A stretch of DNA of 64,000 nucleotides, taken from Natronobeatus ordinarius (GTDB lineage: Archaea > Halobacteriota > Halobacteria > Halobacteriales > Natrialbaceae). Positions 1 through 64,000 of this stretch are shown piece by piece. Every line of letters begins with the position of its first letter. Position 1 is the first letter of the stretch. The translations under genes and the position numbers were made by a program. Location of the stretch: positions 3,162,001 to 3,226,000 of the forward strand of contig NZ_CP101456.1 of assembly GCF_024362485.1 (NCBI RefSeq), in the 5' to 3' direction. Below the pieces are notes generated by a model, which did not search any database, was not told where the DNA came from, and saw nothing but the letters and a program-made list of their open reading frames with translations.

Positions 1-200
1 ACGGGCCCGGTAGAAGAGGTACGCTGGAACCGCGAGGAACGGGGGGATCCAGGTGAAAGCCCCCAGAAGAGGCCGCTCGCGCCGCGCACGGTGGCGTCCA
101 TCCCGATGGCGTACGCGAAACAGACCCCCGCGAGGAGGAACCCGACCATCCAGAGGGTGATGGCGAACGCCGGATCGAGGGCTCCGACTGCCGAACGCAT
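1..200 (-). CDS. Partial small membrane protein with apparent frameshift
   Basis: The gene reads leftward from an ATG at 200 and runs off the window. The first 45 or so residues (MRSAVGALDPAF...) form a hydrophobic segment of about 20 residues. At a run of five C on the plus strand (60-64) the hydrophobic reading switches frame. The start frame becomes a Ser/Pro/Arg-rich stretch, while another frame gives a credible second membrane segment (TWIPPFLAVPAYLFYRAR). A sixth C would join the two. I see either a one-base deletion in a homopolymer (sequencing error or real pseudogene) or chance. I do not recognise the family; two-helix haloarchaeal membrane proteins of this look are common. Confidence 0.5.
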   Translation of the reverse strand, partial: MRSAVGALDPAFAITLWMVGFLLAGVCFAYAIGMDATVRGASGLFWGLSPGSPRSSRFQRTSSTGP

Positions 201-294
201 TGCCGGTAGTATCCGTCAATCAGGCATAATTTCCCGACCAGATACGGTTGAGAATTGGACCAGAATCTAGTATGGACCTTAGTCACACAGCTTG

Positions 295-302
295 TTATAT
301 AT
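295..302 (+). promoter_or_regulatory. TATA box for the SDR gene
   Basis: TTATATAT is centred about 27 bases before the ATG at 326, the spacing expected for a leaderless archaeal message. This supports 326 rather than the upstream in-frame ATG at 248 as the start. Confidence 0.6.
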
Positions 303-325
303 CGTCGGAGGTCCAACGTATTCCC

Positions 326-1069
326 ATGTCGATGGATGGACGAACCTGCGTCATCACCGGTTCCGCGAAGGGAATCGGTCGCGGTATCGCCGAGCACCTC
401 GGGCGAGAGGGTGCGAACGTGGTCATCAACTACCGCTCTTCGGAGGAGGCGGCGCGAGCGGCCGTCGTGGCGGTCGAGGACGCCGGCGGGGAAGCCGTCG
501 CCGCCCGGGCGGACGTGGCCGACCGGGAGGCCGTCGAGCACTTACGCGAGGTCTGTCACGACGCGTTCGGCCCGGCAGATGTCCTCGTGAACAACGCCGG
601 CATCACCGCAGACACCCAGTTCGTCGAGATGACCCGCGACGAGTGGGATCGCGTCATCGACGTCAACCTGGGTGGGATGTTCAACTGCACCCAGGAGTTC
701 TACGACGACATCTGGGAGGCCGAGGAGGGCCGGCTCATCAACATCTCGAGCGTCGTCGGCAAGCAGGGCAACTTCGGCCAAGCCAACTACGCCACGGCCA
801 AAAGCGGGATGTTCGGTTTTACCCGCACCATCGCGCTCGAGTTCGCCCAGGGTGGCTCGACGGCCAACTGCGTCGCCCCCGGCTACACGAAGACGGAGAT
901 GATCGAGACCGTCCCCGAGAAGGTCCTCGATCGCATCGTCGCGGGCATCCCCCTCGAGCGGCTGGCGGAGGTCGAAGACATCGCGAGCGTCGTTCGATTC
1001 CTCGCTAGCGAGGAGTCCTCCTACGTCACCGGCGAGATAATCGACGTCAACGGCGGTATGGATCTCTGA
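326..1069 (+). CDS. SDR-family acetoacetyl-CoA / 3-oxoacyl-ACP reductase
   Basis: A 247-residue short-chain dehydrogenase/reductase. The N terminus carries the nucleotide-binding glycine motif TGSAKGIG, followed by NNAGI and the catalytic Ser...Tyr-x-x-x-Lys (ISSVVGKQG... then YATAK), and the usual C-terminal ending VTGEIIDVNGGM. The length is typical of FabG/PhaB. In haloarchaea the closest relatives reduce acetoacetyl-CoA to 3-hydroxybutyryl-CoA with NADPH for polyhydroxyalkanoate, which is my preferred role, but a general 3-ketoacyl reductase cannot be excluded. No PHA synthase is next to it. The start at 326 is chosen from the TATA box at 295-302; the reading frame extends to 248 without a promoter to match. 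Confidence 0.85.
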   Translation: MSMDGRTCVITGSAKGIGRGIAEHLGREGANVVINYRSSEEAARAAVVAVEDAGGEAVAARADVADREAVEHLREVCHDAFGPADVLVNNAGITADTQFVEMTRDEWDRVIDVNLGGMFNCTQEFYDDIWEAEEGRLINISSVVGKQGNFGQANYATAKSGMFGFTRTIALEFAQGGSTANCVAPGYTKTEMIETVPEKVLDRIVAGIPLERLAEVEDIASVVRFLASEESSYVTGEIIDVNGGMDL

Positions 1070-1092
1070 TACGGATTACTGTGTGATTTGCC

Positions 1093-1123
1093 GGCGCAAC
1101 CGCGACCGTGTGGCGGTTGCGCC
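1093..1123 (+). repeat. Hairpin repeat, family 2, copy 1
   Basis: A perfect 11-bp inverted repeat, GGCGCAACCGC/GCGGTTGCGCC, with a 9-base loop, begins 24 bases after the SDR stop codon. A second copy lies 24 bases after another stop codon at about 31.45 kb. The two share stem core, loop and flanking similarity, with two compensated base-pair changes in the stem. There is no T-run after it, so it is not a simple intrinsic terminator. Confidence 0.6.
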
Positions 1124-1272
1124 AGAACTGACTTCAGCGGTCTGTATGACGGAATTCTCGGCCGGCGGTTGCGTGGATGCGGATTCGTCCGGGTCGCTCG
1201 AGGCCCGAGTATCTGCTCGCTGTCAGCTGTACGGGCGGAACTGAACCTTTTTCACGTCGCTCTGCAACCGTG

Positions 1273-2343
1273 ATGAGTATGCGGGAAACGCTTGCCGAGT
1301 GGCGGCCGGCGGTGGATGCGGCGATCTCCGACCTGCTCCCTCGGAACGTGGACGACGAGTATCTCGAGTCGTTCTTCGGTGCGCCGACCTACCGGTACGA
1401 TTCGGAGGGAATCCAGCACGCGCTGTCCGATCCGATCTGGGACTTACTCGATCGTGGGGGGAAACGCTGGCGAGCCGTCCTCTTTCTCGTCTTCGTCGAG
1501 GCGTTCGGGGAGGATCCCGAGGCGTACCTCCCGTACGCCTGCATTCCGGAGATCCTCCACAACGGGACGATCATCGTCGACGACGTCGAGGACGAGGCGT
1601 CGATACGGCGAGGCGAGCCGGCATTACATCACCGCTACGGACAGGACGTCGCGCTCAACGCCGGGAACGCGATGTACTTTCTCCCGCTGAAGGTCCTGAC
1701 CAACGACCCCGGGAACCTGCCGCCGGAGCGGCGGCTGGCGGCCTACGAGATGCTGACGTACGAACTCAACCGGACTCACCTCGGCCAGGGGATGGACATC
1801 TGCTGGCACAACGAGGACGAGGTTCGGGTCGACCACGAGGAGTACCTCGAGATGTGTGCCTGCAAGACGGGCTGTCTCGCCCGGATCGTCGCCCGGCTCG
1901 CGGCGATCATCACCGGCCAACCGACCGAGGTCGAAGACGCCGTCGCCAACTACGCCGAGCGCACCGCCATCGCGTTCCAGATCGGCGACGACATCTTAGA
2001 CGTCGAACACTCCCTGGGCCGGGCGGGCGACTTCGGTAAGGAGTTCGGTAACGACGTCCGCGAGGGGAAGACGACCCTGCTCGTCATCCACGCCTTAGCG
2101 GAGAGCGACCCGGACGACGCCCGGCGCCTCCAGGAGATCCTGGCCGCCGACGAGAACACCGACGAAGAGATCCTCGAGGCGCTCACGATCCTCGAAGAGA
2201 CCGGCAGCATCGAGTACGCCCGCGAGCGCGCGCTCGAACTCGCCGCCGAAGCGCGCGAGGAGATCCGAGAACTCGAGTTCGATCCCGACGTGACGCGACG
2301 ACTCGCCGAGTTCACCGAGTTCGTCGTCGAGCGAGACGTCTAG
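1273..2343 (+). CDS. Isoprenyl (polyprenyl) diphosphate synthase
   Basis: A 356-residue trans-prenyltransferase that condenses isopentenyl diphosphate onto an allylic primer. Both aspartate-rich motifs are visible: the first as DDVED followed by a conserved RRG, the second as GDDILD. The KTG motif appears as KTGCLAR in a cysteine-rich patch (MCACKTGC). The chain length of the product cannot be told from sequence. It is one of two such genes here; the other (55.7 kb) is the canonical short-chain idsA beside RNase J, so this is the divergent paralogue. Start chosen at the ATG at 1273 (MSMRETL); the frame continues upstream to 1177 without support. The stop codon is immediately followed by a palindromic repeat remnant. 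Confidence 0.85.
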   Translation: MSMRETLAEWRPAVDAAISDLLPRNVDDEYLESFFGAPTYRYDSEGIQHALSDPIWDLLDRGGKRWRAVLFLVFVEAFGEDPEAYLPYACIPEILHNGTIIVDDVEDEASIRRGEPALHHRYGQDVALNAGNAMYFLPLKVLTNDPGNLPPERRLAAYEMLTYELNRTHLGQGMDICWHNEDEVRVDHEEYLEMCACKTGCLARIVARLAAIITGQPTEVEDAVANYAERTAIAFQIGDDILDVEHSLGRAGDFGKEFGNDVREGKTTLLVIHALAESDPDDARRLQEILAADENTDEEILEALTILEETGSIEYARERALELAAEAREEIRELEFDPDVTRRLAEFTEFVVERDV

Positions 2344-2407
2344 TGGCGAGCCCAGCCTGAGCTGCAGTCGTGACCGGGTGTACAATGACGTTCAACGGTT
2401 ACCATAG
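2344..2407 (+). repeat. Palindromic element family 1, truncated copy C
   Basis: The last 41 bases (2367-2407) match the right end of the element at 44839-44879 with about three differences; the preceding 23 bases match more loosely with a short gap. Only the right half is present. It abuts the stop codon of the isoprenyl synthase. Confidence 0.75.
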
Positions 2408-2471
2408 GGGAGGCGTTCCCGAGCGGCGCGAACACGAAACCTAAGCCGCTCGACCCCCAACCGGCGAGTCG

Positions 2472-2936
2472 ATGGGAGGGACCGATCCGGCTGCGATCCG
2501 TTCACTCGCCGTCTCGAGAGCGGACGTCGTGAACGCGTTCGTCTACAGCCGTGAGAACCCCGGAACGGCCGTCGTACGCGTTACGCCGCCGTTTCACGGT
2601 CGGATGCGTGCCCGGCTCCACGTCTACCACGTCGACGACACCCGCGCGACGGGTGCCATCCACGTCTCGCCCGCGGACCTGCTGACCGAGGCGGTCGTCG
2701 AGGCCTACCCCACGCTCGAGTCCGTCGAGGCCGAGAGGGGCGACGCCGACGGCGTCGACTCGAGCGCTGGGGGCACCGACGACGGGTCGGCCGACCCGAA
2801 CCGGCTTCGCGAGGTACACGCGACGGCCCTCGAGTCCTGGCGCGAGCGGGCGCTCGAATCGATCGTCGACGAGGTCACACTCGAACTCGATCGCGAGGAC
2901 GAGGCGGTCAGAGTCACGGTCAAACCGCTCGGGTAG
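2472..2936 (+). CDS. Haloarchaeal conserved-type hypothetical protein
   Basis: 154 residues, no family recognised. The N-terminal half (about 1-80) looks like a compact beta-rich domain (AVVRVTPPFHGRMRARLHVYH), then comes an acidic Gly/Ser/Asp linker (about 88-112) and a C-terminal helix plus strand (SWRERALESIVDEVTLELD). No signal peptide, membrane segment or cysteine. Codon use is that of its neighbours, so it is very likely a real cytoplasmic protein. It sits alone between the isoprenyl synthase and a 70-residue hypothetical on the same strand. Confidence 0.65.
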   Translation: MGGTDPAAIRSLAVSRADVVNAFVYSRENPGTAVVRVTPPFHGRMRARLHVYHVDDTRATGAIHVSPADLLTEAVVEAYPTLESVEAERGDADGVDSSAGGTDDGSADPNRLREVHATALESWRERALESIVDEVTLELDREDEAVRVTVKPLG

Positions 2937-3046
2937 CGCCGAATAGGGGCTCGAGCACCTCTGGAGAGTGACCCCGCTTACGGCACTCACTTTCACTTTC
3001 ACTCCGGACGGATCGGATTGACGTACGGTCACGACCACTGACTGGT

Positions 3047-3259
3047 ATGGAACTCGTTGCACCGCGACGCGAACGGGCGGCGACTGACGAATCGGACGCA
3101 ACTGCCGAACCGAACCCGACGCAGATGACACCGCGACGCATCGACGTCACCCGCCTGGACGCGCAGGGGGTTCAGGAGTACGTCCAGCAGAACGTCGCCA
3201 CCGATCGGGTCTCACTCGAGCACCGCGGCGCGCGGACGTACCTGCTCGTCGAGGAGTGA
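3047..3259 (+). CDS. Small hypothetical protein
   Basis: 70 residues with a charged, Thr/Pro-rich N-terminal half and a C-terminal part (TRLDAQGVQEYVQQNVATDRVSLEHRG...) that looks like one helix followed by beta strands. No domain recognised. It converges with the THEP1-like gene, leaving 27 bases between stops. It may start at the internal ATG at 3125 (MTPRRIDV), which removes the disordered part; nothing in the sequence settles this. Confidence 0.5.
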   Translation: MELVAPRRERAATDESDATAEPNPTQMTPRRIDVTRLDAQGVQEYVQQNVATDRVSLEHRGARTYLLVEE

Positions 3260-3286
3260 TCGACGACCGAACCACGTCGATCGACC

Positions 3287-3664
3287 TCAGTGAGTGCGAG
3301 CCCACCCGAGCAGTTCCCCGGGGAGTTCGTCGCGACTCTCCAGCGTCACCTCGAACCGTTCGACGTCCGCTCTCGACTTTACCTCACCGAGGAATCCGTC
3401 CCGAGATCGATACGTGATCGCCGCCAGCACCGGCACCGGGGCGTCGAGGGCGCGACGGGTCTCCCGAACGAATCGCTCGCTCTCGAGTTCCATCGGCGCG
3501 ATTTCGTCGATCTCGAAGCCGACTCGCTCGCCGTCTGCGCGCAACTCGGGACAGAAGATCCCGCCGACCGCGTAGTCGTGCTCGCGGAGCAGGGAGATGG
3601 TTCGCTCGAGGGCGGTCGTCTTCCCGCTTCGGGGCGGGCCGGTGACGAGGGCGTTTCGGGCCAT
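3287..3664 (-). CDS. THEP1-type NTPase with internal deletion
   Basis: Resembles archaeal nucleoside-triphosphatase THEP1, a P-loop NTPase with a Walker A motif (GPPRSGKTT, residues 9-17). Family members are about 170-180 residues; this one is 125. The N-terminal part ends at ERVGFEI and is fused directly to the Walker B-like DEIAPMELES, so the usual roughly 50 residues between them, including the conserved glycine-rich GPRVG region and the hydrophobic strand before DE, are absent. The frame is intact on both sides. The C-terminal part (GFLGEVKSR...) is normal. The product may be inactive or a minimal variant. It follows the HNH gene by one base and is probably co-transcribed. Confidence 0.7.
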   Translation of the reverse strand: MARNALVTGPPRSGKTTALERTISLLREHDYAVGGIFCPELRADGERVGFEIDEIAPMELESERFVRETRRALDAPVPVLAAITYRSRDGFLGEVKSRADVERFEVTLESRDELPGELLGWARTH

Positions 3665-3665
3665 C

Positions 3666-3947
3666 TTACGACCGCCAGTCGCGGACGCGTTCGGCGTCGC
3701 GGGTCTTTACTCGCGTGGGGTCGGTCTTTCGCACCCAGCGCACGAATTTCTCGATCTCTGGCGCCGATTCGAGTTTCTCGAGTGTGTCGTAGTGCTGTTT
3801 CAGCTCGTGGTGGGTGAAGACGGCGTGGGCCTGGTCGTGACAGGGCTGACAGAGATCGACGGTCGGGCTCCCCTTGCGGTTTTTCGGGACCAGGTGGTGA
3901 CGCGTCGTCTTCGCCACCGTCCGCTCGCAGAGTTCGCACTCGGGCAT
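3666..3947 (-). CDS. HNH endonuclease family protein
   Basis: 93 residues from the ATG at 3947. It has the classic HNH layout: CELC near residue 4, TRHHLVPKNR, then CQPCHDQAH, so two CxxC pairs bind a structural zinc and the HH...H residues form the beta-beta-alpha-metal nuclease site. Standalone HNH proteins of this size act on DNA but the target is unknown. It is the first gene of a two-gene unit with the shortened THEP1 (one base between stop and start). The frame extends further upstream, but that part is low-complexity and unlikely to be translated. Confidence 0.75.
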   Translation of the reverse strand: MPECELCERTVAKTTRHHLVPKNRKGSPTVDLCQPCHDQAHAVFTHHELKQHYDTLEKLESAPEIEKFVRWVRKTDPTRVKTRDAERVRDWRS

Positions 3948-4095
3948 TCTTCGGGATACGATACCACTGCTGGGGACATGAGCGTGTCGCGGGTTCGAAC
4001 GCGGGCGCTCGAGGTCTCTCGAAGCGGGCTCGATCGGGTGCTGCTGAGGGGACAATTTCCCAACAGTTATCGACTGGCACGATCGGTTCCTAACT

Positions 4096-4686
4096 ATGTC
4101 GCCGCCAGTGTATGTACAGCCGCCACACATCTACGTCTTTTTCGGGGCGATCGGCCTCTGGATCGTATCGGACCTGCACATCGCGTGGCGATTCGGTGGG
4201 CGGGGTGACGCCTCGCAGGACCGCGGGTCGAAACGCGTTCTCGGACTGTCCGTCGCTGCCGGCGTTCTGGGCGCCGCCCTCGTCTCCGAATTCGTCACCG
4301 CACTCTCGCTGGCGCACCCGGCGATCGCGTTCTGGGGCGGGATCGGAACGATGGTCCTCGGGGTGGTCGTTCGCCAGTACGCGGCCTGGACGCTCCGCGA
4401 GTACTTCTCGCTCGAGGTGACCGTCGATTCGACGGATTCGGTCGTCACGTCGGGTCCCTACCGATGGGTGCGACACCCGTCGTACACCGGCGGGTTCACC
4501 ACGCTGGTCGGGCTCGGCGTCGCGGTCGGCAACTGGGTCAGCCTCGCCGTCGTGATCGGCGCCGGGCTGGTCGGCTACGGCTATCGAATCACCGTCGAAG
4601 AGCGCGCCCTCCGGGACCAGCTGGGCGACGAGTACGAGGCGTACGCCGAACGGACGCCGTATCGGCTCGTCCCTGGCCTCTGGTGA
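4096..4686 (+). CDS. Isoprenylcysteine-methyltransferase-like membrane methyltransferase
   Basis: 196 residues with about four to five membrane segments and the C-terminal signature of the ICMT / phospholipid methyltransferase superfamily: GPYRWVRHPSYTG, then EERALRD...YEAYAERTPYRLVPGLW. These bind S-adenosylmethionine at the membrane face. Archaeal members methylate unknown lipids or prenylated groups, so the substrate is not assigned. A TATA-like AGTTAT at about 4065-4070 lies 27 bases before the ATG, indicating a leaderless message. It is convergent with the ABC permease gene. Confidence 0.8.
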   Translation: MSPPVYVQPPHIYVFFGAIGLWIVSDLHIAWRFGGRGDASQDRGSKRVLGLSVAAGVLGAALVSEFVTALSLAHPAIAFWGGIGTMVLGVVVRQYAAWTLREYFSLEVTVDSTDSVVTSGPYRWVRHPSYTGGFTTLVGLGVAVGNWVSLAVVIGAGLVGYGYRITVEERALRDQLGDEYEAYAERTPYRLVPGLW

Positions 4687-4719
4687 CGAGCCGCTGTCAG
4701 CTGTGGAAACGGGACGAGA

Positions 4720-6150
4720 CTAGCCGGCGCGGTACCGAACGCTCCAGCGAGGGCCGGCGCGACTCGAGAGCACGATCCCGACCGCGCCGAAGACGAGCCC
4801 CGACGCGGAGAGCGCGGCGACGATCGGGAGCGTGGGCGGGACGACGACGAAGCCGGCGACCAGCGTCGGCACGAGGGGGACGGCGACGCCGAGGGTGAAC
4901 GCCCCGAAACGTAGCGCGTCGAAGAGGAACTCGTTGGGCGAGAAGCCCGCGATGTAGACGGTCAGCCCGTAGTAGTACAGCGAGTAGCCGCCCATGAGGA
5001 TCGCGCCAGCGACCGCGTCGAGGGCGGTCGCCTCGAACCAGACGACGGCGACGAGGTACGGCAGGGCCATCGTCGGCGCGCCGACGAGGACGAACGCCGT
5101 CCGCTTGGCGTCGAACACCGATTCGACGGCGACGGGGTAGGCGAGGTACTCCTCGACGGCGTCGAACTGGGTGAGCCAGTTGTACGTCGTGAACGCACAG
5201 AGGCCCAGGACGGCGCCGAAGAAGATCCCCGGCGCCGGTTCGATGCCCGTGATCGCGTTCACGACGCCGACCAAGAACGCCACCAGCGCGAGCAGGATGC
5301 CCGCGGAGACGAAGGGTTTGACGACGCCGCCCGACGAACGCGCGAGGTCGAGCAAGGTCTTCGCGACCAGCCCCTTCCCCCCGGTCGGGAGCGAGTCGTC
5401 CAGCCGGGCGAAGCGATCGCTCGCGGTCCGCGACGGGCGGCTGTACGTGGGGTCGTATCCGGCGAGCGCCACCGTTCCGACGACGAGGGTCGCGACGGCG
5501 AGGCCGGCAGCCTGCGCCGGCGAGCCGCCGTAGACGACGAGGACGTTCCAGACGGTACCGTACTCGCCGCTCCACCACGCGGCGACGACGACCAGTCCGA
5601 GGGTGACGCCGATGGCCCACGCCGGCACGCCCCGCGTCCGGACGGCGATGGTGGCGACCGTGACGGCCATGCCAGCCGCGAAGAGCAAGAACAGCGAACA
5701 CCACAGCCAGCCGACCGTCGCGGGCGTCGACGCCGAGAGCCCTACCAGGGGGACGATTCCGAGCGCCATTGGCAGAACGAACAGCCCGCCGTAGTAGAGC
5801 GCGTCCTTCACGAGGAACGCCCCCAGCAGCCGTCGTCTCGAGAGCGGAAGCGTCTCCGTACTCGAGAGCAAGAGCGTGAGCCGGCCGAAAACGTTCTCGA
5901 GCATGTCCGAGCCAGCGAAGCCCGCGGTGCCGCTGTAGAGGCCGAACGTGAAGACGAGGAGGTGGAGGCCGACAACGACCTCGTTCGTCGCGGTGCCGGT
6001 CTCGGCGAGCGCGAATGCCCCCGCCGCCGACAGCCCGGCGAGCAACGCGGGAAAGAGCAGGAAGCGACGGCCGCCGAACAGCTCGGCGTGCAGCCGCCAC
6101 TCCTCGCGAAACAGCGCGGTGAACACCGCCAGGTCGGTGTGCAATCGCAT
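4720..6150 (-). CDS. ABC transporter permease (ABC-2 type)
   Basis: 476 residues with about twelve hydrophobic segments, including a run starting at residue 30 (LLFPALLAGLSAAGAFAL). A cytoplasmic N terminus is followed by pairs of helices and one larger soluble loop near residues 225-260. It is the membrane half of an export-type ABC system with the ATPase encoded just upstream, whose stop overlaps this ATG by one base (TGATG), implying translational coupling. The substrate is unknown. There is no signal peptide or binding protein nearby, which fits an exporter rather than an importer. Confidence 0.8.
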   Translation of the reverse strand: MRLHTDLAVFTALFREEWRLHAELFGGRRFLLFPALLAGLSAAGAFALAETGTATNEVVVGLHLLVFTFGLYSGTAGFAGSDMLENVFGRLTLLLSSTETLPLSRRRLLGAFLVKDALYYGGLFVLPMALGIVPLVGLSASTPATVGWLWCSLFLLFAAGMAVTVATIAVRTRGVPAWAIGVTLGLVVVAAWWSGEYGTVWNVLVVYGGSPAQAAGLAVATLVVGTVALAGYDPTYSRPSRTASDRFARLDDSLPTGGKGLVAKTLLDLARSSGGVVKPFVSAGILLALVAFLVGVVNAITGIEPAPGIFFGAVLGLCAFTTYNWLTQFDAVEEYLAYPVAVESVFDAKRTAFVLVGAPTMALPYLVAVVWFEATALDAVAGAILMGGYSLYYYGLTVYIAGFSPNEFLFDALRFGAFTLGVAVPLVPTLVAGFVVVPPTLPIVAALSASGLVFGAVGIVLSSRAGPRWSVRYRAG

Positions 6151-6926
6151 CAGTCGCTCACCGTCGGCGTCGGCGTGTCCCGCGGGTCCGCGGCCTCGAC
6201 GTGATCGAGGAACGTCTCGAGTAGCGATCTCTCGTCCGCGACCCCGTCACCGTCGTCCGCTCGCGCACCCTCGAGCGACCGTTCGGCGACCAGCCGGCCG
6301 TCGGCGACGATGCCGACGCGCGTGCAGATCTCTTCTGCGACGTCGATGTTGTGCGTCGAGACGAAGACGGCGTTGTCGTCGGCGGCGTACGCGACGAGGA
6401 AGCGTTTCACCTGCTCCTGAACCAGCGGGTCGAGGTTCGCCAGCGGTTCGTCGATGAAGACGACCTCGGGCTCGTGGAGGAACGCCTGGGCGATCATCAC
6501 CTTCTGTTGTTGCCCCCGCGAGAGGTCGGTGTGGAGCGTGTCGAGCTTCCCGCCGAAGGCGAGCCGGTCAGCCCACCGCTCGACTCGTTGTGCGACCAGG
6601 TCGGGCTCGAGGTCGCGCACCCTTCCGACGAAGTCGAAGTACTCCCGCGGCGTGAGGAAACTCGGCGGCATCCCCTGTTCGGGCAGGATGCCGACGCGAC
6701 GACGCGTCTCGATCGGCTCGGCGAGCGGATCGACCCCGAGCACCTCAGCCGTGCCCAGGTCGGGCGCGAGCTGGCCGGTCAGAATACGGATCGTCGTCGT
6801 CTTTCCGGCGCCGTTCGGCCCCAGAAATCCGAACAGCTCCCCTCGCGAGACGTCGAGGCTCAATCCGGAGAGCGCCTCGACCGAACCGTACGACTTCGCG
6901 AGTCCGTCCGCCAGTATGACGCCCAT
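6150..6926 (-). CDS. ABC transporter ATP-binding protein
   Basis: 258 residues with every ABC ATPase motif: Walker A GPNGAGKTT, Q-loop region, signature LSRGQQQKV, Walker B VVFIDEPLANLD and the switch histidine in STHNID. It belongs to the CcmA / ABC-2 exporter group and powers the permease encoded downstream. A TATA-like TTATTATCG at 6951-6960 lies about 27 bases upstream of the ATG, so the two-gene message is probably leaderless. The substrate is unknown. Confidence 0.92.
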   Translation of the reverse strand: MGVILADGLAKSYGSVEALSGLSLDVSRGELFGFLGPNGAGKTTTIRILTGQLAPDLGTAEVLGVDPLAEPIETRRRVGILPEQGMPPSFLTPREYFDFVGRVRDLEPDLVAQRVERWADRLAFGGKLDTLHTDLSRGQQQKVMIAQAFLHEPEVVFIDEPLANLDPLVQEQVKRFLVAYAADDNAVFVSTHNIDVAEEICTRVGIVADGRLVAERSLEGARADDGDGVADERSLLETFLDHVEAADPRDTPTPTVSD

Positions 6927-7088
6927 AAACCGTCGTGACGTTCACAGCTGACGATAATAACTGTGCGGGCCGGGGAAGTCATCGCCGTCTCCGGTAGCCG
7001 AGCCAGGGGCGGTCCGCCGTCAGGATCGACCCACGCCTTCCAGCCAAACCGCAGTTACTTTCGTCTTCCCCGCCGTCCGACGCGACAC

Positions 7089-7493
7089 ATGAGCGACGAG
7101 TACACGGTCGACGTCCCCGTTCGCTATCGCGATCTCGACACGCTGAACCACGTCAACAACGCCGTTTACGGCACGTACATCGAGGAGGCTCGCGCGGCGT
7201 ACGCTCACGACGTCCTCGGCTTCGAGTTCGGAGAGTACAACTTCGTCCTCGCACACCTCGAGCTCTCGTTCGAACGGCCGGTGACACTCGGTGAGACGGT
7301 GACGGTTGCAATCGAGACGACCAGGCTCGGCGAGACCAGCGCGACGATGACCTACGACCTGCGCGTCGAGGACGCAACTGTCGCGACGGCAGAGACGACG
7401 ATCGTCTTCGTCGACGACGAAGAGCTGCGACCGAGTTCCATCCCGGAGCCGATCCGGAGCCGTATCGTCGACTTCGAGGGACTCGAAGAGTAA
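7089..7493 (+). CDS. Hotdog-fold acyl-CoA thioesterase (4HBT family)
   Basis: 134 residues with the 4-hydroxybenzoyl-CoA thioesterase signature RYRDLDTLNHVNNAVYGTY near the N terminus, where the first Asp is the usual catalytic acid and HVNN lines the active site. It is a single hotdog domain, expected to act as a homo-oligomer hydrolysing acyl-CoA; chain length unknown. The ATG at 7089 is preferred over an upstream in-frame start because a TTACTT box lies about 30 bases before it and family members begin here. Confidence 0.85.
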   Translation: MSDEYTVDVPVRYRDLDTLNHVNNAVYGTYIEEARAAYAHDVLGFEFGEYNFVLAHLELSFERPVTLGETVTVAIETTRLGETSATMTYDLRVEDATVATAETTIVFVDDEELRPSSIPEPIRSRIVDFEGLEE

Positions 7494-7513
7494 CGAGCCC
7501 TACTACGTTCCGG

Positions 7514-7828
7514 CTACCGGAGCCGAACGGCGGTTCCGTACGCCATCACTTCCGAGCCGCCGTCGGTGATCTGTGACGTCTCGAGGCGAACGGTGACGAC
7601 GGCGTCAGCGCCCATCTGCTCGGCGTCCGCCTCCATGCGGTCGATCGCCTCGTTTCGGGCTTTCGTGAGCAGGTCGGAGTAGGCTTTGAGCTCGCCGCCG
7701 AAGACGTTCCGGATTCCCTGGGTGATGTCGCGACCAACGTTCTTGGCCTCGACAGTGTTGCCGCGGGCGACGCCCAGTACTTCGACGATCTCTCGGTCCG
7801 GGACGGTATCTGTGGTCGTGATCTGCAT
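7514..7828 (-). CDS. YbjQ/UPF0145 family protein
   Basis: 104 residues covering the whole family: N-terminal strand MQITTTDTVPDREI, then VLGVARGNTVEAKN, a glycine-containing central segment (GIRNVFGGELKAYSDLLTKAR) and the C-terminal VTVRLETSQI...VMAYGTAVRL. The family forms ring-like oligomers; a heavy-metal-binding role is often cited but not demonstrated for this type. TATA-like GTATAC at about 7853-7860 lies 27-30 bases upstream. Convergent with the thioesterase gene. Confidence 0.9.
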   Translation of the reverse strand: MQITTTDTVPDREIVEVLGVARGNTVEAKNVGRDITQGIRNVFGGELKAYSDLLTKARNEAIDRMEADAEQMGADAVVTVRLETSQITDGGSEVMAYGTAVRLR

Positions 7829-8156
7829 ACCCGAACGCTCGCTTCGAGCGGTTGTATACGCTTTGACCAGTTTCTGAGCCTGAACGCACCAGTACTCCGT
7901 CCCCGTTCACGCCCAACGCCGCTGGCGGAAGAGAATGGGACGCATGCAAACAAACCACAACAAAAATCACACGGACGACCATACAGAACCGGCTCGCGCC
8001 GGTCGAACTACGGTAACTTGCCGTTTTCCCTGACCGGAAACCCACCGTTTATTAGGCCCCCGTCCATCTGCTCGCGGTGACTACAGCCCCGTCGCGCACT
8101 CGCCGTGAGCCATAGACACGGTTCTGACAGATCGAAACCGGTCCACCACTTCGCCA
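7829..8156. other. Intergenic region between divergent ybjQ and antiporter genes
   Basis: It contains the ybjQ TATA box (about 7853-7860) and a TTTATTA box near 8048-8054 that would start an antiporter message with a leader of about 80 bases. A 6-bp hairpin ACCGGC/GCCGGT lies near 7988. I see no further gene. Confidence 0.5.
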
Positions 8157-10217
8157 ATGACCACGCAGTCACCGCTCGTCACCGTGCCGACGCTCCCGCT
8201 CGAGGAGCCGGTGTTGATCTTCACGGTCGCGCTGACGATCTTTCTCGTCGGGCCACTGCTCGTCAAGAAGTTCGGACAGCCCGGAATCGTTGGCATCGTC
8301 CTCTTCGGCGTGGCGATCGGCCCCGGCGCGCTCGAGCTCGTCGAGCACACCGACGCCATCGTGTTGCTGGGCGAGGTCGGGTTAATTTACCTCCTCTTTA
8401 CGGTCGGACTGGAAGTCGACCTCCAGCGATTCAAGGACGCACCCGAGAACGCCGCGCTGTTCGGGCTCGCGAGTTTCTTCATCCCGTTCGTCGGCGGCAC
8501 CCTGGTCGTGATGGTCACCCTCGGGTTCGACGTCTGGGCGGCGATGCTGCTCGCCGCGGTGTTCGCCTCCCACACGCTGCTGGCGTATCCGATCGTCAAC
8601 CGCCTGGGGGTCACGAAGAATCGGGCGGTGACGGCCGTCTTCGGCGGCATCCTCTTCACCGACACGCTCGCGTTGATCGTGCTGGCGATCGTCACTGGCG
8701 CGATCGGTGGCGAGTTCGGCGTCTGGCTCTTCGTCGAGGTGTTCCTCGCGCTCGTCGTTCTCTTCGGTGCCACTGCGTTCCTCGTCCCGCCTGTTTCCCG
8801 GTGGTTCTTCCAGAGTCTCAGCGAGGAGAGTTACTTCGAGTTTCTCTTCGTAATGGTCGCCTTCTTCGCGGCCGCGAGCCTGGCTGAGGTTCTCGGTCTC
8901 GCGGGCATCCTCGGAGCCTTCGTCGCTGGACTCGCCCTGAACCGGCTCGTCCCCCAGGGCGGGACGCTGATGAACCGAATCGAGTTCGTCGGCAACGCCT
9001 TCTTCATCCCCTTCTTCTTGCTCCACGTCGGGATGCTCGTCGATCCGGGCGTCATCCTCGACGGGCCCCGAACGCTCCAGGTGACCGCCGTCATCGTCCT
9101 CGTCATGCTCGCCGGGAAGGCAGTCGCCGCCTGGCTCGTCGCCCGCATCCAGGGCTACAGCCGCACGGAGTTCGGCGTCATCTTCGGTCTCTCGACCGGC
9201 CAGGCCGCCGCTGCCCTCGCGATCACGCTCATCGGCTTCGAGGCCGGCGTCTTCGGCGAGCACGTCCTCAACGCCGTCGTCCTCCTGTTGCTGGTGACGG
9301 CCGTCGTGAGCCCGTGGCTGACCGAACGGGCGGCGACCAGCCTCGCCCTCGAGCGCGAAGTCGAACCCGGCGAGGGGGCCAGAGACCCGAACATCCTGGT
9401 CCCGCTCTCACACCACGCCGAGTTACAGGAGCGACTGCTCGACCTCGCGTTCGTCCTCAAAGGTGACCGCGGCGACGAGCCCGTTCACGTCCTCACCGTC
9501 GTCCAGCCCGAACGCGACGAGGAGACCGAAACGCAGGTGGCAGCCGTCCGCCAGGAACTCGAGGAGATCGCCGCGTTCGGCGGTGCCGCCGAGGTACCGG
9601 TCGAGACCGAAGCCCGCGTCAACCACAACGTCGCCTCCGGCATCGTCCAGGGGGCGCTCGAGGTGCAGGCCAACCAGATCCTCATGGGCTGGGACGCCAG
9701 CGGCTCGTTTCGCCACCGCATCTTCGGCAGCATCATCGACCAGGTGCTCAAACGCACCCCGCTGCCGGTGTTGATCTCCCGGCTCGGCCACCCGATCAAC
9801 ACCACCCGACGCCTCTTCGTGGTCGTGCCGTTTGGCGCCGACCACCACGAGGGGTTTTACGAGGCCGTCCACACGGTCAAGCGACTCGCCGCGAGCCTCG
9901 GCGTCCCCGTCACCGTGCTCGTCGTCGAGGGGAGCGCCCACCAGTACGAACGGCTCTTCGGACTCGTCGAGGAAGAGGTTTCGAAGGAGTTCGACGAGGT
10001 CGACAGGTGGAACGCCCTCGTTCCGACGCTCGAGTCGCGAACCGAAGCGGACGACCTCGTCGTCGTCGTCTCACCCCGCCGAGGCGACGTCGGCTGGCAC
10101 GACGACCTCGCGACGCTCCCCGCTCGGCTCGCCGAACTCCCGCCCGAGTCGTTCATCATGATCCACCCACGCCAGGGCGAACCCGAGTACGATCGGCAGT
10201 TCCTGCGGCTCGAGTGA
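8157..10217 (+). CDS. Monovalent cation:proton antiporter (CPA2/KefB type) with universal-stress domains
   Basis: 686 residues. The first 400 or so form about twelve membrane segments of the CPA2 sodium/potassium:proton exchanger fold (VGLIYLLFTVGLEVDL and the glycine-rich helix FGLSTGQAAAALA). The rest is cytoplasmic and looks like two tandem universal stress protein domains, about 415-545 (NILVPLS...ILMGWDASGS) and about 550-680 (RLFVVVPFGADHHEG...). The first has a degenerate form of the ATP-binding glycine motif. Such domains probably sense nucleotide or stress and gate the exchanger. Fusions of this sort are known in haloarchaea; the ion specificity is inferred only from family. Confidence 0.85.
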   Translation: MTTQSPLVTVPTLPLEEPVLIFTVALTIFLVGPLLVKKFGQPGIVGIVLFGVAIGPGALELVEHTDAIVLLGEVGLIYLLFTVGLEVDLQRFKDAPENAALFGLASFFIPFVGGTLVVMVTLGFDVWAAMLLAAVFASHTLLAYPIVNRLGVTKNRAVTAVFGGILFTDTLALIVLAIVTGAIGGEFGVWLFVEVFLALVVLFGATAFLVPPVSRWFFQSLSEESYFEFLFVMVAFFAAASLAEVLGLAGILGAFVAGLALNRLVPQGGTLMNRIEFVGNAFFIPFFLLHVGMLVDPGVILDGPRTLQVTAVIVLVMLAGKAVAAWLVARIQGYSRTEFGVIFGLSTGQAAAALAITLIGFEAGVFGEHVLNAVVLLLLVTAVVSPWLTERAATSLALEREVEPGEGARDPNILVPLSHHAELQERLLDLAFVLKGDRGDEPVHVLTVVQPERDEETETQVAAVRQELEEIAAFGGAAEVPVETEARVNHNVASGIVQGALEVQANQILMGWDASGSFRHRIFGSIIDQVLKRTPLPVLISRLGHPINTTRRLFVVVPFGADHHEGFYEAVHTVKRLAASLGVPVTVLVVEGSAHQYERLFGLVEEEVSKEFDEVDRWNALVPTLESRTEADDLVVVVSPRRGDVGWHDDLATLPARLAELPPESFIMIHPRQGEPEYDRQFLRLE

Positions 10218-10241
10218 CGGCCCGGGTTCTGCGAACGGATC

Positions 10242-11306
10242 CTACTCGAGGTCCGCGCCGACGGCCTCCTCGATCGAGGCGAAGCCGTCACGCCGGAGCA
10301 GGGTGAGGAGTCCCCGGTTGAGCTCCCGGGCCGTCGACGGACCGTTGTAGACGAAGCCGGTGTAAAGCTGGACGAGCGAGGCTCCCGCGCGGATCTTCTC
10401 GTAGGCACTTTCGGCGGAGTCGACCCCGCCGACGCCGATAATCGGCAGGTCGGTGTAGGAAGCGAGCGCCCGGACGACCTCAGTCGAGCGATCCTCGAGC
10501 GGTTTGCCGCTCAGGCCGCCCCACTCCTTCCGGTTTGGCGAGCGAAGCCCTTCACGGGTCGTCGTCGTGTTGGTCGCGACGATGCCATCGAGGTCGAACG
10601 CTTCGACGATGTCGACGAGGTCCTGCAGCGACTGGGTGGGCGAGTCCGGACCGACCTTCACGAGCATCGGGACGCCCGCGTCGTTCTCGGCCTCGAGCGT
10701 CTCGAAGATCGCGGCGAGGTGCTCGGGCGAGTCCTCCTCGAACTCGTCGGGCGTGTTCGGACAGGAGACGTTGACGACGACGTAGTCGGCGAACGGCGAA
10801 AGTCGGTCGAACACCCGACGGTAGTCTTCGAGCGCCTCCTGCTCGTTCGAGGTGTTCATCTTGCCGACGTTGACGCCGATCGGAACGTCTGGCGTGCCTT
10901 CTGCCTCGAGTCGGGCTTTGACGCGTTCCATCCCCTGGCCATTGAAGCCCATCCGGTTGACCATCGCCTCGTCTTCCCGGAGCCGGAAGAGCCGCGGCTT
11001 TTCGTTACCAGCCTGAGGATAGGGAGTGACGGTACCGACCTCGACGAAGCCGAAGCCGAGCGCGGCGAGCCCGTGGGTCACCTCGGCGTTCTTGTCGAAG
11101 CCCGCGGCGACTCCGACCGGGTTCGGAAAGCGGGTGCCGAAGCGGTCGACCGCCAGTGCGGGATGGTCGTACCGGTAGGCGTACCGGAGTGCAGCCCGCG
11201 TCGGCCGTGTCGACCCCGCCGTCCGAAGCGCCCGCTTGCCCACGTTGTGGGCCGTTTCCGCGGGTAGCTTGAAGGCGAGGGGCCGAATCCTCGAGTAGAG
11301 CGTCAT
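10242..11306 (-). CDS. pyrD: Dihydroorotate dehydrogenase (quinone), class 2
   Basis: 354 residues. It oxidises dihydroorotate to orotate in pyrimidine synthesis using FMN and passes electrons to the membrane quinone. Class 2 hallmarks are the N-terminal helical extension (about 1-45), the FMN-binding GVAAGFDKNAE, the catalytic serine in VNVSCPNTP (classes 1A/1B have Cys), and GVGGVDSAESAYEKIRAGASLVQLYTG at the phosphate site. Length is normal. A TTTTAGG box about 30 bases upstream supports the ATG at 11306. It stands alone, without other pyrimidine genes. Confidence 0.95.
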   Translation of the reverse strand: MTLYSRIRPLAFKLPAETAHNVGKRALRTAGSTRPTRAALRYAYRYDHPALAVDRFGTRFPNPVGVAAGFDKNAEVTHGLAALGFGFVEVGTVTPYPQAGNEKPRLFRLREDEAMVNRMGFNGQGMERVKARLEAEGTPDVPIGVNVGKMNTSNEQEALEDYRRVFDRLSPFADYVVVNVSCPNTPDEFEEDSPEHLAAIFETLEAENDAGVPMLVKVGPDSPTQSLQDLVDIVEAFDLDGIVATNTTTTREGLRSPNRKEWGGLSGKPLEDRSTEVVRALASYTDLPIIGVGGVDSAESAYEKIRAGASLVQLYTGFVYNGPSTARELNRGLLTLLRRDGFASIEEAVGADLE

Positions 11307-11373
11307 TGCCCGGCAGTCGGTGGCGGCGATACCTAAAAGGCTCGGGAGTGGGTCGTCGGACGAGGAGGGCGGA

Positions 11374-11739
11374 TCAGTCGTCGGTCACGCGACCTGCGTC
11401 GGGTCCGAACTCCCGCTCGAGCAGTGCCGGGACGTCCTCGGGACGGACGCCGTTGTACCACCGATTCCGGGGCTGGATCGACATGGCCGCCCCGTCCTCG
11501 CTACAGAGGCCGAGACACGACGTGGTGCTCACGGAGACCGCCGTCCAGAACGCATCGCGCTCGCGCAGCCACGCTTTCACCGCGTCGACGGTTTCTTCAC
11601 CGCCGGCAGCGCCACAGCAGGCGTGCGCCGAATCGCGGTCGGTCGTACAGACGAACACGTGTGCGTCGAGGCGTTCGCGGTGGTGCTCGGTCCGGTCGGT
11701 AGCGGTGCCGGAGGCGTCGGTGTGGGCGTGGCCCGTCAT
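11374..11739 (-). CDS. Thioredoxin-like [2Fe-2S] ferredoxin domain protein
   Basis: 121 residues. After a His/Thr-rich N terminus (about 1-24) the rest matches thioredoxin-fold 2Fe-2S ferredoxins: VFVCTTDRDS, a CC pair, and a later SCLGLCSEDG. The first cysteine, one of the CC pair and the CxxxC supply the four cluster ligands. These proteins are soluble electron carriers; the partner is unknown. The C-terminal WYNGVRPEDVPALLEREF is typical of the short standalone members. It is transcribed away from the Mrp operon. Confidence 0.85.
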   Translation of the reverse strand: MTGHAHTDASGTATDRTEHHRERLDAHVFVCTTDRDSAHACCGAAGGEETVDAVKAWLRERDAFWTAVSVSTTSCLGLCSEDGAAMSIQPRNRWYNGVRPEDVPALLEREFGPDAGRVTDD

Positions 11740-12062
11740 AAATCCTCATTGAGGTACTGAAAGCTGGGTTGTAAACGTTCGGATGTCGGCCGATGCTCGC
11801 CGTGGCAAGTCGATGGCCCGCTGACGGATACCACTTGAGCCAGAACAGGACGTTTGTCAACAATCTACGGCGATCGATTCGACGGTCGTTCGAAAACTGG
11901 ACGTTGACGACGACCAGAGGTGGCGAAAGTTCACGAAATTTTCGTTCGAACCGGCGTCCAGACCGGTGGATAACGAAATAGTTTTCCTGTGGGTACCGCT
12001 TGACTCGACTAACAGAGCCAGAGTTATGTCCATCAAACACCGGTCACCAGGAGGTGACACCC
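11740..12062. promoter_or_regulatory. Divergent promoter region of ferredoxin gene and Mrp operon
   Basis: AT-rich 323-base spacer. A perfect 13-bp palindrome ACGAAATTTTCGT sits at 11933-11945, and an A/T block (GAAATAGTTTTC) near 11975 could be the Mrp promoter. AGGAGGTGA at about 12049-12057 is a strong Shine-Dalgarno placed correctly for the GTG start at 12063, so this operon's message has a real leader. The palindrome is a candidate operator; no regulator is identified. Confidence 0.5.
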
Positions 12063-13088
12063 GTGGCGGATAAGCGACTGCTCGTGCCGCTGTCGGAGTC
12101 GGTGACGGTTCGCCAGACCGTCGGCTACGCGGTCCGGACGGCGATGTCGGAGTCGGCCGAACTCCACTTCGTCGTCGCCGTGCCGTACGACGGAGACGTC
12201 CCGGGAGGACAACGGGACGTCGAAGGCGGCCGTCGACTGCTCGAACGAGCCCTCGCGTGGGCGAACGAGGACGCAGACGGCTCCTGTCCTCCGATCGAGA
12301 CCGCGATGCTCGGGAGAGACGAGTTATTGTTCGGCCCCCGTGACTACGCCCAGGCGTTCGCCGCCTACGCCGAGGACTACGACGTCGACCGCGTGATCCT
12401 CGACCCGGAGTTCCAGCCCGGCGTAACGGCCCCGATGCTTCAGCCACTCGAGCGCGAACTCGAGGCCGTCTCCCTCGAGTACGAGGAGGCGCGGGTCGAA
12501 CGGCCGGCGAGACATGAACGGCTGGTCGGGACCGGAAGCGTCGATCGGTACGTCGCGACGTTCGGTATCTCGTTGGTCTTCTATCTGATCCTCGGCGATC
12601 CGACCTACTGGTTCGATCTCGTCACCGGTGTGATCGTCGCGACGATCGTGTCGCTGACGCTCGCACAGGTGACGTTTACGGTTCCACCACAGAAGCTCCA
12701 GTCGCCGCTTCGGGTCATCAGGTTCTCGCTGTACGTCCCCTACCTCGTCTTCGAGATCGTGAAGGCCAATCTCGCGATTTCGCTCGTCATCCTCCATCCA
12801 CGGATGCCGATCGACCCGAAGATGACGCGGGTGAACGCCCGGGTTCGGAGCGGGCTGCCGCTGCTCGCGCTCGCGAACAGCATCACGCTGACGCCCGGGA
12901 CGCTGACGGTTCGGGCCAACGACCAGCGGCTGGTCGTCCACACGCTCATTGCGTCCGCTCGAGAGGATCTCTTCGAGGGGAGCTTAGAGCGGGCGATCCG
13001 ATTCGTCTTCTACGGCCGCGAGGCCGCGGCGACGGCGACGCCGCGCGAGCGCGGTGACACCGAGATCATCGGGGGTGAGGAGTCGTGA
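12063..13088 (+). CDS. mnhE: Mrp-type Na+/H+ antiporter subunit E with N-terminal stress domain
   Basis: 341 residues from the GTG at 12063, chosen because AGGAGGTGA lies a few bases upstream. Residues 1 to about 125 resemble a universal stress protein domain (KRLLVPLSESVTVRQTVGYA), and the C-terminal part is the MnhE membrane subunit: two or three helices (ISLVFYLILGDPTYWF, GVIVATIVSLTLAQV) then the conserved LANSITLTPGTLTV. It is the first gene of a nine-gene operon for a multi-subunit sodium/proton exchanger. The N-terminal extension is absent from bacterial MnhE, which is about 160 residues. The stop overlaps the next start by four bases. Confidence 0.88.
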   Translation: MADKRLLVPLSESVTVRQTVGYAVRTAMSESAELHFVVAVPYDGDVPGGQRDVEGGRRLLERALAWANEDADGSCPPIETAMLGRDELLFGPRDYAQAFAAYAEDYDVDRVILDPEFQPGVTAPMLQPLERELEAVSLEYEEARVERPARHERLVGTGSVDRYVATFGISLVFYLILGDPTYWFDLVTGVIVATIVSLTLAQVTFTVPPQKLQSPLRVIRFSLYVPYLVFEIVKANLAISLVILHPRMPIDPKMTRVNARVRSGLPLLALANSITLTPGTLTVRANDQRLVVHTLIASAREDLFEGSLERAIRFVFYGREAAATATPRERGDTEIIGGEES

Positions 13089-13366
13089 CCGCCGACCTGA
13101 TCAACGAGATCTTCATCGGAGCGGCGGCGCTGTTCGTCGTCCTCGCAATCTTGATGTTCTACCGCGCGGTGAAGGGTCCGACCACGCAGGATCGACTACT
13201 GGCGGTGAACGTCCTCGGGACGAACACCGTCGTCATCCTGGCGCTGCTGGCGGCGGGGCTCGATCAGCCCTGGTTCCTTGACATCGCGTTGATCTACGCC
13301 CTGCTCAACTTCCTGGTGGCCGTGGCCGTCTCGAAGTTCACGGTCGAGCGAGGTGGGGTGCTGTGA
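13085..13366 (+). CDS. mnhF: Mrp-type antiporter subunit F
   Basis: 93 residues, GTG start overlapping the mnhE stop (GTGA). Three membrane helices with the MnhF signature KGPTTQDRLLAVNVLGTNTVVIL in the first loop and second helix. A small integral subunit of the Mrp exchanger; length and order (E-F-G) match other Mrp operons. Confidence 0.92.
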   Translation: MTADLINEIFIGAAALFVVLAILMFYRAVKGPTTQDRLLAVNVLGTNTVVILALLAAGLDQPWFLDIALIYALLNFLVAVAVSKFTVERGGVL

Positions 13367-13695
13367 TCGAGCAGGTTCGGTTCTGGGCGATCGTCGTGCT
13401 CGTCGCCTTCGGACTGTTCTTTACGTTCGTCTCGGCGGTGGGCGTCATCCGCCTGCCGGACGTCTATGCCCGGGCGCACACGGCCTCCCAGACGGACACG
13501 CTCGGGGCGGGACTCGCCCTCGGCGCCGTCGCGCTGGCGCTCGGCTGGCAGCACGCGACGATCTACACTGTGTTATTGTTGTTCTTCGTGTTCATCACGA
13601 ACCCGACGGCGGCCCACGCCATCGCGCGTTCGGCCGCCGAGTCGGGCATCGAACCGTTGACGAGCGACGACTTAGAGGAGGGTGAGCGACGATGA
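13363..13695 (+). CDS. mnhG: Mrp-type antiporter subunit G
   Basis: 110 residues, GTG start overlapping the mnhF stop. Three membrane segments; the family motif is visible as VGVIRLPDVYARAHTASQTDTLG. This small membrane subunit always accompanies MnhE and MnhF. The C terminus is acidic and soluble (SGIEPLTSDDLEEGERR). Confidence 0.92.
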   Translation: MIEQVRFWAIVVLVAFGLFFTFVSAVGVIRLPDVYARAHTASQTDTLGAGLALGAVALALGWQHATIYTVLLLFFVFITNPTAAHAIARSAAESGIEPLTSDDLEEGERR

Positions 13696-14231
13696 GTGCA
13701 GTCGCCTACACGCTCGTGACCTTCATCTTACTGACGGCGGTGGCGACGGCACTGTTCCGCGACGTGCTGTCGGCGATCGTCGTCTTCGGCGCCTACAGCC
13801 TGGGGATGGCGATTCTGTACACCTACTTGCTCGCCCCCGACGTCGCGATGACCGAGGCGGCGATCAGCGCGGGCGTGACGACGATCCTGTTGCTGTTGAC
13901 GCTCGCCCGGACGTCCCGGCCGTCGACCGACCGGATCTTCGAGCGGATCAACGTCCCCGCCGTGCTCGTCGTCGGCGCGTTCTTCGTCGTACTGCTGACC
14001 CAGGTGCTGCCGGCGATGGAGGCCGTCGGCGACCCCGAGGCGATCGCGTGGGCGAACCCCGAGGTCACCCAGTACTACATCGAGAACACCTACGCGGACA
14101 CCGGCGTCCAGAACGCCGTCAGCGCCGTGCTGGCGGCCTACCGTGGCTTCGACACCTTCGGCGAGGCGGTCGTCGTCTTCGCGGCCGGGATCGCCGTCTT
14201 GCTCGTGCTCAAACGGGAGGTGTTCGCCTGA
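13692..14231 (+). CDS. Mrp/Mbh antiporter membrane subunit (MbhD+MbhE-like, DUF4040)
   Basis: 179 residues, ATG overlapping the mnhG stop. The first 80 residues are the DUF4040/MbhD-like part (DVLSAIVVFGAYSLGMAILYTYLLAPDVAMTEAAISAGV) and the rest resembles MbhE, with about five membrane helices in total. In bacterial Mrp these segments are the C-terminal end of the large MnhA protein; here, as in membrane hydrogenase-related antiporters, they are encoded separately. It overlaps the next gene by one base (TGATG). Confidence 0.85.
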   Translation: MSAVAYTLVTFILLTAVATALFRDVLSAIVVFGAYSLGMAILYTYLLAPDVAMTEAAISAGVTTILLLLTLARTSRPSTDRIFERINVPAVLVVGAFFVVLLTQVLPAMEAVGDPEAIAWANPEVTQYYIENTYADTGVQNAVSAVLAAYRGFDTFGEAVVVFAAGIAVLLVLKREVFA

Positions 14232-14716
14232 TGGCAGACGGACGGGGAGACACCTACTCCGAGAGTCAGGTGATCCTGACCGCCGTACAGATCATCGCCC
14301 CCTTTACGCTCACCTACGGGCTGTTCATGGCCTTCCACGGCGCGGACACCCCTGGCGGGAGCTTCCAGGGCGGCGCGATCATCGGCGTCACGGTCCTGAT
14401 GCTCGCCTTTGCCTTCGGCATCGAGCCCACCCGCCAGTGGCTCAGCAACACGGTCCTCGTGACGCTCGTCACCGGCGGCGTCGCCATCTTCGTCGGCGTC
14501 GGCTTCGCCGCGATGGCGCTCGGCGGGAACTTCCTCGAGTACGACGTGTTCTACGAACTCTTCGGTCTCAGACAGAAGTGGGGTATGGAAGCGATCGAAG
14601 TCGGCGGCATCGCGCTGATCGTCTCGGGCGTGGTCATCACGCTCTTTTTCGCGACGGCGGCGGGCTTCACGCCGACGCGAACCGACGGCTCCGGACGCGG
14701 AGGTGACGACGAATGA
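14231..14716 (+). CDS. mnhB: Mrp-type antiporter subunit B
   Basis: 161 residues with four membrane segments and the MnhB signature APFTLTYGLFMAFHGADTPGGSFQGGAI, in which the His and the GG are near-invariant. The ATG at 14231 is preferred because it overlaps the upstream stop; a longer frame exists but would run far into the previous gene. The C terminus is short and charged. Confidence 0.9.
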   Translation: MADGRGDTYSESQVILTAVQIIAPFTLTYGLFMAFHGADTPGGSFQGGAIIGVTVLMLAFAFGIEPTRQWLSNTVLVTLVTGGVAIFVGVGFAAMALGGNFLEYDVFYELFGLRQKWGMEAIEVGGIALIVSGVVITLFFATAAGFTPTRTDGSGRGGDDE

Positions 14717-15084
14717 TCGAGATCCTCGCCAGTCGCTACGCGTACGCGCTGATGTTCGCCCTGCTCGCAATCGGACTGTACATGATGATCGCCAACGAGA
14801 ACCTCGTGAAGAAGCTGATCGGCGTCAACTTATTCCAGACGGCGATCTTCCTCTTCTTCGTCGCCGTGGCGTACGTCGAAGGGGGCTCCGCCCCGATCGT
14901 CGAGGCGGACCCCGACGCGGGTGCACAGCTGGTCGCCAGCCCGCTCCCGCACGTCATCGTGCTGACCGCCATCGTCGTCGGGGTCGCGCTGACGGCTGTC
15001 GGCCTCGCGCTCGTCGTCCGCATCTACAGCGAGTACGGCACGCTTCGCGAGGACACTCTCAGGGAGGTGCGTTCCGATGAGTAA
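14713..15084 (+). CDS. mnhC: Mrp-type antiporter subunit C (NuoK-like)
   Basis: 123 residues with three membrane helices. It is the homologue of NuoK of complex I (NENLVKKLIGVNLFQTAIFLFFVAV), with the acidic residue typical of the second helix replaced by the MnhC pattern. A hydrophilic insert with Asp-rich sequence (EADPDAGAQ) lies between helices 2 and 3. ATG overlaps the mnhB stop; the gene ends eight bases inside mnhD. Confidence 0.9.
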   Translation: MIEILASRYAYALMFALLAIGLYMMIANENLVKKLIGVNLFQTAIFLFFVAVAYVEGGSAPIVEADPDAGAQLVASPLPHVIVLTAIVVGVALTAVGLALVVRIYSEYGTLREDTLREVRSDE

Positions 15085-16597
15085 CGTCGAACTCCTCCCT
15101 GCCCTGTTGGTCGTCGTTCCGATCCTCGCGGCAGCGGTGCCGATCGCTCTCGGGCTCAAAGTCGACCGCAACGGCTGGTCGGTGGCCGCGATCACCTGCA
15201 CGGCACTGTTCGCGGGCGCGGCCTACCTCGCCGCGGTCGTCTACGGCTACCTCGGCGACGGCGGCCGCGTCGTCCACTCGCTCGGCGGCTACGACCGCCA
15301 GTACGGGATCGAACTCGTCGCCGACGAGCTGTCGGCGATGATCGTCCTGCTCGTCGCCGCCACGTCGGCGGGCGTCCTCGCGTTCACGCGCGTGGGCGGC
15401 CCGCGCGGGAACACGTTCTACAGCGGCTGGCTGTTGCTGACCGGCGGCTTACTCGGCCTCTCGATGACCGGCGACGTGTTCAACATGTTCGTCTTCCTCG
15501 AGATCGTCGGGCTTGGCACGTACGCCCTGATCTCGAGCGGTGACGGCCCCGAGTCCGCGGTCGCGGCGCTGAAGTATCTCATCCTCGGGACCGTCGGCGC
15601 GTCGATCTACCTGATCGGCGTGGGCTTCCTGTTCATGGCGACGGGGACGCTCAACATGATCGAGCTCTCGACGGCCATCCCCGAGACGGCGGGCTACGAC
15701 CACACGCTCGTGCGCGCCGCGTTCGCGTTCATCTTCGTCGGCTTCGCAATCAAGGTGGCCCAGTGGCCGCTGCACACGTGGCAGCCCGACGCCTACCAGC
15801 ACGCCCCTGACGGTGTGACGCCGCTGATCGCGGCGCTCGTCTCGACGGTGTCGGCGTACGCCCTCGCGCGGCTCATGTACACCGTCTTCACGCCCGAGTT
15901 CCTCCAGGTTACGCCGTACGCGGCCGAGGTGGTCGTCACCGTCGGCGCGGTGAGCGTGCTCGCCGGGAGCACGCTGGCGGTCATCCAGCAGGACGTCAAA
16001 CGGATGTTCGCCTACTCCTCTGTCGCCCAGTTCGGGCTGATCGTCGCCGCCTACGGGCTGGTCAACGAGACCGCGTTGATCGGTGCGATCGTCCACCTCG
16101 TCGGCCACGGCCTGATGAAGGCGGGGCTGTTCGTCGCCGCCGGGATCGTCGCCCTCGGCTACGGCGCCCGGACGGTCGACGAGTACGCCGGCCTCGCCCA
16201 GCACCGGCCAGTCGTCGCCGCGTCGACGGCCCTCTTGCTCATCGCACTGATCGGCATTCCGCCGTCGGTCGGCTTCGTCGGCAAGTGGTACATCGCCGTC
16301 GGCGCCGTCGAGGCCCAGGTCTGGCCCGTCGCCGCGGTGATCTTCCTCTCGACGATGCTGACGCTCGCGTACTCCGCGCGGCTGCTCGAGAAGATGTACT
16401 TCACGCCAGCGGCGCCCGCCGAGGCGCCGCATGCGGCCGGCGTCGCGACGGACGGGAACGGACTGTCTCGCGTCACGATCGGGATGCTCGTCCTGGTCGT
16501 CGCCGCCGCACTGATCGCCGTCGCCCTCGGCTTCGCGGGCGACCTGTTCTTCGAGTTGCTCGAGCCGTTCGTCGAGGAGGTGTTCACCGATGTCTGA
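15077..16597 (+). CDS. mnhD: Mrp-type antiporter subunit D (complex I NuoN/M-like), first copy
   Basis: 506 residues, about fourteen membrane helices, the proton-translocating antiporter fold shared with NuoL/M/N. Diagnostic parts are the helix with GDVFNMFVFLEIVGLGTYALIS (conserved Glu), the broken helix region KVAQWPLHTWQPDAYQHAPDGVTPLIAALVSTVSAYA, and VKRMFAYSSVAQFGLI. It is the first of three consecutive large subunits of this kind; this one looks most like canonical MnhD. Overlaps of eight bases on both sides indicate coupled translation. Confidence 0.9.
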   Translation: MSNVELLPALLVVVPILAAAVPIALGLKVDRNGWSVAAITCTALFAGAAYLAAVVYGYLGDGGRVVHSLGGYDRQYGIELVADELSAMIVLLVAATSAGVLAFTRVGGPRGNTFYSGWLLLTGGLLGLSMTGDVFNMFVFLEIVGLGTYALISSGDGPESAVAALKYLILGTVGASIYLIGVGFLFMATGTLNMIELSTAIPETAGYDHTLVRAAFAFIFVGFAIKVAQWPLHTWQPDAYQHAPDGVTPLIAALVSTVSAYALARLMYTVFTPEFLQVTPYAAEVVVTVGAVSVLAGSTLAVIQQDVKRMFAYSSVAQFGLIVAAYGLVNETALIGAIVHLVGHGLMKAGLFVAAGIVALGYGARTVDEYAGLAQHRPVVAASTALLLIALIGIPPSVGFVGKWYIAVGAVEAQVWPVAAVIFLSTMLTLAYSARLLEKMYFTPAAPAEAPHAAGVATDGNGLSRVTIGMLVLVVAAALIAVALGFAGDLFFELLEPFVEEVFTDV

Positions 16598-18422
16598 AAT
16601 CGTATTCGACCCGCGCCCGCTCGCCGCCGTCCTGGTGTCTGCGGTCGCGGTCTTCCTGATCGTCGCGTCGTATCGCCACCCGAACGTCCGCGAGGGATGG
16701 TCCGTCCTCGCCGCGCTCGCGAAGTTCGGAATCGTCGCGAGCATGCTGCCCGGCGTGATGGACGGCACCGTCTACGTCTGGAGCCTCGAGCAGGCGACCG
16801 GCCTCGAGTTCGTCGACGGCGTCGACTTCGCGCTCCGGGCGGACCCGCTCGGGATGCTCTTTGCGCTGCTCGCGAGCTTCCTGTGGATCTTCACGTCCTT
16901 CTACGCCGCGGGCTACATGCGCGGGCTCGACGAGCACGCCCAGACGCGATTCTTCGCGTCGTTCGCGGCCAGCCTCTCGACCGCCCTCGGCATCGCGTTC
17001 GCCGAGAACCTGCTGACGATCTTCATCTTCTACGAGCTGCTCTCGCTCGTGACCTACCCGCTGGTCGCCCACAACGAGGACGACGAGGCCCGCATCGCCG
17101 GCCGGAAGTACCTCTTTTACACCTTCTTCGGCGGCGGGGTCTTCCTGCTCGCGGGTACGGTGCTGACCTACTGGCTCACGGCCGGCGTCGGCCAGGCGAC
17201 CCTCGAGTTCCAGGCCGGCGGCATGGACGCGCTGGCCGAGGCCGCGGGGGCCGATCCCGCCATCGCCCAGGCCGCCTTTTTCCTGCTCATCGCCGGCTTC
17301 GGGGTGAAAGCCGCGGTGATGCCGCTTCACTCCTGGCTGGCGGACGCGATGGTGGCGCCGACGCCGGTTTCGGGACTGCTCCACGCGGTGGCCGTCGTCA
17401 AGTCCGGAGCGTTCGGCGTCGCTCGAGTCATCCTCGACGTCTTCGGCCCCGACCTCATCCAGGATCTCCCGCTGTCGGTGCCCGGGGTCGGCGAGGTCGG
17501 CCTGAACGTCCCCGTGGCGGCGCTGGCGGCGTTCACCCTCGTGGCCGCGAGCGTCATCGCGCTCCGCAAGGACCACCTCAAGCGCCGGCTGGCGTACTCG
17601 ACGACCGCGCAACTGAGCTACATCGTGCTGGCGCTGTCGATGCTGCACCCGGTCGCCATCCTCGGCGGCCTGTTGCACATCCCCGCCCACGCCTTCGGCA
17701 AGCTCACCCTCTTTTTCTGTGCGGGAGCGGTCCACGTCGAGACCCACACCGACTACGTCAGCGAGATGGCCGGCATCGGCAAGCGGATGCCACTGGTCAT
17801 GAGCGCCTTTGCGATCGGTTCGGCCGGGATGGCCGGCATCCCGCTGGCCGCCGGCTTCGTCAGCAAGTTCTACATCATGATCGGCGCGATGAGCGCCGAC
17901 TACACGATCTTCGCGCTCGCGCTCGTCGTCTCCGGCGTCCTCAACATCGCCTACCTCTGGCCGGTCGTCTACACCGCCTTCTTCGAGAGCGAGGACCGCC
18001 ACGACGCGAAACCTCTACTCGAGTTCCCGCCGGGCGGAAAGCGAGAGTCCTACGGCGTGCTCGAGGGCGAGGTCGCAACGGACGGGGGGAACGAATCGGG
18101 AGCGGCCGACGACGAGCCGGAGGATGGACTGGCCGTCGACGAGCATCCGAGCGACGCCGACGTCCCGTTCGGCGCGCCCGTCGAGAGTGACCACGGGCAC
18201 GACGACCACCACGACGGTCACGATCACCACCACGGCGGCGCGCCGATGGGCGGCTGGGACCGTCGCTCACCGCTGACCGAGAGCACGTGGCTCATGCTCA
18301 TGCCCATCTCGGTGATCGCCACCGGGGCGGTCGTGCTCGGGGTCGTCCCCGACTACGCCGTCTTCCTCGAACTCGCCGACTACATCGTCGAAGTCGTCAC
18401 CGGCACGGGGGTGATCGCATGA
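16590..18422 (+). CDS. Mrp-type antiporter large subunit (NuoL/MnhD-like), second copy, with His-rich loop
   Basis: 610 residues with about fourteen helices. Conserved parts are ENLLTIFIFYELLSLVTYPLV, the broken-helix signature KAAVMPLHSWLADAMVAPTPVSGLLHAVAVVKSGAFG, and LKRRLAYSTTAQLSYIVL. Before the last helix it carries a hydrophilic loop of about 90 residues (about 470-560) that is acidic and then histidine-rich at 534-548 (eight His in fifteen residues). That loop is not part of the antiporter fold and could bind metal or sense pH. The other two large subunits here lack it. Start overlaps the previous stop by eight bases. Confidence 0.88.
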   Translation: MSEIVFDPRPLAAVLVSAVAVFLIVASYRHPNVREGWSVLAALAKFGIVASMLPGVMDGTVYVWSLEQATGLEFVDGVDFALRADPLGMLFALLASFLWIFTSFYAAGYMRGLDEHAQTRFFASFAASLSTALGIAFAENLLTIFIFYELLSLVTYPLVAHNEDDEARIAGRKYLFYTFFGGGVFLLAGTVLTYWLTAGVGQATLEFQAGGMDALAEAAGADPAIAQAAFFLLIAGFGVKAAVMPLHSWLADAMVAPTPVSGLLHAVAVVKSGAFGVARVILDVFGPDLIQDLPLSVPGVGEVGLNVPVAALAAFTLVAASVIALRKDHLKRRLAYSTTAQLSYIVLALSMLHPVAILGGLLHIPAHAFGKLTLFFCAGAVHVETHTDYVSEMAGIGKRMPLVMSAFAIGSAGMAGIPLAAGFVSKFYIMIGAMSADYTIFALALVVSGVLNIAYLWPVVYTAFFESEDRHDAKPLLEFPPGGKRESYGVLEGEVATDGGNESGAADDEPEDGLAVDEHPSDADVPFGAPVESDHGHDDHHDGHDHHHGGAPMGGWDRRSPLTESTWLMLMPISVIATGAVVLGVVPDYAVFLELADYIVEVVTGTGVIA

Positions 18423-20251
18423 GCGAACTCGAGGCGCTCACGATGGCGTACCCGCCGCTGATCGTCCTCGCGGCGGCGCTGCTCGTCGTCGTCCTGCCCC
18501 GACTCGTTGGCTTTACCCTCGGAACCCTGAGCCTGGTCGCCGTGATGGCGCTGGCCGTGCTCACCCCGCAGGGCGAGTACGGCGGCGGCACCTTCCTCGG
18601 TTTCGAGGTCCAGGCGTACGTCGTCGACGACTTCAGCGTCCTCGTGGCGCTCGGACTGGGCTTCCTCGGCGCGCTCGCCGTAGTCTACGCCTACTCGAGC
18701 GACGGGAGCCGGGTGATGACGGCGTTCGCGCTCTCCTACGTCGCCAGTGCGCTCGCCGTAATCTTCGCCGGCGACTGGCTCACGATGGTGTTCGCCTGGG
18801 AAGTGATGGCGATCACCTCGACGCTTTTGGTCTGGCACCACGGCGGCGACGCCGTCCGGGCGGGCTACCGCTACGCGCTGGCCCACGGCATCGGCGGGAG
18901 CCTGATGCTGTTGGCGGTCGTCACCCACTACGTCCAGACCGACTCGTTCCTCTACGGCGTCGGCGCGGACGGCATCGCGACGGGCCTGCCCGCCGTCCTC
19001 GCGGCGCTCGGCATCGGCGTCAACGTCGCGTTCATCGGGCTGCACACCTGGCTGCCCGACACCTACCCGACGCCCCACATCGCCGCCTCGGTGTTCCTGG
19101 CGGCGACGACGACCAAGACCAGCGCCCTGATCCTCTTCCGGGCGTTCCCCGAGGGACACCTCTACCTGGCGTACATGGGTGGACTCATGTCGATCTGGGG
19201 GGCTGGCTTCGCGCTGCTCCAGCACGACATGCGGGCGCTGCTCTCCTATCACATCCAGGCCCAGCTTGGCTACATGGTCGCCGGCATCGGCATCGGCTCG
19301 GCGATCGGGATCGCCGGCGCGATGGGCCACCTGTTCAACAACGTGCTGTACAAGAGCCTGCTGTTCATGGCCGTCGGGGTCGTCATCTACCGAACCGGCG
19401 AGAACGACCTCTACAAGCTCGGCGGGCTCTGGCGGGTGATGCCGCTGACGGCGATCGCGTTCGCCCTCGGGGCGCTGTCGATTACCGCCGTCCCCGGCTT
19501 CAACGGCTTCATCAGCAAGGGGATGGTGCTCGACGCGGCCAACCCCGACTACTACGGCGGCCCCGAGTACCAGGCGCTGTACTGGCTGCTCTTTATCGGC
19601 GCGATCGGCACCTTCCTCTCGTTCATCAAGCTCGGCTACTACGTGTTCTTACACGGGCCGTCGGAGTACGAGGTCAGGGACGCGAAGACGGGCCAGAACG
19701 TCGCCATGTTCTCGATCGGCGGCGCCTGTGTCCTCCTCGGGCTGCCGGCGATCGGCTGGCCGGTGTTCACCGACCTGCTGCCGTTCGTCGACGGCGTCAC
19801 CGTCACTCACGCGCCCGGCGACGAGAGCGGGCTGACCCCCTACAGCGCCGGCCACCTGACCGACGCCGTGATCTTGATCGTCGTCTCCGTCGTCGGCTTC
19901 AAACTCATCCGCAAGCCGCTGTCGAAACTCGACCTCGGCGATCCGACGACGATCGTCAACCCGGCGTCGTTCTCTCTCGGACGCGGGACGATGCTCGCGG
20001 TTACCGAGACCTACCGCGCCGTCGACGCGGCCGCGGTCGGCTTCGTCCGGACCTGCTACTGGGTCGGGAACAACCCGGCGCTCGCGGTCGACCGCGTCGC
20101 CAGCAAGGTCCCTGGTGGATTCGGTCCCAACCAGAACCGCCGCGCCGCCAACGGCGGCCGGCCGTCGACGCTGCACCTACGCGCGACCATCGGGCTCACC
20201 GTGCTCCTGATCACGCTCGTCCTGACGGTCGTGCTCTGGCTGCTCGTCTGA
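18419..20251 (+). CDS. Mrp-type antiporter large subunit (NuoL/M-like), third copy
   Basis: 610 residues from the ATG at 18419, which overlaps the previous stop (ATGA). About fifteen membrane helices; signature stretches include GDWLTMVFAWEVMAITSTLLVWH, GLHTWLPDTYPTPHIAASVFLAATTTKTSALILFRAFP and MRALLSYHIQAQLGYMVAGIG. It fills the role of MnhA together with the separate DUF4040 subunit. The C-terminal 80 residues after the antiporter domain contain an amphipathic stretch and one final helix. It is the last gene of the operon. Confidence 0.87.
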   Translation: MSELEALTMAYPPLIVLAAALLVVVLPRLVGFTLGTLSLVAVMALAVLTPQGEYGGGTFLGFEVQAYVVDDFSVLVALGLGFLGALAVVYAYSSDGSRVMTAFALSYVASALAVIFAGDWLTMVFAWEVMAITSTLLVWHHGGDAVRAGYRYALAHGIGGSLMLLAVVTHYVQTDSFLYGVGADGIATGLPAVLAALGIGVNVAFIGLHTWLPDTYPTPHIAASVFLAATTTKTSALILFRAFPEGHLYLAYMGGLMSIWGAGFALLQHDMRALLSYHIQAQLGYMVAGIGIGSAIGIAGAMGHLFNNVLYKSLLFMAVGVVIYRTGENDLYKLGGLWRVMPLTAIAFALGALSITAVPGFNGFISKGMVLDAANPDYYGGPEYQALYWLLFIGAIGTFLSFIKLGYYVFLHGPSEYEVRDAKTGQNVAMFSIGGACVLLGLPAIGWPVFTDLLPFVDGVTVTHAPGDESGLTPYSAGHLTDAVILIVVSVVGFKLIRKPLSKLDLGDPTTIVNPASFSLGRGTMLAVTETYRAVDAAAVGFVRTCYWVGNNPALAVDRVASKVPGGFGPNQNRRAANGGRPSTLHLRATIGLTVLLITLVLTVVLWLLV

Positions 20252-20345
20252 TCGCCGGATCGACGTCGTTTCGGACGGCATCGACGTCGACCGGCGATCG
20301 GTCGAAAGGCAGTTTTACGAGGCTGGAACTCCTCCCACACGGTCG

Positions 20346-20462
20346 ATGAGAGACGACGGCCGATCCGGACGGAACCGCTCCTGGATCGCGATCGGCGCGT
20401 CTGCCAACCCCACGAGGCGCCGGTCGACACCCGCCGACGGTGGCGAGGTGGTCGACCCGTGA
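20346..20462 (+). CDS. Possible 38-residue leader protein before the recombinase-like gene
   Basis: A small Arg/Ser-rich frame (MRDDGRSGRNRSWIAIG...) begins about 32 bases after the TTTTACG box at 20313 and ends with TGA overlapping the recombinase GTG start (GTGA). Promoter spacing and stop-start overlap suggest it is the translated first cistron that feeds ribosomes to the next gene. No similarity recognised; it could also be chance. Confidence 0.35.
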   Translation: MRDDGRSGRNRSWIAIGASANPTRRRSTPADGGEVVDP

Positions 20463-21583
20463 CCGGGATCTGCGTCGGAGACGCGATCGACGTCTACCTC
20501 GAGCGCAAGGCCGTCGGCGACCCCGACGGCCCCGGCGCCGGAGCGTACGCCGCCAACGCCGAGTCGATCCTCCGCCGGTGGGCGACCTGGCTCGAGGCCG
20601 AACACGGCGTCAGCTCGCTGTACGCCCTCGAGGGCGAGCACATGCGGACGTACGCGGAGGCGCTCGGGGAGCGAACGGCCCGTGGCGAGTACGCGCCGTC
20701 GACCGCGAGAACCTACTTCGCCGTCGTCCGGGCGTTTCTCTCCTGGTGCGTTCGTGGGGGCATCCTCGAGGCGAACCCGGCTACGACCGGGGACGCCGAG
20801 GCGGGACTCCCGGCCGAAAACGACGACGCCGGGAGCCAGTTCTGGACCGCCGAAGAGCGCCGAGCACTCGAGGGCTACGTTCGCGAGCGCTCGCTCGCGG
20901 CCGCCGACGCCGACCGCCGCGAGCGGGTCCGCCGGCTGCGCGAGTACGCGCTGGTCGCGACCCTCGCTCACGCCGGCGTGCGCGGCGCGGAGCTGTTTCG
21001 CGTCCCCGAGGACGAGCGACGCGACGGGGCGACCTGGGCCGACGTGGACTTCTACCGGGGGACGATCCGCGTCCTCGGGACGTCGGGTCGACTCGAGGAC
21101 GTCCCGCTGCCGGCGGCCGCCCGAACGCCGCTGCGCCGGTACTGGATCGCCCTCGATCCGCCCGCGCCGGAGTGGCCACTGTTTCCCACCCACCACGCGC
21201 CGTCGATCGCGAGTCGCGTCCGATCGGTCCTGCGAACGCGCGGGCTCGAGGAGGCGGCGATCGAACGGCTGCTCGAGGAAGACACGGCGACCGACCTCGC
21301 TCGCGAGCGAGCGATCGCGCCCCCGGCGATCACGACCGAGGGAGCGCGATCGATCCTGCGACGGCTCTGTGCAGACGCCGGCGTCGACATCGACGGGGAC
21401 TACCTCAAACCACGCGGCGCACGGCGAGCGCTCGACCAGGACAGGAGGACGGCCGCGACGAGTCCGCGAGCCCCGCCGCGGGAGGACTTCCTCGAGCGGT
21501 CGATCGCCATGACCGACCAGGACGCGCCGGCTCGAAACGACGGGTCGGCCGACTCCGAAACCGGCGACACGCGGGACGACTGA
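20459..21583 (+). CDS. Tyrosine-recombinase-like protein, probably catalytically dead
   Basis: 374 residues. About 1-105 form a SAM-like core-binding domain (TARTYFAVVRAFLSWCVRGGILEANPA), and about 125-340 the catalytic-domain fold. The first catalytic Arg is present (HAGVRGAELFRV). The usual Lys turn reads GTSGR without Lys, the His of the His-x-x-Arg box is Arg (LKPRGARRAL), and no C-terminal Tyr follows: the last 40 residues are low-complexity, Asp/Arg-rich and unlike any recombinase end. No integrated element, att repeat or tRNA is visible. I infer a fossil integrase or one reused as a DNA-binding protein. Start is GTG, overlapping the small frame upstream. Confidence 0.7.
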   Translation: MTGICVGDAIDVYLERKAVGDPDGPGAGAYAANAESILRRWATWLEAEHGVSSLYALEGEHMRTYAEALGERTARGEYAPSTARTYFAVVRAFLSWCVRGGILEANPATTGDAEAGLPAENDDAGSQFWTAEERRALEGYVRERSLAAADADRRERVRRLREYALVATLAHAGVRGAELFRVPEDERRDGATWADVDFYRGTIRVLGTSGRLEDVPLPAAARTPLRRYWIALDPPAPEWPLFPTHHAPSIASRVRSVLRTRGLEEAAIERLLEEDTATDLARERAIAPPAITTEGARSILRRLCADAGVDIDGDYLKPRGARRALDQDRRTAATSPRAPPREDFLERSIAMTDQDAPARNDGSADSETGDTRDD

Positions 21584-21644
21584 ACGGACGACGACCAGTC
21601 CGTAACCCGTACCGTTTATCATCCGACGATCGAATGGCAAGAGC

Positions 21645-22892
21645 ATGCGTCGTCGATCGTTCCTCGCGGCGGGGGTGACGGCCGCGTTCGCCGGCTGCGT
21701 CCAGCTCCCCCGCGAGGCACCGCCCTCGAGCGAGGAACTGGTACGGGACGCCCTCGAGACGCGTATCGGGTTGACCGACCTGCAAGGGCTGCGAACGGTG
21801 ACGGTCGAAGAGCCATCAGCGACCGTCGAACGGACCGAACGGATCCTCCAGCGCCCGCCAGCGGAACGACGGCTCGAGGTGATTCAGTCGACCGACCCGG
21901 CAGTCCCGATGGGTACCGTCTCGGTCAGGAGCCGAACGGAGATGTGGGAGTTCGAGCCCGCCAGGGGCCGGGTAACGAACGTCAGTCACCCGAACCGGTT
22001 CATTGCCGACCGGACGCGAATCGTCCTCGAGTCCCTGCTCGAGGAGTACGACCTCGAGTACGAAGACACCGACACCGTCGGCGACCGGACGGCCCACGTC
22101 CTCCACGCGACGCCGACCGCGGACGAAGAGATGAGCCGGTCGATCAGCGTGCTCGTCGGCGACACGCAGTACGTCCTCCCCCTCGCGACCGACGAGGACG
22201 TGGACTTCGAAGAGGCGACCGTGACGCGAACGTTCTGGATCGACGACGAACACCGCTACCCCGTCAAGGAGCGAAACGTGGTCAGCGTCGACGACGACCT
22301 GCTCCACGGGATCACGTTCGCGCTTGACGAACTCGCCATCGACGAGGGGGTCGACGACGACGCGTTCACCTACCAGCCGCCCGACGGCGTCGAACTCGTC
22401 GAGCGCGGTATCGAGCCGGTGGGCATTTACGATTCCCTCGAGGAGGCCGCCACCGTCGTCCCGTACGACCTCCCGGAGCCGGACGTCCCGGAGCCGTACG
22501 AACTCGACCGGGTGACCGTGATCGAACGGGGTGAACACACTATCGCAACGAGCTGGTACGTCGACCCCGAGTTCACCGAACGGGAGCTGTACGTGGCCGT
22601 GGAGGAAGAACAGCGGTTCAACGAGGACGTCCTCGAAGAGGTCGACCTCGACGGCCACGAGGCCTACGTCCGCGACGGCAGCCTCGAGAGCGTCTTCTGG
22701 ACCTGCGGGGAACTGAGCTACGAAGTCACGAGCCCGATGGACGACGAGCCGATCCTCGAGGTCGCCTCGTCGATCGGCTGTCCGGCAGCCCGACGGCGCA
22801 CGTTCGAGTTGCCGGCTCGGTCCGCGTGGTCGTCCGTGGCGAGCGCAGGACAGCTATCGTCCGCGCCGAGCCGCTCCGAACGGTCACTGTGA
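21645..22892 (+). CDS. Tat-exported lipoprotein, LolA/DUF4367-like
   Basis: 415 residues. The N terminus is a Tat lipoprotein signal (RRRSFLAAG, lipobox AFAGC with Cys18). About 30-260 resembles LolA-type beta-sheet proteins in which repeated strands carry long-range pattern (WEFEPARGRVTNVSHPNRFI, FWIDDEHRYPVKERNVV). About 265-385 looks like DUF4367 (PYDLPEPDVPEPYELDRVTVIER). The last 30 residues are Ser/Arg-rich and out of character. Expected to be anchored outside the cytoplasmic membrane; ligand unknown. The 3' end overlaps the convergent DUF354 gene by nine bases. Confidence 0.7.
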   Translation: MRRRSFLAAGVTAAFAGCVQLPREAPPSSEELVRDALETRIGLTDLQGLRTVTVEEPSATVERTERILQRPPAERRLEVIQSTDPAVPMGTVSVRSRTEMWEFEPARGRVTNVSHPNRFIADRTRIVLESLLEEYDLEYEDTDTVGDRTAHVLHATPTADEEMSRSISVLVGDTQYVLPLATDEDVDFEEATVTRTFWIDDEHRYPVKERNVVSVDDDLLHGITFALDELAIDEGVDDDAFTYQPPDGVELVERGIEPVGIYDSLEEAATVVPYDLPEPDVPEPYELDRVTVIERGEHTIATSWYVDPEFTERELYVAVEEEQRFNEDVLEEVDLDGHEAYVRDGSLESVFWTCGELSYEVTSPMDDEPILEVASSIGCPAARRRTFELPARSAWSSVASAGQLSSAPSRSERSL

Positions 22893-23960
22893 GACCCGGG
22901 CCGGCTGTGGACGGGGCGGCGCGCTCCCCTCTCCCTGCGTGGTCAGCACGTCCGCGATGAACGCCGTCACGTCGATCTTCTCCGCGAGCATCCGATTCCG
23001 GCGGTCGCGCCAGGTCTCGGCCAGGTCCGGGTCGGAAACCCATTCGCTGACGATCTCGAGGCCTTCCTCCTCGTCGGGCGTCGACCGGAGGAGACCGTAC
23101 GCCTCCTCGAGTTCGACGAAGTTGCTCATGTCAGCGTCGCCGGCGAACGACTGGATTCGAAGCGCGGGCGTGCCGAGGACGGCGGCCTCGGTCGACATCG
23201 TCCCCGAGTCGCCGGCGAAACAGTCGGCGTAGTACATCAGATCGTGGATCAGGTGGGCCGGCACCGGCAGGCGGTGGGGCTCGAGTGCCGGGGGGAGCTC
23301 CTGCGTGCTCGTGATGTACACCTCGCCGTGGTCGGCCAGGATGGAGACGAGTCGTTCTTTGCCCTCGGGGGAGAGGCCAGCCTGGCCGACGTCGTGAAGG
23401 GCGTCCCATTTACGAAATCGCACCACGGAGTAGCGCTCGTCCGGCTCGACGCCGTGGTTGCGCAGCCGGTTGGGCGAAGGGTCGAACCGGTCGGGGTGGA
23501 GGTAGGCGAGTTCCTGGTAGCCGTCGTAGCGGACGTGCTTTTCGCCGTAGGTCTCCTCGTAGCCACTCGGCGTACAGATCAGATGCGAGAACGGCGTCGT
23601 GATCCGGTGGGATTGGATTCCCTCGTTGTCGATGAAGACGACGCTGCGCGCGCCGACGAGCGGGGCGACGTGCGAGACGGCGACGCCACCGATGGCCGTC
23701 ATCACGTCCGGGTCGATCGCCCGCGCGCGGCGCAACAGGCGGAGTTCGTAGGTCAACTGCACTCGCGCCAGCCCGAACAGCGAGTCCTGGGGCCCCGCCA
23801 GCACCTCGTGGTCGATGTCGTACTCCTCGAGCAACGGCACCGCGAGGTCGTTCTCACGCGCGAAGACGAACACCTCGTGGCCTCGTTGCTCGAGCAGGGA
23901 GATCGCGTGGCGGTAGAAGTGGACGTGTGCCGGGTGCTGGATGGTGACGACAACCCTCAT
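22884..23960 (-). CDS. DUF354 family protein (glycosyltransferase-like)
   Basis: 358 residues from the ATG at 23960 (MRVVVTIQHPAHVHF). It has the DUF354 pattern, a GT-B-like two-domain fold related to UDP-GlcNAc 2-epimerases: an N-terminal Rossmann part with HPAHVHFYRHAISLLEQRGHEV, and a C-terminal part with DCFAGDSGTMSTEAAVLGTPALR that resembles a nucleotide-sugar site. Substrate unknown. It overlaps the upstream glycosyltransferase by four bases, so both probably work in one surface-glycan or lipid-glycan pathway. A longer frame exists upstream but lies inside the neighbour. Confidence 0.8.
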   Translation of the reverse strand: MRVVVTIQHPAHVHFYRHAISLLEQRGHEVFVFARENDLAVPLLEEYDIDHEVLAGPQDSLFGLARVQLTYELRLLRRARAIDPDVMTAIGGVAVSHVAPLVGARSVVFIDNEGIQSHRITTPFSHLICTPSGYEETYGEKHVRYDGYQELAYLHPDRFDPSPNRLRNHGVEPDERYSVVRFRKWDALHDVGQAGLSPEGKERLVSILADHGEVYITSTQELPPALEPHRLPVPAHLIHDLMYYADCFAGDSGTMSTEAAVLGTPALRIQSFAGDADMSNFVELEEAYGLLRSTPDEEEGLEIVSEWVSDPDLAETWRDRRNRMLAEKIDVTAFIADVLTTQGEGSAPPRPQPARVSQ

Positions 23961-25081
23961 TGGACGCTCACCACCAGGTCGTCGTTGGCCAGCCGGTCGA
24001 ACGTCATCGCGAGCAACAGCGTAATCGACGAGAGCACCAGCAAGACGAGTGCCAGCAGGACGCCCGTTACGGGCTGGCTCGACTCTTCGTCGAGGGCGGC
24101 ACCGAGTCCCGCCAGCGCCAGCGCGCCGCCGCCGACGCCGAGGGCGTACATGAGCGCCAGCGGATGGAAGTCGAGCAGGAGGTACCGCACGTACAGTCGG
24201 TGGACGAATCGACGAAGCAATAGCCACGAGAGATTGGGGACGAACGAGCGGTACTGGATGTGACTCCGCTCGTCGCCGTAGACCGCCGGCATCGAAACGT
24301 CGGCGACCCGGAACCCCTGCGTGTTGAGCGCCACCAGCAGGTCGTTCGAGAAGCCGTAGTCGGTGTAGAGGCCCTCGAGGTCGATTCGCTCGAGTGCCTC
24401 GAGCGAGATGGCCGTGTAGCCGTTCTGGGGATCCATCATCCGCCAGTAGCCACTCGAGATCTTCGTCAGGTACGAGAGCAGCAGGTTGCCGAACAGCCGC
24501 CAGGAGGACATCGCCGACCGGTCACGCCCGTAGAGGCGGTTTCCCTTCGCGTACTCGGCTCGACCCTCGACGAGGGGATCGAGCAGGCGATCGAGGTAGT
24601 CGGGGTCCATCTGCCCGTCGCCGGCCATGACGGCGGTGACGTCGATCCCGTCCTCGAGGGCGTGCTGGTAGCCGACCGTGATCGTCCCGCCGACGCCGCG
24701 GTTTCGCTCGTTCTGGATCGGCATGACGGTTCGTGCGTCGAGCCCGCCGTCGGCCACGGCTTCGTCCGGATCCTCGGCGACGGCGTCGTCGTCCGGCTCG
24801 AGCGCTTCGGGATCGTCGCGCCCGTCAGCAGTTGAGACGGTGTCTTCCACCGGGTCAGGTTTAGCTGCGGACGCCTGTCGAGCGTCGTCGTCGACGGCCA
24901 CACGTGCCTCGTTCCGGCGGCGTGCGTGTCGGCGGATCTCGTCCCACGTGTCGTCGGTCGAGCAGTCGTCGATCGCGTAGATCCGATCGACGTACCCGGG
25001 TACGGTGTCGATCACCTCGCCGACGAACCCCTCCTCGTTATACGCCGGTATTACCACGGCGACGGTGTGTCCCTCGTACAT
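23957..25081 (-). CDS. Family 2 glycosyltransferase with C-terminal membrane anchor
   Basis: 374 residues from the ATG at 25081. GT2 fold: VVIPAYNEEGFVGEVI, DDCSTDDT, then GDGQMDPDYLDRLLDP as the metal/nucleotide-sugar motif and AKGNRLYGRD. Two C-terminal membrane helices (about 295-345) anchor it. This is the layout of dolichyl- or polyprenyl-phosphate sugar synthases used for archaeal N-glycosylation. Residues about 57-116 form an acidic, Ala/Asp-rich insert that splits the catalytic core and is unusual. Start chosen because the short frame upstream ends five bases before this ATG with a GGTGA that can serve as its ribosome site. Confidence 0.85.
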   Translation of the reverse strand: MYEGHTVAVVIPAYNEEGFVGEVIDTVPGYVDRIYAIDDCSTDDTWDEIRRHARRRNEARVAVDDDARQASAAKPDPVEDTVSTADGRDDPEALEPDDDAVAEDPDEAVADGGLDARTVMPIQNERNRGVGGTITVGYQHALEDGIDVTAVMAGDGQMDPDYLDRLLDPLVEGRAEYAKGNRLYGRDRSAMSSWRLFGNLLLSYLTKISSGYWRMMDPQNGYTAISLEALERIDLEGLYTDYGFSNDLLVALNTQGFRVADVSMPAVYGDERSHIQYRSFVPNLSWLLLRRFVHRLYVRYLLLDFHPLALMYALGVGGGALALAGLGAALDEESSQPVTGVLLALVLLVLSSITLLLAMTFDRLANDDLVVSVQ

Positions 25082-25086
25082 GGTGG

Positions 25087-25167
25087 TCACCACGTATCGT
25101 CGGCAACGGCGCGCGTCCGAGCGTCCCACGACTGCGTCGTCGACGGCCGTATCGCGTTCTCGCTCAT
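25087..25167 (-). CDS. Possible 26-residue leaderless upstream frame of the glycosyltransferase
   Basis: ATG at 25167 lies 27-30 bases downstream of TAATTGTTA (25194-25203), so it would be the first codon of a leaderless message. The frame (MSENAIRPSTTQSW...) ends in TGA five bases before the glycosyltransferase ATG, and GGTGA overlaps that stop. This fits a translated upstream frame that reloads ribosomes. The peptide itself may have no function. Confidence 0.4.
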   Translation of the reverse strand: MSENAIRPSTTQSWDARTRAVADDTW

Positions 25168-25567
25168 CTACCTCGGCCTGTCCGTCCCTCGCGTAATTGT
25201 TATTCCCGGCCTGTACGAACGTAGCCCAGAACTACAGCTATCTGCGGTTTCGAGCGGTCTCAGGGAGGCGACCGACGAAACCTGTACGAACGTGTCTCTC
25301 GCCTGCAACTGCTCGGTACAGTCCGCGCAAGTACGGTTCGGCGGTCACGAAAACGAGCGCTCGTCGTGCCGTGGCTCGGGCGGATCGGTAACCGGCCGGT
25401 ACACGTCGCGCTAATCTCGACGTACTCGAGAACGTTTTCGGTCGGGGGGCCGGGAGGCGCCCCCTTCGGTTCGGTAGTCGGTTCCACTCGATCGGTACTC
25501 GGGCCGAACAGCACGACGGCGCGGCCGTACCACCGATCGTGTGACGTCAGCCCGTTCGAGTGACCGG
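25168..25567. other. Intergenic region with 13-bp direct repeats
   Basis: About 400 bases without a convincing gene. CCTGTACGAACGT occurs twice on the plus strand (25210-25222 and 25281-25293), 71 bases apart. The promoter of the glycosyltransferase unit is at 25194-25203. The short frame at 25366-25563 has poor composition for a haloarchaeal protein. Confidence 0.5.
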
Positions 25568-26671
25568 CTACTCGGAATCGGCCGGGAACGGTTCGACGCC
25601 CGGTGCGTCGGGGTTGTTGGCAACTCGCTTGCGGTTTTCCTCACCGATTCGGTCGACGATCTGGGAAACGAGCGTCCGAACGTCTTCGACGACCGGACTG
25701 TCGTCGTCCTTGGCGACCGTCCCCTCGATGCCGTCGGCACCGAAGTCCGTGTGGACCGGGAGCTTCTCGAGCAGCGGGACGTCGTAGTCCTCGCTGATCG
25801 CGGTGGCGCCGTCGTGGCCGAACAGGTCGTGTCTGTCGCCACAGCTTGGACAGTGGAACGTGCTCATGTTCTCGACGACGCCCAGGACGGGCGTGTGGTG
25901 TTCCTGGAACATCCGGACGGCCTTTCGGGTGTCGTCGACGGACATCTCCTGGGGCGTCGTCACGACGACGGCGCCAGCGAGCGGCATCGTCTGCAGCAGG
26001 TTGAGCTGTGCGTCACCCGTCCCCGGCGGCAGGTCGACGATCAGGTAATCGAGGTAGCCCCACTCGACGCCCTCGAGGAACTTCATCATGAACTTGTTGA
26101 CCATCGGCCCCCGAAGCATGGCCGGGTCGTCGCTCTCCTCGGTGAGAAAGCCCATGCTCATCACGCGGACGCCGTCGGAGACCGGCGGAACCAGCTGATC
26201 TTCGGCCGTGACGGCCGGCTCGCCCTCGAGCGGGAGGATTCGGGGGACGTTCGGGCCGTGGATGTCGGCGTCGAGGACGCCGACGCGCGCGCCCAGTTGG
26301 TCGAGCCCGGCGGCGAGGTTCGTGGCGACGGTCGTCTTGCCGACGCCACCTTTTCCGGAGGAGACGGCGACGACGTTCCGGACGGTCGGTAACACGTCGT
26401 CGTCGAAGCCGTGCTCGGCGCCGACGTGGGCGCGCAGGTCGGGCTCGAGGCCGGCTTCCGAGACGATCTCGCGGATCGCATCGCCCAGCTCCATCTCGGT
26501 CGGCGCGTACGGCGAGTTAAACGCCAGCGAGATAGACGCCGTCCCGTCTTCGATCGAGAGGTCGTTTACGAGTCCGAGCGAGACGATGTCGTCGTCGTTC
26601 AGGGGGTCCTCGACCGTCTCGAGTCGGGCCAAAAGTTCCGCTTCGGTAACGGTCTCCTCGGTGTCGCTCAT
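25568..26671 (-). CDS. Mrp/ApbC/NBP35-type iron-sulfur cluster carrier ATPase
   Basis: 367 residues. Residues about 8-90 are a MIP18/DUF59 domain (LARLETVEDPLNDDDIVSLGLV). From about 98 comes the deviant Walker A P-loop GKGGVGKTTVATNLA, then DADIHGPNVPRILPL and DLPPGTGDAQL, and a C-terminal CPSC pair that holds a bridging 4Fe-4S cluster in the dimer. It carries iron-sulfur clusters to apoproteins. The name Mrp here is unrelated to the antiporter operon. It lies next to the NrfD/4Fe-4S operon but is separated by 129 bases, so co-transcription is uncertain. Confidence 0.93.
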   Translation of the reverse strand: MSDTEETVTEAELLARLETVEDPLNDDDIVSLGLVNDLSIEDGTASISLAFNSPYAPTEMELGDAIREIVSEAGLEPDLRAHVGAEHGFDDDVLPTVRNVVAVSSGKGGVGKTTVATNLAAGLDQLGARVGVLDADIHGPNVPRILPLEGEPAVTAEDQLVPPVSDGVRVMSMGFLTEESDDPAMLRGPMVNKFMMKFLEGVEWGYLDYLIVDLPPGTGDAQLNLLQTMPLAGAVVVTTPQEMSVDDTRKAVRMFQEHHTPVLGVVENMSTFHCPSCGDRHDLFGHDGATAISEDYDVPLLEKLPVHTDFGADGIEGTVAKDDDSPVVEDVRTLVSQIVDRIGEENRKRVANNPDAPGVEPFPADSE

Positions 26672-26800
26672 GCTCGATATGCGGGCTCGTGGCGCCTTGG
26701 GTGTTTCGCGTCGGGATGGCCACTACGCTCACGAATCAGGTATTTTGACGGGGGGTGGACCTGGGCGAGGCGTGGCCGAGACGAAAACCGGGGTGACCGG

Positions 26801-27091
26801 TCAGTAGAAGATGACGCCGATCAGCAGCGTCTGGATAAGCATCGCGGTCCAGAGCAGGACGATCAGTCCGAAGAAGATGCCCGTTCCGAGCAGGGCCGTC
26901 CGGACGTCACGCGGGTTGCCGAGGAACCACGCCAGCAACATGACGTACACCGGCACCAGGATGACGCCGAAGACGAGCCACGTCCCCGGGCCCGGGAAGC
27001 CGGCGACAGAGCCGTCGCCGTGGTAGTCCTGGAAGAGGAACAGCAGGTTCGTGGCGAGCCACGTCGTCGCTGCGTAGACGCCAGGGATCAT
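26801..27091 (-). CDS. Small membrane subunit of NrfD/Fe-S module
   Basis: 96 residues with three hydrophobic helices (NLLFLFQDY..., TWLVFGVILVPVYVMLLAWFL, GTGIFFGLIVLLWTAMLIQTLL). No family recognised. Its ATG overlaps the stop of the NrfD gene by four bases and it is the last gene of a three-gene unit, so it is probably a membrane subunit or assembly partner of that quinone-linked complex. Confidence 0.65.
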   Translation of the reverse strand: MIPGVYAATTWLATNLLFLFQDYHGDGSVAGFPGPGTWLVFGVILVPVYVMLLAWFLGNPRDVRTALLGTGIFFGLIVLLWTAMLIQTLLIGVIFY

Positions 27092-28455
27092 GCTTCAACC
27101 TCCGCTTCCTGGGCACTTTCGCTTTTCGGTTCGTGACCGTGACCGTGGTCACCACGCAGGTGTTCGATGGCGTGGAGTTCGACCACGGGAACGATCTTGG
27201 CCACGACGAGGAAGAAGAGCACGACCATGCCGATCGTGCCGATGACCGAGAAGATCTCGATGATACTCGGGAAGTAGCTTCCTGGGACGGCGTCGTAGAG
27301 ACCGAACGTCGGGTACATCAGCCCTTCGGCGACGAAGAACGCCTTCTCGACGAGCGTCGCGATGAGTACGACCACACCCGTAGCGACGGCGCGTGGCTTG
27401 GTGAACAGCGACGGCCGGATCGTCTGGGCGAAGATGTAGCCGAGCGCACCGAACACCAGCGCGATCGAGCCGACGTAGGCCGGGTGGGAGAGTTTCGCGG
27501 CAGTCGCGTACGTCTGGTCGGTCGGTGCGGCGAAGACGCCGCTGGTGATCTGCTGGAGCTGCAGCCACAGGAACAGCAGGGAGAAGAAGCCGAGCCAGAG
27601 CGTCAGGCCGCGGAAGACGTCGTCGGTGATGATGTGATCCCAGTCGTAAGCGTTCCGGAACGCGAACGAGATGATGATCACACCGGCGATCGCCGAGGTG
27701 AGTGCGATGGTGAGGAACTGTGGTCCCTGGATGGCGCCGAACCAGCCGGGCATCGTCGGAATCAGCGCGAACAGCCACGGGATCACCCCACCGTGGAGCA
27801 GCAGCGGCGCCATGATGATGATCGCCAGCGCGAGCCACCAGACCATCCGCTCGACGACCGGATCTTCCTTCTCGGAGTAGCCGATCGTCAGCAGCTTATA
27901 GATCGGTTCGAAGTGGCTCGGCAGGTCGTCACGCAGCCGGCTGACGTCGTATCGGAGCGTCAGCAGCAGGTAGGTCGCGGTCATCACGAAGTACATCGTG
28001 ATGACGGTCACGTCCCAGACCAGCGGCGAGTTGTTGACCGTCACGTGGTAGTAACCGAGGATGGAGGTGACCATCCGGTCCGGACGGCCCATGTGGACGA
28101 TGATGTAAAAGCCCGCCGCCGACAGGCCGGCGATCGTCAACAGCTCGGCGAGTCGGGCGACCGGCATGTACCGGTCCATCCCGAGTAGTCGAACCGCCGC
28201 CGAGAGGATGATCCCCCCGTGAGCGATGCCGACCCACCAGATGAACGCGCCGATGTACAGCCCCCAGGTCACACCGCCACCGCTGCCCCAGTCCGCGAGG
28301 CCGGTGACGATCAGTCCTTCGGAGAGCTGGTAGGACCACATCATGAGGAAGACCCCGAACGCCAGCGCCGCGAGGGCGAAGGCCACGAAGAACTTCTTCG
28401 AGGTGTGTTTCATCGGACGGAGGATGTCCTCCTCACTGGGCGTCTTCGTACTCAC
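27088..28455 (-). CDS. NrfD/PsrC-type integral membrane quinone-binding subunit
   Basis: 455 residues with about ten membrane helices, the polysulfide reductase NrfD family, which exchanges electrons between membrane quinone and a 4Fe-4S subunit. Seen here: WGLYIGAFIWWVGIAHGGIILSAAVRLLG, then GRPDRMVTSILGYYH, typical of the larger ten-helix members. The C terminus is soluble and His/Glu-rich (HLRGDHGHGHEPKSES). Its start overlaps the stop of the Fe-S gene (ATGA). No molybdopterin catalytic gene lies in the window, so the final electron donor or acceptor is not known. Confidence 0.85.
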   Translation of the reverse strand: MSTKTPSEEDILRPMKHTSKKFFVAFALAALAFGVFLMMWSYQLSEGLIVTGLADWGSGGGVTWGLYIGAFIWWVGIAHGGIILSAAVRLLGMDRYMPVARLAELLTIAGLSAAGFYIIVHMGRPDRMVTSILGYYHVTVNNSPLVWDVTVITMYFVMTATYLLLTLRYDVSRLRDDLPSHFEPIYKLLTIGYSEKEDPVVERMVWWLALAIIIMAPLLLHGGVIPWLFALIPTMPGWFGAIQGPQFLTIALTSAIAGVIIISFAFRNAYDWDHIITDDVFRGLTLWLGFFSLLFLWLQLQQITSGVFAAPTDQTYATAAKLSHPAYVGSIALVFGALGYIFAQTIRPSLFTKPRAVATGVVVLIATLVEKAFFVAEGLMYPTFGLYDAVPGSYFPSIIEIFSVIGTIGMVVLFFLVVAKIVPVVELHAIEHLRGDHGHGHEPKSESAQEAEVEA

Positions 28456-29810
28456 AGCAGGTCACCCCCGAGGGTACCCTCGTCGAGCACTTCCTTGCGC
28501 TCGTCGACGATGTTCAGGTCGTCGCGGGCCGCGTCGAGTTCCTCGTAGGAGACTGCCGTCGGAATGCCCCGCTCGCGAGCCTCCTCGGCGCTGATCTGCT
28601 CGGCGTTCGGGCCGGGCTCGTTGCCGACGAAGACGACGTTCGGGTTGGTCCCGATGTCCTCGAGCAGCCGGAACGTCGAGTTGGTAGATTCGGTCAGCTG
28701 ATCGATCAGCCGGCCGGGGTTGCCGTCCTCGTCCTCGAGTTCCTCCTCGAGACGCTCGCGGAGTTCGTCGTCGTCGATGTCGTCGATCTCCCGGCGCTGG
28801 ACCTCGCGCAAGAACTCGCGGGGATCGCTGTCGGGGTCGTTCATGTCGCCGAACTTGATGATGCCTGGCGGACAGTGAACCTGACAGGCGGTCGTCCCCT
28901 CGAAGGTCTCGCCCATATAGCCGTCCTGGCGGGTCGGACACATCGTACACTTGCCCATGACGCCGCGGGGTGGGCGGCTGTCGACCCACTGACCGCGCTC
29001 GTCGTAGACGTGGTTCTCGTCGATCTCCTCCTGCGGGACGTCGGGTTCGGCCCACTGGAAGTAGTTGACGCCGTACGGACAGGCCACCTGACAGTAGCGG
29101 CAGCCGATACAGACGTCGTAATCGGTCAGCACGAGCCCGTCTTTCGAGCGGGTGTGGCGGGCCGTCGTCGGACAGACCTTCTCACACGGCGCGTCAGAAC
29201 AGTGCTGGCAGTTTCGGACGAGCAGCTTCGCGTCTTCCTGGGTCTCGTCCTCGTAGTGGAAGACGTACATCCAGTTCGCCCCGGCGTCGAGGTCGTTCTC
29301 CTCGGCGCACGCGGCGACGCAGGTGAGACAGCCGTCACAGTTCTCGAGGTCGATGACCATCCCGAGCTGGACGCCGTCGCCGTCGTCGTCCTCCTGGGCG
29401 GCGGCGATCGATGCCTGGTCGTCCGGACCGGCGACGTTGTCGTGTGTCGCCCAGCCGGCCAGGCCGAGGAACGCCGCGCCGGCGCCCATCTTCTTCATCA
29501 CTTCACGGCGGTCCATGTCGCCGTCGCCTTCCAGCTCGGCGAGCTTGTCGAGGAGACCGCCTCCTTCTGCTTCCTGTGCTTCCTCCCAGGCTTCGACAGT
29601 CGGACGGTCGTCCACGCCGAACTCCTCGACGACGGCGTCGTGGTACTTTCCGTGGAACTCCGCCTCGCTGATCTCGCCTGCGACGAGACGCTGGGCGTCT
29701 TTTGCCATCTCGAGTCCGAGATCGGTGTCGTACTCGGTCTCGTCGAGCTTTTCTTCTAGTTCCGCTTCCCACTCCTCGCCGAGCGGGTGGAACGAATCGT
29801 CGGTGCTCAT
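28452..29810 (-). CDS. Four-cluster 4Fe-4S ferredoxin subunit (DmsB/TtrB-like)
   Basis: 452 residues. Four cysteine groups bind 4Fe-4S clusters: CDGCLTCVAAC (first Cys at 158), CQHCSDAPCEKVCP, CIGCRYCQVACP, and CTMCP with a later CQVHCP. It relays electrons to the NrfD membrane subunit encoded next. Unusually, about 100 acidic residues precede a twin-arginine motif (RREVMKKMGAGAAFLGLAG, 101-119), so the Tat-like signal is internal. Either the true start is the ATG just before it (29516) or the N-terminal part is a separate domain. The C-terminal 90 residues are acidic and of unknown function. Confidence 0.85.
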   Translation of the reverse strand: MSTDDSFHPLGEEWEAELEEKLDETEYDTDLGLEMAKDAQRLVAGEISEAEFHGKYHDAVVEEFGVDDRPTVEAWEEAQEAEGGGLLDKLAELEGDGDMDRREVMKKMGAGAAFLGLAGWATHDNVAGPDDQASIAAAQEDDDGDGVQLGMVIDLENCDGCLTCVAACAEENDLDAGANWMYVFHYEDETQEDAKLLVRNCQHCSDAPCEKVCPTTARHTRSKDGLVLTDYDVCIGCRYCQVACPYGVNYFQWAEPDVPQEEIDENHVYDERGQWVDSRPPRGVMGKCTMCPTRQDGYMGETFEGTTACQVHCPPGIIKFGDMNDPDSDPREFLREVQRREIDDIDDDELRERLEEELEDEDGNPGRLIDQLTESTNSTFRLLEDIGTNPNVVFVGNEPGPNAEQISAEEARERGIPTAVSYEELDAARDDLNIVDERKEVLDEGTLGGDLL

Positions 29811-30929
29811 GTTTTCTTTTGCCTCTATGTTACCTGATGTGGGTACGGTTGGCCGCAGAGTTACGCGCGGGCGTGAAGTTCATCTGACTCCATGTCCTCC
29901 GCTTACCGCTAGTTGGTTCTCGCTGTCAACGGAACTTAAGCGTTCCTTCTTTGGTGAAGCTTTCCTGGCCGCCACAGTGGCCCGAACTGAACGTATGTGT
30001 TGTGTGTTAGTACTCGACACGGCTCGGCCGGGTCTGGGCGTTGGTTCCCGTTTAGGAGGCAATAACTGCTGCCATCTCTGCTTCTCGAGTCGTAACTGGC
30101 GCGATTGGTCGACTCGTGTGACTCTCCTCGATCTCCGAACGCATCGCCGACCGCCCGTTTCGATGCCGACACCCGAGATCACGACGGTCAAGAAACCTGC
30201 ACCCGATCGGTCAGCTCGGTTCGACGATTCGATCGGTCAATTCGACGGGTTGCCATCAATTAGCCATCTCCCATAACATATATCAGAAGATATATTATGA
30301 CACCCCTCGTCCGGCTTCAGTTCGACCGCTCGGCGGCCTTCGAACGGCGTCGACGACGGCGGCTCGTTCAGCGCGTCACGCCGGATCTACCTCGGAAGAA
30401 TCGATCGGTAACACGCCGGTGGCGTCGTACACTATCGACCGAATTCGTCCAATAGTCGCGACACGGTCCGTGTCAGTTGCGACATGAACCCGGGTTTGAA
30501 CCACTCTCCGTCCCCGGAGCGCCGATCGTCGGTGGTGAGTGTGCCACAGCCGGCGGTCGGTGTTCGACCGACCAACTGGGCGTCCGCCACGTAGTATCGA
30601 AATTCAAAGATGATCTCAGAAATGAACCATATCTGATGGTATGGATCCGTGGGCCCCGCCGACCGATCAGATGACTATTGACACCAGTTGCCACGATATG
30701 ACTTAAACGTTCCCCCTCGAGCGACGCCGGGACGTCACCGCCGCGTGAGGCGGACCGATCGCTCGAGGACCGGCGTGAGAATACGGAAGCCAAGTCCTCT
30801 ACAGTAGCCACTGACGTTCACCGACTACTGTCTCGCCGTTACCGACCGCCAGTACACAGCTGCTCCGATCAACCGTCAGAGCCGGTGGCCCATCGCCGGT
30901 TCGAATCGTTTCAAAAACCGTATTCCCGT
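29811..30929. other. Gene-poor, AT-richer region
   Basis: About 1.1 kb with no convincing long gene on either strand. It contains an 18-base inverted repeat at 30278-30295 (ATATATC, 4-base spacer, GATATAT), which also reads as a TATA box just before a possible 52-residue frame at 30297. The frames at 29880-30191 and 30473-30811 on the minus strand have Ser/Arg-rich products and look like chance. Lower GC than its surroundings suggests degraded or acquired sequence. Confidence 0.5.
30297..30455 (+). CDS. Possible Arg-rich 52-residue protein
   Basis: The frame begins two bases after the 18-base AT-rich inverted repeat and codes for a very basic peptide (13 or more Arg, FERRRRRRLVQRV). The basic charge is unlike most haloarchaeal proteins, and the start lies closer to the TATA-like sequence than expected. 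A DNA- or RNA-binding peptide is possible, but chance is more likely. Confidence 0.2.
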   Translation: MTPLVRLQFDRSAAFERRRRRRLVQRVTPDLPRKNRSVTRRWRRTLSTEFVQ

Positions 30930-31127
30930 TCAGCCGGTTCGATAGTTCGGCGAGAAGACGCCTCGACCGGTAGGAACGATATCCTCGTTCTGGTGGAGGC
31001 GGGTGCACGCGTTCTCGACGGTGAGGGGATGTTCCTCGAGTCGGTCAGCCAGCTCGAGGACGTGCAGTTCGCCGTGCTCGGACAGCGTTTCACGGATCTG
31101 TTCTTCAATCGCTCGTGCCGTCGTCAT
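30930..31127 (-). CDS. Small winged-helix-like DNA-binding protein
   Basis: 65 residues from the ATG at 31127. The sequence (RAIEEQIRETLSEHGELHVLELADRLEEHPLTVENACTRLHQNEDIVPTGRGVF) is a complete helix-turn-helix with a short wing, as in compact haloarchaeal wHTH proteins. It could regulate the adjacent thioredoxin-reductase-like gene or its own promoter. A longer frame upstream (to 31307) is low-complexity and was not used. The protein seems to end shortly after the wing, so it may be slightly truncated. Confidence 0.6.
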   Translation of the reverse strand: MTTARAIEEQIRETLSEHGELHVLELADRLEEHPLTVENACTRLHQNEDIVPTGRGVFSPNYRTG

Positions 31128-31492
31128 CGGAGACCCCCATCCGCGTTCACGTGTGGCAGGGTCCGATCTCGATCCCGTGGTGTCATACGTCTCGGTGGTA
31201 CGTGTGTTCGACCAGAATAATCGGCGAATCCTAATGGCTGTATCTGATTCCCAGTTCGTGAGAATCACGGCGGGGTATGTATCTGAAACCGTGCTATCGC
31301 CGGTCACGGAGTTGATTCTGTGGATCGTTCGGGTCCCGGGACGCTCGCCGACTGGAGGTGTGGTCCGTCCCCACTGCGTTCGAACCGCACGCTGGCGTCG
31401 AGCCGGCGCTCATAACGGCTGTCGTGAGGCGTTACCGATGCAACCGCAAGACGGTTCGCGGTTGCATCGAAGAACGGCCACAACAGACAGAA
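31128..31492. other. Intergenic region carrying a family 2 hairpin
   Basis: 365 bases between the small wHTH gene and the 3' end of the reductase-like gene. The only clear structure is the hairpin at 31436-31469. The rest shows AT-rich stretches near 31215-31270 that may hold the wHTH promoter. Confidence 0.5.
31436..31469 (-). repeat. Hairpin repeat, family 2, copy 2
   Basis: A perfect 12-bp inverted repeat CGATGCAACCGC/GCGGTTGCATCG with a 10-base loop. Read on the minus strand it starts 24 bases after the stop of the reductase-like gene, the same offset and orientation as the copy after the SDR gene. Stem core, loop (GA-CCGT-T) and a downstream CAGC...TATGA are shared; two stem pairs differ but still pair. 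Confidence 0.6.
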
Positions 31493-32569
31493 TCAGTCGT
31501 CGACGGCAGCGTCGCCTTCTCCAGTTATATCGTCGCGCGGGCCGCCCGCGTGTCCTTCGTGAGCAACGGCCGTCTCGAGGAGCGCAGGCGAGATGGCAGG
31601 GACCTCCTCGTCCGTGACGGGACCGTGTGCGTCGAGGTCCTCGAGCGACCGCGGGAACGCCCGCAACTCCTTGTGGATGGCGATTCCGGCGTTCGCCCCC
31701 TGACCCATCGCGACGGGGATCTGGTTGTGTCCCGGCGTGAGGTCGCCGACGGCGTAGACGCCGTCGACCGAGGTTCGGCCGTGGTCGTCGACGACGACGG
31801 TGCCGTCGTCGTTACGCTCGAGTTCTATCGCGTCGGCGAGGTCCGCGTGGTAGTTCGAGCCGTACATCGGGAAGCCGCCCTGGTAGTCGCGCACGGTGCC
31901 GTCCTCGAACTCGAAGGACTCGAGCCAGCCGTCCTCGCCCTTGTTCATCGCCGTGATCTCCGCCTCCACGACGTCGACGGGATGGCCCTCGAGTAGTTCG
32001 GCGGTCTCCTCGCTCCACTCGGGCTCGTTGCCGCGGGTCAGCAGGTCGACGTCGTCGGTGTAGTTCAGCATGATCATGGCGACGTAGGCGGCAGCGTCGC
32101 TCGTCCCCATCACGAAGACGGGTTCGTCGACGAACATGTACGCGTCACAGTGGACGCAGTAGTGCAGTCCCCGGCCGGTCGGCGGGAGCGGTGGGTCGGG
32201 GCGCTGGTCGGCGAAGCCGGTCGCGAGGACGACGCGACGGACCCTGACCGCTTCGTCGCCCAGGGAGACGCGAAAGCCGTCGTCGGCCGACTCGCCGAGC
32301 GCCTCGAGGTCCTCGACGAACGCCCGTCGGAACTCGGCGCCGTAGCTGCGTACCTGCTCCCTGCCGGTCTGTAAGAACTCGTTGCCCGAGACCTCCTCGG
32401 TGATGCCGATGACGTTGTGCGTGTCGCGCATCATCGCCGCGCGGCCGCCACCGCGGTCGACGACCAGCGTCTCGTGGCCCAATCGCGTGGTGTAGAGCGC
32501 GCTGGTCAGCCCCGCCGGCCCGCCGCCGACGACCGCAACGTCGTAGTCGAACCCGTCGTGTTCGTGCAT
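31493..32569 (-). CDS. Thioredoxin-reductase-like FAD/NAD(P) oxidoreductase
   Basis: 358 residues. N-terminal FAD-binding Rossmann motif VAVVGGGPAGLTSALY, redox-active CVHC at 138-141 (GLHYCVHCDAYMF), and C-terminal VDGVYAVGDLTPGHNQIPVAMGQGANAG. The second nucleotide-binding motif is degenerate (VFVMGTSDAAAY rather than GGGDSA), so its electron donor may not be NADPH, as in ferredoxin- or FFTR-like reductases. About 40 extra C-terminal residues follow the family end. Likely partners are thioredoxin-type proteins; the peroxiredoxin gene lies just upstream on the same strand (208 bases away). Confidence 0.82.
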   Translation of the reverse strand: MHEHDGFDYDVAVVGGGPAGLTSALYTTRLGHETLVVDRGGGRAAMMRDTHNVIGITEEVSGNEFLQTGREQVRSYGAEFRRAFVEDLEALGESADDGFRVSLGDEAVRVRRVVLATGFADQRPDPPLPPTGRGLHYCVHCDAYMFVDEPVFVMGTSDAAAYVAMIMLNYTDDVDLLTRGNEPEWSEETAELLEGHPVDVVEAEITAMNKGEDGWLESFEFEDGTVRDYQGGFPMYGSNYHADLADAIELERNDDGTVVVDDHGRTSVDGVYAVGDLTPGHNQIPVAMGQGANAGIAIHKELRAFPRSLEDLDAHGPVTDEEVPAISPALLETAVAHEGHAGGPRDDITGEGDAAVDD

Positions 32570-32777
32570 TCGTGTGTAGACACGAACGGTCGGGAAAGTA
32601 AAAACGTGTACGTGTTCGTCGGCTGGGCCGGTCCATCCGGTCGCCGGCGGTGTGGGGCCGTCGCTCGAGCGGGCTCGAGGTGCGAGAATCGACGACGATC
32701 GAACCGTCCCGACTACCGAACCGTCGATAGCGGCGACGCGAACGATCCCGCCGGGAGCGAACGAGTCGTGGGGGTCG

Positions 32778-33464
32778 TTAGATATCTTTCAGCGTGAACC
32801 ACCAGTCGTAGGCCTCGAGGTCGTCGTCCGCGTCGGCTTCCTCGAGTCGGGCCGTGGCGTCGGCGTCCGTGCTCGGCGGCGAGAGCAGCGCCTTATCGCC
32901 GAAGCTCTCGTTCTCGGGCCAGTCGGCGGGCAGGGCGACACCCTCCGCCTCGTGGGTCTGGAACGCGCGGATCGACCGCAGGATCTCGTCGATGTTGCGA
33001 CCGATCTCCATCGGGTAGTAGAGGATCAGGCGCAGTTCACCCTCGGGGTCGACGACGAAGACGGACCGGACCGTCGCGGAGCCCGCTCCGGGATGGAGCA
33101 TGCCGAGTTCGGTGGCGACTTTGCCCTGTTCGTCGGCGATGATCGGGAACTCGATCTGCTCGTCGAGCTCCTCGTCGATCCACTCGGTCCACTTGATGTG
33201 AGAGTGGACGCGGTCGACCGAGAGCCCGATCAGTTCGGTGTCGAGTTCCTTGAACTCGTCGTAGCGCTGCTGGAACGCGACGAACTCGGTGGTGCAGACG
33301 GGCGTGAAGTCACCGGGGTGGCTAAACAGCACGAACCACGACCCCTCGTAGTCGTCGGGGAGGACTTTCGTCCCGTGGGTCGTCTCCACCTCGAGTTCGG
33401 GGAACGGGTCGTTCAGCAGCGGCATGCCGGGCGATTCGTCAGTATCAGCTACGTCTTGGGACAT
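32778..33464 (-). CDS. Peroxiredoxin (Prx6-like, one-cysteine)
   Basis: 228 residues from the ATG at 33464. Active site is [15 protein letters not shown] with peroxidatic Cys57, then the Prx6-type C-terminal domain ([22 protein letters not shown]). It reduces hydrogen peroxide and organic peroxides. Archaeal relatives usually have one or two further cysteines near the C terminus; here none exists in the whole protein, and the end reads DWWFTLKDI, so recycling must come from an outside thiol. A strong TATA (ACTATAGTT, about 33489-33499) lies 27-35 bases upstream. Confidence 0.9.
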
Positions 33465-33654
33465 CGCAACTAATTCTACGGCATCGGAAACTATAGTTCC
33501 TCTTGAGCAAGAAGTCATTTCCCGTTTCTCGGTCCAGAGAGAGCCCCCGGAAATATTTTCGGCTAGTTTGAGAGAGAAGCACGGCAGTAGCTCACACATC
33601 GGTCGCGGTCGGCGACGATCGCAAAAATCGGAACAAAAATCGGAACGGTCGCGA

Positions 33655-34500
33655 TCAATTCGACTTCGTCGCACCCATCCGTCGGAGAAACTCGATCAGG
33701 ATGCCGAGCCCCTGGCGGACGTCGTCGTCACGAAGCGCGCCGAGCATCCCGAACAGACCGACTTTCTTCGGTGGTTCCTCTTCCGTGAATGCGCCGAGAC
33801 CCGCCTCGACGGCGTCGATGAGCTCCTCGTCGCCGAGTCGATAGCCCAGGACGAGCATGTTGCCGAGGTTCTGCCCGAGCTGGTGGGGATCGATGTCCGC
33901 CTCGACGTACGCGCTACTGAGTCCGGCGACCATCATCCGGAGCTCCGCGATCGGCGCTCTGTTCTCGCGGGCGACGTCGACGGCCTCCGGGATCAGGTCC
34001 TCGGCGAGGTCGGTGACGACCTCGAGCAGGTCGAACAGTTCGACGAGGGTGTCGACGTTCTCGCCGAGTCGCTCGAGCAAGACGAGCGTCTCCTCACGCT
34101 CTAAGGCGAACCGCAGCTGCTCGATCGTCTCACGGTTCTCACGAACGATCGTCTGGAACTCCGGCGCCAGGTCGTGTGCGAGGTCGTCGACGACCTCGAG
34201 CGTGTCGAGGAGTTCGACGAGCGTGTCGGCATTATCCCCGACGCGCTGGACGAGTACGAGCGTCTCCTCGCGCTCTAAGGCCATGCGCAGTTCTGCGATC
34301 GGTTCCCGGGAGTCGTGGGCCGCCTCGCGCAGTTCGGGAGCGAGGTCCGCCGAGAGCTCCTGGACGACGACCAGGAGTTCGAGCAGCTCGGCGAGCTCCT
34401 CGTCGTTCTCGTCGATCGCACGGGCGAGTTGGCTGTCGGCCGGCGGCTCGAACTCGGTCCCGGCGAAGGCGTCGTCCGTCGATCGATTGTCCTGTGCCAT
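33655..34500 (-). CDS. DUF1641 protein associated with sulfide oxidation
   Basis: 281 residues, mostly helical and acidic. DUF1641 segments are seen ([33 protein letters not shown] and [32 protein letters not shown]). The N-terminal half contains a duplicated unit of about 63 residues ([19 protein letters not shown]... then [19 protein letters not shown]...), with a weaker third copy. DUF1641 genes commonly sit beside sulfide:quinone oxidoreductase genes, as here, two bases downstream. The molecular role is unknown; the extended repeat region suggests a coiled-coil scaffold. Confidence 0.78.
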
Positions 34501-34502
34501 CG

Positions 34503-35675
34503 TTACGGGAGTGGGTCGTAGCCTCGCATCCAGGCGTCCCAGTAGACGGATGGGAGGACGTTGACGTCCATGATCCAGTTCAGCTTGCTCTCGACGGGGG
34601 CGGAGATCGGCCCCTCGTAGTCGAACTCGGCGATCAGCGCCTTCCCCTTCTTCGTGAGCAGCGGGCAGGCCGCGTAGCCGTCGTACTCGGCGCGCATGGG
34701 CTCGTCCCGGAGCAGGGCGGTCAGGTTCTTCCCGACGACGTGAGCCTGCTTGCGGGCGGCGGCGGCGGTCTTCGAGTGCGGGGCGTTCTCACAGTCACCC
34801 AGCGCGAAGACGTTCTCGTACTCGTCGTGCTGGCAGCTGTGCTGGTCGATGGTGACGTATTCGCCGTCCTCGGAGTCGTCGGCCAGCGGCGAGCCCTCGG
34901 TGATCGCTTTCTGCCCGAACTGGGGGGTGACCGGGGCGTAGAGGTCGTACTCGATCTCCTCGCCGTCGGCGGACCGAACGACGTTCGCGTCGGGGTCGAT
35001 CTCCGCAACCGAGAAGTTCTCCTTGAACTCGATGTCCCGATCGTTCCAGATCTCGTACAGCTTGTCACGGTAGGGCTGGACGCCGAAGTGGTGCTCGGCG
35101 TTGCGGGTCATGATGACCTCGACGTCGTCGCGGATACCGCGCCGGCGGAAGTAGTCCTCAGCGAGCATCGTCAGCTTCAGCGGCGCGCCGGGACACTTGA
35201 TCGGCGTGTCGGGCTGGGTGACGAGGAACGTCCCACCGTCGAAGTTCTCGAGTGCGTCACGCATCTCGAGGGCGGCCTCGTAGTGGTAGAACGGGTAGAC
35301 GTCGTCGGTCTCCTGCCAGGCCTCGAGCAGCCCGGGCGTCGCCGTCGGGTCGAGTCGGTGGCCGGTCGCGACCACGAGGTAATCGTACTCGAGGTCGTCG
35401 CCGGCTTCGAGGGAGACGGTCTGTGCGTTGGGATCGACGCCCGTGACGGCGTCGTGGACGAACTCGACGTCCGGTTTCAGGAGCTCGTCGACGTGTCTCG
35501 ACTGGTCGGGATCGAGGTAGCCGAACGGGACGAGATAGAACGACGGCTGGTAGAAGTGATCGGTACTCTTGTCGACGACCGTTACCGTGGCCTCGGATCG
35601 GTCGAGTTTTCGCCGGAGGATGTTGGCAGTCATGGCACCGCCGGAGCCGGCACCGAGTACGACTACGTGCTTCAT
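34503..35675 (-). CDS. sqr: Sulfide:quinone oxidoreductase
   Basis: 390 residues from the ATG at 35675. Flavoprotein of the disulfide reductase superfamily: FAD motif VVVLGAGSGGAMTA, the cysteine of IKCPGAP (Cys161) and Cys337 (YAACPLL), which form the redox pair that oxidises sulfide, and GDCENAPHSKTAAAARKQAHVVG before the membrane-associating C terminus (SVYWDAWMRGYDPLP). It transfers electrons from sulfide to quinone and yields polysulfide or persulfide for the rhodanese and dioxygenase proteins encoded nearby. DUF1641 is encoded directly downstream. A TATA-like GATATT lies 31-40 bases upstream. Confidence 0.85.
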   Translation of the reverse strand: MKHVVVLGAGSGGAMTANILRRKLDRSEATVTVVDKSTDHFYQPSFYLVPFGYLDPDQSRHVDELLKPDVEFVHDAVTGVDPNAQTVSLEAGDDLEYDYLVVATGHRLDPTATPGLLEAWQETDDVYPFYHYEAALEMRDALENFDGGTFLVTQPDTPIKCPGAPLKLTMLAEDYFRRRGIRDDVEVIMTRNAEHHFGVQPYRDKLYEIWNDRDIEFKENFSVAEIDPDANVVRSADGEEIEYDLYAPVTPQFGQKAITEGSPLADDSEDGEYVTIDQHSCQHDEYENVFALGDCENAPHSKTAAAARKQAHVVGKNLTALLRDEPMRAEYDGYAACPLLTKKGKALIAEFDYEGPISAPVESKLNWIMDVNVLPSVYWDAWMRGYDPLP

Positions 35676-35862
35676 TGTACAGCCCTTGATAGCCACCCCG
35701 GGAACCTCAATATCTTCCTTCGAACAATAATGTATGATACCCACCACCTACTCGAGTGAGTGGCGCAATTATTGCACAATCATTGCCTCGATTGGGCGGC
35801 GGCCGTCCCTGCAGTATCGGCTGCCGACCGTCAGAGTAGTGTTCGACATCGCGCGTCGGCAC

Positions 35863-35975
35863 CCGTCGAACGTCAGCGCACACCCGGTCACGGACGTCGA
35901 CGACCAGCCTCGGCGACGAGGTCGAGGCTGGTCGCTCGGCTGCGGTCGGCTGGAACTCGTTTCAACGACCACTAT
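35863..35975 (-). repeat. Palindromic element family 1, copy B
   Basis: Read on the minus strand, these 113 bases align without gaps to 44758-44870 on the plus strand, with about 93 identities counted by eye (about 82%). The inner stem is CGACCAGCCTCG/CGAGGCTGGTCG with a 10-base loop. Relative to copy A, one G-C pair of the stem is A-T here, so pairing is kept. It starts about 20 bases after the stop of the HTH-rhodanese gene and lies upstream of the sqr promoter. Confidence 0.8.
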
Positions 35976-35995
35976 CGTATCGGACCTCGAGACGC

Positions 35996-37099
35996 TCACT
36001 CGTCTTCTGCGTCGGTTTCGACCGGGGCGCCGATCAGGTTCCCCCACTCGATCCACGAGCCGTCGTAGTTCGCGACGTCACGGTGGTCGAGCAGCTCCGA
36101 GAGGACGAACCAGACGAGCGCGGATCGTTCGCCGACGTGACAGTAGACGATCGTCTCCGTGTCGGGAGTCACGTCGCGGGCTGCGAACAGCTGCTCGAGT
36201 TCGGTCACGTCCTTGAAACGAGCGTCGTCGTCGACGACCTCGGACCAGAGGAGGTGAATCGTCCCGGGGATGTGCCCGGCCGTCCGTGCTTCCGGGAGGT
36301 CGTTGGATGGACGCGCCCGTTTGCCCTCGTACTCCTCCGGCGAACGGACGTCGACGATGGTGACGTTCCGGGACAGCGCCGCCTCGATGTCTCGCCGGTA
36401 GGCCCGGATCCGTTCGTCCGCCGGCTGGGCGACGTACTCCTGGCGGGAGACGGTCGGCTCCTCGGTCGTCAGCGGGCAACCCGCCTGGACCCACGCGTTC
36501 TTTCCGCCGTCGAGCAGGCGCACGTCCGTGTGTCGATAGTACTTGAACAGCCAGTAGAGGTACGCCGCGAACTGGTTCTGCTCGGTGCTGTAGATCACGA
36601 CGGTGGACTCCTCGGTGATCCCTCGCTCGCCGACGTACGCCTCGAACGTCTCCCGGCTGGCCAGGCCACAGCCCTCGACGTCGACGAGATCGTTCATGAT
36701 GTCGATCTGAACGGCTCCCGGGACGTGGCCGCGGTCGTACTCGTCGTCGGCCTCGACGATCCGAAGGCCAGGATCGTCCCGTTCGGCCTCTGTGAGCCGC
36801 TCTCTGACCCACTCGACCGTCACCAGCGACTGCCGACCGCCCCGGCCGTCGCCCGAGCCGCTGGCGTCGCTCGCGAGGCGATAACAGGTCTGGCGACCGT
36901 CGTGTAACGCCGGAGACGAATCGACGAGTGAAGCGTCCTCGAGCTGGTCGAGGCCGTACCGGGCCGTCCGTGAGGACAGCATCGTCTCCTCGGTCAGGGC
37001 CTTGAGCGTCATCGGGCCCGAGTGAGCCAGCGTCTTGTAAATAAACTTCGAGCTGGGTGGCAAGTCGCCGAGTGTCTCCTCGAGTTCGTCCCGGTCCAT
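35996..37099 (-). CDS. HTH-tandem rhodanese fusion (putative sulfur-responsive regulator/sulfurtransferase)
   Basis: 367 residues. About 15-75 is a winged-helix DNA-binding domain (SSKFIYKTLAHSGPMTLKALTEETMLSSRTARYGLDQLEDASLV). About 92-215 is a rhodanese domain whose active-site loop has no Cys (IYSTEQNQFAAY), and about 230-357 a second rhodanese with Cys320 (VYCHVGERSAL). Two-domain thiosulfate sulfurtransferases normally have only the two rhodaneses. The fused HTH suggests that persulfide loaded on Cys320 controls DNA binding. It is divergent from the first rhodanese-dioxygenase gene, an obvious target. Alternatively the HTH acts only in protein contact. Confidence 0.8.
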   Translation of the reverse strand: MDRDELEETLGDLPPSSKFIYKTLAHSGPMTLKALTEETMLSSRTARYGLDQLEDASLVDSSPALHDGRQTCYRLASDASGSGDGRGGRQSLVTVEWVRERLTEAERDDPGLRIVEADDEYDRGHVPGAVQIDIMNDLVDVEGCGLASRETFEAYVGERGITEESTVVIYSTEQNQFAAYLYWLFKYYRHTDVRLLDGGKNAWVQAGCPLTTEEPTVSRQEYVAQPADERIRAYRRDIEAALSRNVTIVDVRSPEEYEGKRARPSNDLPEARTAGHIPGTIHLLWSEVVDDDARFKDVTELEQLFAARDVTPDTETIVYCHVGERSALVWFVLSELLDHRDVANYDGSWIEWGNLIGAPVETDAEDE

Positions 37100-37320
37100 T
37101 CTTGAGTGTCTCTTGCAACTCTACCTATACATCTTTTACGACCCTCGCCTCAGACTGTGTCGACGGCGCGACGTTCGTTCCCGTCGAGGCGAATATAGAG
37201 ACCATAATTGTGCCAACTTCGGCCGTATCCGGTGGGTGAACACCCCTTCAGCGAGGGGTATGGGCAATAATATTCACTGCGAGAATTCTTATGCGTCAAC
37301 CTCCGGTACCGTCGGTCGTA

Positions 37321-38499
37321 ATGGTCGAGACGATCTCCACCGACGAGCTTCGAGTGAAGCTCGATCGCAACGACGACTTCACGCTCTTCGACACGCGGTC
37401 ACCGGACAGCTTCGAGGAGTGGCGAATCGACAGGGCAGTGAACGTCGAGTACTCCGGCTCGGACGACGAGCTGATCGGCGACTTCGACGCCTACCGCGGT
37501 GAACTCGCCCCCGACGACGAGATCGTGGCGATCTGTCGGACGGGCCGCTCTGCGGGGCTGTTCGGCGAGTACCTCGAGGAAGAAGGCTTCGAGAACGTCA
37601 CGAACGTCGACGGCGGGATGCAGGCCTGGAGTCTGGCCTACGACGTCGTCCCGATCGCGACCCGGAACGACGACCTCGTCATCTTACAGCTGCAGCGGCG
37701 GGCGAAGGGCTGTCTGGGCTACCTCATCGGCTCGAAGCGCACCGGCGAAGCGGCGCTGGTCGACGTCACCCGTGCGACGGACGTCTTCCGCCAGGCCGCG
37801 AGCGACTACGGCTTCGAGATCGTCCGCGTCCTCGATACGCACATCCACGCCGACCACATCTCCCGCGGCCGCCAGCTCGCAGCCGAACTCGACGTCCCCT
37901 ACCACCTCGGCCAGCCCGCCGAGACGCGCGACCCGAAGTTTTCGTTCGACGGCCTCGAACCCAACGAGACGGTTCCCGTGGGCCGGATCACGATCAAGGC
38001 CGTCCACACGCCCGGACACACCACGGGCATGACGAGCTACCTCGTCGAGAACGAGGCGCTGTTGACCGGCGACACGCTGTTCGTCGAGTCGATCGGCCGC
38101 ACCGAACTCCAGTTCGCCGGCGAGGACGCCAAAGGTGGCGCGCGCGTCCAGTACGAGACGCTCCACCACAAGCTCATGACCATGCCCGACGACGTGAAGA
38201 TCCTCCCCGGACACTTCTCGGTCACCGACTGCGGGCAGTACGTCGACGTCACGCCCGGCCTGCCGATGCACTCGACCGTCGGCGAGCTCCGCCAGCACAA
38301 CGAGATCTTACAACTCGGCGAGGAGGCGTTCGTCGAGCACATGTTCGAGAACCTCCCGTCGAAGCCGCCGAACTACGAGACGGTGATCGCCACCAACGTC
38401 GGCGAGTACGAGCCCGACAACGAGGAAGAAGAACGCGAGCTCGAGCTCGGACCGAACCGGTGTGCGGCCACGACCGACAGCGTCGTCGCCGACGACTGA
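37321..38499 (+). CDS. Rhodanese-persulfide dioxygenase (ETHE1-like) fusion, copy 1
   Basis: 392 residues from the ATG at 37321. Residues 1-110 are a rhodanese with Cys72 in CRTGRSAG. From about 115 comes a metallo-beta-lactamase-fold domain of the ETHE1 type: THIHADH (173-179), His233 (TPGHTTG), Asp251 (TGDTLF) and His298 (LPGHFS), one mononuclear iron site. ETHE1 proteins oxidise glutathione- or protein-persulfide to sulfite. Domain order (rhodanese first) is the reverse of the common bacterial fusion. A second copy lies 2 kb away. A tiny membrane protein follows after seven bases. Confidence 0.88.
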   Translation: MVETISTDELRVKLDRNDDFTLFDTRSPDSFEEWRIDRAVNVEYSGSDDELIGDFDAYRGELAPDDEIVAICRTGRSAGLFGEYLEEEGFENVTNVDGGMQAWSLAYDVVPIATRNDDLVILQLQRRAKGCLGYLIGSKRTGEAALVDVTRATDVFRQAASDYGFEIVRVLDTHIHADHISRGRQLAAELDVPYHLGQPAETRDPKFSFDGLEPNETVPVGRITIKAVHTPGHTTGMTSYLVENEALLTGDTLFVESIGRTELQFAGEDAKGGARVQYETLHHKLMTMPDDVKILPGHFSVTDCGQYVDVTPGLPMHSTVGELRQHNEILQLGEEAFVEHMFENLPSKPPNYETVIATNVGEYEPDNEEEERELELGPNRCAATTDSVVADD

Positions 38500-38506
38500 C
38501 GGAACG

Positions 38507-38656
38507 ATGATCGAGTTCGCCACACTCTCACCACCCATCCAGGCGCTCGTCCTCGTCAGCGTGGTGCTGCTCGAGGCGGTCGTGCTCTACGCCGGCTACG
38601 GCGTCCTCGAGCGCGTCGTCGCCCCGCCGTTGCTCGGAGCCATCGAAGGCCGCTGA
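38507..38656 (+). CDS. Tiny single-helix membrane protein, copy 1
   Basis: 49 residues: a short N terminus, one hydrophobic helix (QALVLVSVVLLEAVVLYAGYG) and an amphipathic tail (VLERVVAPPLLGAIEGR). It begins seven bases after the rhodanese-dioxygenase stop. A paralogue with the same AVVLYxGYG core occupies the same place after the second dioxygenase. Probably a membrane tether or small subunit of the sulfur pathway; no function is known. Confidence 0.7.
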   Translation: MIEFATLSPPIQALVLVSVVLLEAVVLYAGYGVLERVVAPPLLGAIEGR

Positions 38657-38907
38657 TCGGCCGTCGGGTTCCGTTTCCCGCGGAATCCACTCTGGTTCAC
38701 ACTGCTCGAGAACCGATCCTCGTCCCGTCGTGGGCCACCTGCGTTCTCGAACGCGATATTGTTACTGGCTATTACAGACATATGCGTGTAATGCTCCGAG
38801 AATGATGGTGCAATATTTAGTGATTTATATAGGATCGTCTGTGACGCATCGGCGGGAGCATCGATCACCGATGTAGCTAAATCTGACCGGTGGATAGGGA
38901 CTGACGA

Positions 38908-39282
38908 ATGGTTCGAGAGCGTACCCCGGAGTCGACACCCTCGGCCGACTGTATCTGTGCCGTCCTCGTCGATCCCGACTGTCGGGAGATTATCCGGACG
39001 CTCGAGGCGCCGCTGACCACCCCCGAACTCCGGGAGCGTTGTGACATTCCGAAGTCGACGCTCTACCGCAAACTCGACCTCCTGACGGAGGCGACGCTCC
39101 TCGAGGAGTCACTCGAGGTCCGACGCGACGGACGACACACGAGCAAGTACGAGCTCAACTTCGAGGCGGTGACGCTGTCGCTCGACGACGAGCGATCGCT
39201 CGGGGCGCAGATCGATCGGCCGGCCGAATCGGCCGACGTTCAGCTGGCAGGGCTGTGGTCGGAAGTCCGCAAGGAGACGTGA
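38908..39282 (+). CDS. ArsR-like winged-helix regulator with N-terminal cysteines
   Basis: 124 residues. The wHTH is clear (IIRTLEAPLTTPELRERCDIPKSTLYRKLDLLTEATLLEES, then a basic wing GRHTSKYEL). Cysteines at 15, 17 and 25, and Cys45 at the start of the recognition region, could sense persulfide, metal or redox state. It is placed between the two sulfur modules and transcribed with copy 2 genes, so it probably regulates them. A CTAAATC box about 27 bases before the ATG supports the start. Upstream 250 bases are AT-rich, with GATTTATATAG at about 38820 as a further promoter candidate. Confidence 0.75.
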   Translation: MVRERTPESTPSADCICAVLVDPDCREIIRTLEAPLTTPELRERCDIPKSTLYRKLDLLTEATLLEESLEVRRDGRHTSKYELNFEAVTLSLDDERSLGAQIDRPAESADVQLAGLWSEVRKET

Positions 39283-39333
39283 TCATCCCGGGCTCCGTCG
39301 AACCGACGGCTCACAGACTCACAGCCGTCGGTA

Positions 39334-40209
39334 TCAGTCGTTCCTCGAGCGGTCCGCGGGTCGACCACGCTCGACGGGCGCACCGACGGTGTTCCCCCAC
39401 TCGACCCACGAGCCGTAGTAGTGTCGGACGGCGTCAAAGCCGAGCAGTTCGGTGAGCGCGACCCAGGTGAGCGCCGACCGTTCACCGATCCGGCAGTAGA
39501 CGATCGTGTCGTCGTCGACGATGCCGGCGTCCTCGTAGACCGCCCGAATCTCCGACGGGGGTTTGAACCGGCCGTCGGCCCGGACGACGCGGCTCCACGG
39601 CACGTTGATCGCGCCCGGGATGTGCCCGCCTCGCTGCACCCCCTCATTCCATCCCGGTGGCGAGAGAATCTCGCCGCGGTACTCCGCCGGTGCCCGGACG
39701 TCGACGAGTTGCGTCCCGGCCTCCATTGCCTCGAGGACCCCCTCACGATCGACCCGAATGGATTCGTCGATCCCGTCGAGATCGTAGGCCCGTTCCGTGA
39801 CGGAGGGGACGGTGTCGGTCATCGGCAGGTTCTGCTCGAGCCAGTACTCCCGGCCGCCGTCGAGCAGCCGGACGTCGTCGTGTCCGTAGTACGTCAGGAT
39901 CCAGTAGGCGTAGGCCGCGAACCAGTTGTCGACGTCGCCGTAGCAGACGATCGTCGACGTCTCCGTGATGCCGAGTCCGCCGAGGAGCTTCTCGAACGCC
40001 GCTTTCGACGGGACGTCGAAGACCGTCGTATCCTGCAGGTCGGTCCGCCAGTCGACCCCGACCGCGCCGGGGAGGTGTGCCTCGGCGTACGTGTCGGGGA
40101 CGACGTCGACCTCGACCAGGACGAGTTCGGGATCGTCCCGTTCGAACGCGGGCAGTCGTTGCGCGACCCACTCGGCGGAGACGAGCGTCTCCGTTTCGTC
40201 GATTCCCAT
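39334..40209 (-). CDS. Thiosulfate sulfurtransferase (tandem rhodanese)
   Basis: 291 residues from the ATG at 40209, preferred because CATAAC lies about 27-30 bases upstream; an ATG at 40233 is also in frame. The N-terminal rhodanese is inactive (CYGDVDNWFAAY loop) and the C-terminal one carries the catalytic Cys in VYCRIGERSALTW (residue 239). It transfers sulfane sulfur from thiosulfate or polysulfide to a thiol acceptor. It is a paralogue of the sulfurtransferase part of the HTH fusion (35996-37099) but without HTH, and is likewise divergent from a rhodanese-dioxygenase gene. Confidence 0.88.
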   Translation of the reverse strand: MGIDETETLVSAEWVAQRLPAFERDDPELVLVEVDVVPDTYAEAHLPGAVGVDWRTDLQDTTVFDVPSKAAFEKLLGGLGITETSTIVCYGDVDNWFAAYAYWILTYYGHDDVRLLDGGREYWLEQNLPMTDTVPSVTERAYDLDGIDESIRVDREGVLEAMEAGTQLVDVRAPAEYRGEILSPPGWNEGVQRGGHIPGAINVPWSRVVRADGRFKPPSEIRAVYEDAGIVDDDTIVYCRIGERSALTWVALTELLGFDAVRHYYGSWVEWGNTVGAPVERGRPADRSRND

Positions 40210-40399
40210 CTCGATGTCGCGTACGGTCCCCACCGGTTATGAGTCTCTCGGCGCCGTCCCGTCGGCTCGAGCGGACGCGAGCGATGGTTGCGGCAACAAC
40301 TGTTCGTTTCGCCGCCGGCCGCCGACGACGCCCGAACGAGCGTGACATTTTGGTAGCTGCTCGAATCCTTAAGCCTCGGCGCTGCTAACGTCGATTCGT

Positions 40400-41569
40400 A
40401 TGGTAACGTCCATTTCAGCGGCCGAGCTACGGGACAGGATCGACCGCGATGAGTTCGTGCTGTTCGACACCAGGAACCCCGAGGACTTCGACGGCTGGCA
40501 CATCGCCGGCGCCGAGAACGTCGAGTACTCCTGTGCGAACGACGAGCTGGTCGGCGAGTTCGACCCCGACGCCTACGACGACGACGAGGAGATCGTCGTC
40601 ACCTGCGCCACCGGCAACTCCGCGGAGGCGTTCGCCGAGTACCTCGAGGAGGAGGGCTTCGAGGACGTCTCCTGGGTCGACGGCGGGATGGAAGCCTGGA
40701 GTATGGTGTACGACGTCGTGCCGATCGCGACCGATCGCGACGACCTCGAGCTCCTGCAGCTGCAGCGCCGATCGAAGGGCTGTCTGGGCTACCTGATCGG
40801 CTCGAAACGCACCGGTGAGGCGGCGCTCGTCGACGTCACCCGCGCGACCGACGCCTTCGAGCGCGCGGCCGCCGAGTACGGCTACGAGATCGCCCGCGTC
40901 TTCGACACCCACATCCACGCCGACCACATTTCGGCCGGGCGCGAGCTCGCCGCCGAACACGGCGTCCCGTACCACCTCGGGCAGGCCGCCGAGACGCGCG
41001 ACCCGCAGTTCGACTTCGACGGTCTGGAGGCCAACGAGGTCGTGATGGTCGGCGAGATCCCCGTCAAGGCCGTCCCCACGCCGGGACACACCACGGGCAT
41101 GACGAGCTACCTCGTCGACGGTGAAGCGCTGCTGACTGGCGACACGCTGTTCGTCGAGTCGATCGGCCGCACCGAACTCCAGTTCGCCGGCGAGGACGCC
41201 AAAGGTGGCGCTCGCGTCCAGTACGAGACGCTCCACCACAAGATCATGACGATGCCCGACCACGTGAAGATCCTCCCCGGGCACTTCTCGGTCACCGACG
41301 ACGGCGAGTACATCGACGTCACGCCCGGCCTGCCGATGCTCTCGACGGTCGGAACGATCCGCCAGCGCAACGAGATCCTCCAGCTCGAGGAAGACGAGTT
41401 CGTCGAGCACATGTTCGATAACCTCCCGTCGAAGCCGCCGAACTACGAGACGGTGATCGCCACCAACGTCGGCGAGTACGAGCCCGAAGGCGAGGACGAG
41501 ATGAACGAGCTCGAGCTCGGGCCGAACCGATGCGCGGCGACAGCAGACAGCGCCGTCGCGGACGACTGA
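40400..41569 (+). CDS. Rhodanese-persulfide dioxygenase (ETHE1-like) fusion, copy 2
   Basis: 389 residues, the paralogue of 37321-38499. The N-terminal rhodanese has Cys69 in a changed active loop (CATGNSAEAF instead of CRTGRSAG), so its substrate choice or activity may differ. The iron-binding MBL residues are all kept (THIHADH, TPGHTTG, TGDTLF, LPGHFS). The DNA contains 74- and 68-base stretches identical to copy 1, pointing to recent duplication or gene conversion. It is followed by the second tiny membrane protein and a TauE/SafE exporter, so sulfite made here could be exported at once. Confidence 0.88.
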   Translation: MVTSISAAELRDRIDRDEFVLFDTRNPEDFDGWHIAGAENVEYSCANDELVGEFDPDAYDDDEEIVVTCATGNSAEAFAEYLEEEGFEDVSWVDGGMEAWSMVYDVVPIATDRDDLELLQLQRRSKGCLGYLIGSKRTGEAALVDVTRATDAFERAAAEYGYEIARVFDTHIHADHISAGRELAAEHGVPYHLGQAAETRDPQFDFDGLEANEVVMVGEIPVKAVPTPGHTTGMTSYLVDGEALLTGDTLFVESIGRTELQFAGEDAKGGARVQYETLHHKIMTMPDHVKILPGHFSVTDDGEYIDVTPGLPMLSTVGTIRQRNEILQLEEDEFVEHMFDNLPSKPPNYETVIATNVGEYEPEGEDEMNELELGPNRCAATADSAVADD

Positions 41570-41594
41570 TTCGAGGGTCGCTATCGTTACGAAT

Positions 41595-41738
41595 ATGATT
41601 GGAATAGAAGGCGGAGTACTCGGTGGGTTCGCGCTCGTTGGGCTCATCACGATCCAGGCGGTCGTCCTCTACGTCGGGTACGGCTGGCTCGAGTCGATCG
41701 TCGAGCGAGCGTACGCGCGCTATCAGCAGGTGAACTAA
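41595..41738 (+). CDS. Tiny single-helix membrane protein, copy 2
   Basis: 47 residues (MIGIEGGVLGG..., helix ALVGLITIQAVVLYVGYGWLE, then a charged tail). Clearly related to the 49-residue protein at 38507-38656 by the QAVVLYVGYG/EAVVLYAGYG core. It sits 25 bases after dioxygenase copy 2 and four bases before the TauE gene, so it is co-transcribed with both. Confidence 0.7.
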   Translation: MIGIEGGVLGGFALVGLITIQAVVLYVGYGWLESIVERAYARYQQVN

Positions 41739-41742
41739 TCGA

Positions 41743-42771
41743 ATGGAGCTACTCGGATTGAGTCTGTCGTTGCTGGTGTTGTTCGTGAGCTTCGGCTTCA
41801 TGGTGGGCGTGCTGTTCGGTTTCTTCGGGATGGGCGGGTCGTTCCTGATCACGCCCACCCTGTTGATCCTGGGCTATCCCGCCTCGGTCGCCATCGGCTG
41901 CGGCCTGGCGTTTTACTTCGGCACGTCGGTCATCGCCGTGATGAAACACTACGACATCGGCCAGGTCGACTACAAACTCGGCGCCATCCTGTTCGTCGTG
42001 CTCTCGATCGGCATCGAACTCGGCAGCCGACTCGTCTTCGCCCTCGAGGTGCTAGGGATCGCCGAACTCGTCACCGGCGTCGCGTACGTGGTCCTGCTCG
42101 GGGGGATCGGCGCGATCTTCCTCCGCCGAGCGTACGCACTCGAGGATCGGGACGAGGAGGACGACGCGGACGAAGACGACGAGGCGATTCCGGAAATTGG
42201 CCAGAAGATCCAGTCGTACACCATCCCACCGATGATCTCGCTCGTCTCCGGCGGGCGGGCGTCGCTGTGGACGATCTCGGGCGCTGGCGGCGGCGTCGGC
42301 CTCGTCTCTGGACTGATCGGCGTCGGCGGCGGGTTCATGCGGATGCCAGCGATCTACTACCTCATCGGGACGCCGCTGACGGTCGCCGTCGGGACCAGCC
42401 TCTTCGCGGGGCTGTTCTCCGGCGCCTTCGGGACGTTCACGTACGGACGTGCCGGCAGCGTCGACCTCGCGGTCGTCGGTACACTCCTGGTGGGTAGTGC
42501 CCTGGGCGCGCGAATCGGCTCGGCGGCGACGACCGTCGTCGAGGAGGACGACGTCATCGTCTACTTCGGCATCATGATGGTGCTCGCCAGCGTCGGCATC
42601 GCGCTGCAACAGCTCGCCGGCTGGCTCGACGTCGGCGCGCTCGACATCGTCAGCGTCGTCCTGCTCGTCGGCTCGTCGTTCTTCGTCGCCCTGATCATCC
42701 TCTACAAGGTCGCCACGTCGGCCACCGAACCGAGTGCGAACGCCCAGCCAACGCCCGACAGCGACGATTGA
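41743..42771 (+). CDS. TauE/SafE family sulfite/organosulfonate exporter
   Basis: 342 residues with about nine membrane helices and the twin glycine-rich signature of the family (FGFFGMGGSFLITPTL in the first half, GLIGVGGGFMRMPAIYYLIGTP in the second). A cytoplasmic acidic loop (DRDEEDDADEDDE, about residues 130-145) joins the halves. The family exports sulfite or sulfonates or takes up sulfur compounds; here, next to a persulfide dioxygenase that produces sulfite, sulfite export is the sensible reading. Confidence 0.85.
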   Translation: MELLGLSLSLLVLFVSFGFMVGVLFGFFGMGGSFLITPTLLILGYPASVAIGCGLAFYFGTSVIAVMKHYDIGQVDYKLGAILFVVLSIGIELGSRLVFALEVLGIAELVTGVAYVVLLGGIGAIFLRRAYALEDRDEEDDADEDDEAIPEIGQKIQSYTIPPMISLVSGGRASLWTISGAGGGVGLVSGLIGVGGGFMRMPAIYYLIGTPLTVAVGTSLFAGLFSGAFGTFTYGRAGSVDLAVVGTLLVGSALGARIGSAATTVVEEDDVIVYFGIMMVLASVGIALQQLAGWLDVGALDIVSVVLLVGSSFFVALIILYKVATSATEPSANAQPTPDSDD

Positions 42772-42841
42772 CCATGTCGACGAGACGCCAGTGCCGTGGG
42801 AGACCGTCCGGCGTTCACCCGCCCCGCGAGCGTAATCGATC

Positions 42842-44695
42842 GTGATGCTCGTCGCCGTCGTCGCCGTTATCCTCGCCCTTGGCGTCGCCTCCCGCGTGCT
42901 CGCGGATCGACTGCAGATCCCGAGCGTCCTGTTCCTGATCCTGGCTGGGATCGCGATCGGTCCCGAAGGAGTCGGGCTCGTCTCCGAAGCGACGTTCGGC
43001 GGCGGGCTCTCCGCGATGGTCGGCGTCAGCGTCGCCATCATCCTCTTCGAGGGCGGCTACCACCTGCACCGTCGCAAACTCCGGGAGAGTAAAACGGCAC
43101 TGTTCCGGATCACCACCGTCGGTGCACTGATCACCTGGCTCGGGACGGCGGCCGCCGTCGTCGTCTTCCTCGACACCAGTCTCGAGGTGGGTCTGCTCGT
43201 CGGCGCGCTGTTGATCGCTACGGGTCCGACGGTGATCGGCCCGATCCTCCAGGTCGTCACCGTCCGTGAGCACGTCGCTGCCGTCCTCGAGGGCGAGGGC
43301 GTGATCAACGACGTGACGGCCGCAATCTTGGTCGTCGTCGTCTTCGAGGTGCTCATCGTCGGCACCGGCGGCACGATGCTATTCGTCGGGGAGTTCCTCC
43401 GGCGGCTGTTCGTCGGGCTGGCGTTCGGCGCGCTCGTCGCGGCGATCGTCTGGCTGGTACTCAGCCGCGGGAACCTCGCGCCCGGCACCGGCCCGCTCCA
43501 CGCTCGACTGATCGTCCTCGCCGGCGTCGTCGTCGCCTACGGCGGCGCCGAACTGATCGCGGGCGAGACCGGGATCGCCGCTGCAGCCATGGCGGGATTC
43601 GCACTCGGGAACGTCGACCTGCCCCACCACGAGGAGGTGATCGACTTCCTCGACGACCTTTCGGTGGTCGTCCTCTCGTTCATCTTCGTCGCGCTGGCGG
43701 CGCTGATCGACTTCGAGGACATCCTCACGCTCGAACTGGCCGGGCTCGCCATCGTCGTCGCGATCACGATGGTCATCCGGCCGACGGTCATCTATCTGGC
43801 GACGACCAACGAACGGTTCACTCGCAACGAACGACTGTTCCTCAGCGCCGTCGGCCCGCGCGGGATCATCCCCGCCAGCGTCGCGACGCTGTTCGCCGTC
43901 GAACTGCAGGCGCTCGGCCGGCCACAGGAAGCGCAACTCCTGGCGGGGACCGTCTTCCTGCTCATCTTCGCGACGGTCATCCTCCAGGCCGGCCTGGCAC
44001 GACAGATCGCGGACGTACTCGAGGTTTCACCAATGCGCACCATCATCGTCGGCGGGGGACGGGTCGGCCTGTCACTCGCCGAACGGCTCGAAGCCGACGG
44101 AGAGAACGTACTGCTCGTCGACCAGGACCCCGATGCGGTCGAGAAGGCCCGTGAACGCGGCCTCCGTGCGCTCGAGGGAGACGGCACCGACGCCGACGTG
44201 CTCGAGCGCGCTGGCGTGACCGAGGCGAAGACGATCACCGCTGCCACGCCGGACGACGACGTCAACCTGCTCGTCTGTCAGCTCGCGAAGACGAGCTTCG
44301 GCGTCGAGACGGTCGCCTCGCGGGTCAACCAGCCCGAGAACGTCGACGCCTTCGAGGCGCTCGGCGTGCGGGCGATCGACCTCTCGATGGCGACCGCCTG
44401 GTCGCTCGAGAACGTCTTAGAGCGGCCGTCGCTGTCGGCATGGATGAACGAACTCGGCCGGACCGGGGACGTTCAGGAGATCGAAGTGACGGCGTCGGAC
44501 CTCGTCGGCAAGACGATCGCCGAACTCAACGCCGAGATTCCACACGGCTGTCTCGTCGGCTTGCTCACGCACGCCGATGGGACCACGGAGGTGCCGACCG
44601 GCGACCACGAGCTCCGGGACGGGGACCGCGTCACGTTCCTCGGGCGGACGGACGCGGTAGACCGCGCCGTCAAGCGGTTCCATCCGCACGACTGA
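42842..44695 (+). CDS. CPA1/NhaP-type Na+/H+ antiporter with TrkA-N and TrkA-C domains
   Basis: 617 residues. Twelve or so helices to about 395, including the ion-site region LEGEGVINDVTAAILV (Asn-Asp pair), then a RCK/TrkA-N domain (TIIVGGGRVGLSLAERL, about 398-515) that binds NAD(H) or nucleotides, and a TrkA-C domain (HELRDGDRVTFLGR) at the end. The regulatory domains probably gate sodium/proton exchange. Start GTG at 42842 or ATG at 42845; the two cannot be separated. It is unrelated in sequence family to the CPA2 exchanger at 8.2 kb. Confidence 0.88.
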   Translation: MMLVAVVAVILALGVASRVLADRLQIPSVLFLILAGIAIGPEGVGLVSEATFGGGLSAMVGVSVAIILFEGGYHLHRRKLRESKTALFRITTVGALITWLGTAAAVVVFLDTSLEVGLLVGALLIATGPTVIGPILQVVTVREHVAAVLEGEGVINDVTAAILVVVVFEVLIVGTGGTMLFVGEFLRRLFVGLAFGALVAAIVWLVLSRGNLAPGTGPLHARLIVLAGVVVAYGGAELIAGETGIAAAAMAGFALGNVDLPHHEEVIDFLDDLSVVVLSFIFVALAALIDFEDILTLELAGLAIVVAITMVIRPTVIYLATTNERFTRNERLFLSAVGPRGIIPASVATLFAVELQALGRPQEAQLLAGTVFLLIFATVILQAGLARQIADVLEVSPMRTIIVGGGRVGLSLAERLEADGENVLLVDQDPDAVEKARERGLRALEGDGTDADVLERAGVTEAKTITAATPDDDVNLLVCQLAKTSFGVETVASRVNQPENVDAFEALGVRAIDLSMATAWSLENVLERPSLSAWMNELGRTGDVQEIEVTASDLVGKTIAELNAEIPHGCLVGLLTHADGTTEVPTGDHELRDGDRVTFLGRTDAVDRAVKRFHPHD

Positions 44696-44749
44696 ACGAC
44701 GTCGCGACTCCCGGTCGCCTGTCGGGCGAATTATCGATCGGTCCTGTAC

Positions 44750-44767
44750 CGAGCACTATAGTGCTCG
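44750..44767. repeat. 18-bp perfect palindrome at the edge of element copy A
   Basis: CGAGCACTATAGTGCTCG is its own reverse complement. It overlaps the left end of the family 1 element (CTATAG at 44756). It may be a protein-binding site or the sequence the element's end pairs with; copy B lacks this perfect symmetry. Confidence 0.6.
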
Positions 44768-44879
44768 TTGAAACGATTTACACCCGGTCACAGCCGAGCG
44801 GCCAGCCTCGGCCTCGTTGGCGAGGCTGGCCGCCAACGGTCGTGACCGGGTGTGCAATGACTTTCAACGGTTACTATAG
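44756..44879 (+). repeat. Palindromic element family 1, copy A (most complete)
   Basis: 124 bases bounded by CTATAG at each end. Outer arms are imperfect inverted repeats sharing CTATAGT, CGTTGAAA and ACCCGGTCAC; the inner stem is a perfect 11-bp repeat GGCCAGCCTCG/CGAGGCTGGCC around a 10-base loop. It lies between two convergent 3' ends (61 bases after the antiporter stop, 17 bases from the stress-protein stop). Copies B and C are elsewhere in the window. No coding capacity and no obvious target duplication. Confidence 0.85.
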
Positions 44880-44895
44880 CGGACGGTCGGGCAGC

Positions 44896-45732
44896 TCACT
44901 TCGGCGGGACGAGCAGCACGTTCCCGCGTGCGTTCGCGACGACTGTCTCCGAGACGCTTCCGAGTAACAGCCGCCGCAAGCGACTGTGCCCGCGCGTGCC
45001 GAGCAGCGTCGTCGTCGGCTCGTGGGTCGCCTCCGCCTCGAGGAGCTCGTCGGCGGGAGCGCCCTCGCGGACGTCGATCGTCGCGTCGATGTCCCATTCC
45101 TCGAGGCGGTCGGCCAGCTCCGAGAGACGGTCCTCGGCCGTGACGTCGCCGTCGGGGCCGGGGCTGTTCGGGCTCTCGACGTGGACCAGCGTGGCCTCCC
45201 GGGTGGCGTGGCGAAGGTAGGAGAACGCCTCGAAGGCACGATCGGCGTTCGTCGAGAAGTCGGTCGCGTACAGCAGCCGTCGGAAGAGTTGTTTCTCGAC
45301 GAGTTCCGGTTCGTCGACCTCGCGCTCGATGCGGTTGACGAGCAGCGGCACGACCGTCGTCCGCGCGAGGTTTCGCGTCGTCGAGCCGATGAGGCGGTTC
45401 TCGAGTGGCTGCTTCCCGCGCGATCCGACGATCGACAGGTCGGCGCCGACCGCCTCGGCGACGCCGTTGATCCGTCGGTGGGGCGTCCCGCGGACGGCGT
45501 GCGTCTCGACGTCGAGTCCGGCATCCTCGATGACGTCCCGGTACCGAGCGAGCGCCCGTCGACGACGCTTCTGGTGATCGATCCCGGGGGTGCCGGCGTG
45601 GACGTTCGCGGGAACGACCGTGACGAGGTGGAGTTGTTCGACCCCGATGCGGGAGAGGCACTCGAGGCAGGTTTCGGTCTCGATGGCGGCCTCGCTGGCC
45701 GCAGACAGATCTGTCGCATACACGGCTTTCAT
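44896..45732 (-). CDS. Tandem universal stress protein
   Basis: 278 residues made of two UspA-type domains, about 1-133 and 145-278. Each begins with the strand-loop YATDLS / YATDFS and ends in the nucleotide-binding pattern: SIVGSRGKQPLENRLIGSTTRNL in the first and LLGTRGHSRLRRLLLGSVSETVV in the second, both close to the ATP-binding G-x2-G-x9-GS/T motif. A cytoplasmic stress or ion-homeostasis sensor; it sits convergent to a cation antiporter, in keeping with several Usp-transporter links in this window. Confidence 0.9.
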   Translation of the reverse strand: MKAVYATDLSAASEAAIETETCLECLSRIGVEQLHLVTVVPANVHAGTPGIDHQKRRRRALARYRDVIEDAGLDVETHAVRGTPHRRINGVAEAVGADLSIVGSRGKQPLENRLIGSTTRNLARTTVVPLLVNRIEREVDEPELVEKQLFRRLLYATDFSTNADRAFEAFSYLRHATREATLVHVESPNSPGPDGDVTAEDRLSELADRLEEWDIDATIDVREGAPADELLEAEATHEPTTTLLGTRGHSRLRRLLLGSVSETVVANARGNVLLVPPK

Positions 45733-46143
45733 AGCCGTCGTTCGGAACGCGCGAGTAATATCGCTGGTGGTTCATTCACCTAGAGCGTGACGACGGCCAG
45801 CGATCGGCTGGCGCGTCAGGCGGGGTTCGACGTCCGATGGGGCGTCCAGGACCAGAACGGGCTCAATGTTCCAGTCCTGGCCGCTCCACTGTGAGCAGTG
45901 TACACCCCGTTTCAGTTGTTGCGATAATTGCCGAAACGTTTTCCCGGGCCGGAGCTGTGACGAATATCTGCCCGTTCGACTCGCTTATCCGCGCTGGACC
46001 GCTAGCACGAGTAACGGCGACCACCGGCCACCGGACGTGGGGCGCACTCGTATGGCTGCCGTCGTCGACTGTCACAGCCGTATCGAGCGACGCTGTAGCG
46101 TTGCGGACTCCGTCGCGTCACCACTGCACCACTGATTCAACCG
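45733..46143. other. Intergenic region upstream of the stress protein and Bat-type regulator
   Basis: 411 bases with no believable gene. CACTG-TGAG-CAGTG (45887-45900) is a small inverted repeat. Promoters of the divergent neighbours must lie here, but no single TATA stands out. Confidence 0.45.
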
Positions 46144-46899
46144 ATGACGACCGAGACACCAGCCCGACTTCGGGAGTTTACCTTCAGTATCCACTACGAC
46201 CGCGGGACAGACCCGGTCATGGACGTCTTTCACGACCACCCGGAGCTGACCGCGTCGGCCATCGACATCTGTACCGGCGACCGGTCGTACGTTCGACTCC
46301 ACCGGTTTCAGGGGCCGCGTGCGGCGACCGACCGACTCGAGGCCGAACTCGACGAGCGCGACCACCTCCCGCGGGCGGTCGGCGACCGGCCGTGTCGCGG
46401 AACCGGGACGTCGTTCTCGCTCGAGTGTACGACGCGTCGGCGATTGATCTACTCCTACGTCGAGGAGATCCGGGCGTGTGAGTCGGTCCAGGGCGTCGTC
46501 TGTTCGCACCTGAGCACGGGGACAGTCTGTGAGGTCCACCAGCGGGAGGGCGTCGAGTCGTGGCGGCTGTTGATGCGCTCCGACGAGAACGTCGGACTCG
46601 TGTACGACCGGCTCGCGGCCGGCCTCCGGGACGGCCTCCGGTTCGAGGTCGGCCACTTAGGCGAGGCCGTCGACTGGCCCAGCGGCGGCATCGTCGACGT
46701 CGAGCTGCCGGGCGCACAGCTTCAGGCGATCCAGGAAGCTGCCGCGAGCGGCTACTACGAGCGACCGCGAGAGATCACGGTCGAAGCCCTCGCCGAGGAG
46801 CTCGACGTCCCACGGTCGACGCTCTCCTACCGCCTCCGGATGGCCGAAGCGACGCTCGTCAAACGCTACCTCGAGCGGTTCGGCGACGACGGCGAGTAA
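46144..46899 (+). CDS. Bat-type helix-turn-helix regulator (HTH_10)
   Basis: 251 residues. About 190-245 is the HTH_10 domain common to haloarchaeal bacterio-opsin activator-like proteins (ITVEALAEELDVPRSTLSYRLRMAEATLVKRYLE). The N-terminal 180 residues are the associated sensor-like domain with six scattered cysteines (including ACESVQGVVCSH and TVCEVHQ), which could respond to redox state. It is followed 172 bases later by cydAB on the same strand, so control of cytochrome bd by oxygen or redox is a natural guess, but the target is not proven. Confidence 0.85.
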   Translation: MTTETPARLREFTFSIHYDRGTDPVMDVFHDHPELTASAIDICTGDRSYVRLHRFQGPRAATDRLEAELDERDHLPRAVGDRPCRGTGTSFSLECTTRRRLIYSYVEEIRACESVQGVVCSHLSTGTVCEVHQREGVESWRLLMRSDENVGLVYDRLAAGLRDGLRFEVGHLGEAVDWPSGGIVDVELPGAQLQAIQEAAASGYYERPREITVEALAEELDVPRSTLSYRLRMAEATLVKRYLERFGDDGE

Positions 46900-47071
46900 C
46901 TCCCCGCTCTACTGGACCTGGCACGGTCTCTCGCGTTCTCGATGGAAAACGGGTCGGTTCGCTATCTAGTCTATCTCACTAGTCAACGTAAATAGTGTTC
47001 GGGTTCGGGAATCGAAAGTTGGCGAGATCCAAGATCTAATTTAGCGTTCTCCAACCCGTTCGTTCGAACGA

Positions 47072-48547
47072 ATGGTGAGTCCGATGTACGTAACGACGAT
47101 CGCCGGTTCGGTGTTCGCCGAGTCGGCACAGACGGTCGCACTGCTGCTCGCGTTTCTCACGCCCGAACTCGCGAGCCGGATACAGTTCGGCTGGGCGATC
47201 ACGATCCACATCATCTTCGCCGCCCTGTCGGTCGGGCTGGCACCGTTTCTCGTCTACTTCGTCGTCCAGGAGGTCAGGACGGGCGAGGAGCGATACGCCC
47301 GCCTCCGGAAGTTCTGGACGAAAATCTTCGCCGTCGGTTTCGTCATGGGAACCGTCACGGGGATCCCCATGGGATTCATGTTCGGGACCAACTTCGCCAC
47401 GTTCTCCGAGGTCTCCGGCGAACTGATCGGCGGCCCGCTCTCGTTCGAGGCCAAGATGGCCTTTTTCCTCGAGGCGTTCGCACTTGGCATCCTGTTGTTC
47501 GGTCGTGAGCGCGTCTCGGACCGGATGTACGCGCTCTCGGCGTTTCTCGTCGCCCTCGGCGCGTGGATGTCCGCGTTCTGGATCCTCGTCGTCAACTCCT
47601 GGATGCAGACGCCCCAGGGCTACGAGCTCGTGATGAAAGAAGGGGTGCCGATCGCCCAGCTGACCGACCCGATGGCGGCGTTTTTCAACCCCCGTTTCCC
47701 GTGGATGTACGTCCACATGCAGAACGCGGCGGTGATCTCCGTGACGCTGCTGGTCGCCGGGATCGCCGCCTACTTCATCTGGAAGAACCGCGACAGCCAG
47801 GTCTGGCAGACGGCGCTCAAAGTCGCCATCGTCGTCCTGCTCGTGACGTCGATCTTCCAGGTGATCCACGGCGACATGTACGGCCGCCACGTCGCCGAGA
47901 CGCAGCCACACAAGTTCGCCGCGATGGAAGCCCACTACGAGACCGGGGCGGCTGACTTACACATCGTCGCAATTCCGACCGAACTCGAGGCGATCACCGA
48001 CCCGCGGGCGGACAACCTCTACACGATAAGCATCCCGTATCTCGCCTCGTTCCTCGCGGAGGGTGACTTCACAGCCGAGGTGACGGGGCTCAACGACTTC
48101 GAGTACGAGTCACCGCCGGTCGCCTGGGTGTTCTGGTCGTTCCGGGTCATGGTCGGCCTGGGCTTCTGGTTCGTCTTCCTCGGCCTGTGGGGCGCCTACA
48201 GGCTCTGGCGGGGTGGCCTCTACGAGGACGACCGCTACCTACAGGCGCTCATGCTCTCTGCACCACTTGGCTTCGTCGCGACGATCACCGGCTGGTACGT
48301 CGCCGAGATCGGCCGCCAGCCCTGGATCATCCAGGACGTACTCACGACCGCCGAGGGCGTCTCGACCAACCTCGGCTCGACCGAGGCGACGCTGACGCTC
48401 GTCGGCTTCGTCGTCGGCTACGTCCTCCTGTTCGGCGTCTTCCTCTACGTCTTCAGGCGCATCCTCGTGGAAGAGGCCGAACGACAGGGGACGGGAACTG
48501 AAGACCGCGAGACGCCGGAATCGCCCGGGGTGATCGCGGATGACTGA
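47072..48547 (+). CDS. cydA: Cytochrome bd ubiquinol oxidase subunit I
   Basis: 491 residues with about nine helices. CydA features are the first-helix axial histidine (His46 in WAITIHIIFAALSVGLAP), NSWMQTPQGYEL, the MQNAAVISVTLLVAG helix with the preceding MYVHMQ, a Q-loop region before SPPVAWVFWSFRVMVGLGFWF, and GWYVAEIGRQPW. It binds hemes b and d and reduces oxygen with quinol as donor, under low oxygen or sulfide stress (bd oxidases resist sulfide). A CTAATTTAG box at 47034-47042 is about 30 bases before the ATG. It overlaps cydB by eight bases. Confidence 0.95.
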   Translation: MVSPMYVTTIAGSVFAESAQTVALLLAFLTPELASRIQFGWAITIHIIFAALSVGLAPFLVYFVVQEVRTGEERYARLRKFWTKIFAVGFVMGTVTGIPMGFMFGTNFATFSEVSGELIGGPLSFEAKMAFFLEAFALGILLFGRERVSDRMYALSAFLVALGAWMSAFWILVVNSWMQTPQGYELVMKEGVPIAQLTDPMAAFFNPRFPWMYVHMQNAAVISVTLLVAGIAAYFIWKNRDSQVWQTALKVAIVVLLVTSIFQVIHGDMYGRHVAETQPHKFAAMEAHYETGAADLHIVAIPTELEAITDPRADNLYTISIPYLASFLAEGDFTAEVTGLNDFEYESPPVAWVFWSFRVMVGLGFWFVFLGLWGAYRLWRGGLYEDDRYLQALMLSAPLGFVATITGWYVAEIGRQPWIIQDVLTTAEGVSTNLGSTEATLTLVGFVVGYVLLFGVFLYVFRRILVEEAERQGTGTEDRETPESPGVIADD

Positions 48548-49535
48548 GCTGCTCTCTCACACCGAGTACCTGGTCGACTCGTTGCCCGAGCTCTGGTTCG
48601 GACTCGTCGTCGTCGCGCTGGGCGGCTACCTCCTGCTCGACGGCTTCGATTTCGGCCTCGGGATCCTCTACGCGGACGCCAACGAGAAAGAGCGACAGAC
48701 GATGCTCGCCGCGTTCGGCCCCGTCTGGAAGGCCAACGAGGTGTGGCTCGTGCTGTTCGGGACGGTGCTGTTCGCGGCCTTCCCGGTGGTGTACGCCAAC
48801 CTGCTGAGCCGCCACTACCTGCTCGTGTTCGCCATCCTGCTGGCGCTCTCGCTCAGGGGCCTCGGCTCGAAGCTCCGCGGGGAGGGCGACGACGAACGAT
48901 GGGTTCGCTTCTGGGACGCCTGTTTCGTCGTCGGGAGCACGTTCTCACCGTTCCTTCTCGGGGCGTTCGTCGCGAGCTGGGTGCTCGGTACCCCCTCCGC
49001 GTTCGCACCCGGGCCCGTCGCCGTCGGTCTGACGGTCGTCGCCCTCTGTGTCGTCCTCGGAGCCGCCTTCCTGGGCCTGAAAACCGAGGGCTTGCTGCGC
49101 GAGACCGTCGCCCGCCGCGGACGGATGGCCACGGGCGTCTACACCGTCGTCCTCCTGGCCACGGTCGCCGTCCTGTACGGCTTCCACCCCGAGTTGCGCC
49201 CGAAGATCGTCGCGACGCCGACGCTGCTCGTCGTCGCGGTCACGGCCGCATCCGCCACCGCCTTCGTCTACGCGAGCGCTCGAGCGCGGTACCGCCTCGC
49301 CGTCGGCGGCGCCGGAGGGATCGCCGCCGCCTTCGTCGCCTACGTCGCGTACCTGCTCTACCCGTCGGTCGATCCGGCGGTCGGCCTCTCGATCGCCGAC
49401 GCGGTCGTTTCTCCGCTCCCGCTGAACCTGGCATCGATCTTTGCCGTCACGTTCCTCCCGGTGATCGCGATCTACTTCACCGTCCTCTACTCGGTGTTCA
49501 GCGGCCCGGCGAGTCCCGAAGAGAGCTACAGCTGA
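48540..49535 (+). CDS. cydB: Cytochrome bd oxidase subunit II
   Basis: 331 residues with about eight helices. The N terminus has LLLDGFDFGLGIL and VWKANEVWLVLFGTVLFAAFP, which are hallmarks of CydB, followed by RGLGSKLR. It pairs with CydA, encoded immediately upstream with an eight-base overlap. The C-terminal part is normal in length. No CydX-like small protein could be recognised after it. Confidence 0.93.
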   Translation: MTELLSHTEYLVDSLPELWFGLVVVALGGYLLLDGFDFGLGILYADANEKERQTMLAAFGPVWKANEVWLVLFGTVLFAAFPVVYANLLSRHYLLVFAILLALSLRGLGSKLRGEGDDERWVRFWDACFVVGSTFSPFLLGAFVASWVLGTPSAFAPGPVAVGLTVVALCVVLGAAFLGLKTEGLLRETVARRGRMATGVYTVVLLATVAVLYGFHPELRPKIVATPTLLVVAVTAASATAFVYASARARYRLAVGGAGGIAAAFVAYVAYLLYPSVDPAVGLSIADAVVSPLPLNLASIFAVTFLPVIAIYFTVLYSVFSGPASPEESYS

Positions 49536-50026
49536 GCCCTTGCAACCCAAACTACCATATTCCAATATACATATGTAAAGATAAGTATCTCGGCAGAGGT
49601 GTGGGGCAGTCTCGAGAGTGTCGATACTCGCTGTCGGCGAGCCGAAGTAAGCAGAACAGCCCCGTATTCGGGGGTAATAGCCCACCCAGGTACGGCAAAG
49701 TACACGAATCGGACAGCGAACCGTGGCCGATGGCGAGTGTACCCATGCTCGACGAAGACATCGAGATCGCTATCGACGTTCTTGTGGTCTGCAGACGAGA
49801 GCTGGCGGCCTTCATCCGCTGGAAGCGAGATAACAGCCGGCTGGTGGCACGACTGTCCGATAGTCGGTTTGGTGACAGCCTTTGGAGGTGCTCAATAGTG
49901 GAGTTTATCTGTAAGTTCTCATCTTGTATCTACTACCTGAGTTATACCGACGGACGAACCGACGGCCCGAGTGCCGCGGAAGTTCGACGACACGACGGTC
50001 GCCTGAGTCGAAGGCCGTCCGTCGTG
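49536..50026. other. AT-rich intergenic region after cydB
   Basis: 491 bases. Near its start are two adjacent symmetric sites, ATATT-CC-AATAT (49557-49568) and TACATATGTA (49568-49577). A frame from the ATG at 49732 (MASVPMLDEDIEIAIDVLVV...) keeps open into the neighbouring gene's antisense, but its later part is clearly not protein-like. It may be a decayed gene remnant. Confidence 0.45.
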
Positions 50027-51175
50027 CTACGGGGCCTGTCGGTAGATCAGGTTCCGCTGGACTTCGTTGACGCCCTCGTAGATCACGGGGATGCGTGCGT
50101 CGCGGTAGACGCGGGCGATGCGCCGGTCCTCGAGCACCGATCGGCCGCCGTGGAGGCGCATCCCTCGTTCGGCGACGTCGACGGCCGTCTCGGTCGCCTT
50201 CGTCTTGGCCATCGCGGCCCAGTAGCCGGCGTTTTCTCGCTCGTCGACGTGCTCGCAGGCGCGCCAGGTGAGCGCGCGAGCGCTCTCGAACGCGACGAGC
50301 ATATCGGCCAGGTCGTGCTGAACCGACTGGAACTCGTTGACCGTGCGGCCGAACTCCTCGCGCTCGTGGACGAACGCCCAGGCTTCCTCGATGGCGGCCG
50401 CGGCGAGGCCGAGGCCGTGTCCCGCGACGATCACGCGGCCGTGGTTGAAAAAGTCCGCGAGCAACATGAAGCCGGCGCCCTCGTGACCGATCAGGTTCTC
50501 CTCGGAGATTCGGCAGTCCTCGAGGGTGATGTGGGCCTGCTTCGACGCCCGCATCGCCATCTTCTCGGGGATGTGCTCGGCCTCGTAGCCGTCCGTGCCG
50601 GTCGGGACGATGAACAGCGAGTGATTTCCGTACCGGTCGTCCCCGTCGCCCGTCCGCGCGTAGACCGTCACCCAGTCGGCCTCGACGCCGTTGCCGATCC
50701 AGTACTTCTCGCCGTTTAGGACGTACGCGTCTCCCGCTTTCTCGGCGCGCGTCTCCATCCCCGCGAGGTCGCTGCCCGTCTCCGGTTCCGAGACCGCGAG
50801 CCCGGAGAGCTGCTCGCCCTCGGCGACCGGCCGAACGTACTGCTCGCACTGCTCGTCGGTCCCGTACTCGTAGGTAATCTCACAGCCGAAGCTCGCGAGC
50901 TGGAGCGTCAGCGCGATCCCCGCGTCCGCGCGATAGAACTCCTCGGTTGCCGCGAGCAACTGGGCGAGGTCGAGTCCCCGTCCACCCCACTCCTCGGGGA
51001 TGTCTTGGGCGACGAGTCCCGCGTCCTGGCCCGCCTCGAGGACCTCCCGCGGGTACTCCCCCGATCGGAAGTACGCCTCCGCGTTCGGTTCGATCTGTTC
51101 CTGGGCGAACTCGCGGGCCTCGGCTTTCACGTCGTGAGCGTGTTCGGGAACGATGGCGTCGTCGAGCAGTTCCAT
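50027..51175 (-). CDS. Acyl-CoA dehydrogenase
   Basis: 382 residues, the normal length. FAD-dependent enzyme that introduces the alpha-beta double bond in acyl-CoA. It shows AREFAQEQIEPNAEAYFRSGEYP at the N terminus, SGLAVSEPETGSDLAG for substrate and FAD contact, RTVNEFQSVQHDLADML, LHGGRSVLEDRRIARVYRDARI, and the catalytic-base region VIYEGVNEVQRNLIY. Transcribed alone; chain-length preference unknown. A TTAT box 27 bases before the ATG fits a leaderless message. Confidence 0.9.
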   Translation of the reverse strand: MELLDDAIVPEHAHDVKAEAREFAQEQIEPNAEAYFRSGEYPREVLEAGQDAGLVAQDIPEEWGGRGLDLAQLLAATEEFYRADAGIALTLQLASFGCEITYEYGTDEQCEQYVRPVAEGEQLSGLAVSEPETGSDLAGMETRAEKAGDAYVLNGEKYWIGNGVEADWVTVYARTGDGDDRYGNHSLFIVPTGTDGYEAEHIPEKMAMRASKQAHITLEDCRISEENLIGHEGAGFMLLADFFNHGRVIVAGHGLGLAAAAIEEAWAFVHEREEFGRTVNEFQSVQHDLADMLVAFESARALTWRACEHVDERENAGYWAAMAKTKATETAVDVAERGMRLHGGRSVLEDRRIARVYRDARIPVIYEGVNEVQRNLIYRQAP

Positions 51176-51365
51176 GCCTGGTAAATGGTCGCACGCGCCA
51201 TAACTCTATGGAACGAGGAACAAGTTTTCAGTTGTAACCTTCACGAACCCGCGACCTTTTCGCGTGTCAACAGTTCCCTGATACATGGTATCGAATCGAA
51301 ACCGGTCGTCGCTGCCGGCTCGAGAAGGGCTTTTTGTCGGGGTTGGCTAGCTCCGGTCGATTCTC

Positions 51366-52844
51366 GTGGTCCGCCGTCTCCCTAATCCGGTTCGCCTGCC
51401 GATCCTCTGGATCGGGCTCGCACTCGCCCGCCTAGGGCTGATCGAGCGCGAGCGGGCGCGCCGGACGACGGACCTCGCCTGGCCGCGGGTCGTCACGGGC
51501 CTGGCCCGGATGTCAAAGAGCGCCGTCGACGTCGCGATGGTCGGCGTCGCCGTCGGCACGGCGGCGATCGCTGGCGTCGGCTTCGCGACGCCGTTCTGGG
51601 GGCTCGCGTTCGTGATCGGCGGCGGCGTCGCTGGTGGCACGATCGCGCTCGTCTCCCAGCGATTCGGCGCGGAGGCGTTCGACGAACTCGGACAGGCGAT
51701 ACGCTCGAGTGTCGTCCTCGTGGTCGTCCTCTCGCTACCGTTCACGGTGGTGTTCTGGCTCTACCCCGAAGAATTCGTCTCGCTGATCACTGACGATCCC
51801 GAGGCCATCGTCCACGGCGCGGCGTACCTGGGAGTGGTCGCCTTCGCCATCCCGTTCGCCGGGCTCAACCTGATCGGGAGTCGGACGTTCGTCGGGATGG
51901 ACGACGCCTGGACGCCGATGGTCGTCCGGGCGGGTGGCGCGGTCGCGAACATCGGCCTCAACGCCGTCCTGATCTTCGGCTTCGAACTGGGCGTCACCGG
52001 AGCGGCGCTCGGAACGGTGCTGGCCAACGTCGCGGTGACGGCGACGTTCGCCCTCGCCCTGGTTACGGGCTGGCTGCCCGGCGTTGGAACGCTCCCGGTG
52101 CGGATCGATCCCTTCGGGTCCTACTTCGACGGCGGCACGATCCGGGATCTCGTCACCATCGGCCTCCCCGTGATGGGGACGAACCTCGTCTGGACGTTTG
52201 CCGAGTTCCCCATGCTCTGGATCGTCGGCGGCTTCGGCCAGGGCACCGTCGCCGCGTACGTCATCGCCAGACGGATCTGGGGGCTGATGAACACCCCCGG
52301 CTGGGGCTTTGGCCTCGCCTCCTCGAGTCTCGTTGGCCAGGAACTCGGGACCGGCGACGAGACGACCGCCGAAGAGTACGGCCGGGAGATCGTTCGCTTT
52401 GCAGTCGCCGTCTACCTCGTCTCGGCCGGGATCGTCTTCGCCTTCGCCGAACCGATCACGCTCGCGTTCACCGACGATCCCGCCGATCCAGCAGTCCCGA
52501 TCGCGGTGACGCTCGTCCACGCGGCGTGTCTCGCGGTGATCCTGCAGGGCGTCTCGAGTTCCGCCGCCGGCCCGCTCAACGCCAGCGGCGACACCCGATG
52601 GCCCTTTTACAGCCAGGCGCTCGGGATGTTCGGCGCGGCGATCCCGCTCGCCTATCTCGGGACGACCAGCCTGACGGTTCCGGGGCTGGGGACGATTCCC
52701 GCCCTCGGCCTGTGGGGGCTCTACCTCGCGTTCCTCGCCGAGACCGCGGTGCCGGCGACGATCAACTACTATCGGTTCTCGACGGGGCGGTGGAAGGCGA
52801 TCAGCCGGACGTACCGACCCGGAACGACTCCCGGAGACGATTGA
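51366..52844 (+). CDS. MATE family multidrug/toxin efflux protein
   Basis: 492 residues, about twelve helices in two related halves. MATE features are MSKSAVDVAMVGVAVGTAAIAGVGFATPFW in helices 1-2, NLIGSRTFVGMDDAWTPMVVRAGGAVANIGLNAVLIFGF in the middle, and the second-half equivalent GVSSSAAGPLNASGDTRWPFYSQALGMFG. It exports cationic compounds in exchange for sodium or protons. Start GTG at 51366; an alternative start is not evident. Confidence 0.88.
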   Translation: MVRRLPNPVRLPILWIGLALARLGLIERERARRTTDLAWPRVVTGLARMSKSAVDVAMVGVAVGTAAIAGVGFATPFWGLAFVIGGGVAGGTIALVSQRFGAEAFDELGQAIRSSVVLVVVLSLPFTVVFWLYPEEFVSLITDDPEAIVHGAAYLGVVAFAIPFAGLNLIGSRTFVGMDDAWTPMVVRAGGAVANIGLNAVLIFGFELGVTGAALGTVLANVAVTATFALALVTGWLPGVGTLPVRIDPFGSYFDGGTIRDLVTIGLPVMGTNLVWTFAEFPMLWIVGGFGQGTVAAYVIARRIWGLMNTPGWGFGLASSSLVGQELGTGDETTAEEYGREIVRFAVAVYLVSAGIVFAFAEPITLAFTDDPADPAVPIAVTLVHAACLAVILQGVSSSAAGPLNASGDTRWPFYSQALGMFGAAIPLAYLGTTSLTVPGLGTIPALGLWGLYLAFLAETAVPATINYYRFSTGRWKAISRTYRPGTTPGDD

Positions 52845-52971
52845 ACCGCCCCCGAGACTCGCTCTCGCGTCACGATCGCCCTCGATCAGTAAGTGTGACA
52901 CTCTCTAGGGGTATTTTCTGAGCCAGAATGTACGGATAGTCTACTTATTACGTCGGACACAAGTTCGCGGT

Positions 52972-55473
52972 ATGCAGGAGTATCCCCGCCGCACCCTCCT
53001 CGGTGGAATCGGAGCCACGATCACCGCCGCCCTCGCTGGCCACGCCGTCGCCGCCGACGGCGACCGTGAGCAGAGCCCGGACGCCGTAGAAGTACCCGCA
53101 GACGGTCCCGACTTCTCGTCGCTTCTCGAGTTTCTCCCGGCGTCGGTCGCCACGGACTCCATGCAGCTCACGGTGGCCGACGTCGAACGGCTGCTCGAGG
53201 CCGACGAACCTTACGGCCCACACGTCCCGATCGGTCCGGTCAGGACCGACCCCGAGGACGTCTCGAAGGTCGCCTCGGTCGTGGCGACGGACGAGGGCTA
53301 CTCGACACCGATCACGGTCGTCGAAGGCGACGTGGAGTTCGACGGCGAGCCGGAGTCGAACGAGACCGACGACGGAGTCACGTACGACCTGTACGAGCAC
53401 GGCGCTCGACGAGGAGAGACCACCTACGCCGCCGTCACGGACGACGTCGCGATCGTCACGACGGAGAAGGCGACGATCGACGACGCGTTCGCGGCGAGCG
53501 CCGACGACACCGACCGGCTCCTCGATGCAGCGCCACGGCTCGCGGCAGGAATCGAGGCGTACGAGTACGCCGACAGTCGACACGTCAGCGTCGAAGAGGA
53601 GCTCCACCTGCCGTTCGACCTCGACGACGGCGACGTCAACTTCGCTGCATACGCGTCGACCGTCATCGACCCCGACACGATACGCGTCGACCTCGGCGTC
53701 GACTTCGAGGACGAAGCCGCGATCACCGACGAGGTACTCGAGGCGATCGAGACCGAGTTCGCCTACATGCCCACGCGAGACGAGCCGGAGGCCGAGGTCG
53801 ACGGCACGCTCGTCACCGTCACGATCGTCCGCGACCTCGCCGCCGAACGCGCCGTCAGAGAGCACGACAGTCCCGGCTTTCTCCGCGTAAACGATCGCGA
53901 CATCGACCTCGAGGACGACTACCTCGAGATCGAACTCGGCCGCGGTGATCCGACGCCCGTCGAGGACCTCACCTTCGAGGTCGGCGATGAGGCGTACGAC
54001 CGCGAGATCTGGGCCGGCGACGCGAAGAAACTCGAGGAAGGCGACACGATCCGACTCGACATGGACGACGTCGAGCCGAACCTGCAGGTCAGGCTCCGCC
54101 ACGAGCACGAACTGGGCTCGAGCGGAAGCGGGACGACGATCCTCAATCACTTCCGCTTCCGATTCGAGTACGACTACGATGCGGAGACGGTCGCGGTCGA
54201 GTACGACGACGAGTTCCCCCTCGACGGCGACCGACTGTGGCTCGCCGCTCACGACCGGGATTCGATGTACGGCCCTCGCGGTCCCGACGCGGAGGAACCC
54301 GAACCGCGGGCGACCCGTCAGCCGTGGGACGGCGAGCTGTCGGCCGGCGACGACGCCACGCTCGACGGCGTGCTCCCCGGCGACGAGGTCATCGTCGGCT
54401 GGGATGGCGACACTCGCCGTGACTCCATCGCGCGACATCGCGTCTCCCCGCCCGGCACCGCCAGGTTCGAGTACGACTACGACTCGCGGACGGTCACGGC
54501 GACGCTCGAACTCGAGGACGAACGCCCAGCCGAGAAGTACGAACTGCGCGTGGACGACGAACCAGCTGACACCCAGTGGGCCGACGAGGCAGACACCGTC
54601 ACCGACGGCGCGACGCTCGAGCTCGAGGACGTCGAGGTCGGCTCGCGACTGGAAGTCGTCTGGAGCGAGACCGACGCCCGAGTGGGTGGATACCGGATCG
54701 CCCCACCCGGAGGTGCCACGTTCGAGTACGACTACGACTCGAAGACGCTGTCGGCGACGCTCGAACTCGAGGACGACGTCGAACGCGCGGCCGAAAAGTA
54801 CGAGCTGTGGGTCAACCACGAGCCCGTTGCTGGGTGGGCCGACGACCACGACACCGTCACCGACGGCGCGACCCTCGAGGTCACAGACGTCGAACTCGGC
54901 TCGTACGTGACCCTCGTCTGGAGCGACACCGAGGACCACATCGACTGGTACCACGTCAGACCGCCAGGAACCGCGACCGTCGAGTACGACTACGAAACCG
55001 AGACGACGACCGTGACGCTCGAACTCGAGAACGAGGTCGAACGCGCAGCCGAGAAGTACGAACTGGAGCTCGGCCGTGAGCCCGCCGACACTCAGTGGGC
55101 CGACGAGTACGACACCGTCACCGACGGCGCGACGCTCGAGCTCGAGGACGTCGAACTCGGCTCGTACGTGAACGTCGTCTGGAGCGAGACCGGAGGTCGC
55201 GTCGGCGGCGGCCGAGTCGCGCCCGAGATCGACCTCGAACTCCGAGCCGACGAAGGCGAGTTCGAACACGTCGGTGGCGACGAACTCCCGACGCCGAAGC
55301 TCGAGGCGGAGCTTCGGAGCGGGCGGAGCCGAGAGACGATCGACCTCGAACCGGAGGTTGGTGACACGTTCGAGGAGGGAGACGTCGTCGCATTCGACGC
55401 CGAGGACGTCAGCGAGGTCGTGGTGGTGTACGGCGGCGGTCACTGGGTCGGTGCCGACTGGCAGCGCGAGTGA
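52972..55473 (+). CDS. Large Tat-exported protein with tandem pilin-like beta repeats
   Basis: 833 residues. N-terminal Tat signal (RR at 6-7, RRTLLGG, then AGHAVA cleavage region, no lipobox). About 45-290 is an unrecognised alpha-beta domain. The C-terminal half has three clear repeats of 85-87 residues at 493-577, 578-663 and 664-750, each running PPGTA-FEYDYD ... EKYEL ... DTVTDGATLE--DVE-GS---VVWS, preceded by a degenerate copy (about 395-492). The FEYDYD strand and closing VVWS resemble the beta-domain of haloarchaeal type IV pilins. Very acidic; probably a surface protein. A CTTATTACG box about 27 bases before the ATG supports the start. Confidence 0.8.
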   Translation: MQEYPRRTLLGGIGATITAALAGHAVAADGDREQSPDAVEVPADGPDFSSLLEFLPASVATDSMQLTVADVERLLEADEPYGPHVPIGPVRTDPEDVSKVASVVATDEGYSTPITVVEGDVEFDGEPESNETDDGVTYDLYEHGARRGETTYAAVTDDVAIVTTEKATIDDAFAASADDTDRLLDAAPRLAAGIEAYEYADSRHVSVEEELHLPFDLDDGDVNFAAYASTVIDPDTIRVDLGVDFEDEAAITDEVLEAIETEFAYMPTRDEPEAEVDGTLVTVTIVRDLAAERAVREHDSPGFLRVNDRDIDLEDDYLEIELGRGDPTPVEDLTFEVGDEAYDREIWAGDAKKLEEGDTIRLDMDDVEPNLQVRLRHEHELGSSGSGTTILNHFRFRFEYDYDAETVAVEYDDEFPLDGDRLWLAAHDRDSMYGPRGPDAEEPEPRATRQPWDGELSAGDDATLDGVLPGDEVIVGWDGDTRRDSIARHRVSPPGTARFEYDYDSRTVTATLELEDERPAEKYELRVDDEPADTQWADEADTVTDGATLELEDVEVGSRLEVVWSETDARVGGYRIAPPGGATFEYDYDSKTLSATLELEDDVERAAEKYELWVNHEPVAGWADDHDTVTDGATLEVTDVELGSYVTLVWSDTEDHIDWYHVRPPGTATVEYDYETETTTVTLELENEVERAAEKYELELGREPADTQWADEYDTVTDGATLELEDVELGSYVNVVWSETGGRVGGGRVAPEIDLELRADEGEFEHVGGDELPTPKLEAELRSGRSRETIDLEPEVGDTFEEGDVVAFDAEDVSEVVVVYGGGHWVGADWQRE

Positions 55474-55700
55474 TCGATCGCCGCCGACGTCCGGTCACGT
55501 GCTCGCCAGATCGTGCGCAGATTTATCACGGAGGCGTCCCCACCCTTCGGGTGCCCGGGGGAGAACCCGTTCAATCCACCACCGACCACCTTCCCGCGGG
55601 CACGTCTCTTCGCGGCTCGAACGCGATGAGCGACGACACTCGAGAACGCCTTGCTACTCGCTCGAGCAGTCGAGGATCGGTGGAGGCGTCGACGCGGCCG

Positions 55701-56753
55701 TCAGTAGCCGCGTTCGATCAGGTAGTCGGCGAGTTCGAGTAGCAGGTCGTGGGCCTCGTTATCCGGCAACACCGTGAGTCGGTCTTTGCCGCGACTGACG
55801 AGGTCGCGAGCCATCTCGTTGGCGTAGGCGATCGAGCCGGCGTCCTCGAGGGTGGCCACCGCGTCGTCGATCTCGGCTTCCGTGACGTCGTCGACGCTGT
55901 TCGTGTCGACCAGCGCATCGACGTCGACGCCCTGTTCGCGGGCGTGGACGGTGATCAACGTCTGCTTGTTCTCGACCAGGTCGCTGCCGCGTTGCTTGCC
56001 GAGTTTCTCACTCGGGACGGTCAGATCGAGGACGTCGTCCTGGATCTGGAACGCCCGGCCGACATCGAGTCCGTAGCCGTAGAGTGCGTCGATCGTCTCC
56101 TCGCCGGCCCCCATCAGCACCGCCGGTAAGCAAGCCGACGCAGCGTACAGCACTGCGGTCTTCTGCTCGACCATCTCGAGGTACTCCTCGGGGGTGACGT
56201 CCGTTCGCTGTTCGAAGGCGACGTCGAGTTGCTGGCCCTCACAGATCTGGGTACAGGTGTTCGCGAGGATGTCGAACGCCCTCACGGTTCGCTCTGGCCG
56301 TGCACCGGTCTCGAGCATGATCTCGAACGCCTTCGAGTAGAGGGTGTCGCCGGCCAGGATGGCCGTCTCGAGGTCGTACTCCCTGTGAACGGCCGGGACC
56401 CCGCGTCGGAGGTCGTCGTCGTCCATGATGTCGTCGTGAATGAGCGTGAACGACTGGATGACCTCGACGCTGACGGCGGCGGCCATCACGTCGATCGGGG
56501 CGCCGCCATCGAGCGTGGGAAACGATCGGTACGCTTCGCTCAACGGCTCGACGTCCGCGAGCGCCTCCGCGGCCGTGAGCAGGACGGACGGCCGCAGCCG
56601 TTTGCCGCCCGCGTCGAGCAGGTACCGTGAGGCCTCGTAGAGCCGTTCGGGTCGTTCTACCGGGAGCTCCTCGGGGATCGCCTCGTTGACCAGCACTCGG
56701 CGCTCGTGCACCGCCTCGAGTACCGCCTTTTCGCGTGCCTCGGGGGTCGTCAT
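55701..56753 (-). CDS. idsA: Short-chain isoprenyl diphosphate synthase (FPP/GGPP synthase)
   Basis: 350 residues. First aspartate motif DDIMDDDDLRRG, second QIQDDVLD, with KTAVLYAA at the KT position and GGKRLRPS for IPP binding. It makes the farnesyl/geranylgeranyl chains for archaeal lipids. It starts one base after the RNase J stop, the conserved archaeal rnj-idsA pairing, and lies near mevalonate kinase and IPK genes as in other archaea, though four genes separate them here. Confidence 0.92.
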   Translation of the reverse strand: MTTPEAREKAVLEAVHERRVLVNEAIPEELPVERPERLYEASRYLLDAGGKRLRPSVLLTAAEALADVEPLSEAYRSFPTLDGGAPIDVMAAAVSVEVIQSFTLIHDDIMDDDDLRRGVPAVHREYDLETAILAGDTLYSKAFEIMLETGARPERTVRAFDILANTCTQICEGQQLDVAFEQRTDVTPEEYLEMVEQKTAVLYAASACLPAVLMGAGEETIDALYGYGLDVGRAFQIQDDVLDLTVPSEKLGKQRGSDLVENKQTLITVHAREQGVDVDALVDTNSVDDVTEAEIDDAVATLEDAGSIAYANEMARDLVSRGKDRLTVLPDNEAHDLLLELADYLIERGY

Positions 56754-56754
56754 A

Positions 56755-58104
56755 TCAGTCGACGATCTGGATCAGGTTGCCGTTTCGCGAGACGTGGACG
56801 TCACGACCCATGGCGTAGCCTTCGCTCTCGCAGAGATTCACGTAGCCCGACAGTCCCTTGAGGTCCTGGTGGGCGGGGATGATGTGCTGGGGCTGGAGCG
56901 CGTCGAGCATCGCGTAGTGGCCTTCCTGGTTGAGGTGGCCGGAGACGTGGATGTCGGAGTAGACGCGTGCACCCTGCATGCCGAGCAGTTTCTCGGACTG
57001 ATAGCGCTGACCCTCGTTGGTCGGTTCGGGGATGACTCGGGCGGAGAAGACGACCTTGTCGCCGTCGTCGAGTTCGTACGGCGTCTCGCCGCGAGCCATG
57101 CGGGTCAACATCGCGCGGGGTTCGCCCTGGTGGCCGGTGACGACAGGTAAGAAATTCTCCTTGCCCTCGTTCATGATGCGTTTGAACGTGCGGTCGACGG
57201 ACTTGCGGTGACCGAACATCCCGAGGTCGGAGGGGAAGTCGACGAAGTCGAGTCGCTCTGCCGTTCCGGAGTACTTTTCCATCGAGCGACCGAGCAGGAC
57301 GGGCTGTCGGCCGATGTCGTCGGCGAACTCCACGAGCGACTTCACACGGGCGATGTGACTCGAGAACGTCGTCGCGACGATGCCGCCGTCGTAGTCTTCC
57401 ATGCTGTAGAGGACGTCCCGGAGGTGCTCCCGGGCGACGCGCTCGGAGGGGGTGCGTCCTCCCTTGTTCGCGTTGGTACAGTCCTCGATGTAACAGAGCA
57501 CGCCCTGGCCCTCGCGGCCGATCTCACGGAAGCGCTTCATGTCGATCGGGTCACCGATGACGGGCGTGTGGTCCATGCGCTTGTCCAGCCCGTAGACGAT
57601 CGCGCCCTCGGGCGTGTGGAGGACGGGGTTGATCGCGTCGATGATCGAGTGGGTCACGTTGACGAACTCGAGTTCGACCCCGTGATTGCCGATCGTCATC
57701 GACTCGCCGGGGTCCATCTTGATCAGGTCGTTCTCGACGCCGAACTTCTGTTCGCCCTCGATCTGCTGTTTGACGAGCTCGATCGTAAACGGCGTCGCGA
57801 CGACCGGCGCGTTGTACCGGTGGGCCAGCTTCGAGATGGCGCCGATGTGGTCTAAGTGACCGTGGGTCGGGACGATCGCCTGGACGTCGCCCTCTAAGTC
57901 GGACATGACCCGGTCGTCGGGGATCGCGCCCATGTCGATCAGGTCTAAGCTGTGCATCCGCTCGGTCTCGACGTTGTCGTGGATCAGGACCTGTGAGAGG
58001 TTCAGACCCATGTCGAAGATGACGACGTCGTCACCGGCGCGGACAGCAGTCATCTGCCGCCCGACTTCCTCGTAACCGCCTACCGTTGCAATTTCGATTT
58101 CCAT
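56755..58104 (-). CDS. rnj: Archaeal ribonuclease J (beta-CASP)
   Basis: 449 residues from the ATG at 58104 ([18 protein letters not shown]). Metallo-beta-lactamase motif [10 protein letters not shown], later VTHSIIDAI (motif 3) and [19 protein letters not shown], with the beta-CASP insert between. A 5'-3' exoribonuclease for RNA turnover. An in-frame ATG at 58140 adds 12 residues and overlaps the stop of a small upstream frame; family members usually begin at the 58104 position. It has an unusually long and structured leader (see 58105-58285). Confidence 0.93.
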
Positions 58105-58285
58105 GGTTTGTAGCACTGAAAGCCGCGTGTGGACTCTCATCGAAACGGTCCGCGGACTCCCGGTTTCGCTCGGCCCCTGCGTCTCGACGCGTCGGCCATC
58201 CCGCTATACACCCGGAGGAGATCACCTCCTGTCGATTCACGGGAACCCCGTGACCTCGAGTGTACTTGCCCGCGGGTTTCGCTAC
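58105..58285 (-). promoter_or_regulatory. Long structured 5' leader of RNase J mRNA
   Basis: AGTTTTTAAC on the minus strand (58306-58315) would start transcription near 58283, giving a leader of about 180 bases, while most genes here look leaderless. Within it AGGAGGTGATC (58220-58230), a full Shine-Dalgarno, is part of a GGAGG/CCTCC hairpin (58214-58229) that could hide it. A second hairpin CACGGG/CCCGTG lies at about 58238-58252. Confidence 0.45.
58137..58211 (-). CDS. Possible 24-residue upstream frame before RNase J
   Basis: GTG at 58211, eight bases after AGGAGGTGATC. The basic peptide ([18 protein letters not shown]...) ends in TGA overlapping ATG 58140, which is in frame with RNase J. 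This arrangement would couple leader translation to RNase J. The peptide could be chance. Confidence 0.35.
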
Positions 58286-58568
58286 GATCCTCTACTCCCC
58301 CCGTCGTTAAAAACTCCGTGGGTTGGCGGTAGTCCTGCCTGGAGCTGATCCGAGAGCGTCGTCGAGTCCGCTCGATCGGCGCAGACGTGCCCACTCGAGT
58401 ACCTCATCGGCATCGTGTGCGAGCAACGTCGCCGACCGAACCGAATACTGTGTCTTTGTCAAATTCCCCTCCCATTTTAGTCCATCAAAATTATTATTCA
58501 GTGTGAATATGACACGATCGACTCCGCTATGCAAACATATCTAACCTTCCGTTCGAAAGCTCCTGGCG

Positions 58569-60884
58569 ATGGCAAAAGATCTCGAGCGCGACCTCGGGTT
58601 GTTCGCCGTGATCGCGATCAGCATGGGTGCGATGATCGGGAGCGGCATCTTCATCCTGCCGGGGATCGCGATGGCCGAGGCGGGGCCGGCAGTCATCCTC
58701 GCGTTCGTGATCGCCGCGATCCTCGTGGTTCCCGCGGCGCTCAGCATCGCCGAACTCGGAACGGCGATGCCCGAAGCCGGCGGTGACTACGTCTTCATCG
58801 AGCGCGGGCTCGGCCCCTCCTTCGGGACGATCGCCGGGCTCGGCACCTGGCTCATGCTCATGCTCAAGGGATCGCTCGCGCTCTACGGCGGCATGTTCTA
58901 CATCAACTTCATTTACACGCTCCCGACCTGGGAGCTCGCGGTTCCGGGGCTGGGCGCGACGCTCCCGATCCCCGGCGTCCGAGCGCTCGGGATCACGTTC
59001 GCGCTCGCCCTCATCGCGGTCAACCTGGTCGGGGTCAAACAGACCGGTGGCCTCCAGCTCGTGATGGTGATCGTCATGCTCGTGATCCTCTCGGCGTTCG
59101 TCGCCGGCTCGATCGTCCAGGTCGAGGGGGTCAACTACGACGGCTTCTTCGCCGAAGGACTCGACGGGATCCTCACCGCGACGGCGCTCGTGCTCGTCTC
59201 GTATGCCGGGGTGACGAAAGTCGCCGCCGTCGCCGAGGAGATCGAAAATCCCGGTCGAAATCTCCCGCTCGGCCTGCTCGTCTCGCTGCTCGTGACGGCG
59301 TTTCTCTACGCGCTGCTCGTGTTCGTGCTCGTCGGTGTCGTCGAGGGCGACCAGCTGGCCGACTCCGAGGAGCCGATGGCGCTGGCGACTGATCTCCTGT
59401 TCGGGGGAACGATCGTTCCGCTCCCGATGATCGGCGAGTTCGCAATCGGGCCGCTCACGGTCGGTGCGATCGTCCTCGCGGCCCTGCTCGCACTGATCAG
59501 CACCGCCAACGCGGGCATCCTGACGGCGTCGCGCTACCCGCTCGCGCTCAGCCGTGACGGGCTCTTCCTGAAACGGTTCGAGTACATCCACCCGCGATTC
59601 TCGACGCCGTTCGTCGCGATCCTCACCACCGGGGCGATCATCGTCTTCATCGTCGCCACCCAGGACGTCGACCGGATCGCGAAGATGGCCGGGGCGTTCC
59701 AGATCCTCGTCTACATCCTCGTCTGTGGCGCACTGATCGCGTTCCGCGAGCGCGACCTCGAGTGGTACGATCCCGACTTCTACACGCCGGGCTACCCCTG
59801 GGTGCAGCTCTTTGGCATCGTCTCGGGCGTCTTCATCATCACCCAGATGGACGCCGCGGAGATCCTCGGCTCGATCGGCATCGTGCTCTTCGGGCTGCTC
59901 TGGTTCAAATGGTACGCGGCAGACCGGATCGAACGCGAAGGCGCCGCGAAGGGACTCGCCCGCCAGGAAGCCGGCCGGAAGTTCGTCCGCGACACCGAAG
60001 ACCAGCTCGAGCGTGAGGACCGCTACGAGGTGCTCATCCCGCTTCGTCGGGACGTCAGCCGCGAGCAGGAAGACGCCTTACTCCAGCTCGCCGCGCCGAT
60101 CGTCCACCGGCAGGGTGGTCGAATCCGGATCGTCCGGTTCGATGAGGTGCCCGACCAGGTCCCCCTCGACACCGCCGCCGAGACGCTCTCCGAGGACGAC
60201 GTCGAGTTCGAAGCGCGAACCGACGAACTCGTCCAGTACTTCGAGATTCCCGTCGAGGTCGGCGAGATCGTCAGCCACGACAGCCGCCACGCCGTCGTCA
60301 ACTTCGCCGAACGGTCGGGCGCTGACCTCATCCTCGCGCGCCACGAGGCGACCAGCCGACTCGGGACGCTGTTCGGCCGCGACGAGGACTGGATCATAGA
60401 GCACGCCCCCTGTGACGTCGTCTTCGTCCAGCAAGAGCGTCCCGTCACCGTCGACGAGATCGTGATCGTCACCGACCGCAGCCCGTTCAACGACCCCCTC
60501 AAGGTCGAACTCGCCGACGCGGTGGCGGACGTGCTCGGTGCCCGGCTGCGGTTCGTCTACGCCGTCCCCGAAAACGGGGCCGAGGAACTGCTCGAGACCA
60601 TCGAGGCGTACCACGCCGACCTCGACGACCTCTGTACCGTCCCCGTCGAGTCGACGATCGTCCAGGCGAACGACGCCGTCGCGGGCCTCTCGAGCGAACT
60701 CGAGGACGCCGACGTCGTCATGCTGAGCACGATGACCCACCGACGGATTCCGGACCTGCTCGTCGAACAGCGCTCGGACCGACTGGCGGCCGCGATCGAC
60801 GGCCCCGTCCTGCTCGTCCACTCGAAGAAGAGCCGCCGGGGATCGTTCCTCCGGCCGATCCTCGAGCGCGTGCTGTTCGATTAG
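58569..60884 (+). CDS. APC-type amino acid transporter with tandem stress-protein domains
   Basis: 771 residues. Residues about 10-440 are the twelve-helix APC permease (ISMGAMIGSGIFILPGIAMAEAGPA in helix 1, ATALVLVSYAGVTKVAAVAEEIENPGRNLP). After a charged linker, about 475-625 and 635-770 are two universal-stress-type domains (VLIPLRRDVSREQEDALLQLA; EIVIVTDRSPFND...PVLLVHSKK). The C-terminal domains probably regulate uptake. The same transporter-Usp architecture is seen in this window with other exchanger families. Preceded by an AT-rich region; the start at 58569 fits the first conserved residues. Confidence 0.87.
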   Translation: MAKDLERDLGLFAVIAISMGAMIGSGIFILPGIAMAEAGPAVILAFVIAAILVVPAALSIAELGTAMPEAGGDYVFIERGLGPSFGTIAGLGTWLMLMLKGSLALYGGMFYINFIYTLPTWELAVPGLGATLPIPGVRALGITFALALIAVNLVGVKQTGGLQLVMVIVMLVILSAFVAGSIVQVEGVNYDGFFAEGLDGILTATALVLVSYAGVTKVAAVAEEIENPGRNLPLGLLVSLLVTAFLYALLVFVLVGVVEGDQLADSEEPMALATDLLFGGTIVPLPMIGEFAIGPLTVGAIVLAALLALISTANAGILTASRYPLALSRDGLFLKRFEYIHPRFSTPFVAILTTGAIIVFIVATQDVDRIAKMAGAFQILVYILVCGALIAFRERDLEWYDPDFYTPGYPWVQLFGIVSGVFIITQMDAAEILGSIGIVLFGLLWFKWYAADRIEREGAAKGLARQEAGRKFVRDTEDQLEREDRYEVLIPLRRDVSREQEDALLQLAAPIVHRQGGRIRIVRFDEVPDQVPLDTAAETLSEDDVEFEARTDELVQYFEIPVEVGEIVSHDSRHAVVNFAERSGADLILARHEATSRLGTLFGRDEDWIIEHAPCDVVFVQQERPVTVDEIVIVTDRSPFNDPLKVELADAVADVLGARLRFVYAVPENGAEELLETIEAYHADLDDLCTVPVESTIVQANDAVAGLSSELEDADVVMLSTMTHRRIPDLLVEQRSDRLAAAIDGPVLLVHSKKSRRGSFLRPILERVLFD

Positions 60885-60949
60885 GCGCCGGCCACGCTCG
60901 CTCGCGCAATCCTCTTACCCTTAAGTCGTTCCGCGCCAGTGGTTCGCCC

Positions 60950-61474
60950 ATGATCCGATCCTTCGACGGGCACGAACCGGCGCTCGCCGATTCGGCGTAC
61001 GTCGACGAGCGCGCGGTCGTCATCGGGGACGTCACCGTCGGCCCCGACGCGAGCGTCTGGCCCGGCGCCGTCCTCCGCGGCGACCGTGGCCCGATCGTCC
61101 TCGAGGAAGGGGCGAACGTCCAGGACAACGCCACGGTCCACGAGGGCGCCGAGATCGGCCCGTACACCACCGTCGGCCACAACGCCATCGTCCACAACGC
61201 GACCGTCGGCCGGCGCTGCATGGTCGGCATGGGCGCGGTCGTCCTCGACGGCTCAGAGATCGGCGACGAGAGCTTAGTCGGCGCGAACAGCCTCGTCACG
61301 GAGAACACGACCATCCCGGACTCGTGTCTCGCCGTCGGCACCCCCGCCGAGGTCGTCAAGGAACTCGAGGAATCCTACTGGCACTCGGCGGCCGATCGGT
61401 ACGTCGAACTCTCGACGCGCCACCTCGAGACGTCCGCGGTGCTCGAGCGAGGGACGGTCGGCGATCCCGACTGA
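60950..61474 (+). CDS. Gamma-class carbonic anhydrase-like protein
   Basis: 174 residues of left-handed beta-helix hexapeptide repeats (VVIGDVTVGPDASVWPGAVLRGD...). The three zinc-ligand histidines are His64 (TVHEG), His77 and His82 (VGHNAIVHNA), and the family arginine/aspartate are in VLRGDRGPI. It interconverts carbon dioxide and bicarbonate, or is a related acyltransferase-like protein of the YrdA type; these are hard to separate. Spacing between the first and second histidines is short (13), as in CamH-type members without the acidic loop. C-terminal helix present. Confidence 0.85.
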   Translation: MIRSFDGHEPALADSAYVDERAVVIGDVTVGPDASVWPGAVLRGDRGPIVLEEGANVQDNATVHEGAEIGPYTTVGHNAIVHNATVGRRCMVGMGAVVLDGSEIGDESLVGANSLVTENTTIPDSCLAVGTPAEVVKELEESYWHSAADRYVELSTRHLETSAVLERGTVGDPD

Positions 61475-61529
61475 CGGCTCGGACCTCCGACGGGCGGCGG
61501 GCTCGGCTCTGCTCGCTCCACCCGAGGTG

Positions 61530-61691
61530 TCACGGCCTCGAGGAGTATCGGAGATCCCAGACGAGAACGTGAGCGCCCCATCCCACGGCCGCGAGGAATC
61601 CAGCGACGAGCAAGAGCGGAGGGGAGAGCGAGTAGACGAGGACAGCGATACCGACGGCGATAAACCAGACGGCAATCGACGGACGCTCCAT
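61530..61691 (-). CDS. Small two-helix membrane protein
   Basis: 53 residues from the ATG at 61691: MERPSIAVWFIAVGIAVLVY as the first helix, then SPPLLLVAGFLAAVGWGAHVLV as the second, with a short basic tail. The clean hydrophobic pattern on GC-rich codons argues for a real gene. It is convergent with the carbonic anhydrase gene and starts 43 bases before the end of the upstream hypothetical. Function unknown. Confidence 0.6.
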   Translation of the reverse strand: MERPSIAVWFIAVGIAVLVYSLSPPLLLVAGFLAAVGWGAHVLVWDLRYSSRP

Positions 61692-61734
61692 ACTCTCCGA
61701 GTACGTTCAACCCACATACATTTTGTGGTGGCGA

Positions 61735-62241
61735 TCAGTCGAAGATCGTCTCCGGGCGCTTGAGGTAGACGTCCTGTTCGACGACCCGCTCGTACACCCG
61801 GTACAGCGTTTCGACCGCCGCCTCGTCGGGGGAAAATCGGAGGTAGGGTGCCAGGTGGTAGCTCCGACAGCTTGTCAGGAAGAAATAGAGCGTCCGGTGG
61901 TGTTTCGGCGTCGCGTCGACGACGCCGATCTCCCGCCCGCCGAGGTCGTCCGAGAAGTCGGTGAGCAGCGAGGCGACGTCGTCGGTCAACCGCTCGTCGG
62001 GCCGCTGGATCGGTGTGGCGAACGTCCGCTGCATGAACTCGGTCGTGGCCTTCAGAAACGGGTTCGAGTCGATCCCGGTCGGGTCGACGTCGGCGAACGT
62101 CTCGTACAACTCGAGAAGCGTCGACAGCTCCTCACGCGTGAGCGCGATCGGCAGCACCGGCTCCCCCTTCGGCAGCGAGTAGTCCGGGAAGCTGTGGGTG
62201 CCCGGATTCGGGAGGTCGGCGAACACGTCCTCGAGGGCCAT
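61735..62241 (-). CDS. Conserved-type hypothetical protein
   Basis: 168 residues, soluble and mostly helical (REELSTLLELYETFADVDPTG, PDEAAVETLYRVYERVVEQDVYL). A single cysteine and a HHR (PKHHRTLYFFLTSCRSYHLAPYL) are the only notable residues. No domain recognised. Codon use is normal, and the compact fold-like pattern suggests a real cytoplasmic protein. Encoded upstream of the small membrane protein on the same strand, possibly co-transcribed. Confidence 0.65.
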   Translation of the reverse strand: MALEDVFADLPNPGTHSFPDYSLPKGEPVLPIALTREELSTLLELYETFADVDPTGIDSNPFLKATTEFMQRTFATPIQRPDERLTDDVASLLTDFSDDLGGREIGVVDATPKHHRTLYFFLTSCRSYHLAPYLRFSPDEAAVETLYRVYERVVEQDVYLKRPETIFD

Positions 62242-62361
62242 ACGCCCCCTCCCACGTTCTCGCCCCTAACGGTTTGTGTCCCTCTCGCTCGCTGAACGTC
62301 GGGTGAAGTGACACCTCGAGCGTCGTCGCCCTCGACCGCCGAACTCGGCCGTCGCCCGTTC

Positions 62362-63105
62362 TCAATCGAGGGTCGTCCCCGACTCCTTGCCCGCGAGGAA
62401 CGCCTCGAGGTCAGCGGGGCCGAAGATCGACGCCTCGGCTTCCAGCTCGAGCAGCGCCCGGACCTTGGCGGCCATCCCGCCGGTGACGTCCGTGGCGTCG
62501 CTGCCGCCGAGGACCGACTCGACGTCGGCGAACGAGGTGATCCGGGCGATCACCCGGCCCTCGTCGTCGAGGACGCCGGGGACCGTCGAGCAGAGGCCGA
62601 TCCGGTCGGCCTCGAGGGCCGTCGCGAGGTCGGCCACGAGTTCGTCGCCGCTGACGACCGTCGCCCCCTCACCCGCATGAGCGACGAGGTCGCCGTGGAG
62701 CACGGGGACGAACCCTTCGTCGAGCATCGTTCGAACCTGGCCCGTCGGGAGGTGAAGCGCGCCGTCGGCGTCGCGGTGTGCGGTCGAGAACGGGTGAACC
62801 GGTACGGCGGGCACACCGCGGGCGAGCAGCGCCTCGAGGACGGCCTCGTCGAGCGCCTTCATCGCGCCGTGGATGGCGTCGACGGCCGCGGCGTCGTGGG
62901 TCCCGTCGGTCGTACTCACGCCGTGTTCGCTCGCGTGGACGTGCCCGAAGCTCCCCCCGCCGTGGACGAGCACGAGGTCGTCGACGTGGCCGGCCTCGAG
63001 CGACCCCGCGACGGCGTCGGCCGCCCGCTCGAGCGCCGCCTCGTCAACCGTCTCGGGGCACTCCTTGTCCGTGACGACGCTTCCCCCGAGTTTCAGGACG
63101 ATCAT
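62362..63105 (-). CDS. ipk: Isopentenyl phosphate kinase
   Basis: 247 residues from the ATG at 63105 (MIVLKLGGSVVTDK). Amino acid kinase fold with VLVHGGGSFGHVHA, where His55 is the family catalytic histidine, PVLHGDLVA and a C-terminal TGGMAAKVRALLELE. It phosphorylates isopentenyl phosphate to the diphosphate, the last step of the archaeal alternative mevalonate pathway. The start overlaps the mevalonate kinase stop by four bases, so both are translated together. Confidence 0.94.
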   Translation of the reverse strand: MIVLKLGGSVVTDKECPETVDEAALERAADAVAGSLEAGHVDDLVLVHGGGSFGHVHASEHGVSTTDGTHDAAAVDAIHGAMKALDEAVLEALLARGVPAVPVHPFSTAHRDADGALHLPTGQVRTMLDEGFVPVLHGDLVAHAGEGATVVSGDELVADLATALEADRIGLCSTVPGVLDDEGRVIARITSFADVESVLGGSDATDVTGGMAAKVRALLELEAEASIFGPADLEAFLAGKESGTTLD

Positions 63106-64000
63106 TCGAGCCGCTTCACCCCCTCTTCTGCGAGCTCGGCGCGGAAGGCGTCCTCGCAGCCGGGCGTGTACGAGAGAGCTGTCTCGGTCTCGTCGGTGGG
63201 GTCGAGTGCGACGATGCAGCCGCCGCCGCCGGCACCCGTCAGCTTCGCCCCGTAGGCGCCCGCGTTCCGGGCCGCCCACACCATCGCGTCGAGCGATCTC
63301 GAGGAGACGCCGAGCGCCGACAGCAATCCGTGGTTGACGTCCATCAGCCGGCCGAGCTCCTCGAGGTCGCCGTCGGCGAGGACGTCCTCGCCGGTGCGCA
63401 CCAGGTCGCCGATGGTTTCGACCGTGTCCGCGGCGAAGCCGTACTCCTCGCGTAGCGACCGCACGCCGGCGACGAGTTCGCCCGTGTCGCCCGCGCCGCC
63501 GTCGAACCCGACGACGATCGGGAGGTCCGGCGCCTCGATCGATCGACAGTCGTCGCCCTCGACGCGGACCGCCCCACCGGTGGCCGAGCAGAACGTGTCC
63601 GCCCGGGAGGCCTGCCCGTCTTGCACCTCGTACTCGGTCTGGAAGGCCCGTTCGGCGAGTTCGTCGGGCTCGAGTGTGACGCCGAGCTCACGCGTCGCGG
63701 CGTCGATGGCGGCGACGACGACTGCCGCCGACGAGCCGAGCCCCGCGCCGAGCGGAATGTCGCTTTCGATGGTGACGTCGAAGCCGGCGTCGGCCTCGCC
63801 TGTGACGTCGCGAACCTGCTCGATCGCCCCGTCCACGTAACCCATCGCGGCCGCGATCAGGTTTTCAGAGACGTCGACGTCCGGTCGGGTTCCCGTCTGC
63901 CCACCGTACTCGACGGTGAAGCCGTCGAGGCTGAGGTCGTCCGCCTGGACGCGCAGCTTGCCGTCGTCGCGTCGAGTCACCCCCACGCGAGCCCGTCGCT
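63102..64000 (-). CDS. mvk: Mevalonate kinase, 5' end cut by the window
   Basis: Partial; the frame is open to the window edge (RRARVGVTRRDDGK), so the start and the first 30-40 residues lie beyond 64000. GHMP kinase motif IPLGAGLGSSAAVVVAAIDAA binds ATP phosphate, the middle has EVQDGQASRADTFCSATGGAV, and the C-terminal GAKLTGAGGGGC closes the active site. It phosphorylates mevalonate. Overlap with ipk shows a mevalonate-pathway operon. Confidence 0.93.
   Translation of the reverse strand, partial: RRARVGVTRRDDGKLRVQADDLSLDGFTVEYGGQTGTRPDVDVSENLIAAAMGYVDGAIEQVRDVTGEADAGFDVTIESDIPLGAGLGSSAAVVVAAIDAATRELGVTLEPDELAERAFQTEYEVQDGQASRADTFCSATGGAVRVEGDDCRSIEAPDLPIVVGFDGGAGDTGELVAGVRSLREEYGFAADTVETIGDLVRTGEDVLADGDLEELGRLMDVNHGLLSALGVSSRSLDAMVWAARNAGAYGAKLTGAGGGGCIVALDPTDETETALSYTPGCEDAFRAELAEEGVKRLE

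Follow-up and report, generated by a model that had tools for sequence, protein, structure and literature searches.

Several kinds of short, dispersed sequence have been described that each resemble, in part, the element that is our subject here. Among them are the prokaryotic MITEs (PMC10969869), those of Haloquadratum among them (PMC3119063), which, like our element, are short, free of open reading frames, bounded by inverted repeats and flanked by target-site duplications, and which, again like it, occur in many copies, lie between genes and multiply in bursts in one species or another. The PATEs and SMRs of Haloquadratum are likewise short, transposase-free mobile repeats of haloarchaea; PATEs have palindromes near their ends, and SMR-A, at about 110 bp, has prominent terminal inverted repeats, or ITRs (PMC3119063). 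The GTAG REPs of the REP/RAYT system share with the element that they are dispersed palindromes (PMC3733652), and the 3'-end hairpins of haloarchaea share with it a hairpin shortly downstream of a gene (PMC7237163).

Here, we take up two hairpins in a 64,000-nucleotide stretch of the Natronobeatus ordinarius chromosome (the window), each of them a fixed distance behind a stop codon. What are they, and how did they come to stand exactly there? Very probably, they are the centres of a MITE-like, nonautonomous transposon that duplicates 3 bp of TNA at its target and has a strong bias for TGA and TAA stops.

Results

An earlier note, made from the window alone, had placed the two hairpins in one family, fixed 24 bases after stop codons in gene sense, and had taken two compensated base pairs as the mark of a selected RNA structure. 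Positions, stems and loops are as that note had them: the central hairpin of copy 1 lies at 1093-1123 on the forward strand (GGCGCAACCGC-GACCGTGTG-GCGGTTGCGCC) and that of copy 2 at 31436-31469 on the reverse strand (CGATGCAACCGC-GAACCGTCTT-GCGGTTGCATCG). The compensated pairs (C-G/T-A and G-C/A-T) are correct, as is the 24-base offset from the stops at 1067-1069 and 31493-31495, and the genes that end there, a short-chain dehydrogenase gene (272-1069) and a gene of the Pyr_redox_2 family (31493-32569, reverse strand), are real genes. The window has two occurrences of the core GCAACCGC-N(3-20)-GCGGTTGC, against 0.00 expected (the mean of 100 shuffles).

The extent of the feature had been drawn too narrowly, however. 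In an alignment of 74 copies collected by the core alone, with the ends disregarded (so that the core columns are invariant through the choice of sample), the core hairpin proves to be a mere centre, and conservation runs on through both flanks to TACGG...CCGTA or the variant TAACG...CGTTA, beyond which a T-S-A triplet bounds the palindrome at each side. The element is thus an imperfect palindrome of 83-86 bp, TNA-TACGG...GCAACCGC-loop-GCGGTTGC...CCGTA-TNA, reaching some 26-30 bases beyond the hairpin on each side. The CAGC...TATGA that had been noticed downstream belongs to the right arm, and the gene's own stop codon serves as the outer triplet of the element, which is why the spacing after the stop is fixed at 24 bases.

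A covariance model (R1) was built from 51 copies, both window copies among them, so that its full-length matches to these two show their extent and are no independent detection. Copy 1 spans 1067-1149 on the forward strand (75.2 bits, E 1.5e-15, model positions 1-86); its left end triplet is the TGA stop of the dehydrogenase gene (1067-1069, offset 0), and its second TGA, at 1147-1149, is the outer member of the duplicated target site. Because the element is a palindrome, the reverse strand of copy 1 is matched by R1 as well (62.9 bits). Copy 2 spans 31410-31495 on the reverse strand (74.0 bits, E 3.1e-15, full length), with the TGA stop of the Pyr_redox_2 gene as one end triplet (31493-31495, offset 0) and, as the outer copy of the duplication, a second TGA at 31410-31412 that reads TCA on the forward strand.

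The arms are mostly complementary (92% of cells are paired over the arms of the palindrome), with columns 10/79 and 20-23/66-69 mostly unpaired across copies. A subfamily with like ends has another centre, GGTGATCGC...GCGATCACC in place of GCAACCGC, as at 1878700, 791172 and 2425395 of the window's chromosome (G000:C1). With respect to the gene, copies face both ways, so that a fixed gene-sense orientation, which the earlier note had claimed, is ruled out. Of 40 copies that could be oriented, about 11 have the loop turned the other way round from the arms, even inside one recent burst, and this suggests that the centre inverts by way of a cruciform or hairpin. Two congeneric genomes have an element beside what looks like a shared gene end (right flank TCAgtcgcgctcg), with its arms in opposite directions (G100:C1:3098634, locus L253; G107:C11:110936, locus L254): either one stop was hit more than once, or the element turned around where it stood.

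How widespread is the family? The counts that follow are lower bounds. The window's genome has at least 4 exact cores, and relatives within the family have as many as 83. With E up to 0.1, R1 matches at least 80 places in the window's genome, the subfamily with the other centre among them; all lie on the main chromosome, and about 72 are well supported. Named matches to Natribaculum breve, Natrialba swarupiae, Natronorubrum halalkaliphilum and Natrinema suggest that the window belongs to the haloarchaeal family Natrialbaceae. At E up to 1e-6, that family has matches in at least 91 of the 121 genomes sampled and at least 23 of 29 genera, and several other families of the class hold weaker yet significant copies; the IMG/VR viral collection gave no match to one strict end-plus-arm pattern. 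The 83 exact cores are those of one genome, G018, where many copies are 94-98% identical, against about 8 and 0 in congeners.

The window has other palindromes as well. A second long family is present in the window at 35890-35990 and 44736-44882, with the form TATAGTG.TCGTTGAAA..ACACCCGGTCAC..CCAGCCTCG-N10-CGAGGCTGG. An internal box that is asymmetric, with CGAT in one arm and GTCA in the other, seems to recur in both this family and the stop-codon element, which hints that they form one superfamily whose outer repeats differ. At least 11 copies of the reversed control pattern CGTTGGCG..CGCCAACG are present in the window's genome, and almost none in relatives; the pattern lies within the palindrome at 44736-44882 and, belonging to that other family, is ruled out as a relative of the stop-codon element.

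Insertion is recorded in the end triplets. Triplets that belonged to the inverted repeat should be complementary across the element, TGA at the left end meeting TCA at the right. Among the 74 copies found by core alone, 25 have TGA at both ends, 19 have TCA at both, and none is mixed; among the R1 matches in the window's genome, direct repeats outnumber the other class by 28 to 5. Since the two ends carry the same triplet, the triplets repeat directly, as expected after a target-site duplication of 3 bp. We read 340 kb of G018 without selection and found 18 complete elements; in its congener G042, 400 kb that include the syntenic region hold none. One of the 18 (L311:18372-18457) reads gtcgacgac-TTA-element-TTA-cagcgacga; G042 reads GCCGACGAC-TTA-CAGCGACGA, the same flanks with a single TTA, which is to say an exact empty site, and in both genomes the gene ends in ..SSL-TAA. 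Because the triplet can also be TTA, it does not belong to the element as a constant piece, and TGA is ruled out as one by this copy and its empty site.

This is the only empty site that can be aligned to the base on both sides, most others being clear on the gene side alone. There, G042 genes stop at the same codon without the element (for example, at L308:18625, L309:3784, L311:8247, L314:11343 and L316:1460), and 13 orthologues of the window gene at 31493-32569, in other genera, are without it too. Two tandem copies in the window's genome (3300831-3300914 and 3300912-3300996) have one TGA in common, the end triplet of one copy having served as the target of the next. Mobility, as we use the word, is read from these patterns of insertion rather than from observed movement.

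The triplets coincide with stop codons far more often than chance would have it. With genes called by a simple ORF/GC3 method, a coding ORF ends exactly at the end triplet in 32-33 of 59 copies in the window's genome, against a background in which 12% of the non-genic TGA/TCA sites of the window are stops, or 16% when weighted for the bases that flank targets (P between about 1e-15 and 3e-11). In the 340 kb of G018, 15 of the 18 copies coincide exactly with a stop (14 TGA, 1 TAA), where about 11% were expected (P 4e-12). TAG accounts for 17% of the stops in the window and for 25% in the stretch of G018, yet it underlies none of the at-stop copies in either set, as would be expected of a TNA duplication, which cannot yield it. 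Annotation from other groups points the same way: in plasmid records, six in number and from five genera, the annotated coding sequence that touches a copy (for an archease, an FAD-dependent oxidoreductase, a PHP-domain protein, a glycosyltransferase, a VOC protein and a phosphatase) overlaps it by exactly 3 bp in 6 of 6, these six having been chosen for the annotated feature at their match (6 other records had none, and 1 was unannotated). A symmetric CTGAG target, hinted at by the copies on stops, failed at the copies elsewhere.

Might the bias reflect survival and nothing more, random insertion at TNA followed by the purging of genic hits, with TGA stops left as the commonest harmless site? 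TGA is the commonest stop, and about 45% of the copies in the window's genome lie away from any called stop, many of them between genes, both of which fit. Survival, however, leaves unexplained why position 0 should beat +10 or +50, and when the expectation for G018 is limited to sites at a stop or up to 150 bp downstream, it rises to only 31%, well short of 15 in 18 (P 8e-6). Slow purging also predicts that older sets should be the more biased, and the opposite is seen, with 83% of the recent G018 set on stops and about 55% of the older, diverged set of the window's genome. Finally, GAC is enriched as the last codon before targeted stops (18 of 44 against 27 of 178, P 5e-4). We judge survival unlikely to be the whole of the matter, and we grant that it retains real weight.

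That leaves the RNA. The earlier note had named, as findings that would tell against a selected structure, a lack of other copies or copies placed at random relative to genes without covariation; the genome-wide search returned neither, giving instead a dispersed family strongly enriched at stops. Covariation is there too (a score of 0.172 against 0.095 in shuffled alignments, with more double changes than in any shuffle), and the predicted folds of the whole elements are strong, at -39.6 kcal/mol for copy 1 (z -4.5) and -41.1 kcal/mol for copy 2 (z -6.6). Near some transcript ends of Haloferax volcanii, moreover, there are hairpins, one of which terminates in a reporter (PMC7237163). All of this would suit a 3'-end hairpin kept by selection beside stops as a terminator, a processing element or a stability element. 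Against it stand direct-repeat ends with an empty site, which amount to insertion, congeneric genes that lack the element at an unchanged stop, the 13 orthologues without it, an orientation that is random with respect to the gene and the columns (10 against 79, 20-23 against 66-69) that mostly fail to pair. By inspection, no T run follows either hairpin, and a terminator scan around copy 2 did not report copy 2. A selected RNA structure is therefore unsupported, and we hold it to be very unlikely. Compensated pairs would follow from a spreading palindrome without any need for selection on RNA, its two arms presumably changing together by descent within subfamilies and by hairpin- or recombination-based correction. 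Rfam has no match anywhere in the window at gathering scores.

What, then, moves the element? An autonomous partner with the same ends was not found in 12 low-copy genomes or among about half of the end matches of G018, although one that shares only short ends could escape such a search; end-pattern searches of G018 and the twelve returned short palindromes only. Convincing ends of this kind were also missing around the few DDE_Tnp_1 genes in G018, and no autonomous insertion sequence with such ends came to light near Y1_Tnp genes.

Insertion of the IS200/IS605 (Y1) type makes no target duplication. If an HUH (Y1) transposase with TGA as its target carried a REP-like element as single-stranded DNA, TTA should then not be left on both sides where the empty site has one; the equal use of both orientations also speaks against it. 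Y1_Tnp genes were found in five element-bearing genomes and not in two without matches, but seven genomes are far too few for such a correlation, and the Y1 genes have no shared flanking palindromes (among 13 Y1 loci, L288 alone has one copy, weak and distant). What speaks for a Y1 enzyme, besides, is that bacterial GTAG REPs, too, give stop codons to the ORFs beside them (PMC3733652). Movement by a Y1 enzyme seems to us highly improbable.

Discussion

The account that we prefer is of a transposon. A palindrome of the 80-bp class (TACGG...CCGTA) would insert at TNA with a 3-bp target-site duplication, most likely through a DDE-type transposase that acts in trans and makes a 3-bp staggered cut; the use of both orientations relative to the gene fits such double-strand integration. 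In most copies, the target would be the TGA stop of a gene and, rarely, TAA. The duplication would leave one in-frame stop on the gene side and the protein unchanged, and the inserted element would become the start of the 3' untranslated region. It is because a complete stop is kept on the gene side that insertion at TGA or TAA is harmless. Harmlessness fails to explain the choice of the exact stop over TNA sites tens of bases downstream, and so we favor a preference at insertion, rather than later selection, as the probable source of most of the bias. It is possible, and we put it forward tentatively, that a haloarchaeal transposition system truly targets stops as a safe harbor that its 3-bp duplication regenerates, perhaps by coupling insertion to the termination of translation or by reading the context of last codon and stop, GAC-TGA.

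A target duplication that recreates the very stop that was struck would be a way to spread without breaking genes, and the recent burst in G018, with about 80% of the copies in the sampled stretch exactly at stops, makes stop targeting directly testable. The element also gives many haloarchaeal genes strong 3'-end hairpins, which could confuse searches for regulatory RNAs and terminators, as they did here. Since the RNA fold is strong, an effect on transcripts is possible, and the element could affect transcript ends and stability across an archaeal family; any such influence may be a by-product.

How does all of this compare with what has been described? With MITEs, the element shares terminal inverted repeats, shortness and the lack of a transposase ORF (a palindrome of 83-86 bp), a target-site duplication (44 copies with direct-repeat ends against 0 in one set, 28 against 5 in the other, and the exact TTA empty site) and dispersed copies that vary in presence and absence (about 80 places in the window's genome; 18 in G018 against 0 in G042). 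It differs from them in being almost wholly one palindrome, in having no parent transposon that we could find and in a placement exactly on stop codons that the searched papers do not describe; the open-access papers searched hold no description of the element itself. Whereas REPs are 20-40 bp long with a tag at one end (PMC3733652), the element is about 80 bp long with matching TNA at both, its alignment has no GTAG (or CGTC) end tag, it uses TGA and TAA and not TAG, and no association with a RAYT, in the form of a Y1 gene flanked by repeats, was seen.

PATEs have no ITRs, neither PATEs nor SMRs duplicate their target, and SMR-A is aimed at PATE/IS605 palindromes rather than at stop codons (PMC3119063); the element has both ITRs and a target duplication, by which an IS200/IS605-derived PATE is ruled out. 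The 3'-end hairpins of haloarchaea, for their part, were identified from mapped transcript ends (PMC7237163), whereas the element is defined by its mobility and by its overlap with the stop codon.

Follow-up and report, generated by a model that had tools for sequence, protein, structure and literature searches.

This locus raises the question of what a long palindromic repeat is doing in three gene spacers of a 64,000-nucleotide stretch of the Natronobeatus ordinarius genome (hereafter, the window). A sequence-only reading had offered two answers, a structured element at the 3' ends of transcripts or a MITE-like repeat. The copies were delimited, searched for in the whole genome and in other haloarchaea, and compared with empty orthologous sites, neighbouring genes, and transposon ends.

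Copies in the window and the palindrome

The likeness first noticed between copies A (44758-44870, +) and B (35863-35975, -) was confirmed, with 93 of 113 bases identical and no gaps, as was that of a third copy, C, where 38 of the 41 bases of 2367-2407 agreed with the right end of A. The limits and parts were as follows (CM, covariance model).

44757..44878 (+): copy A, complete element, 122 bp including both TA flanks (CM R1, 149 bits, E 2e-39)
44757..44786 (+): left terminal inverted repeat of A, TATAGTGCTCGTTGAAACGATTTACACCCG; end kept across copies, compared with IS630 ends
44849..44878 (-): right terminal inverted repeat of A, read inward TATAGTAACCGTTGAAAGTCATTGCACACC; compared with IS630 ends
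44802..44829 (+): inner stem-loop of A, differing between subfamilies with paired changes (pair counts)
35855..35976 (-): copy B, 122 bp, full length, older and decayed (CM 87.6 bits, E 4.7e-22)
2353..2406 (+): copy C, relic, below the CM threshold

Copy A is made up of TA, a 118-bp TAGT...ACTA sequence, and a second TA. Over the full element, B was identical to A in 95 of 122 positions, its left terminal base being altered and its right end decayed. Copy C was not recovered by the covariance model search; its arm at 2367-2406 is clear, the left arm is absent, and the central stem may survive as a remnant. A sits between convergent genes, one for a Na+/H+ antiporter carrying TrkA domains and the other for a Usp protein. 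B lies beside the genes for an HTH-rhodanese protein and a sulfide-dehydrogenase-like flavoprotein, and C beside a polyprenyl synthetase gene and an unassigned reading frame; both are also upstream of the next gene.

Copy A is an almost full-length palindrome with the ends TATAGT...ACTATA, and its alignment with its own reverse complement gave 94 identical columns, i.e., terminal inverted repeats are present. Folded as RNA, it reached -86.7 kcal/mol (z = -11.4), which was equalled by 0/200 shuffles. Pairing in the inner stem had been seen to persist through a base change, and it does so more widely, model pair 46-73 being G-C, C-G, or U-A among the copies. Two-sided changes were found in 5 pairs (1.7 in shuffles), and changes to G-U in the stem were in moderate excess over those to A-C (158 vs 100). 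The very stable fold and the paired changes speak for a structured element selected for its stem, whether an RNA or a 3' element such as a terminator or mRNA stabiliser. However, paired changes are not specific to an RNA element, since palindromic DNA can show them likewise; their excess is weak evidence for selection, as related copies share history, and the only moderate G-U excess counts against RNA.

Copies with matching changes at both ends raise another, improbable but conceivable, reading: the palindrome may be actively kept, e.g., by hairpin-templated repair or through a folded DNA transposition intermediate, with mutations in one arm copied to the other. In Natrinema G104, three copies (L219, L220, L221) read TATCGT...ACGATA, both ends being altered symmetrically, and a fourth (L229) reads TAGAGT...ACTCTA; these symmetric terminal changes may mark a subfamily or else reflect copying from one arm to the other.

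Copies in the genome and in other haloarchaea

The genome (4.2 Mb, 2 contigs) was searched with blastn, which gave 40 copies, and with a covariance model based on 28 of these copies, which gave about 85 distinct places, the weakest few doubtful. Each palindrome was counted once, though often matching on both strands. The three copies of the sequence-only reading were thus an undercount, that reading having been confined to the window. The copies comprised two families plus decayed relics. The family of A and B carries ...CGTTGAAACGATTTACACCC..., and the second carries ...CAACTGAAACGRKTTACACAC.... The left end block, TGAAACG[A/G][T/G]TTACAC, and the right end block, GTGTGCAATGAC[T/G]TTCA, are found in both families; outside and inside these blocks, the bases show paired differences between the two. 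In 30 aligned copies, homology extended sharply from TATAGT to ACTATA between unrelated flanks, and both the 122-bp length and the TATA...TATA ends were nearly constant among copies. No match to the exact 20-base pattern of family 1 was obtained in database contigs, where the own genome was perhaps left out.

Some elements were paired in tandem, 1-5 bp apart or with the terminal TA/TATA in common (G054, C5:50921-51090, C48:137696-137864, and C49:27971-28143; G226, C36:43219-43391; G000, C1:954671-954912 and 2167967-2168200). Versions of 48-67 bp, with both ends kept and the central stem lost, were also observed (G000:C1:2692803-2692850, 1262357-1262423, and 1174622-1174688).

Extended to other haloarchaea, as had been proposed, the search gave related elements in 36 of 195 genomes of the order (E <= 1e-8), patchily distributed in four families and often in an 84-bp form. 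In Natrinema, the genus of G054, 12 of 13 genomes matched, and one single-contig genome gave none. Match counts there spanned 0 to 94, which are not exact copy numbers, because a palindrome could be counted on both strands and no more than 150 candidates per genome were scored. Copies range from none to dozens by species within this genus.

Insertion sites and position relative to genes

Ten insertions of the 84-bp form in Natrinema G104 were compared with the orthologous sites in other Natrinema species. Five of the ten were missing there; one (L225) was common to G103. For L219, L216, and L221, the empty site was CTAG and the occupied one C-TA...TA-G, and the empty sites of L223 and L211 were CTATAG and CCAG, respectively. 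Occupied sites at CTAG read C-TA-[TAGT or TCGT ... ACTA or ACGA]-TA-G. The sequence gained is thus 82 bp long and consists of the element with a single TA, the TA having been duplicated. At the L223 site, G103 (L245) has CTATAG in place of CTAG, which could be the original target or an excision footprint.

Among short-form copies whose terminal TA was intact, 110 of 153 had C...G flanks, as did 19 of 56 copies in the own genome, against a background of 1.27% CTAG among NTAN sites, each copy being taken as an independent case. The duplication was seen on the 84-bp Natrinema form, and for the 122-bp form the evidence consists of the flank statistics and an element-free A locus in G017. Insertion at CTAG with TA duplication is the signature of IS630.

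The same features bear on REP-like or IS200/IS605-related palindromes (PATEs), which are moved as single-stranded DNA and are common in Haloquadratum (PMC3119063). The element resembles them in being palindromic and intergenic. Its terminal inverted repeats and TA duplication, which PATEs and IS605 elements are without (PMC3119063), contradict this identity and leave it with hardly any probability.

Genes were predicted by a home-made codon-bias method. Although 84% of the window was predicted to be coding, no copies were found inside predicted genes in the stretches examined around them. Insertions into genes would have been lost to selection, intergenic ones surviving. Tandem spacers contained 38 of the 73 classifiable copies, divergent ones 18, and convergent ones 17, and the orientation of the copies relative to transcription was random (16 same, 22 opposite, p = 0.42). 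All copies had been described as lying within about 60 bases of a stop codon. This holds for the copies in the window, whose distances are 61 and 17 bp, 19 bp, and 23 bp, but not genome-wide, where a predicted stop was within 60 bp in 30 of the 73. In tandem spacers, the copy was closer to the upstream stop in 27 cases vs 11 (p = 0.014), which agrees with a 3' element but is also expected from the removal of insertions near promoters.

The flanks of ten own copies were sought in 12 genera, where the spacers were too diverged to reveal empty sites and only the gene pair of A was informative: in G017, which belongs to another genus, the convergent antiporter-Usp pair encloses an unrelated spacer without the element. 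The Rfam scan of the window gave no match, and neither did phage records. A fixed position or orientation relative to transcripts, as for a 3' RNA element, was not found. With copies in all spacer types, divergent ones included, random orientation, empty orthologous sites, and no Rfam family, a structured RNA or 3' element is very unlikely, and this half of the sequence-only reading is not supported. The MITE-like half stands, on the many copies, sharp ends, TA duplication at CTAG, orthologous presence or absence, and IS630-like ends.

IS630 transposons and comparable small elements

Five IS630-family transposons, nearly identical to one another and about 1060 bp long (L060-L064), were found in the Natronobeatus ordinarius genome, together with a sixth that has diverged (L059). 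In L062, orfA (174 aa, HTH domains) overlaps orfB (163 aa, DDE_3), and both match IS630 in NCBIfam. The termini of L060-L064 are TATAGT...ACTATA, with mostly C and G as flanks. These five copies are mutually 99.6-100% identical, which suggests recent IS630 activity in this genome.

The element is like IS630/Tc1-mariner transposons (IS630, ISY100) in its duplicated TA and preferred CTAG: ISY100, of the IS630 family, inserts at TA with duplication (PMC2170065), and the same paper cites Tenzen & Ohtsubo 1991, whose title states the CTAG preference of IS630. With L060-L064 it shares the TATAGT...ACTATA ends and a partial likeness over the terminal 30 bp. The ends of this genome's IS630 copies are TATAGTAACCGTTAGAATTTTCC... 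and TATAGTAAAAATTAGAAATAATTGCTCAC..., the best of which agreed with the element in 14/23 positions. This is below the 16/23 beyond TATAGTA (0/20000 shuffles) reached by an IS630 end from a relative, TATAGTAGTCGTTAGAAATAATTGCTCACC, against the best of four element ends, a value somewhat selected, as about fifteen distinct IS630 ends were tried, though most others were at the 0.1% level as well. The right terminal inverted repeat of A is the end closest to this IS630 right end; the left ends agree less, and in place of the TTGAAA of the element, TTAGAA is found at the IS630 ends. The element differs from IS630 in having no transposase gene, in its length (122 or 84 bp vs about 1060 bp), and in a palindromic interior unrelated to that of IS630. 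In a Natrononativus plasmid (L105, 1379-1427), an IS630 remnant abuts half an element, into which it was perhaps inserted.

All fetched loci were scanned with the end pattern, which was scored at 24 positions with up to 5 mismatches allowed. Beyond the element, relics, and single chance hits in unrelated bacteria, only IS630 ends were obtained, a result that favours IS630 in part because the loci were gathered partly through IS630 searches. No autonomous element with closer ends was seen among these loci.

A different transposase that duplicates TA at CTAG could also have moved the MITE, IS630 being merely similar at the ends. The end likeness is only partial, and G104, G054, G008, and G035 have many copies, dozens in some genomes, with no DDE_3 transposase at the search threshold. 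This absence is not decisive, as past loss would explain it, and it could even be expected, since a MITE can outlive its helper. Both target and duplication agree with IS630, as does the end-pattern scan despite its sampling, and another transposase is accordingly an unlikely source of mobility.

The element is short, gene-free, and multicopy, with terminal inverted repeats, TA duplication, and empty orthologous sites, and it shares its ends, at partial similarity, with an autonomous transposon through the IS630 copies. On these sequence comparisons, it is a MITE, and the enzyme that moves it is most likely a transposase of the IS630 type. Its 118-bp sequence (TAGT...ACTA) is non-coding, almost a palindrome, and flanked by a duplicated TA. 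An IS630-family transposase would act on it in trans, binding the ends, excising the element, and inserting it at TA, preferably CTAG, i.e., by cut-and-paste transposition.

In bacteria, the Correia/NEMIS, RUP, and ERIC elements are likewise small and intergenic, carry inverted repeats, and duplicate a TA target; the element is likened to them by description, the hosts being different. Closer by host are the MITEs of Haloquadratum, which are short and mostly non-coding, with strain-specific copies, target duplication, and terminal inverted repeats related to a transposon, sometimes with no intact transposase in the genome (PMC3119063). The element is like them in those traits, again by description (PMC3119063), and IS630 goes unmentioned in the main text of that study. 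The SMRs of Haloquadratum resemble it in length (about 80-110 bp), prominent inverted repeats, and copy number (up to 54), but they are reported to lack a target duplication and to target other mobile elements (PMC3119063), whereas the element duplicates TA at intergenic CTAG sites. The literature searched yielded neither a published name for the element nor an account of any IS630-related MITE from haloarchaea.

The finding accounts for a prominent repeat structure, present in many spacers of haloarchaea, that could be mistaken for a terminator or a non-coding RNA. With dozens of copies in a genome, inserted at a motif, CTAG, that is rare here (1.3% of NTAN sites), the element offers markers of genome change and a test bed for trans-mobilisation in archaea.
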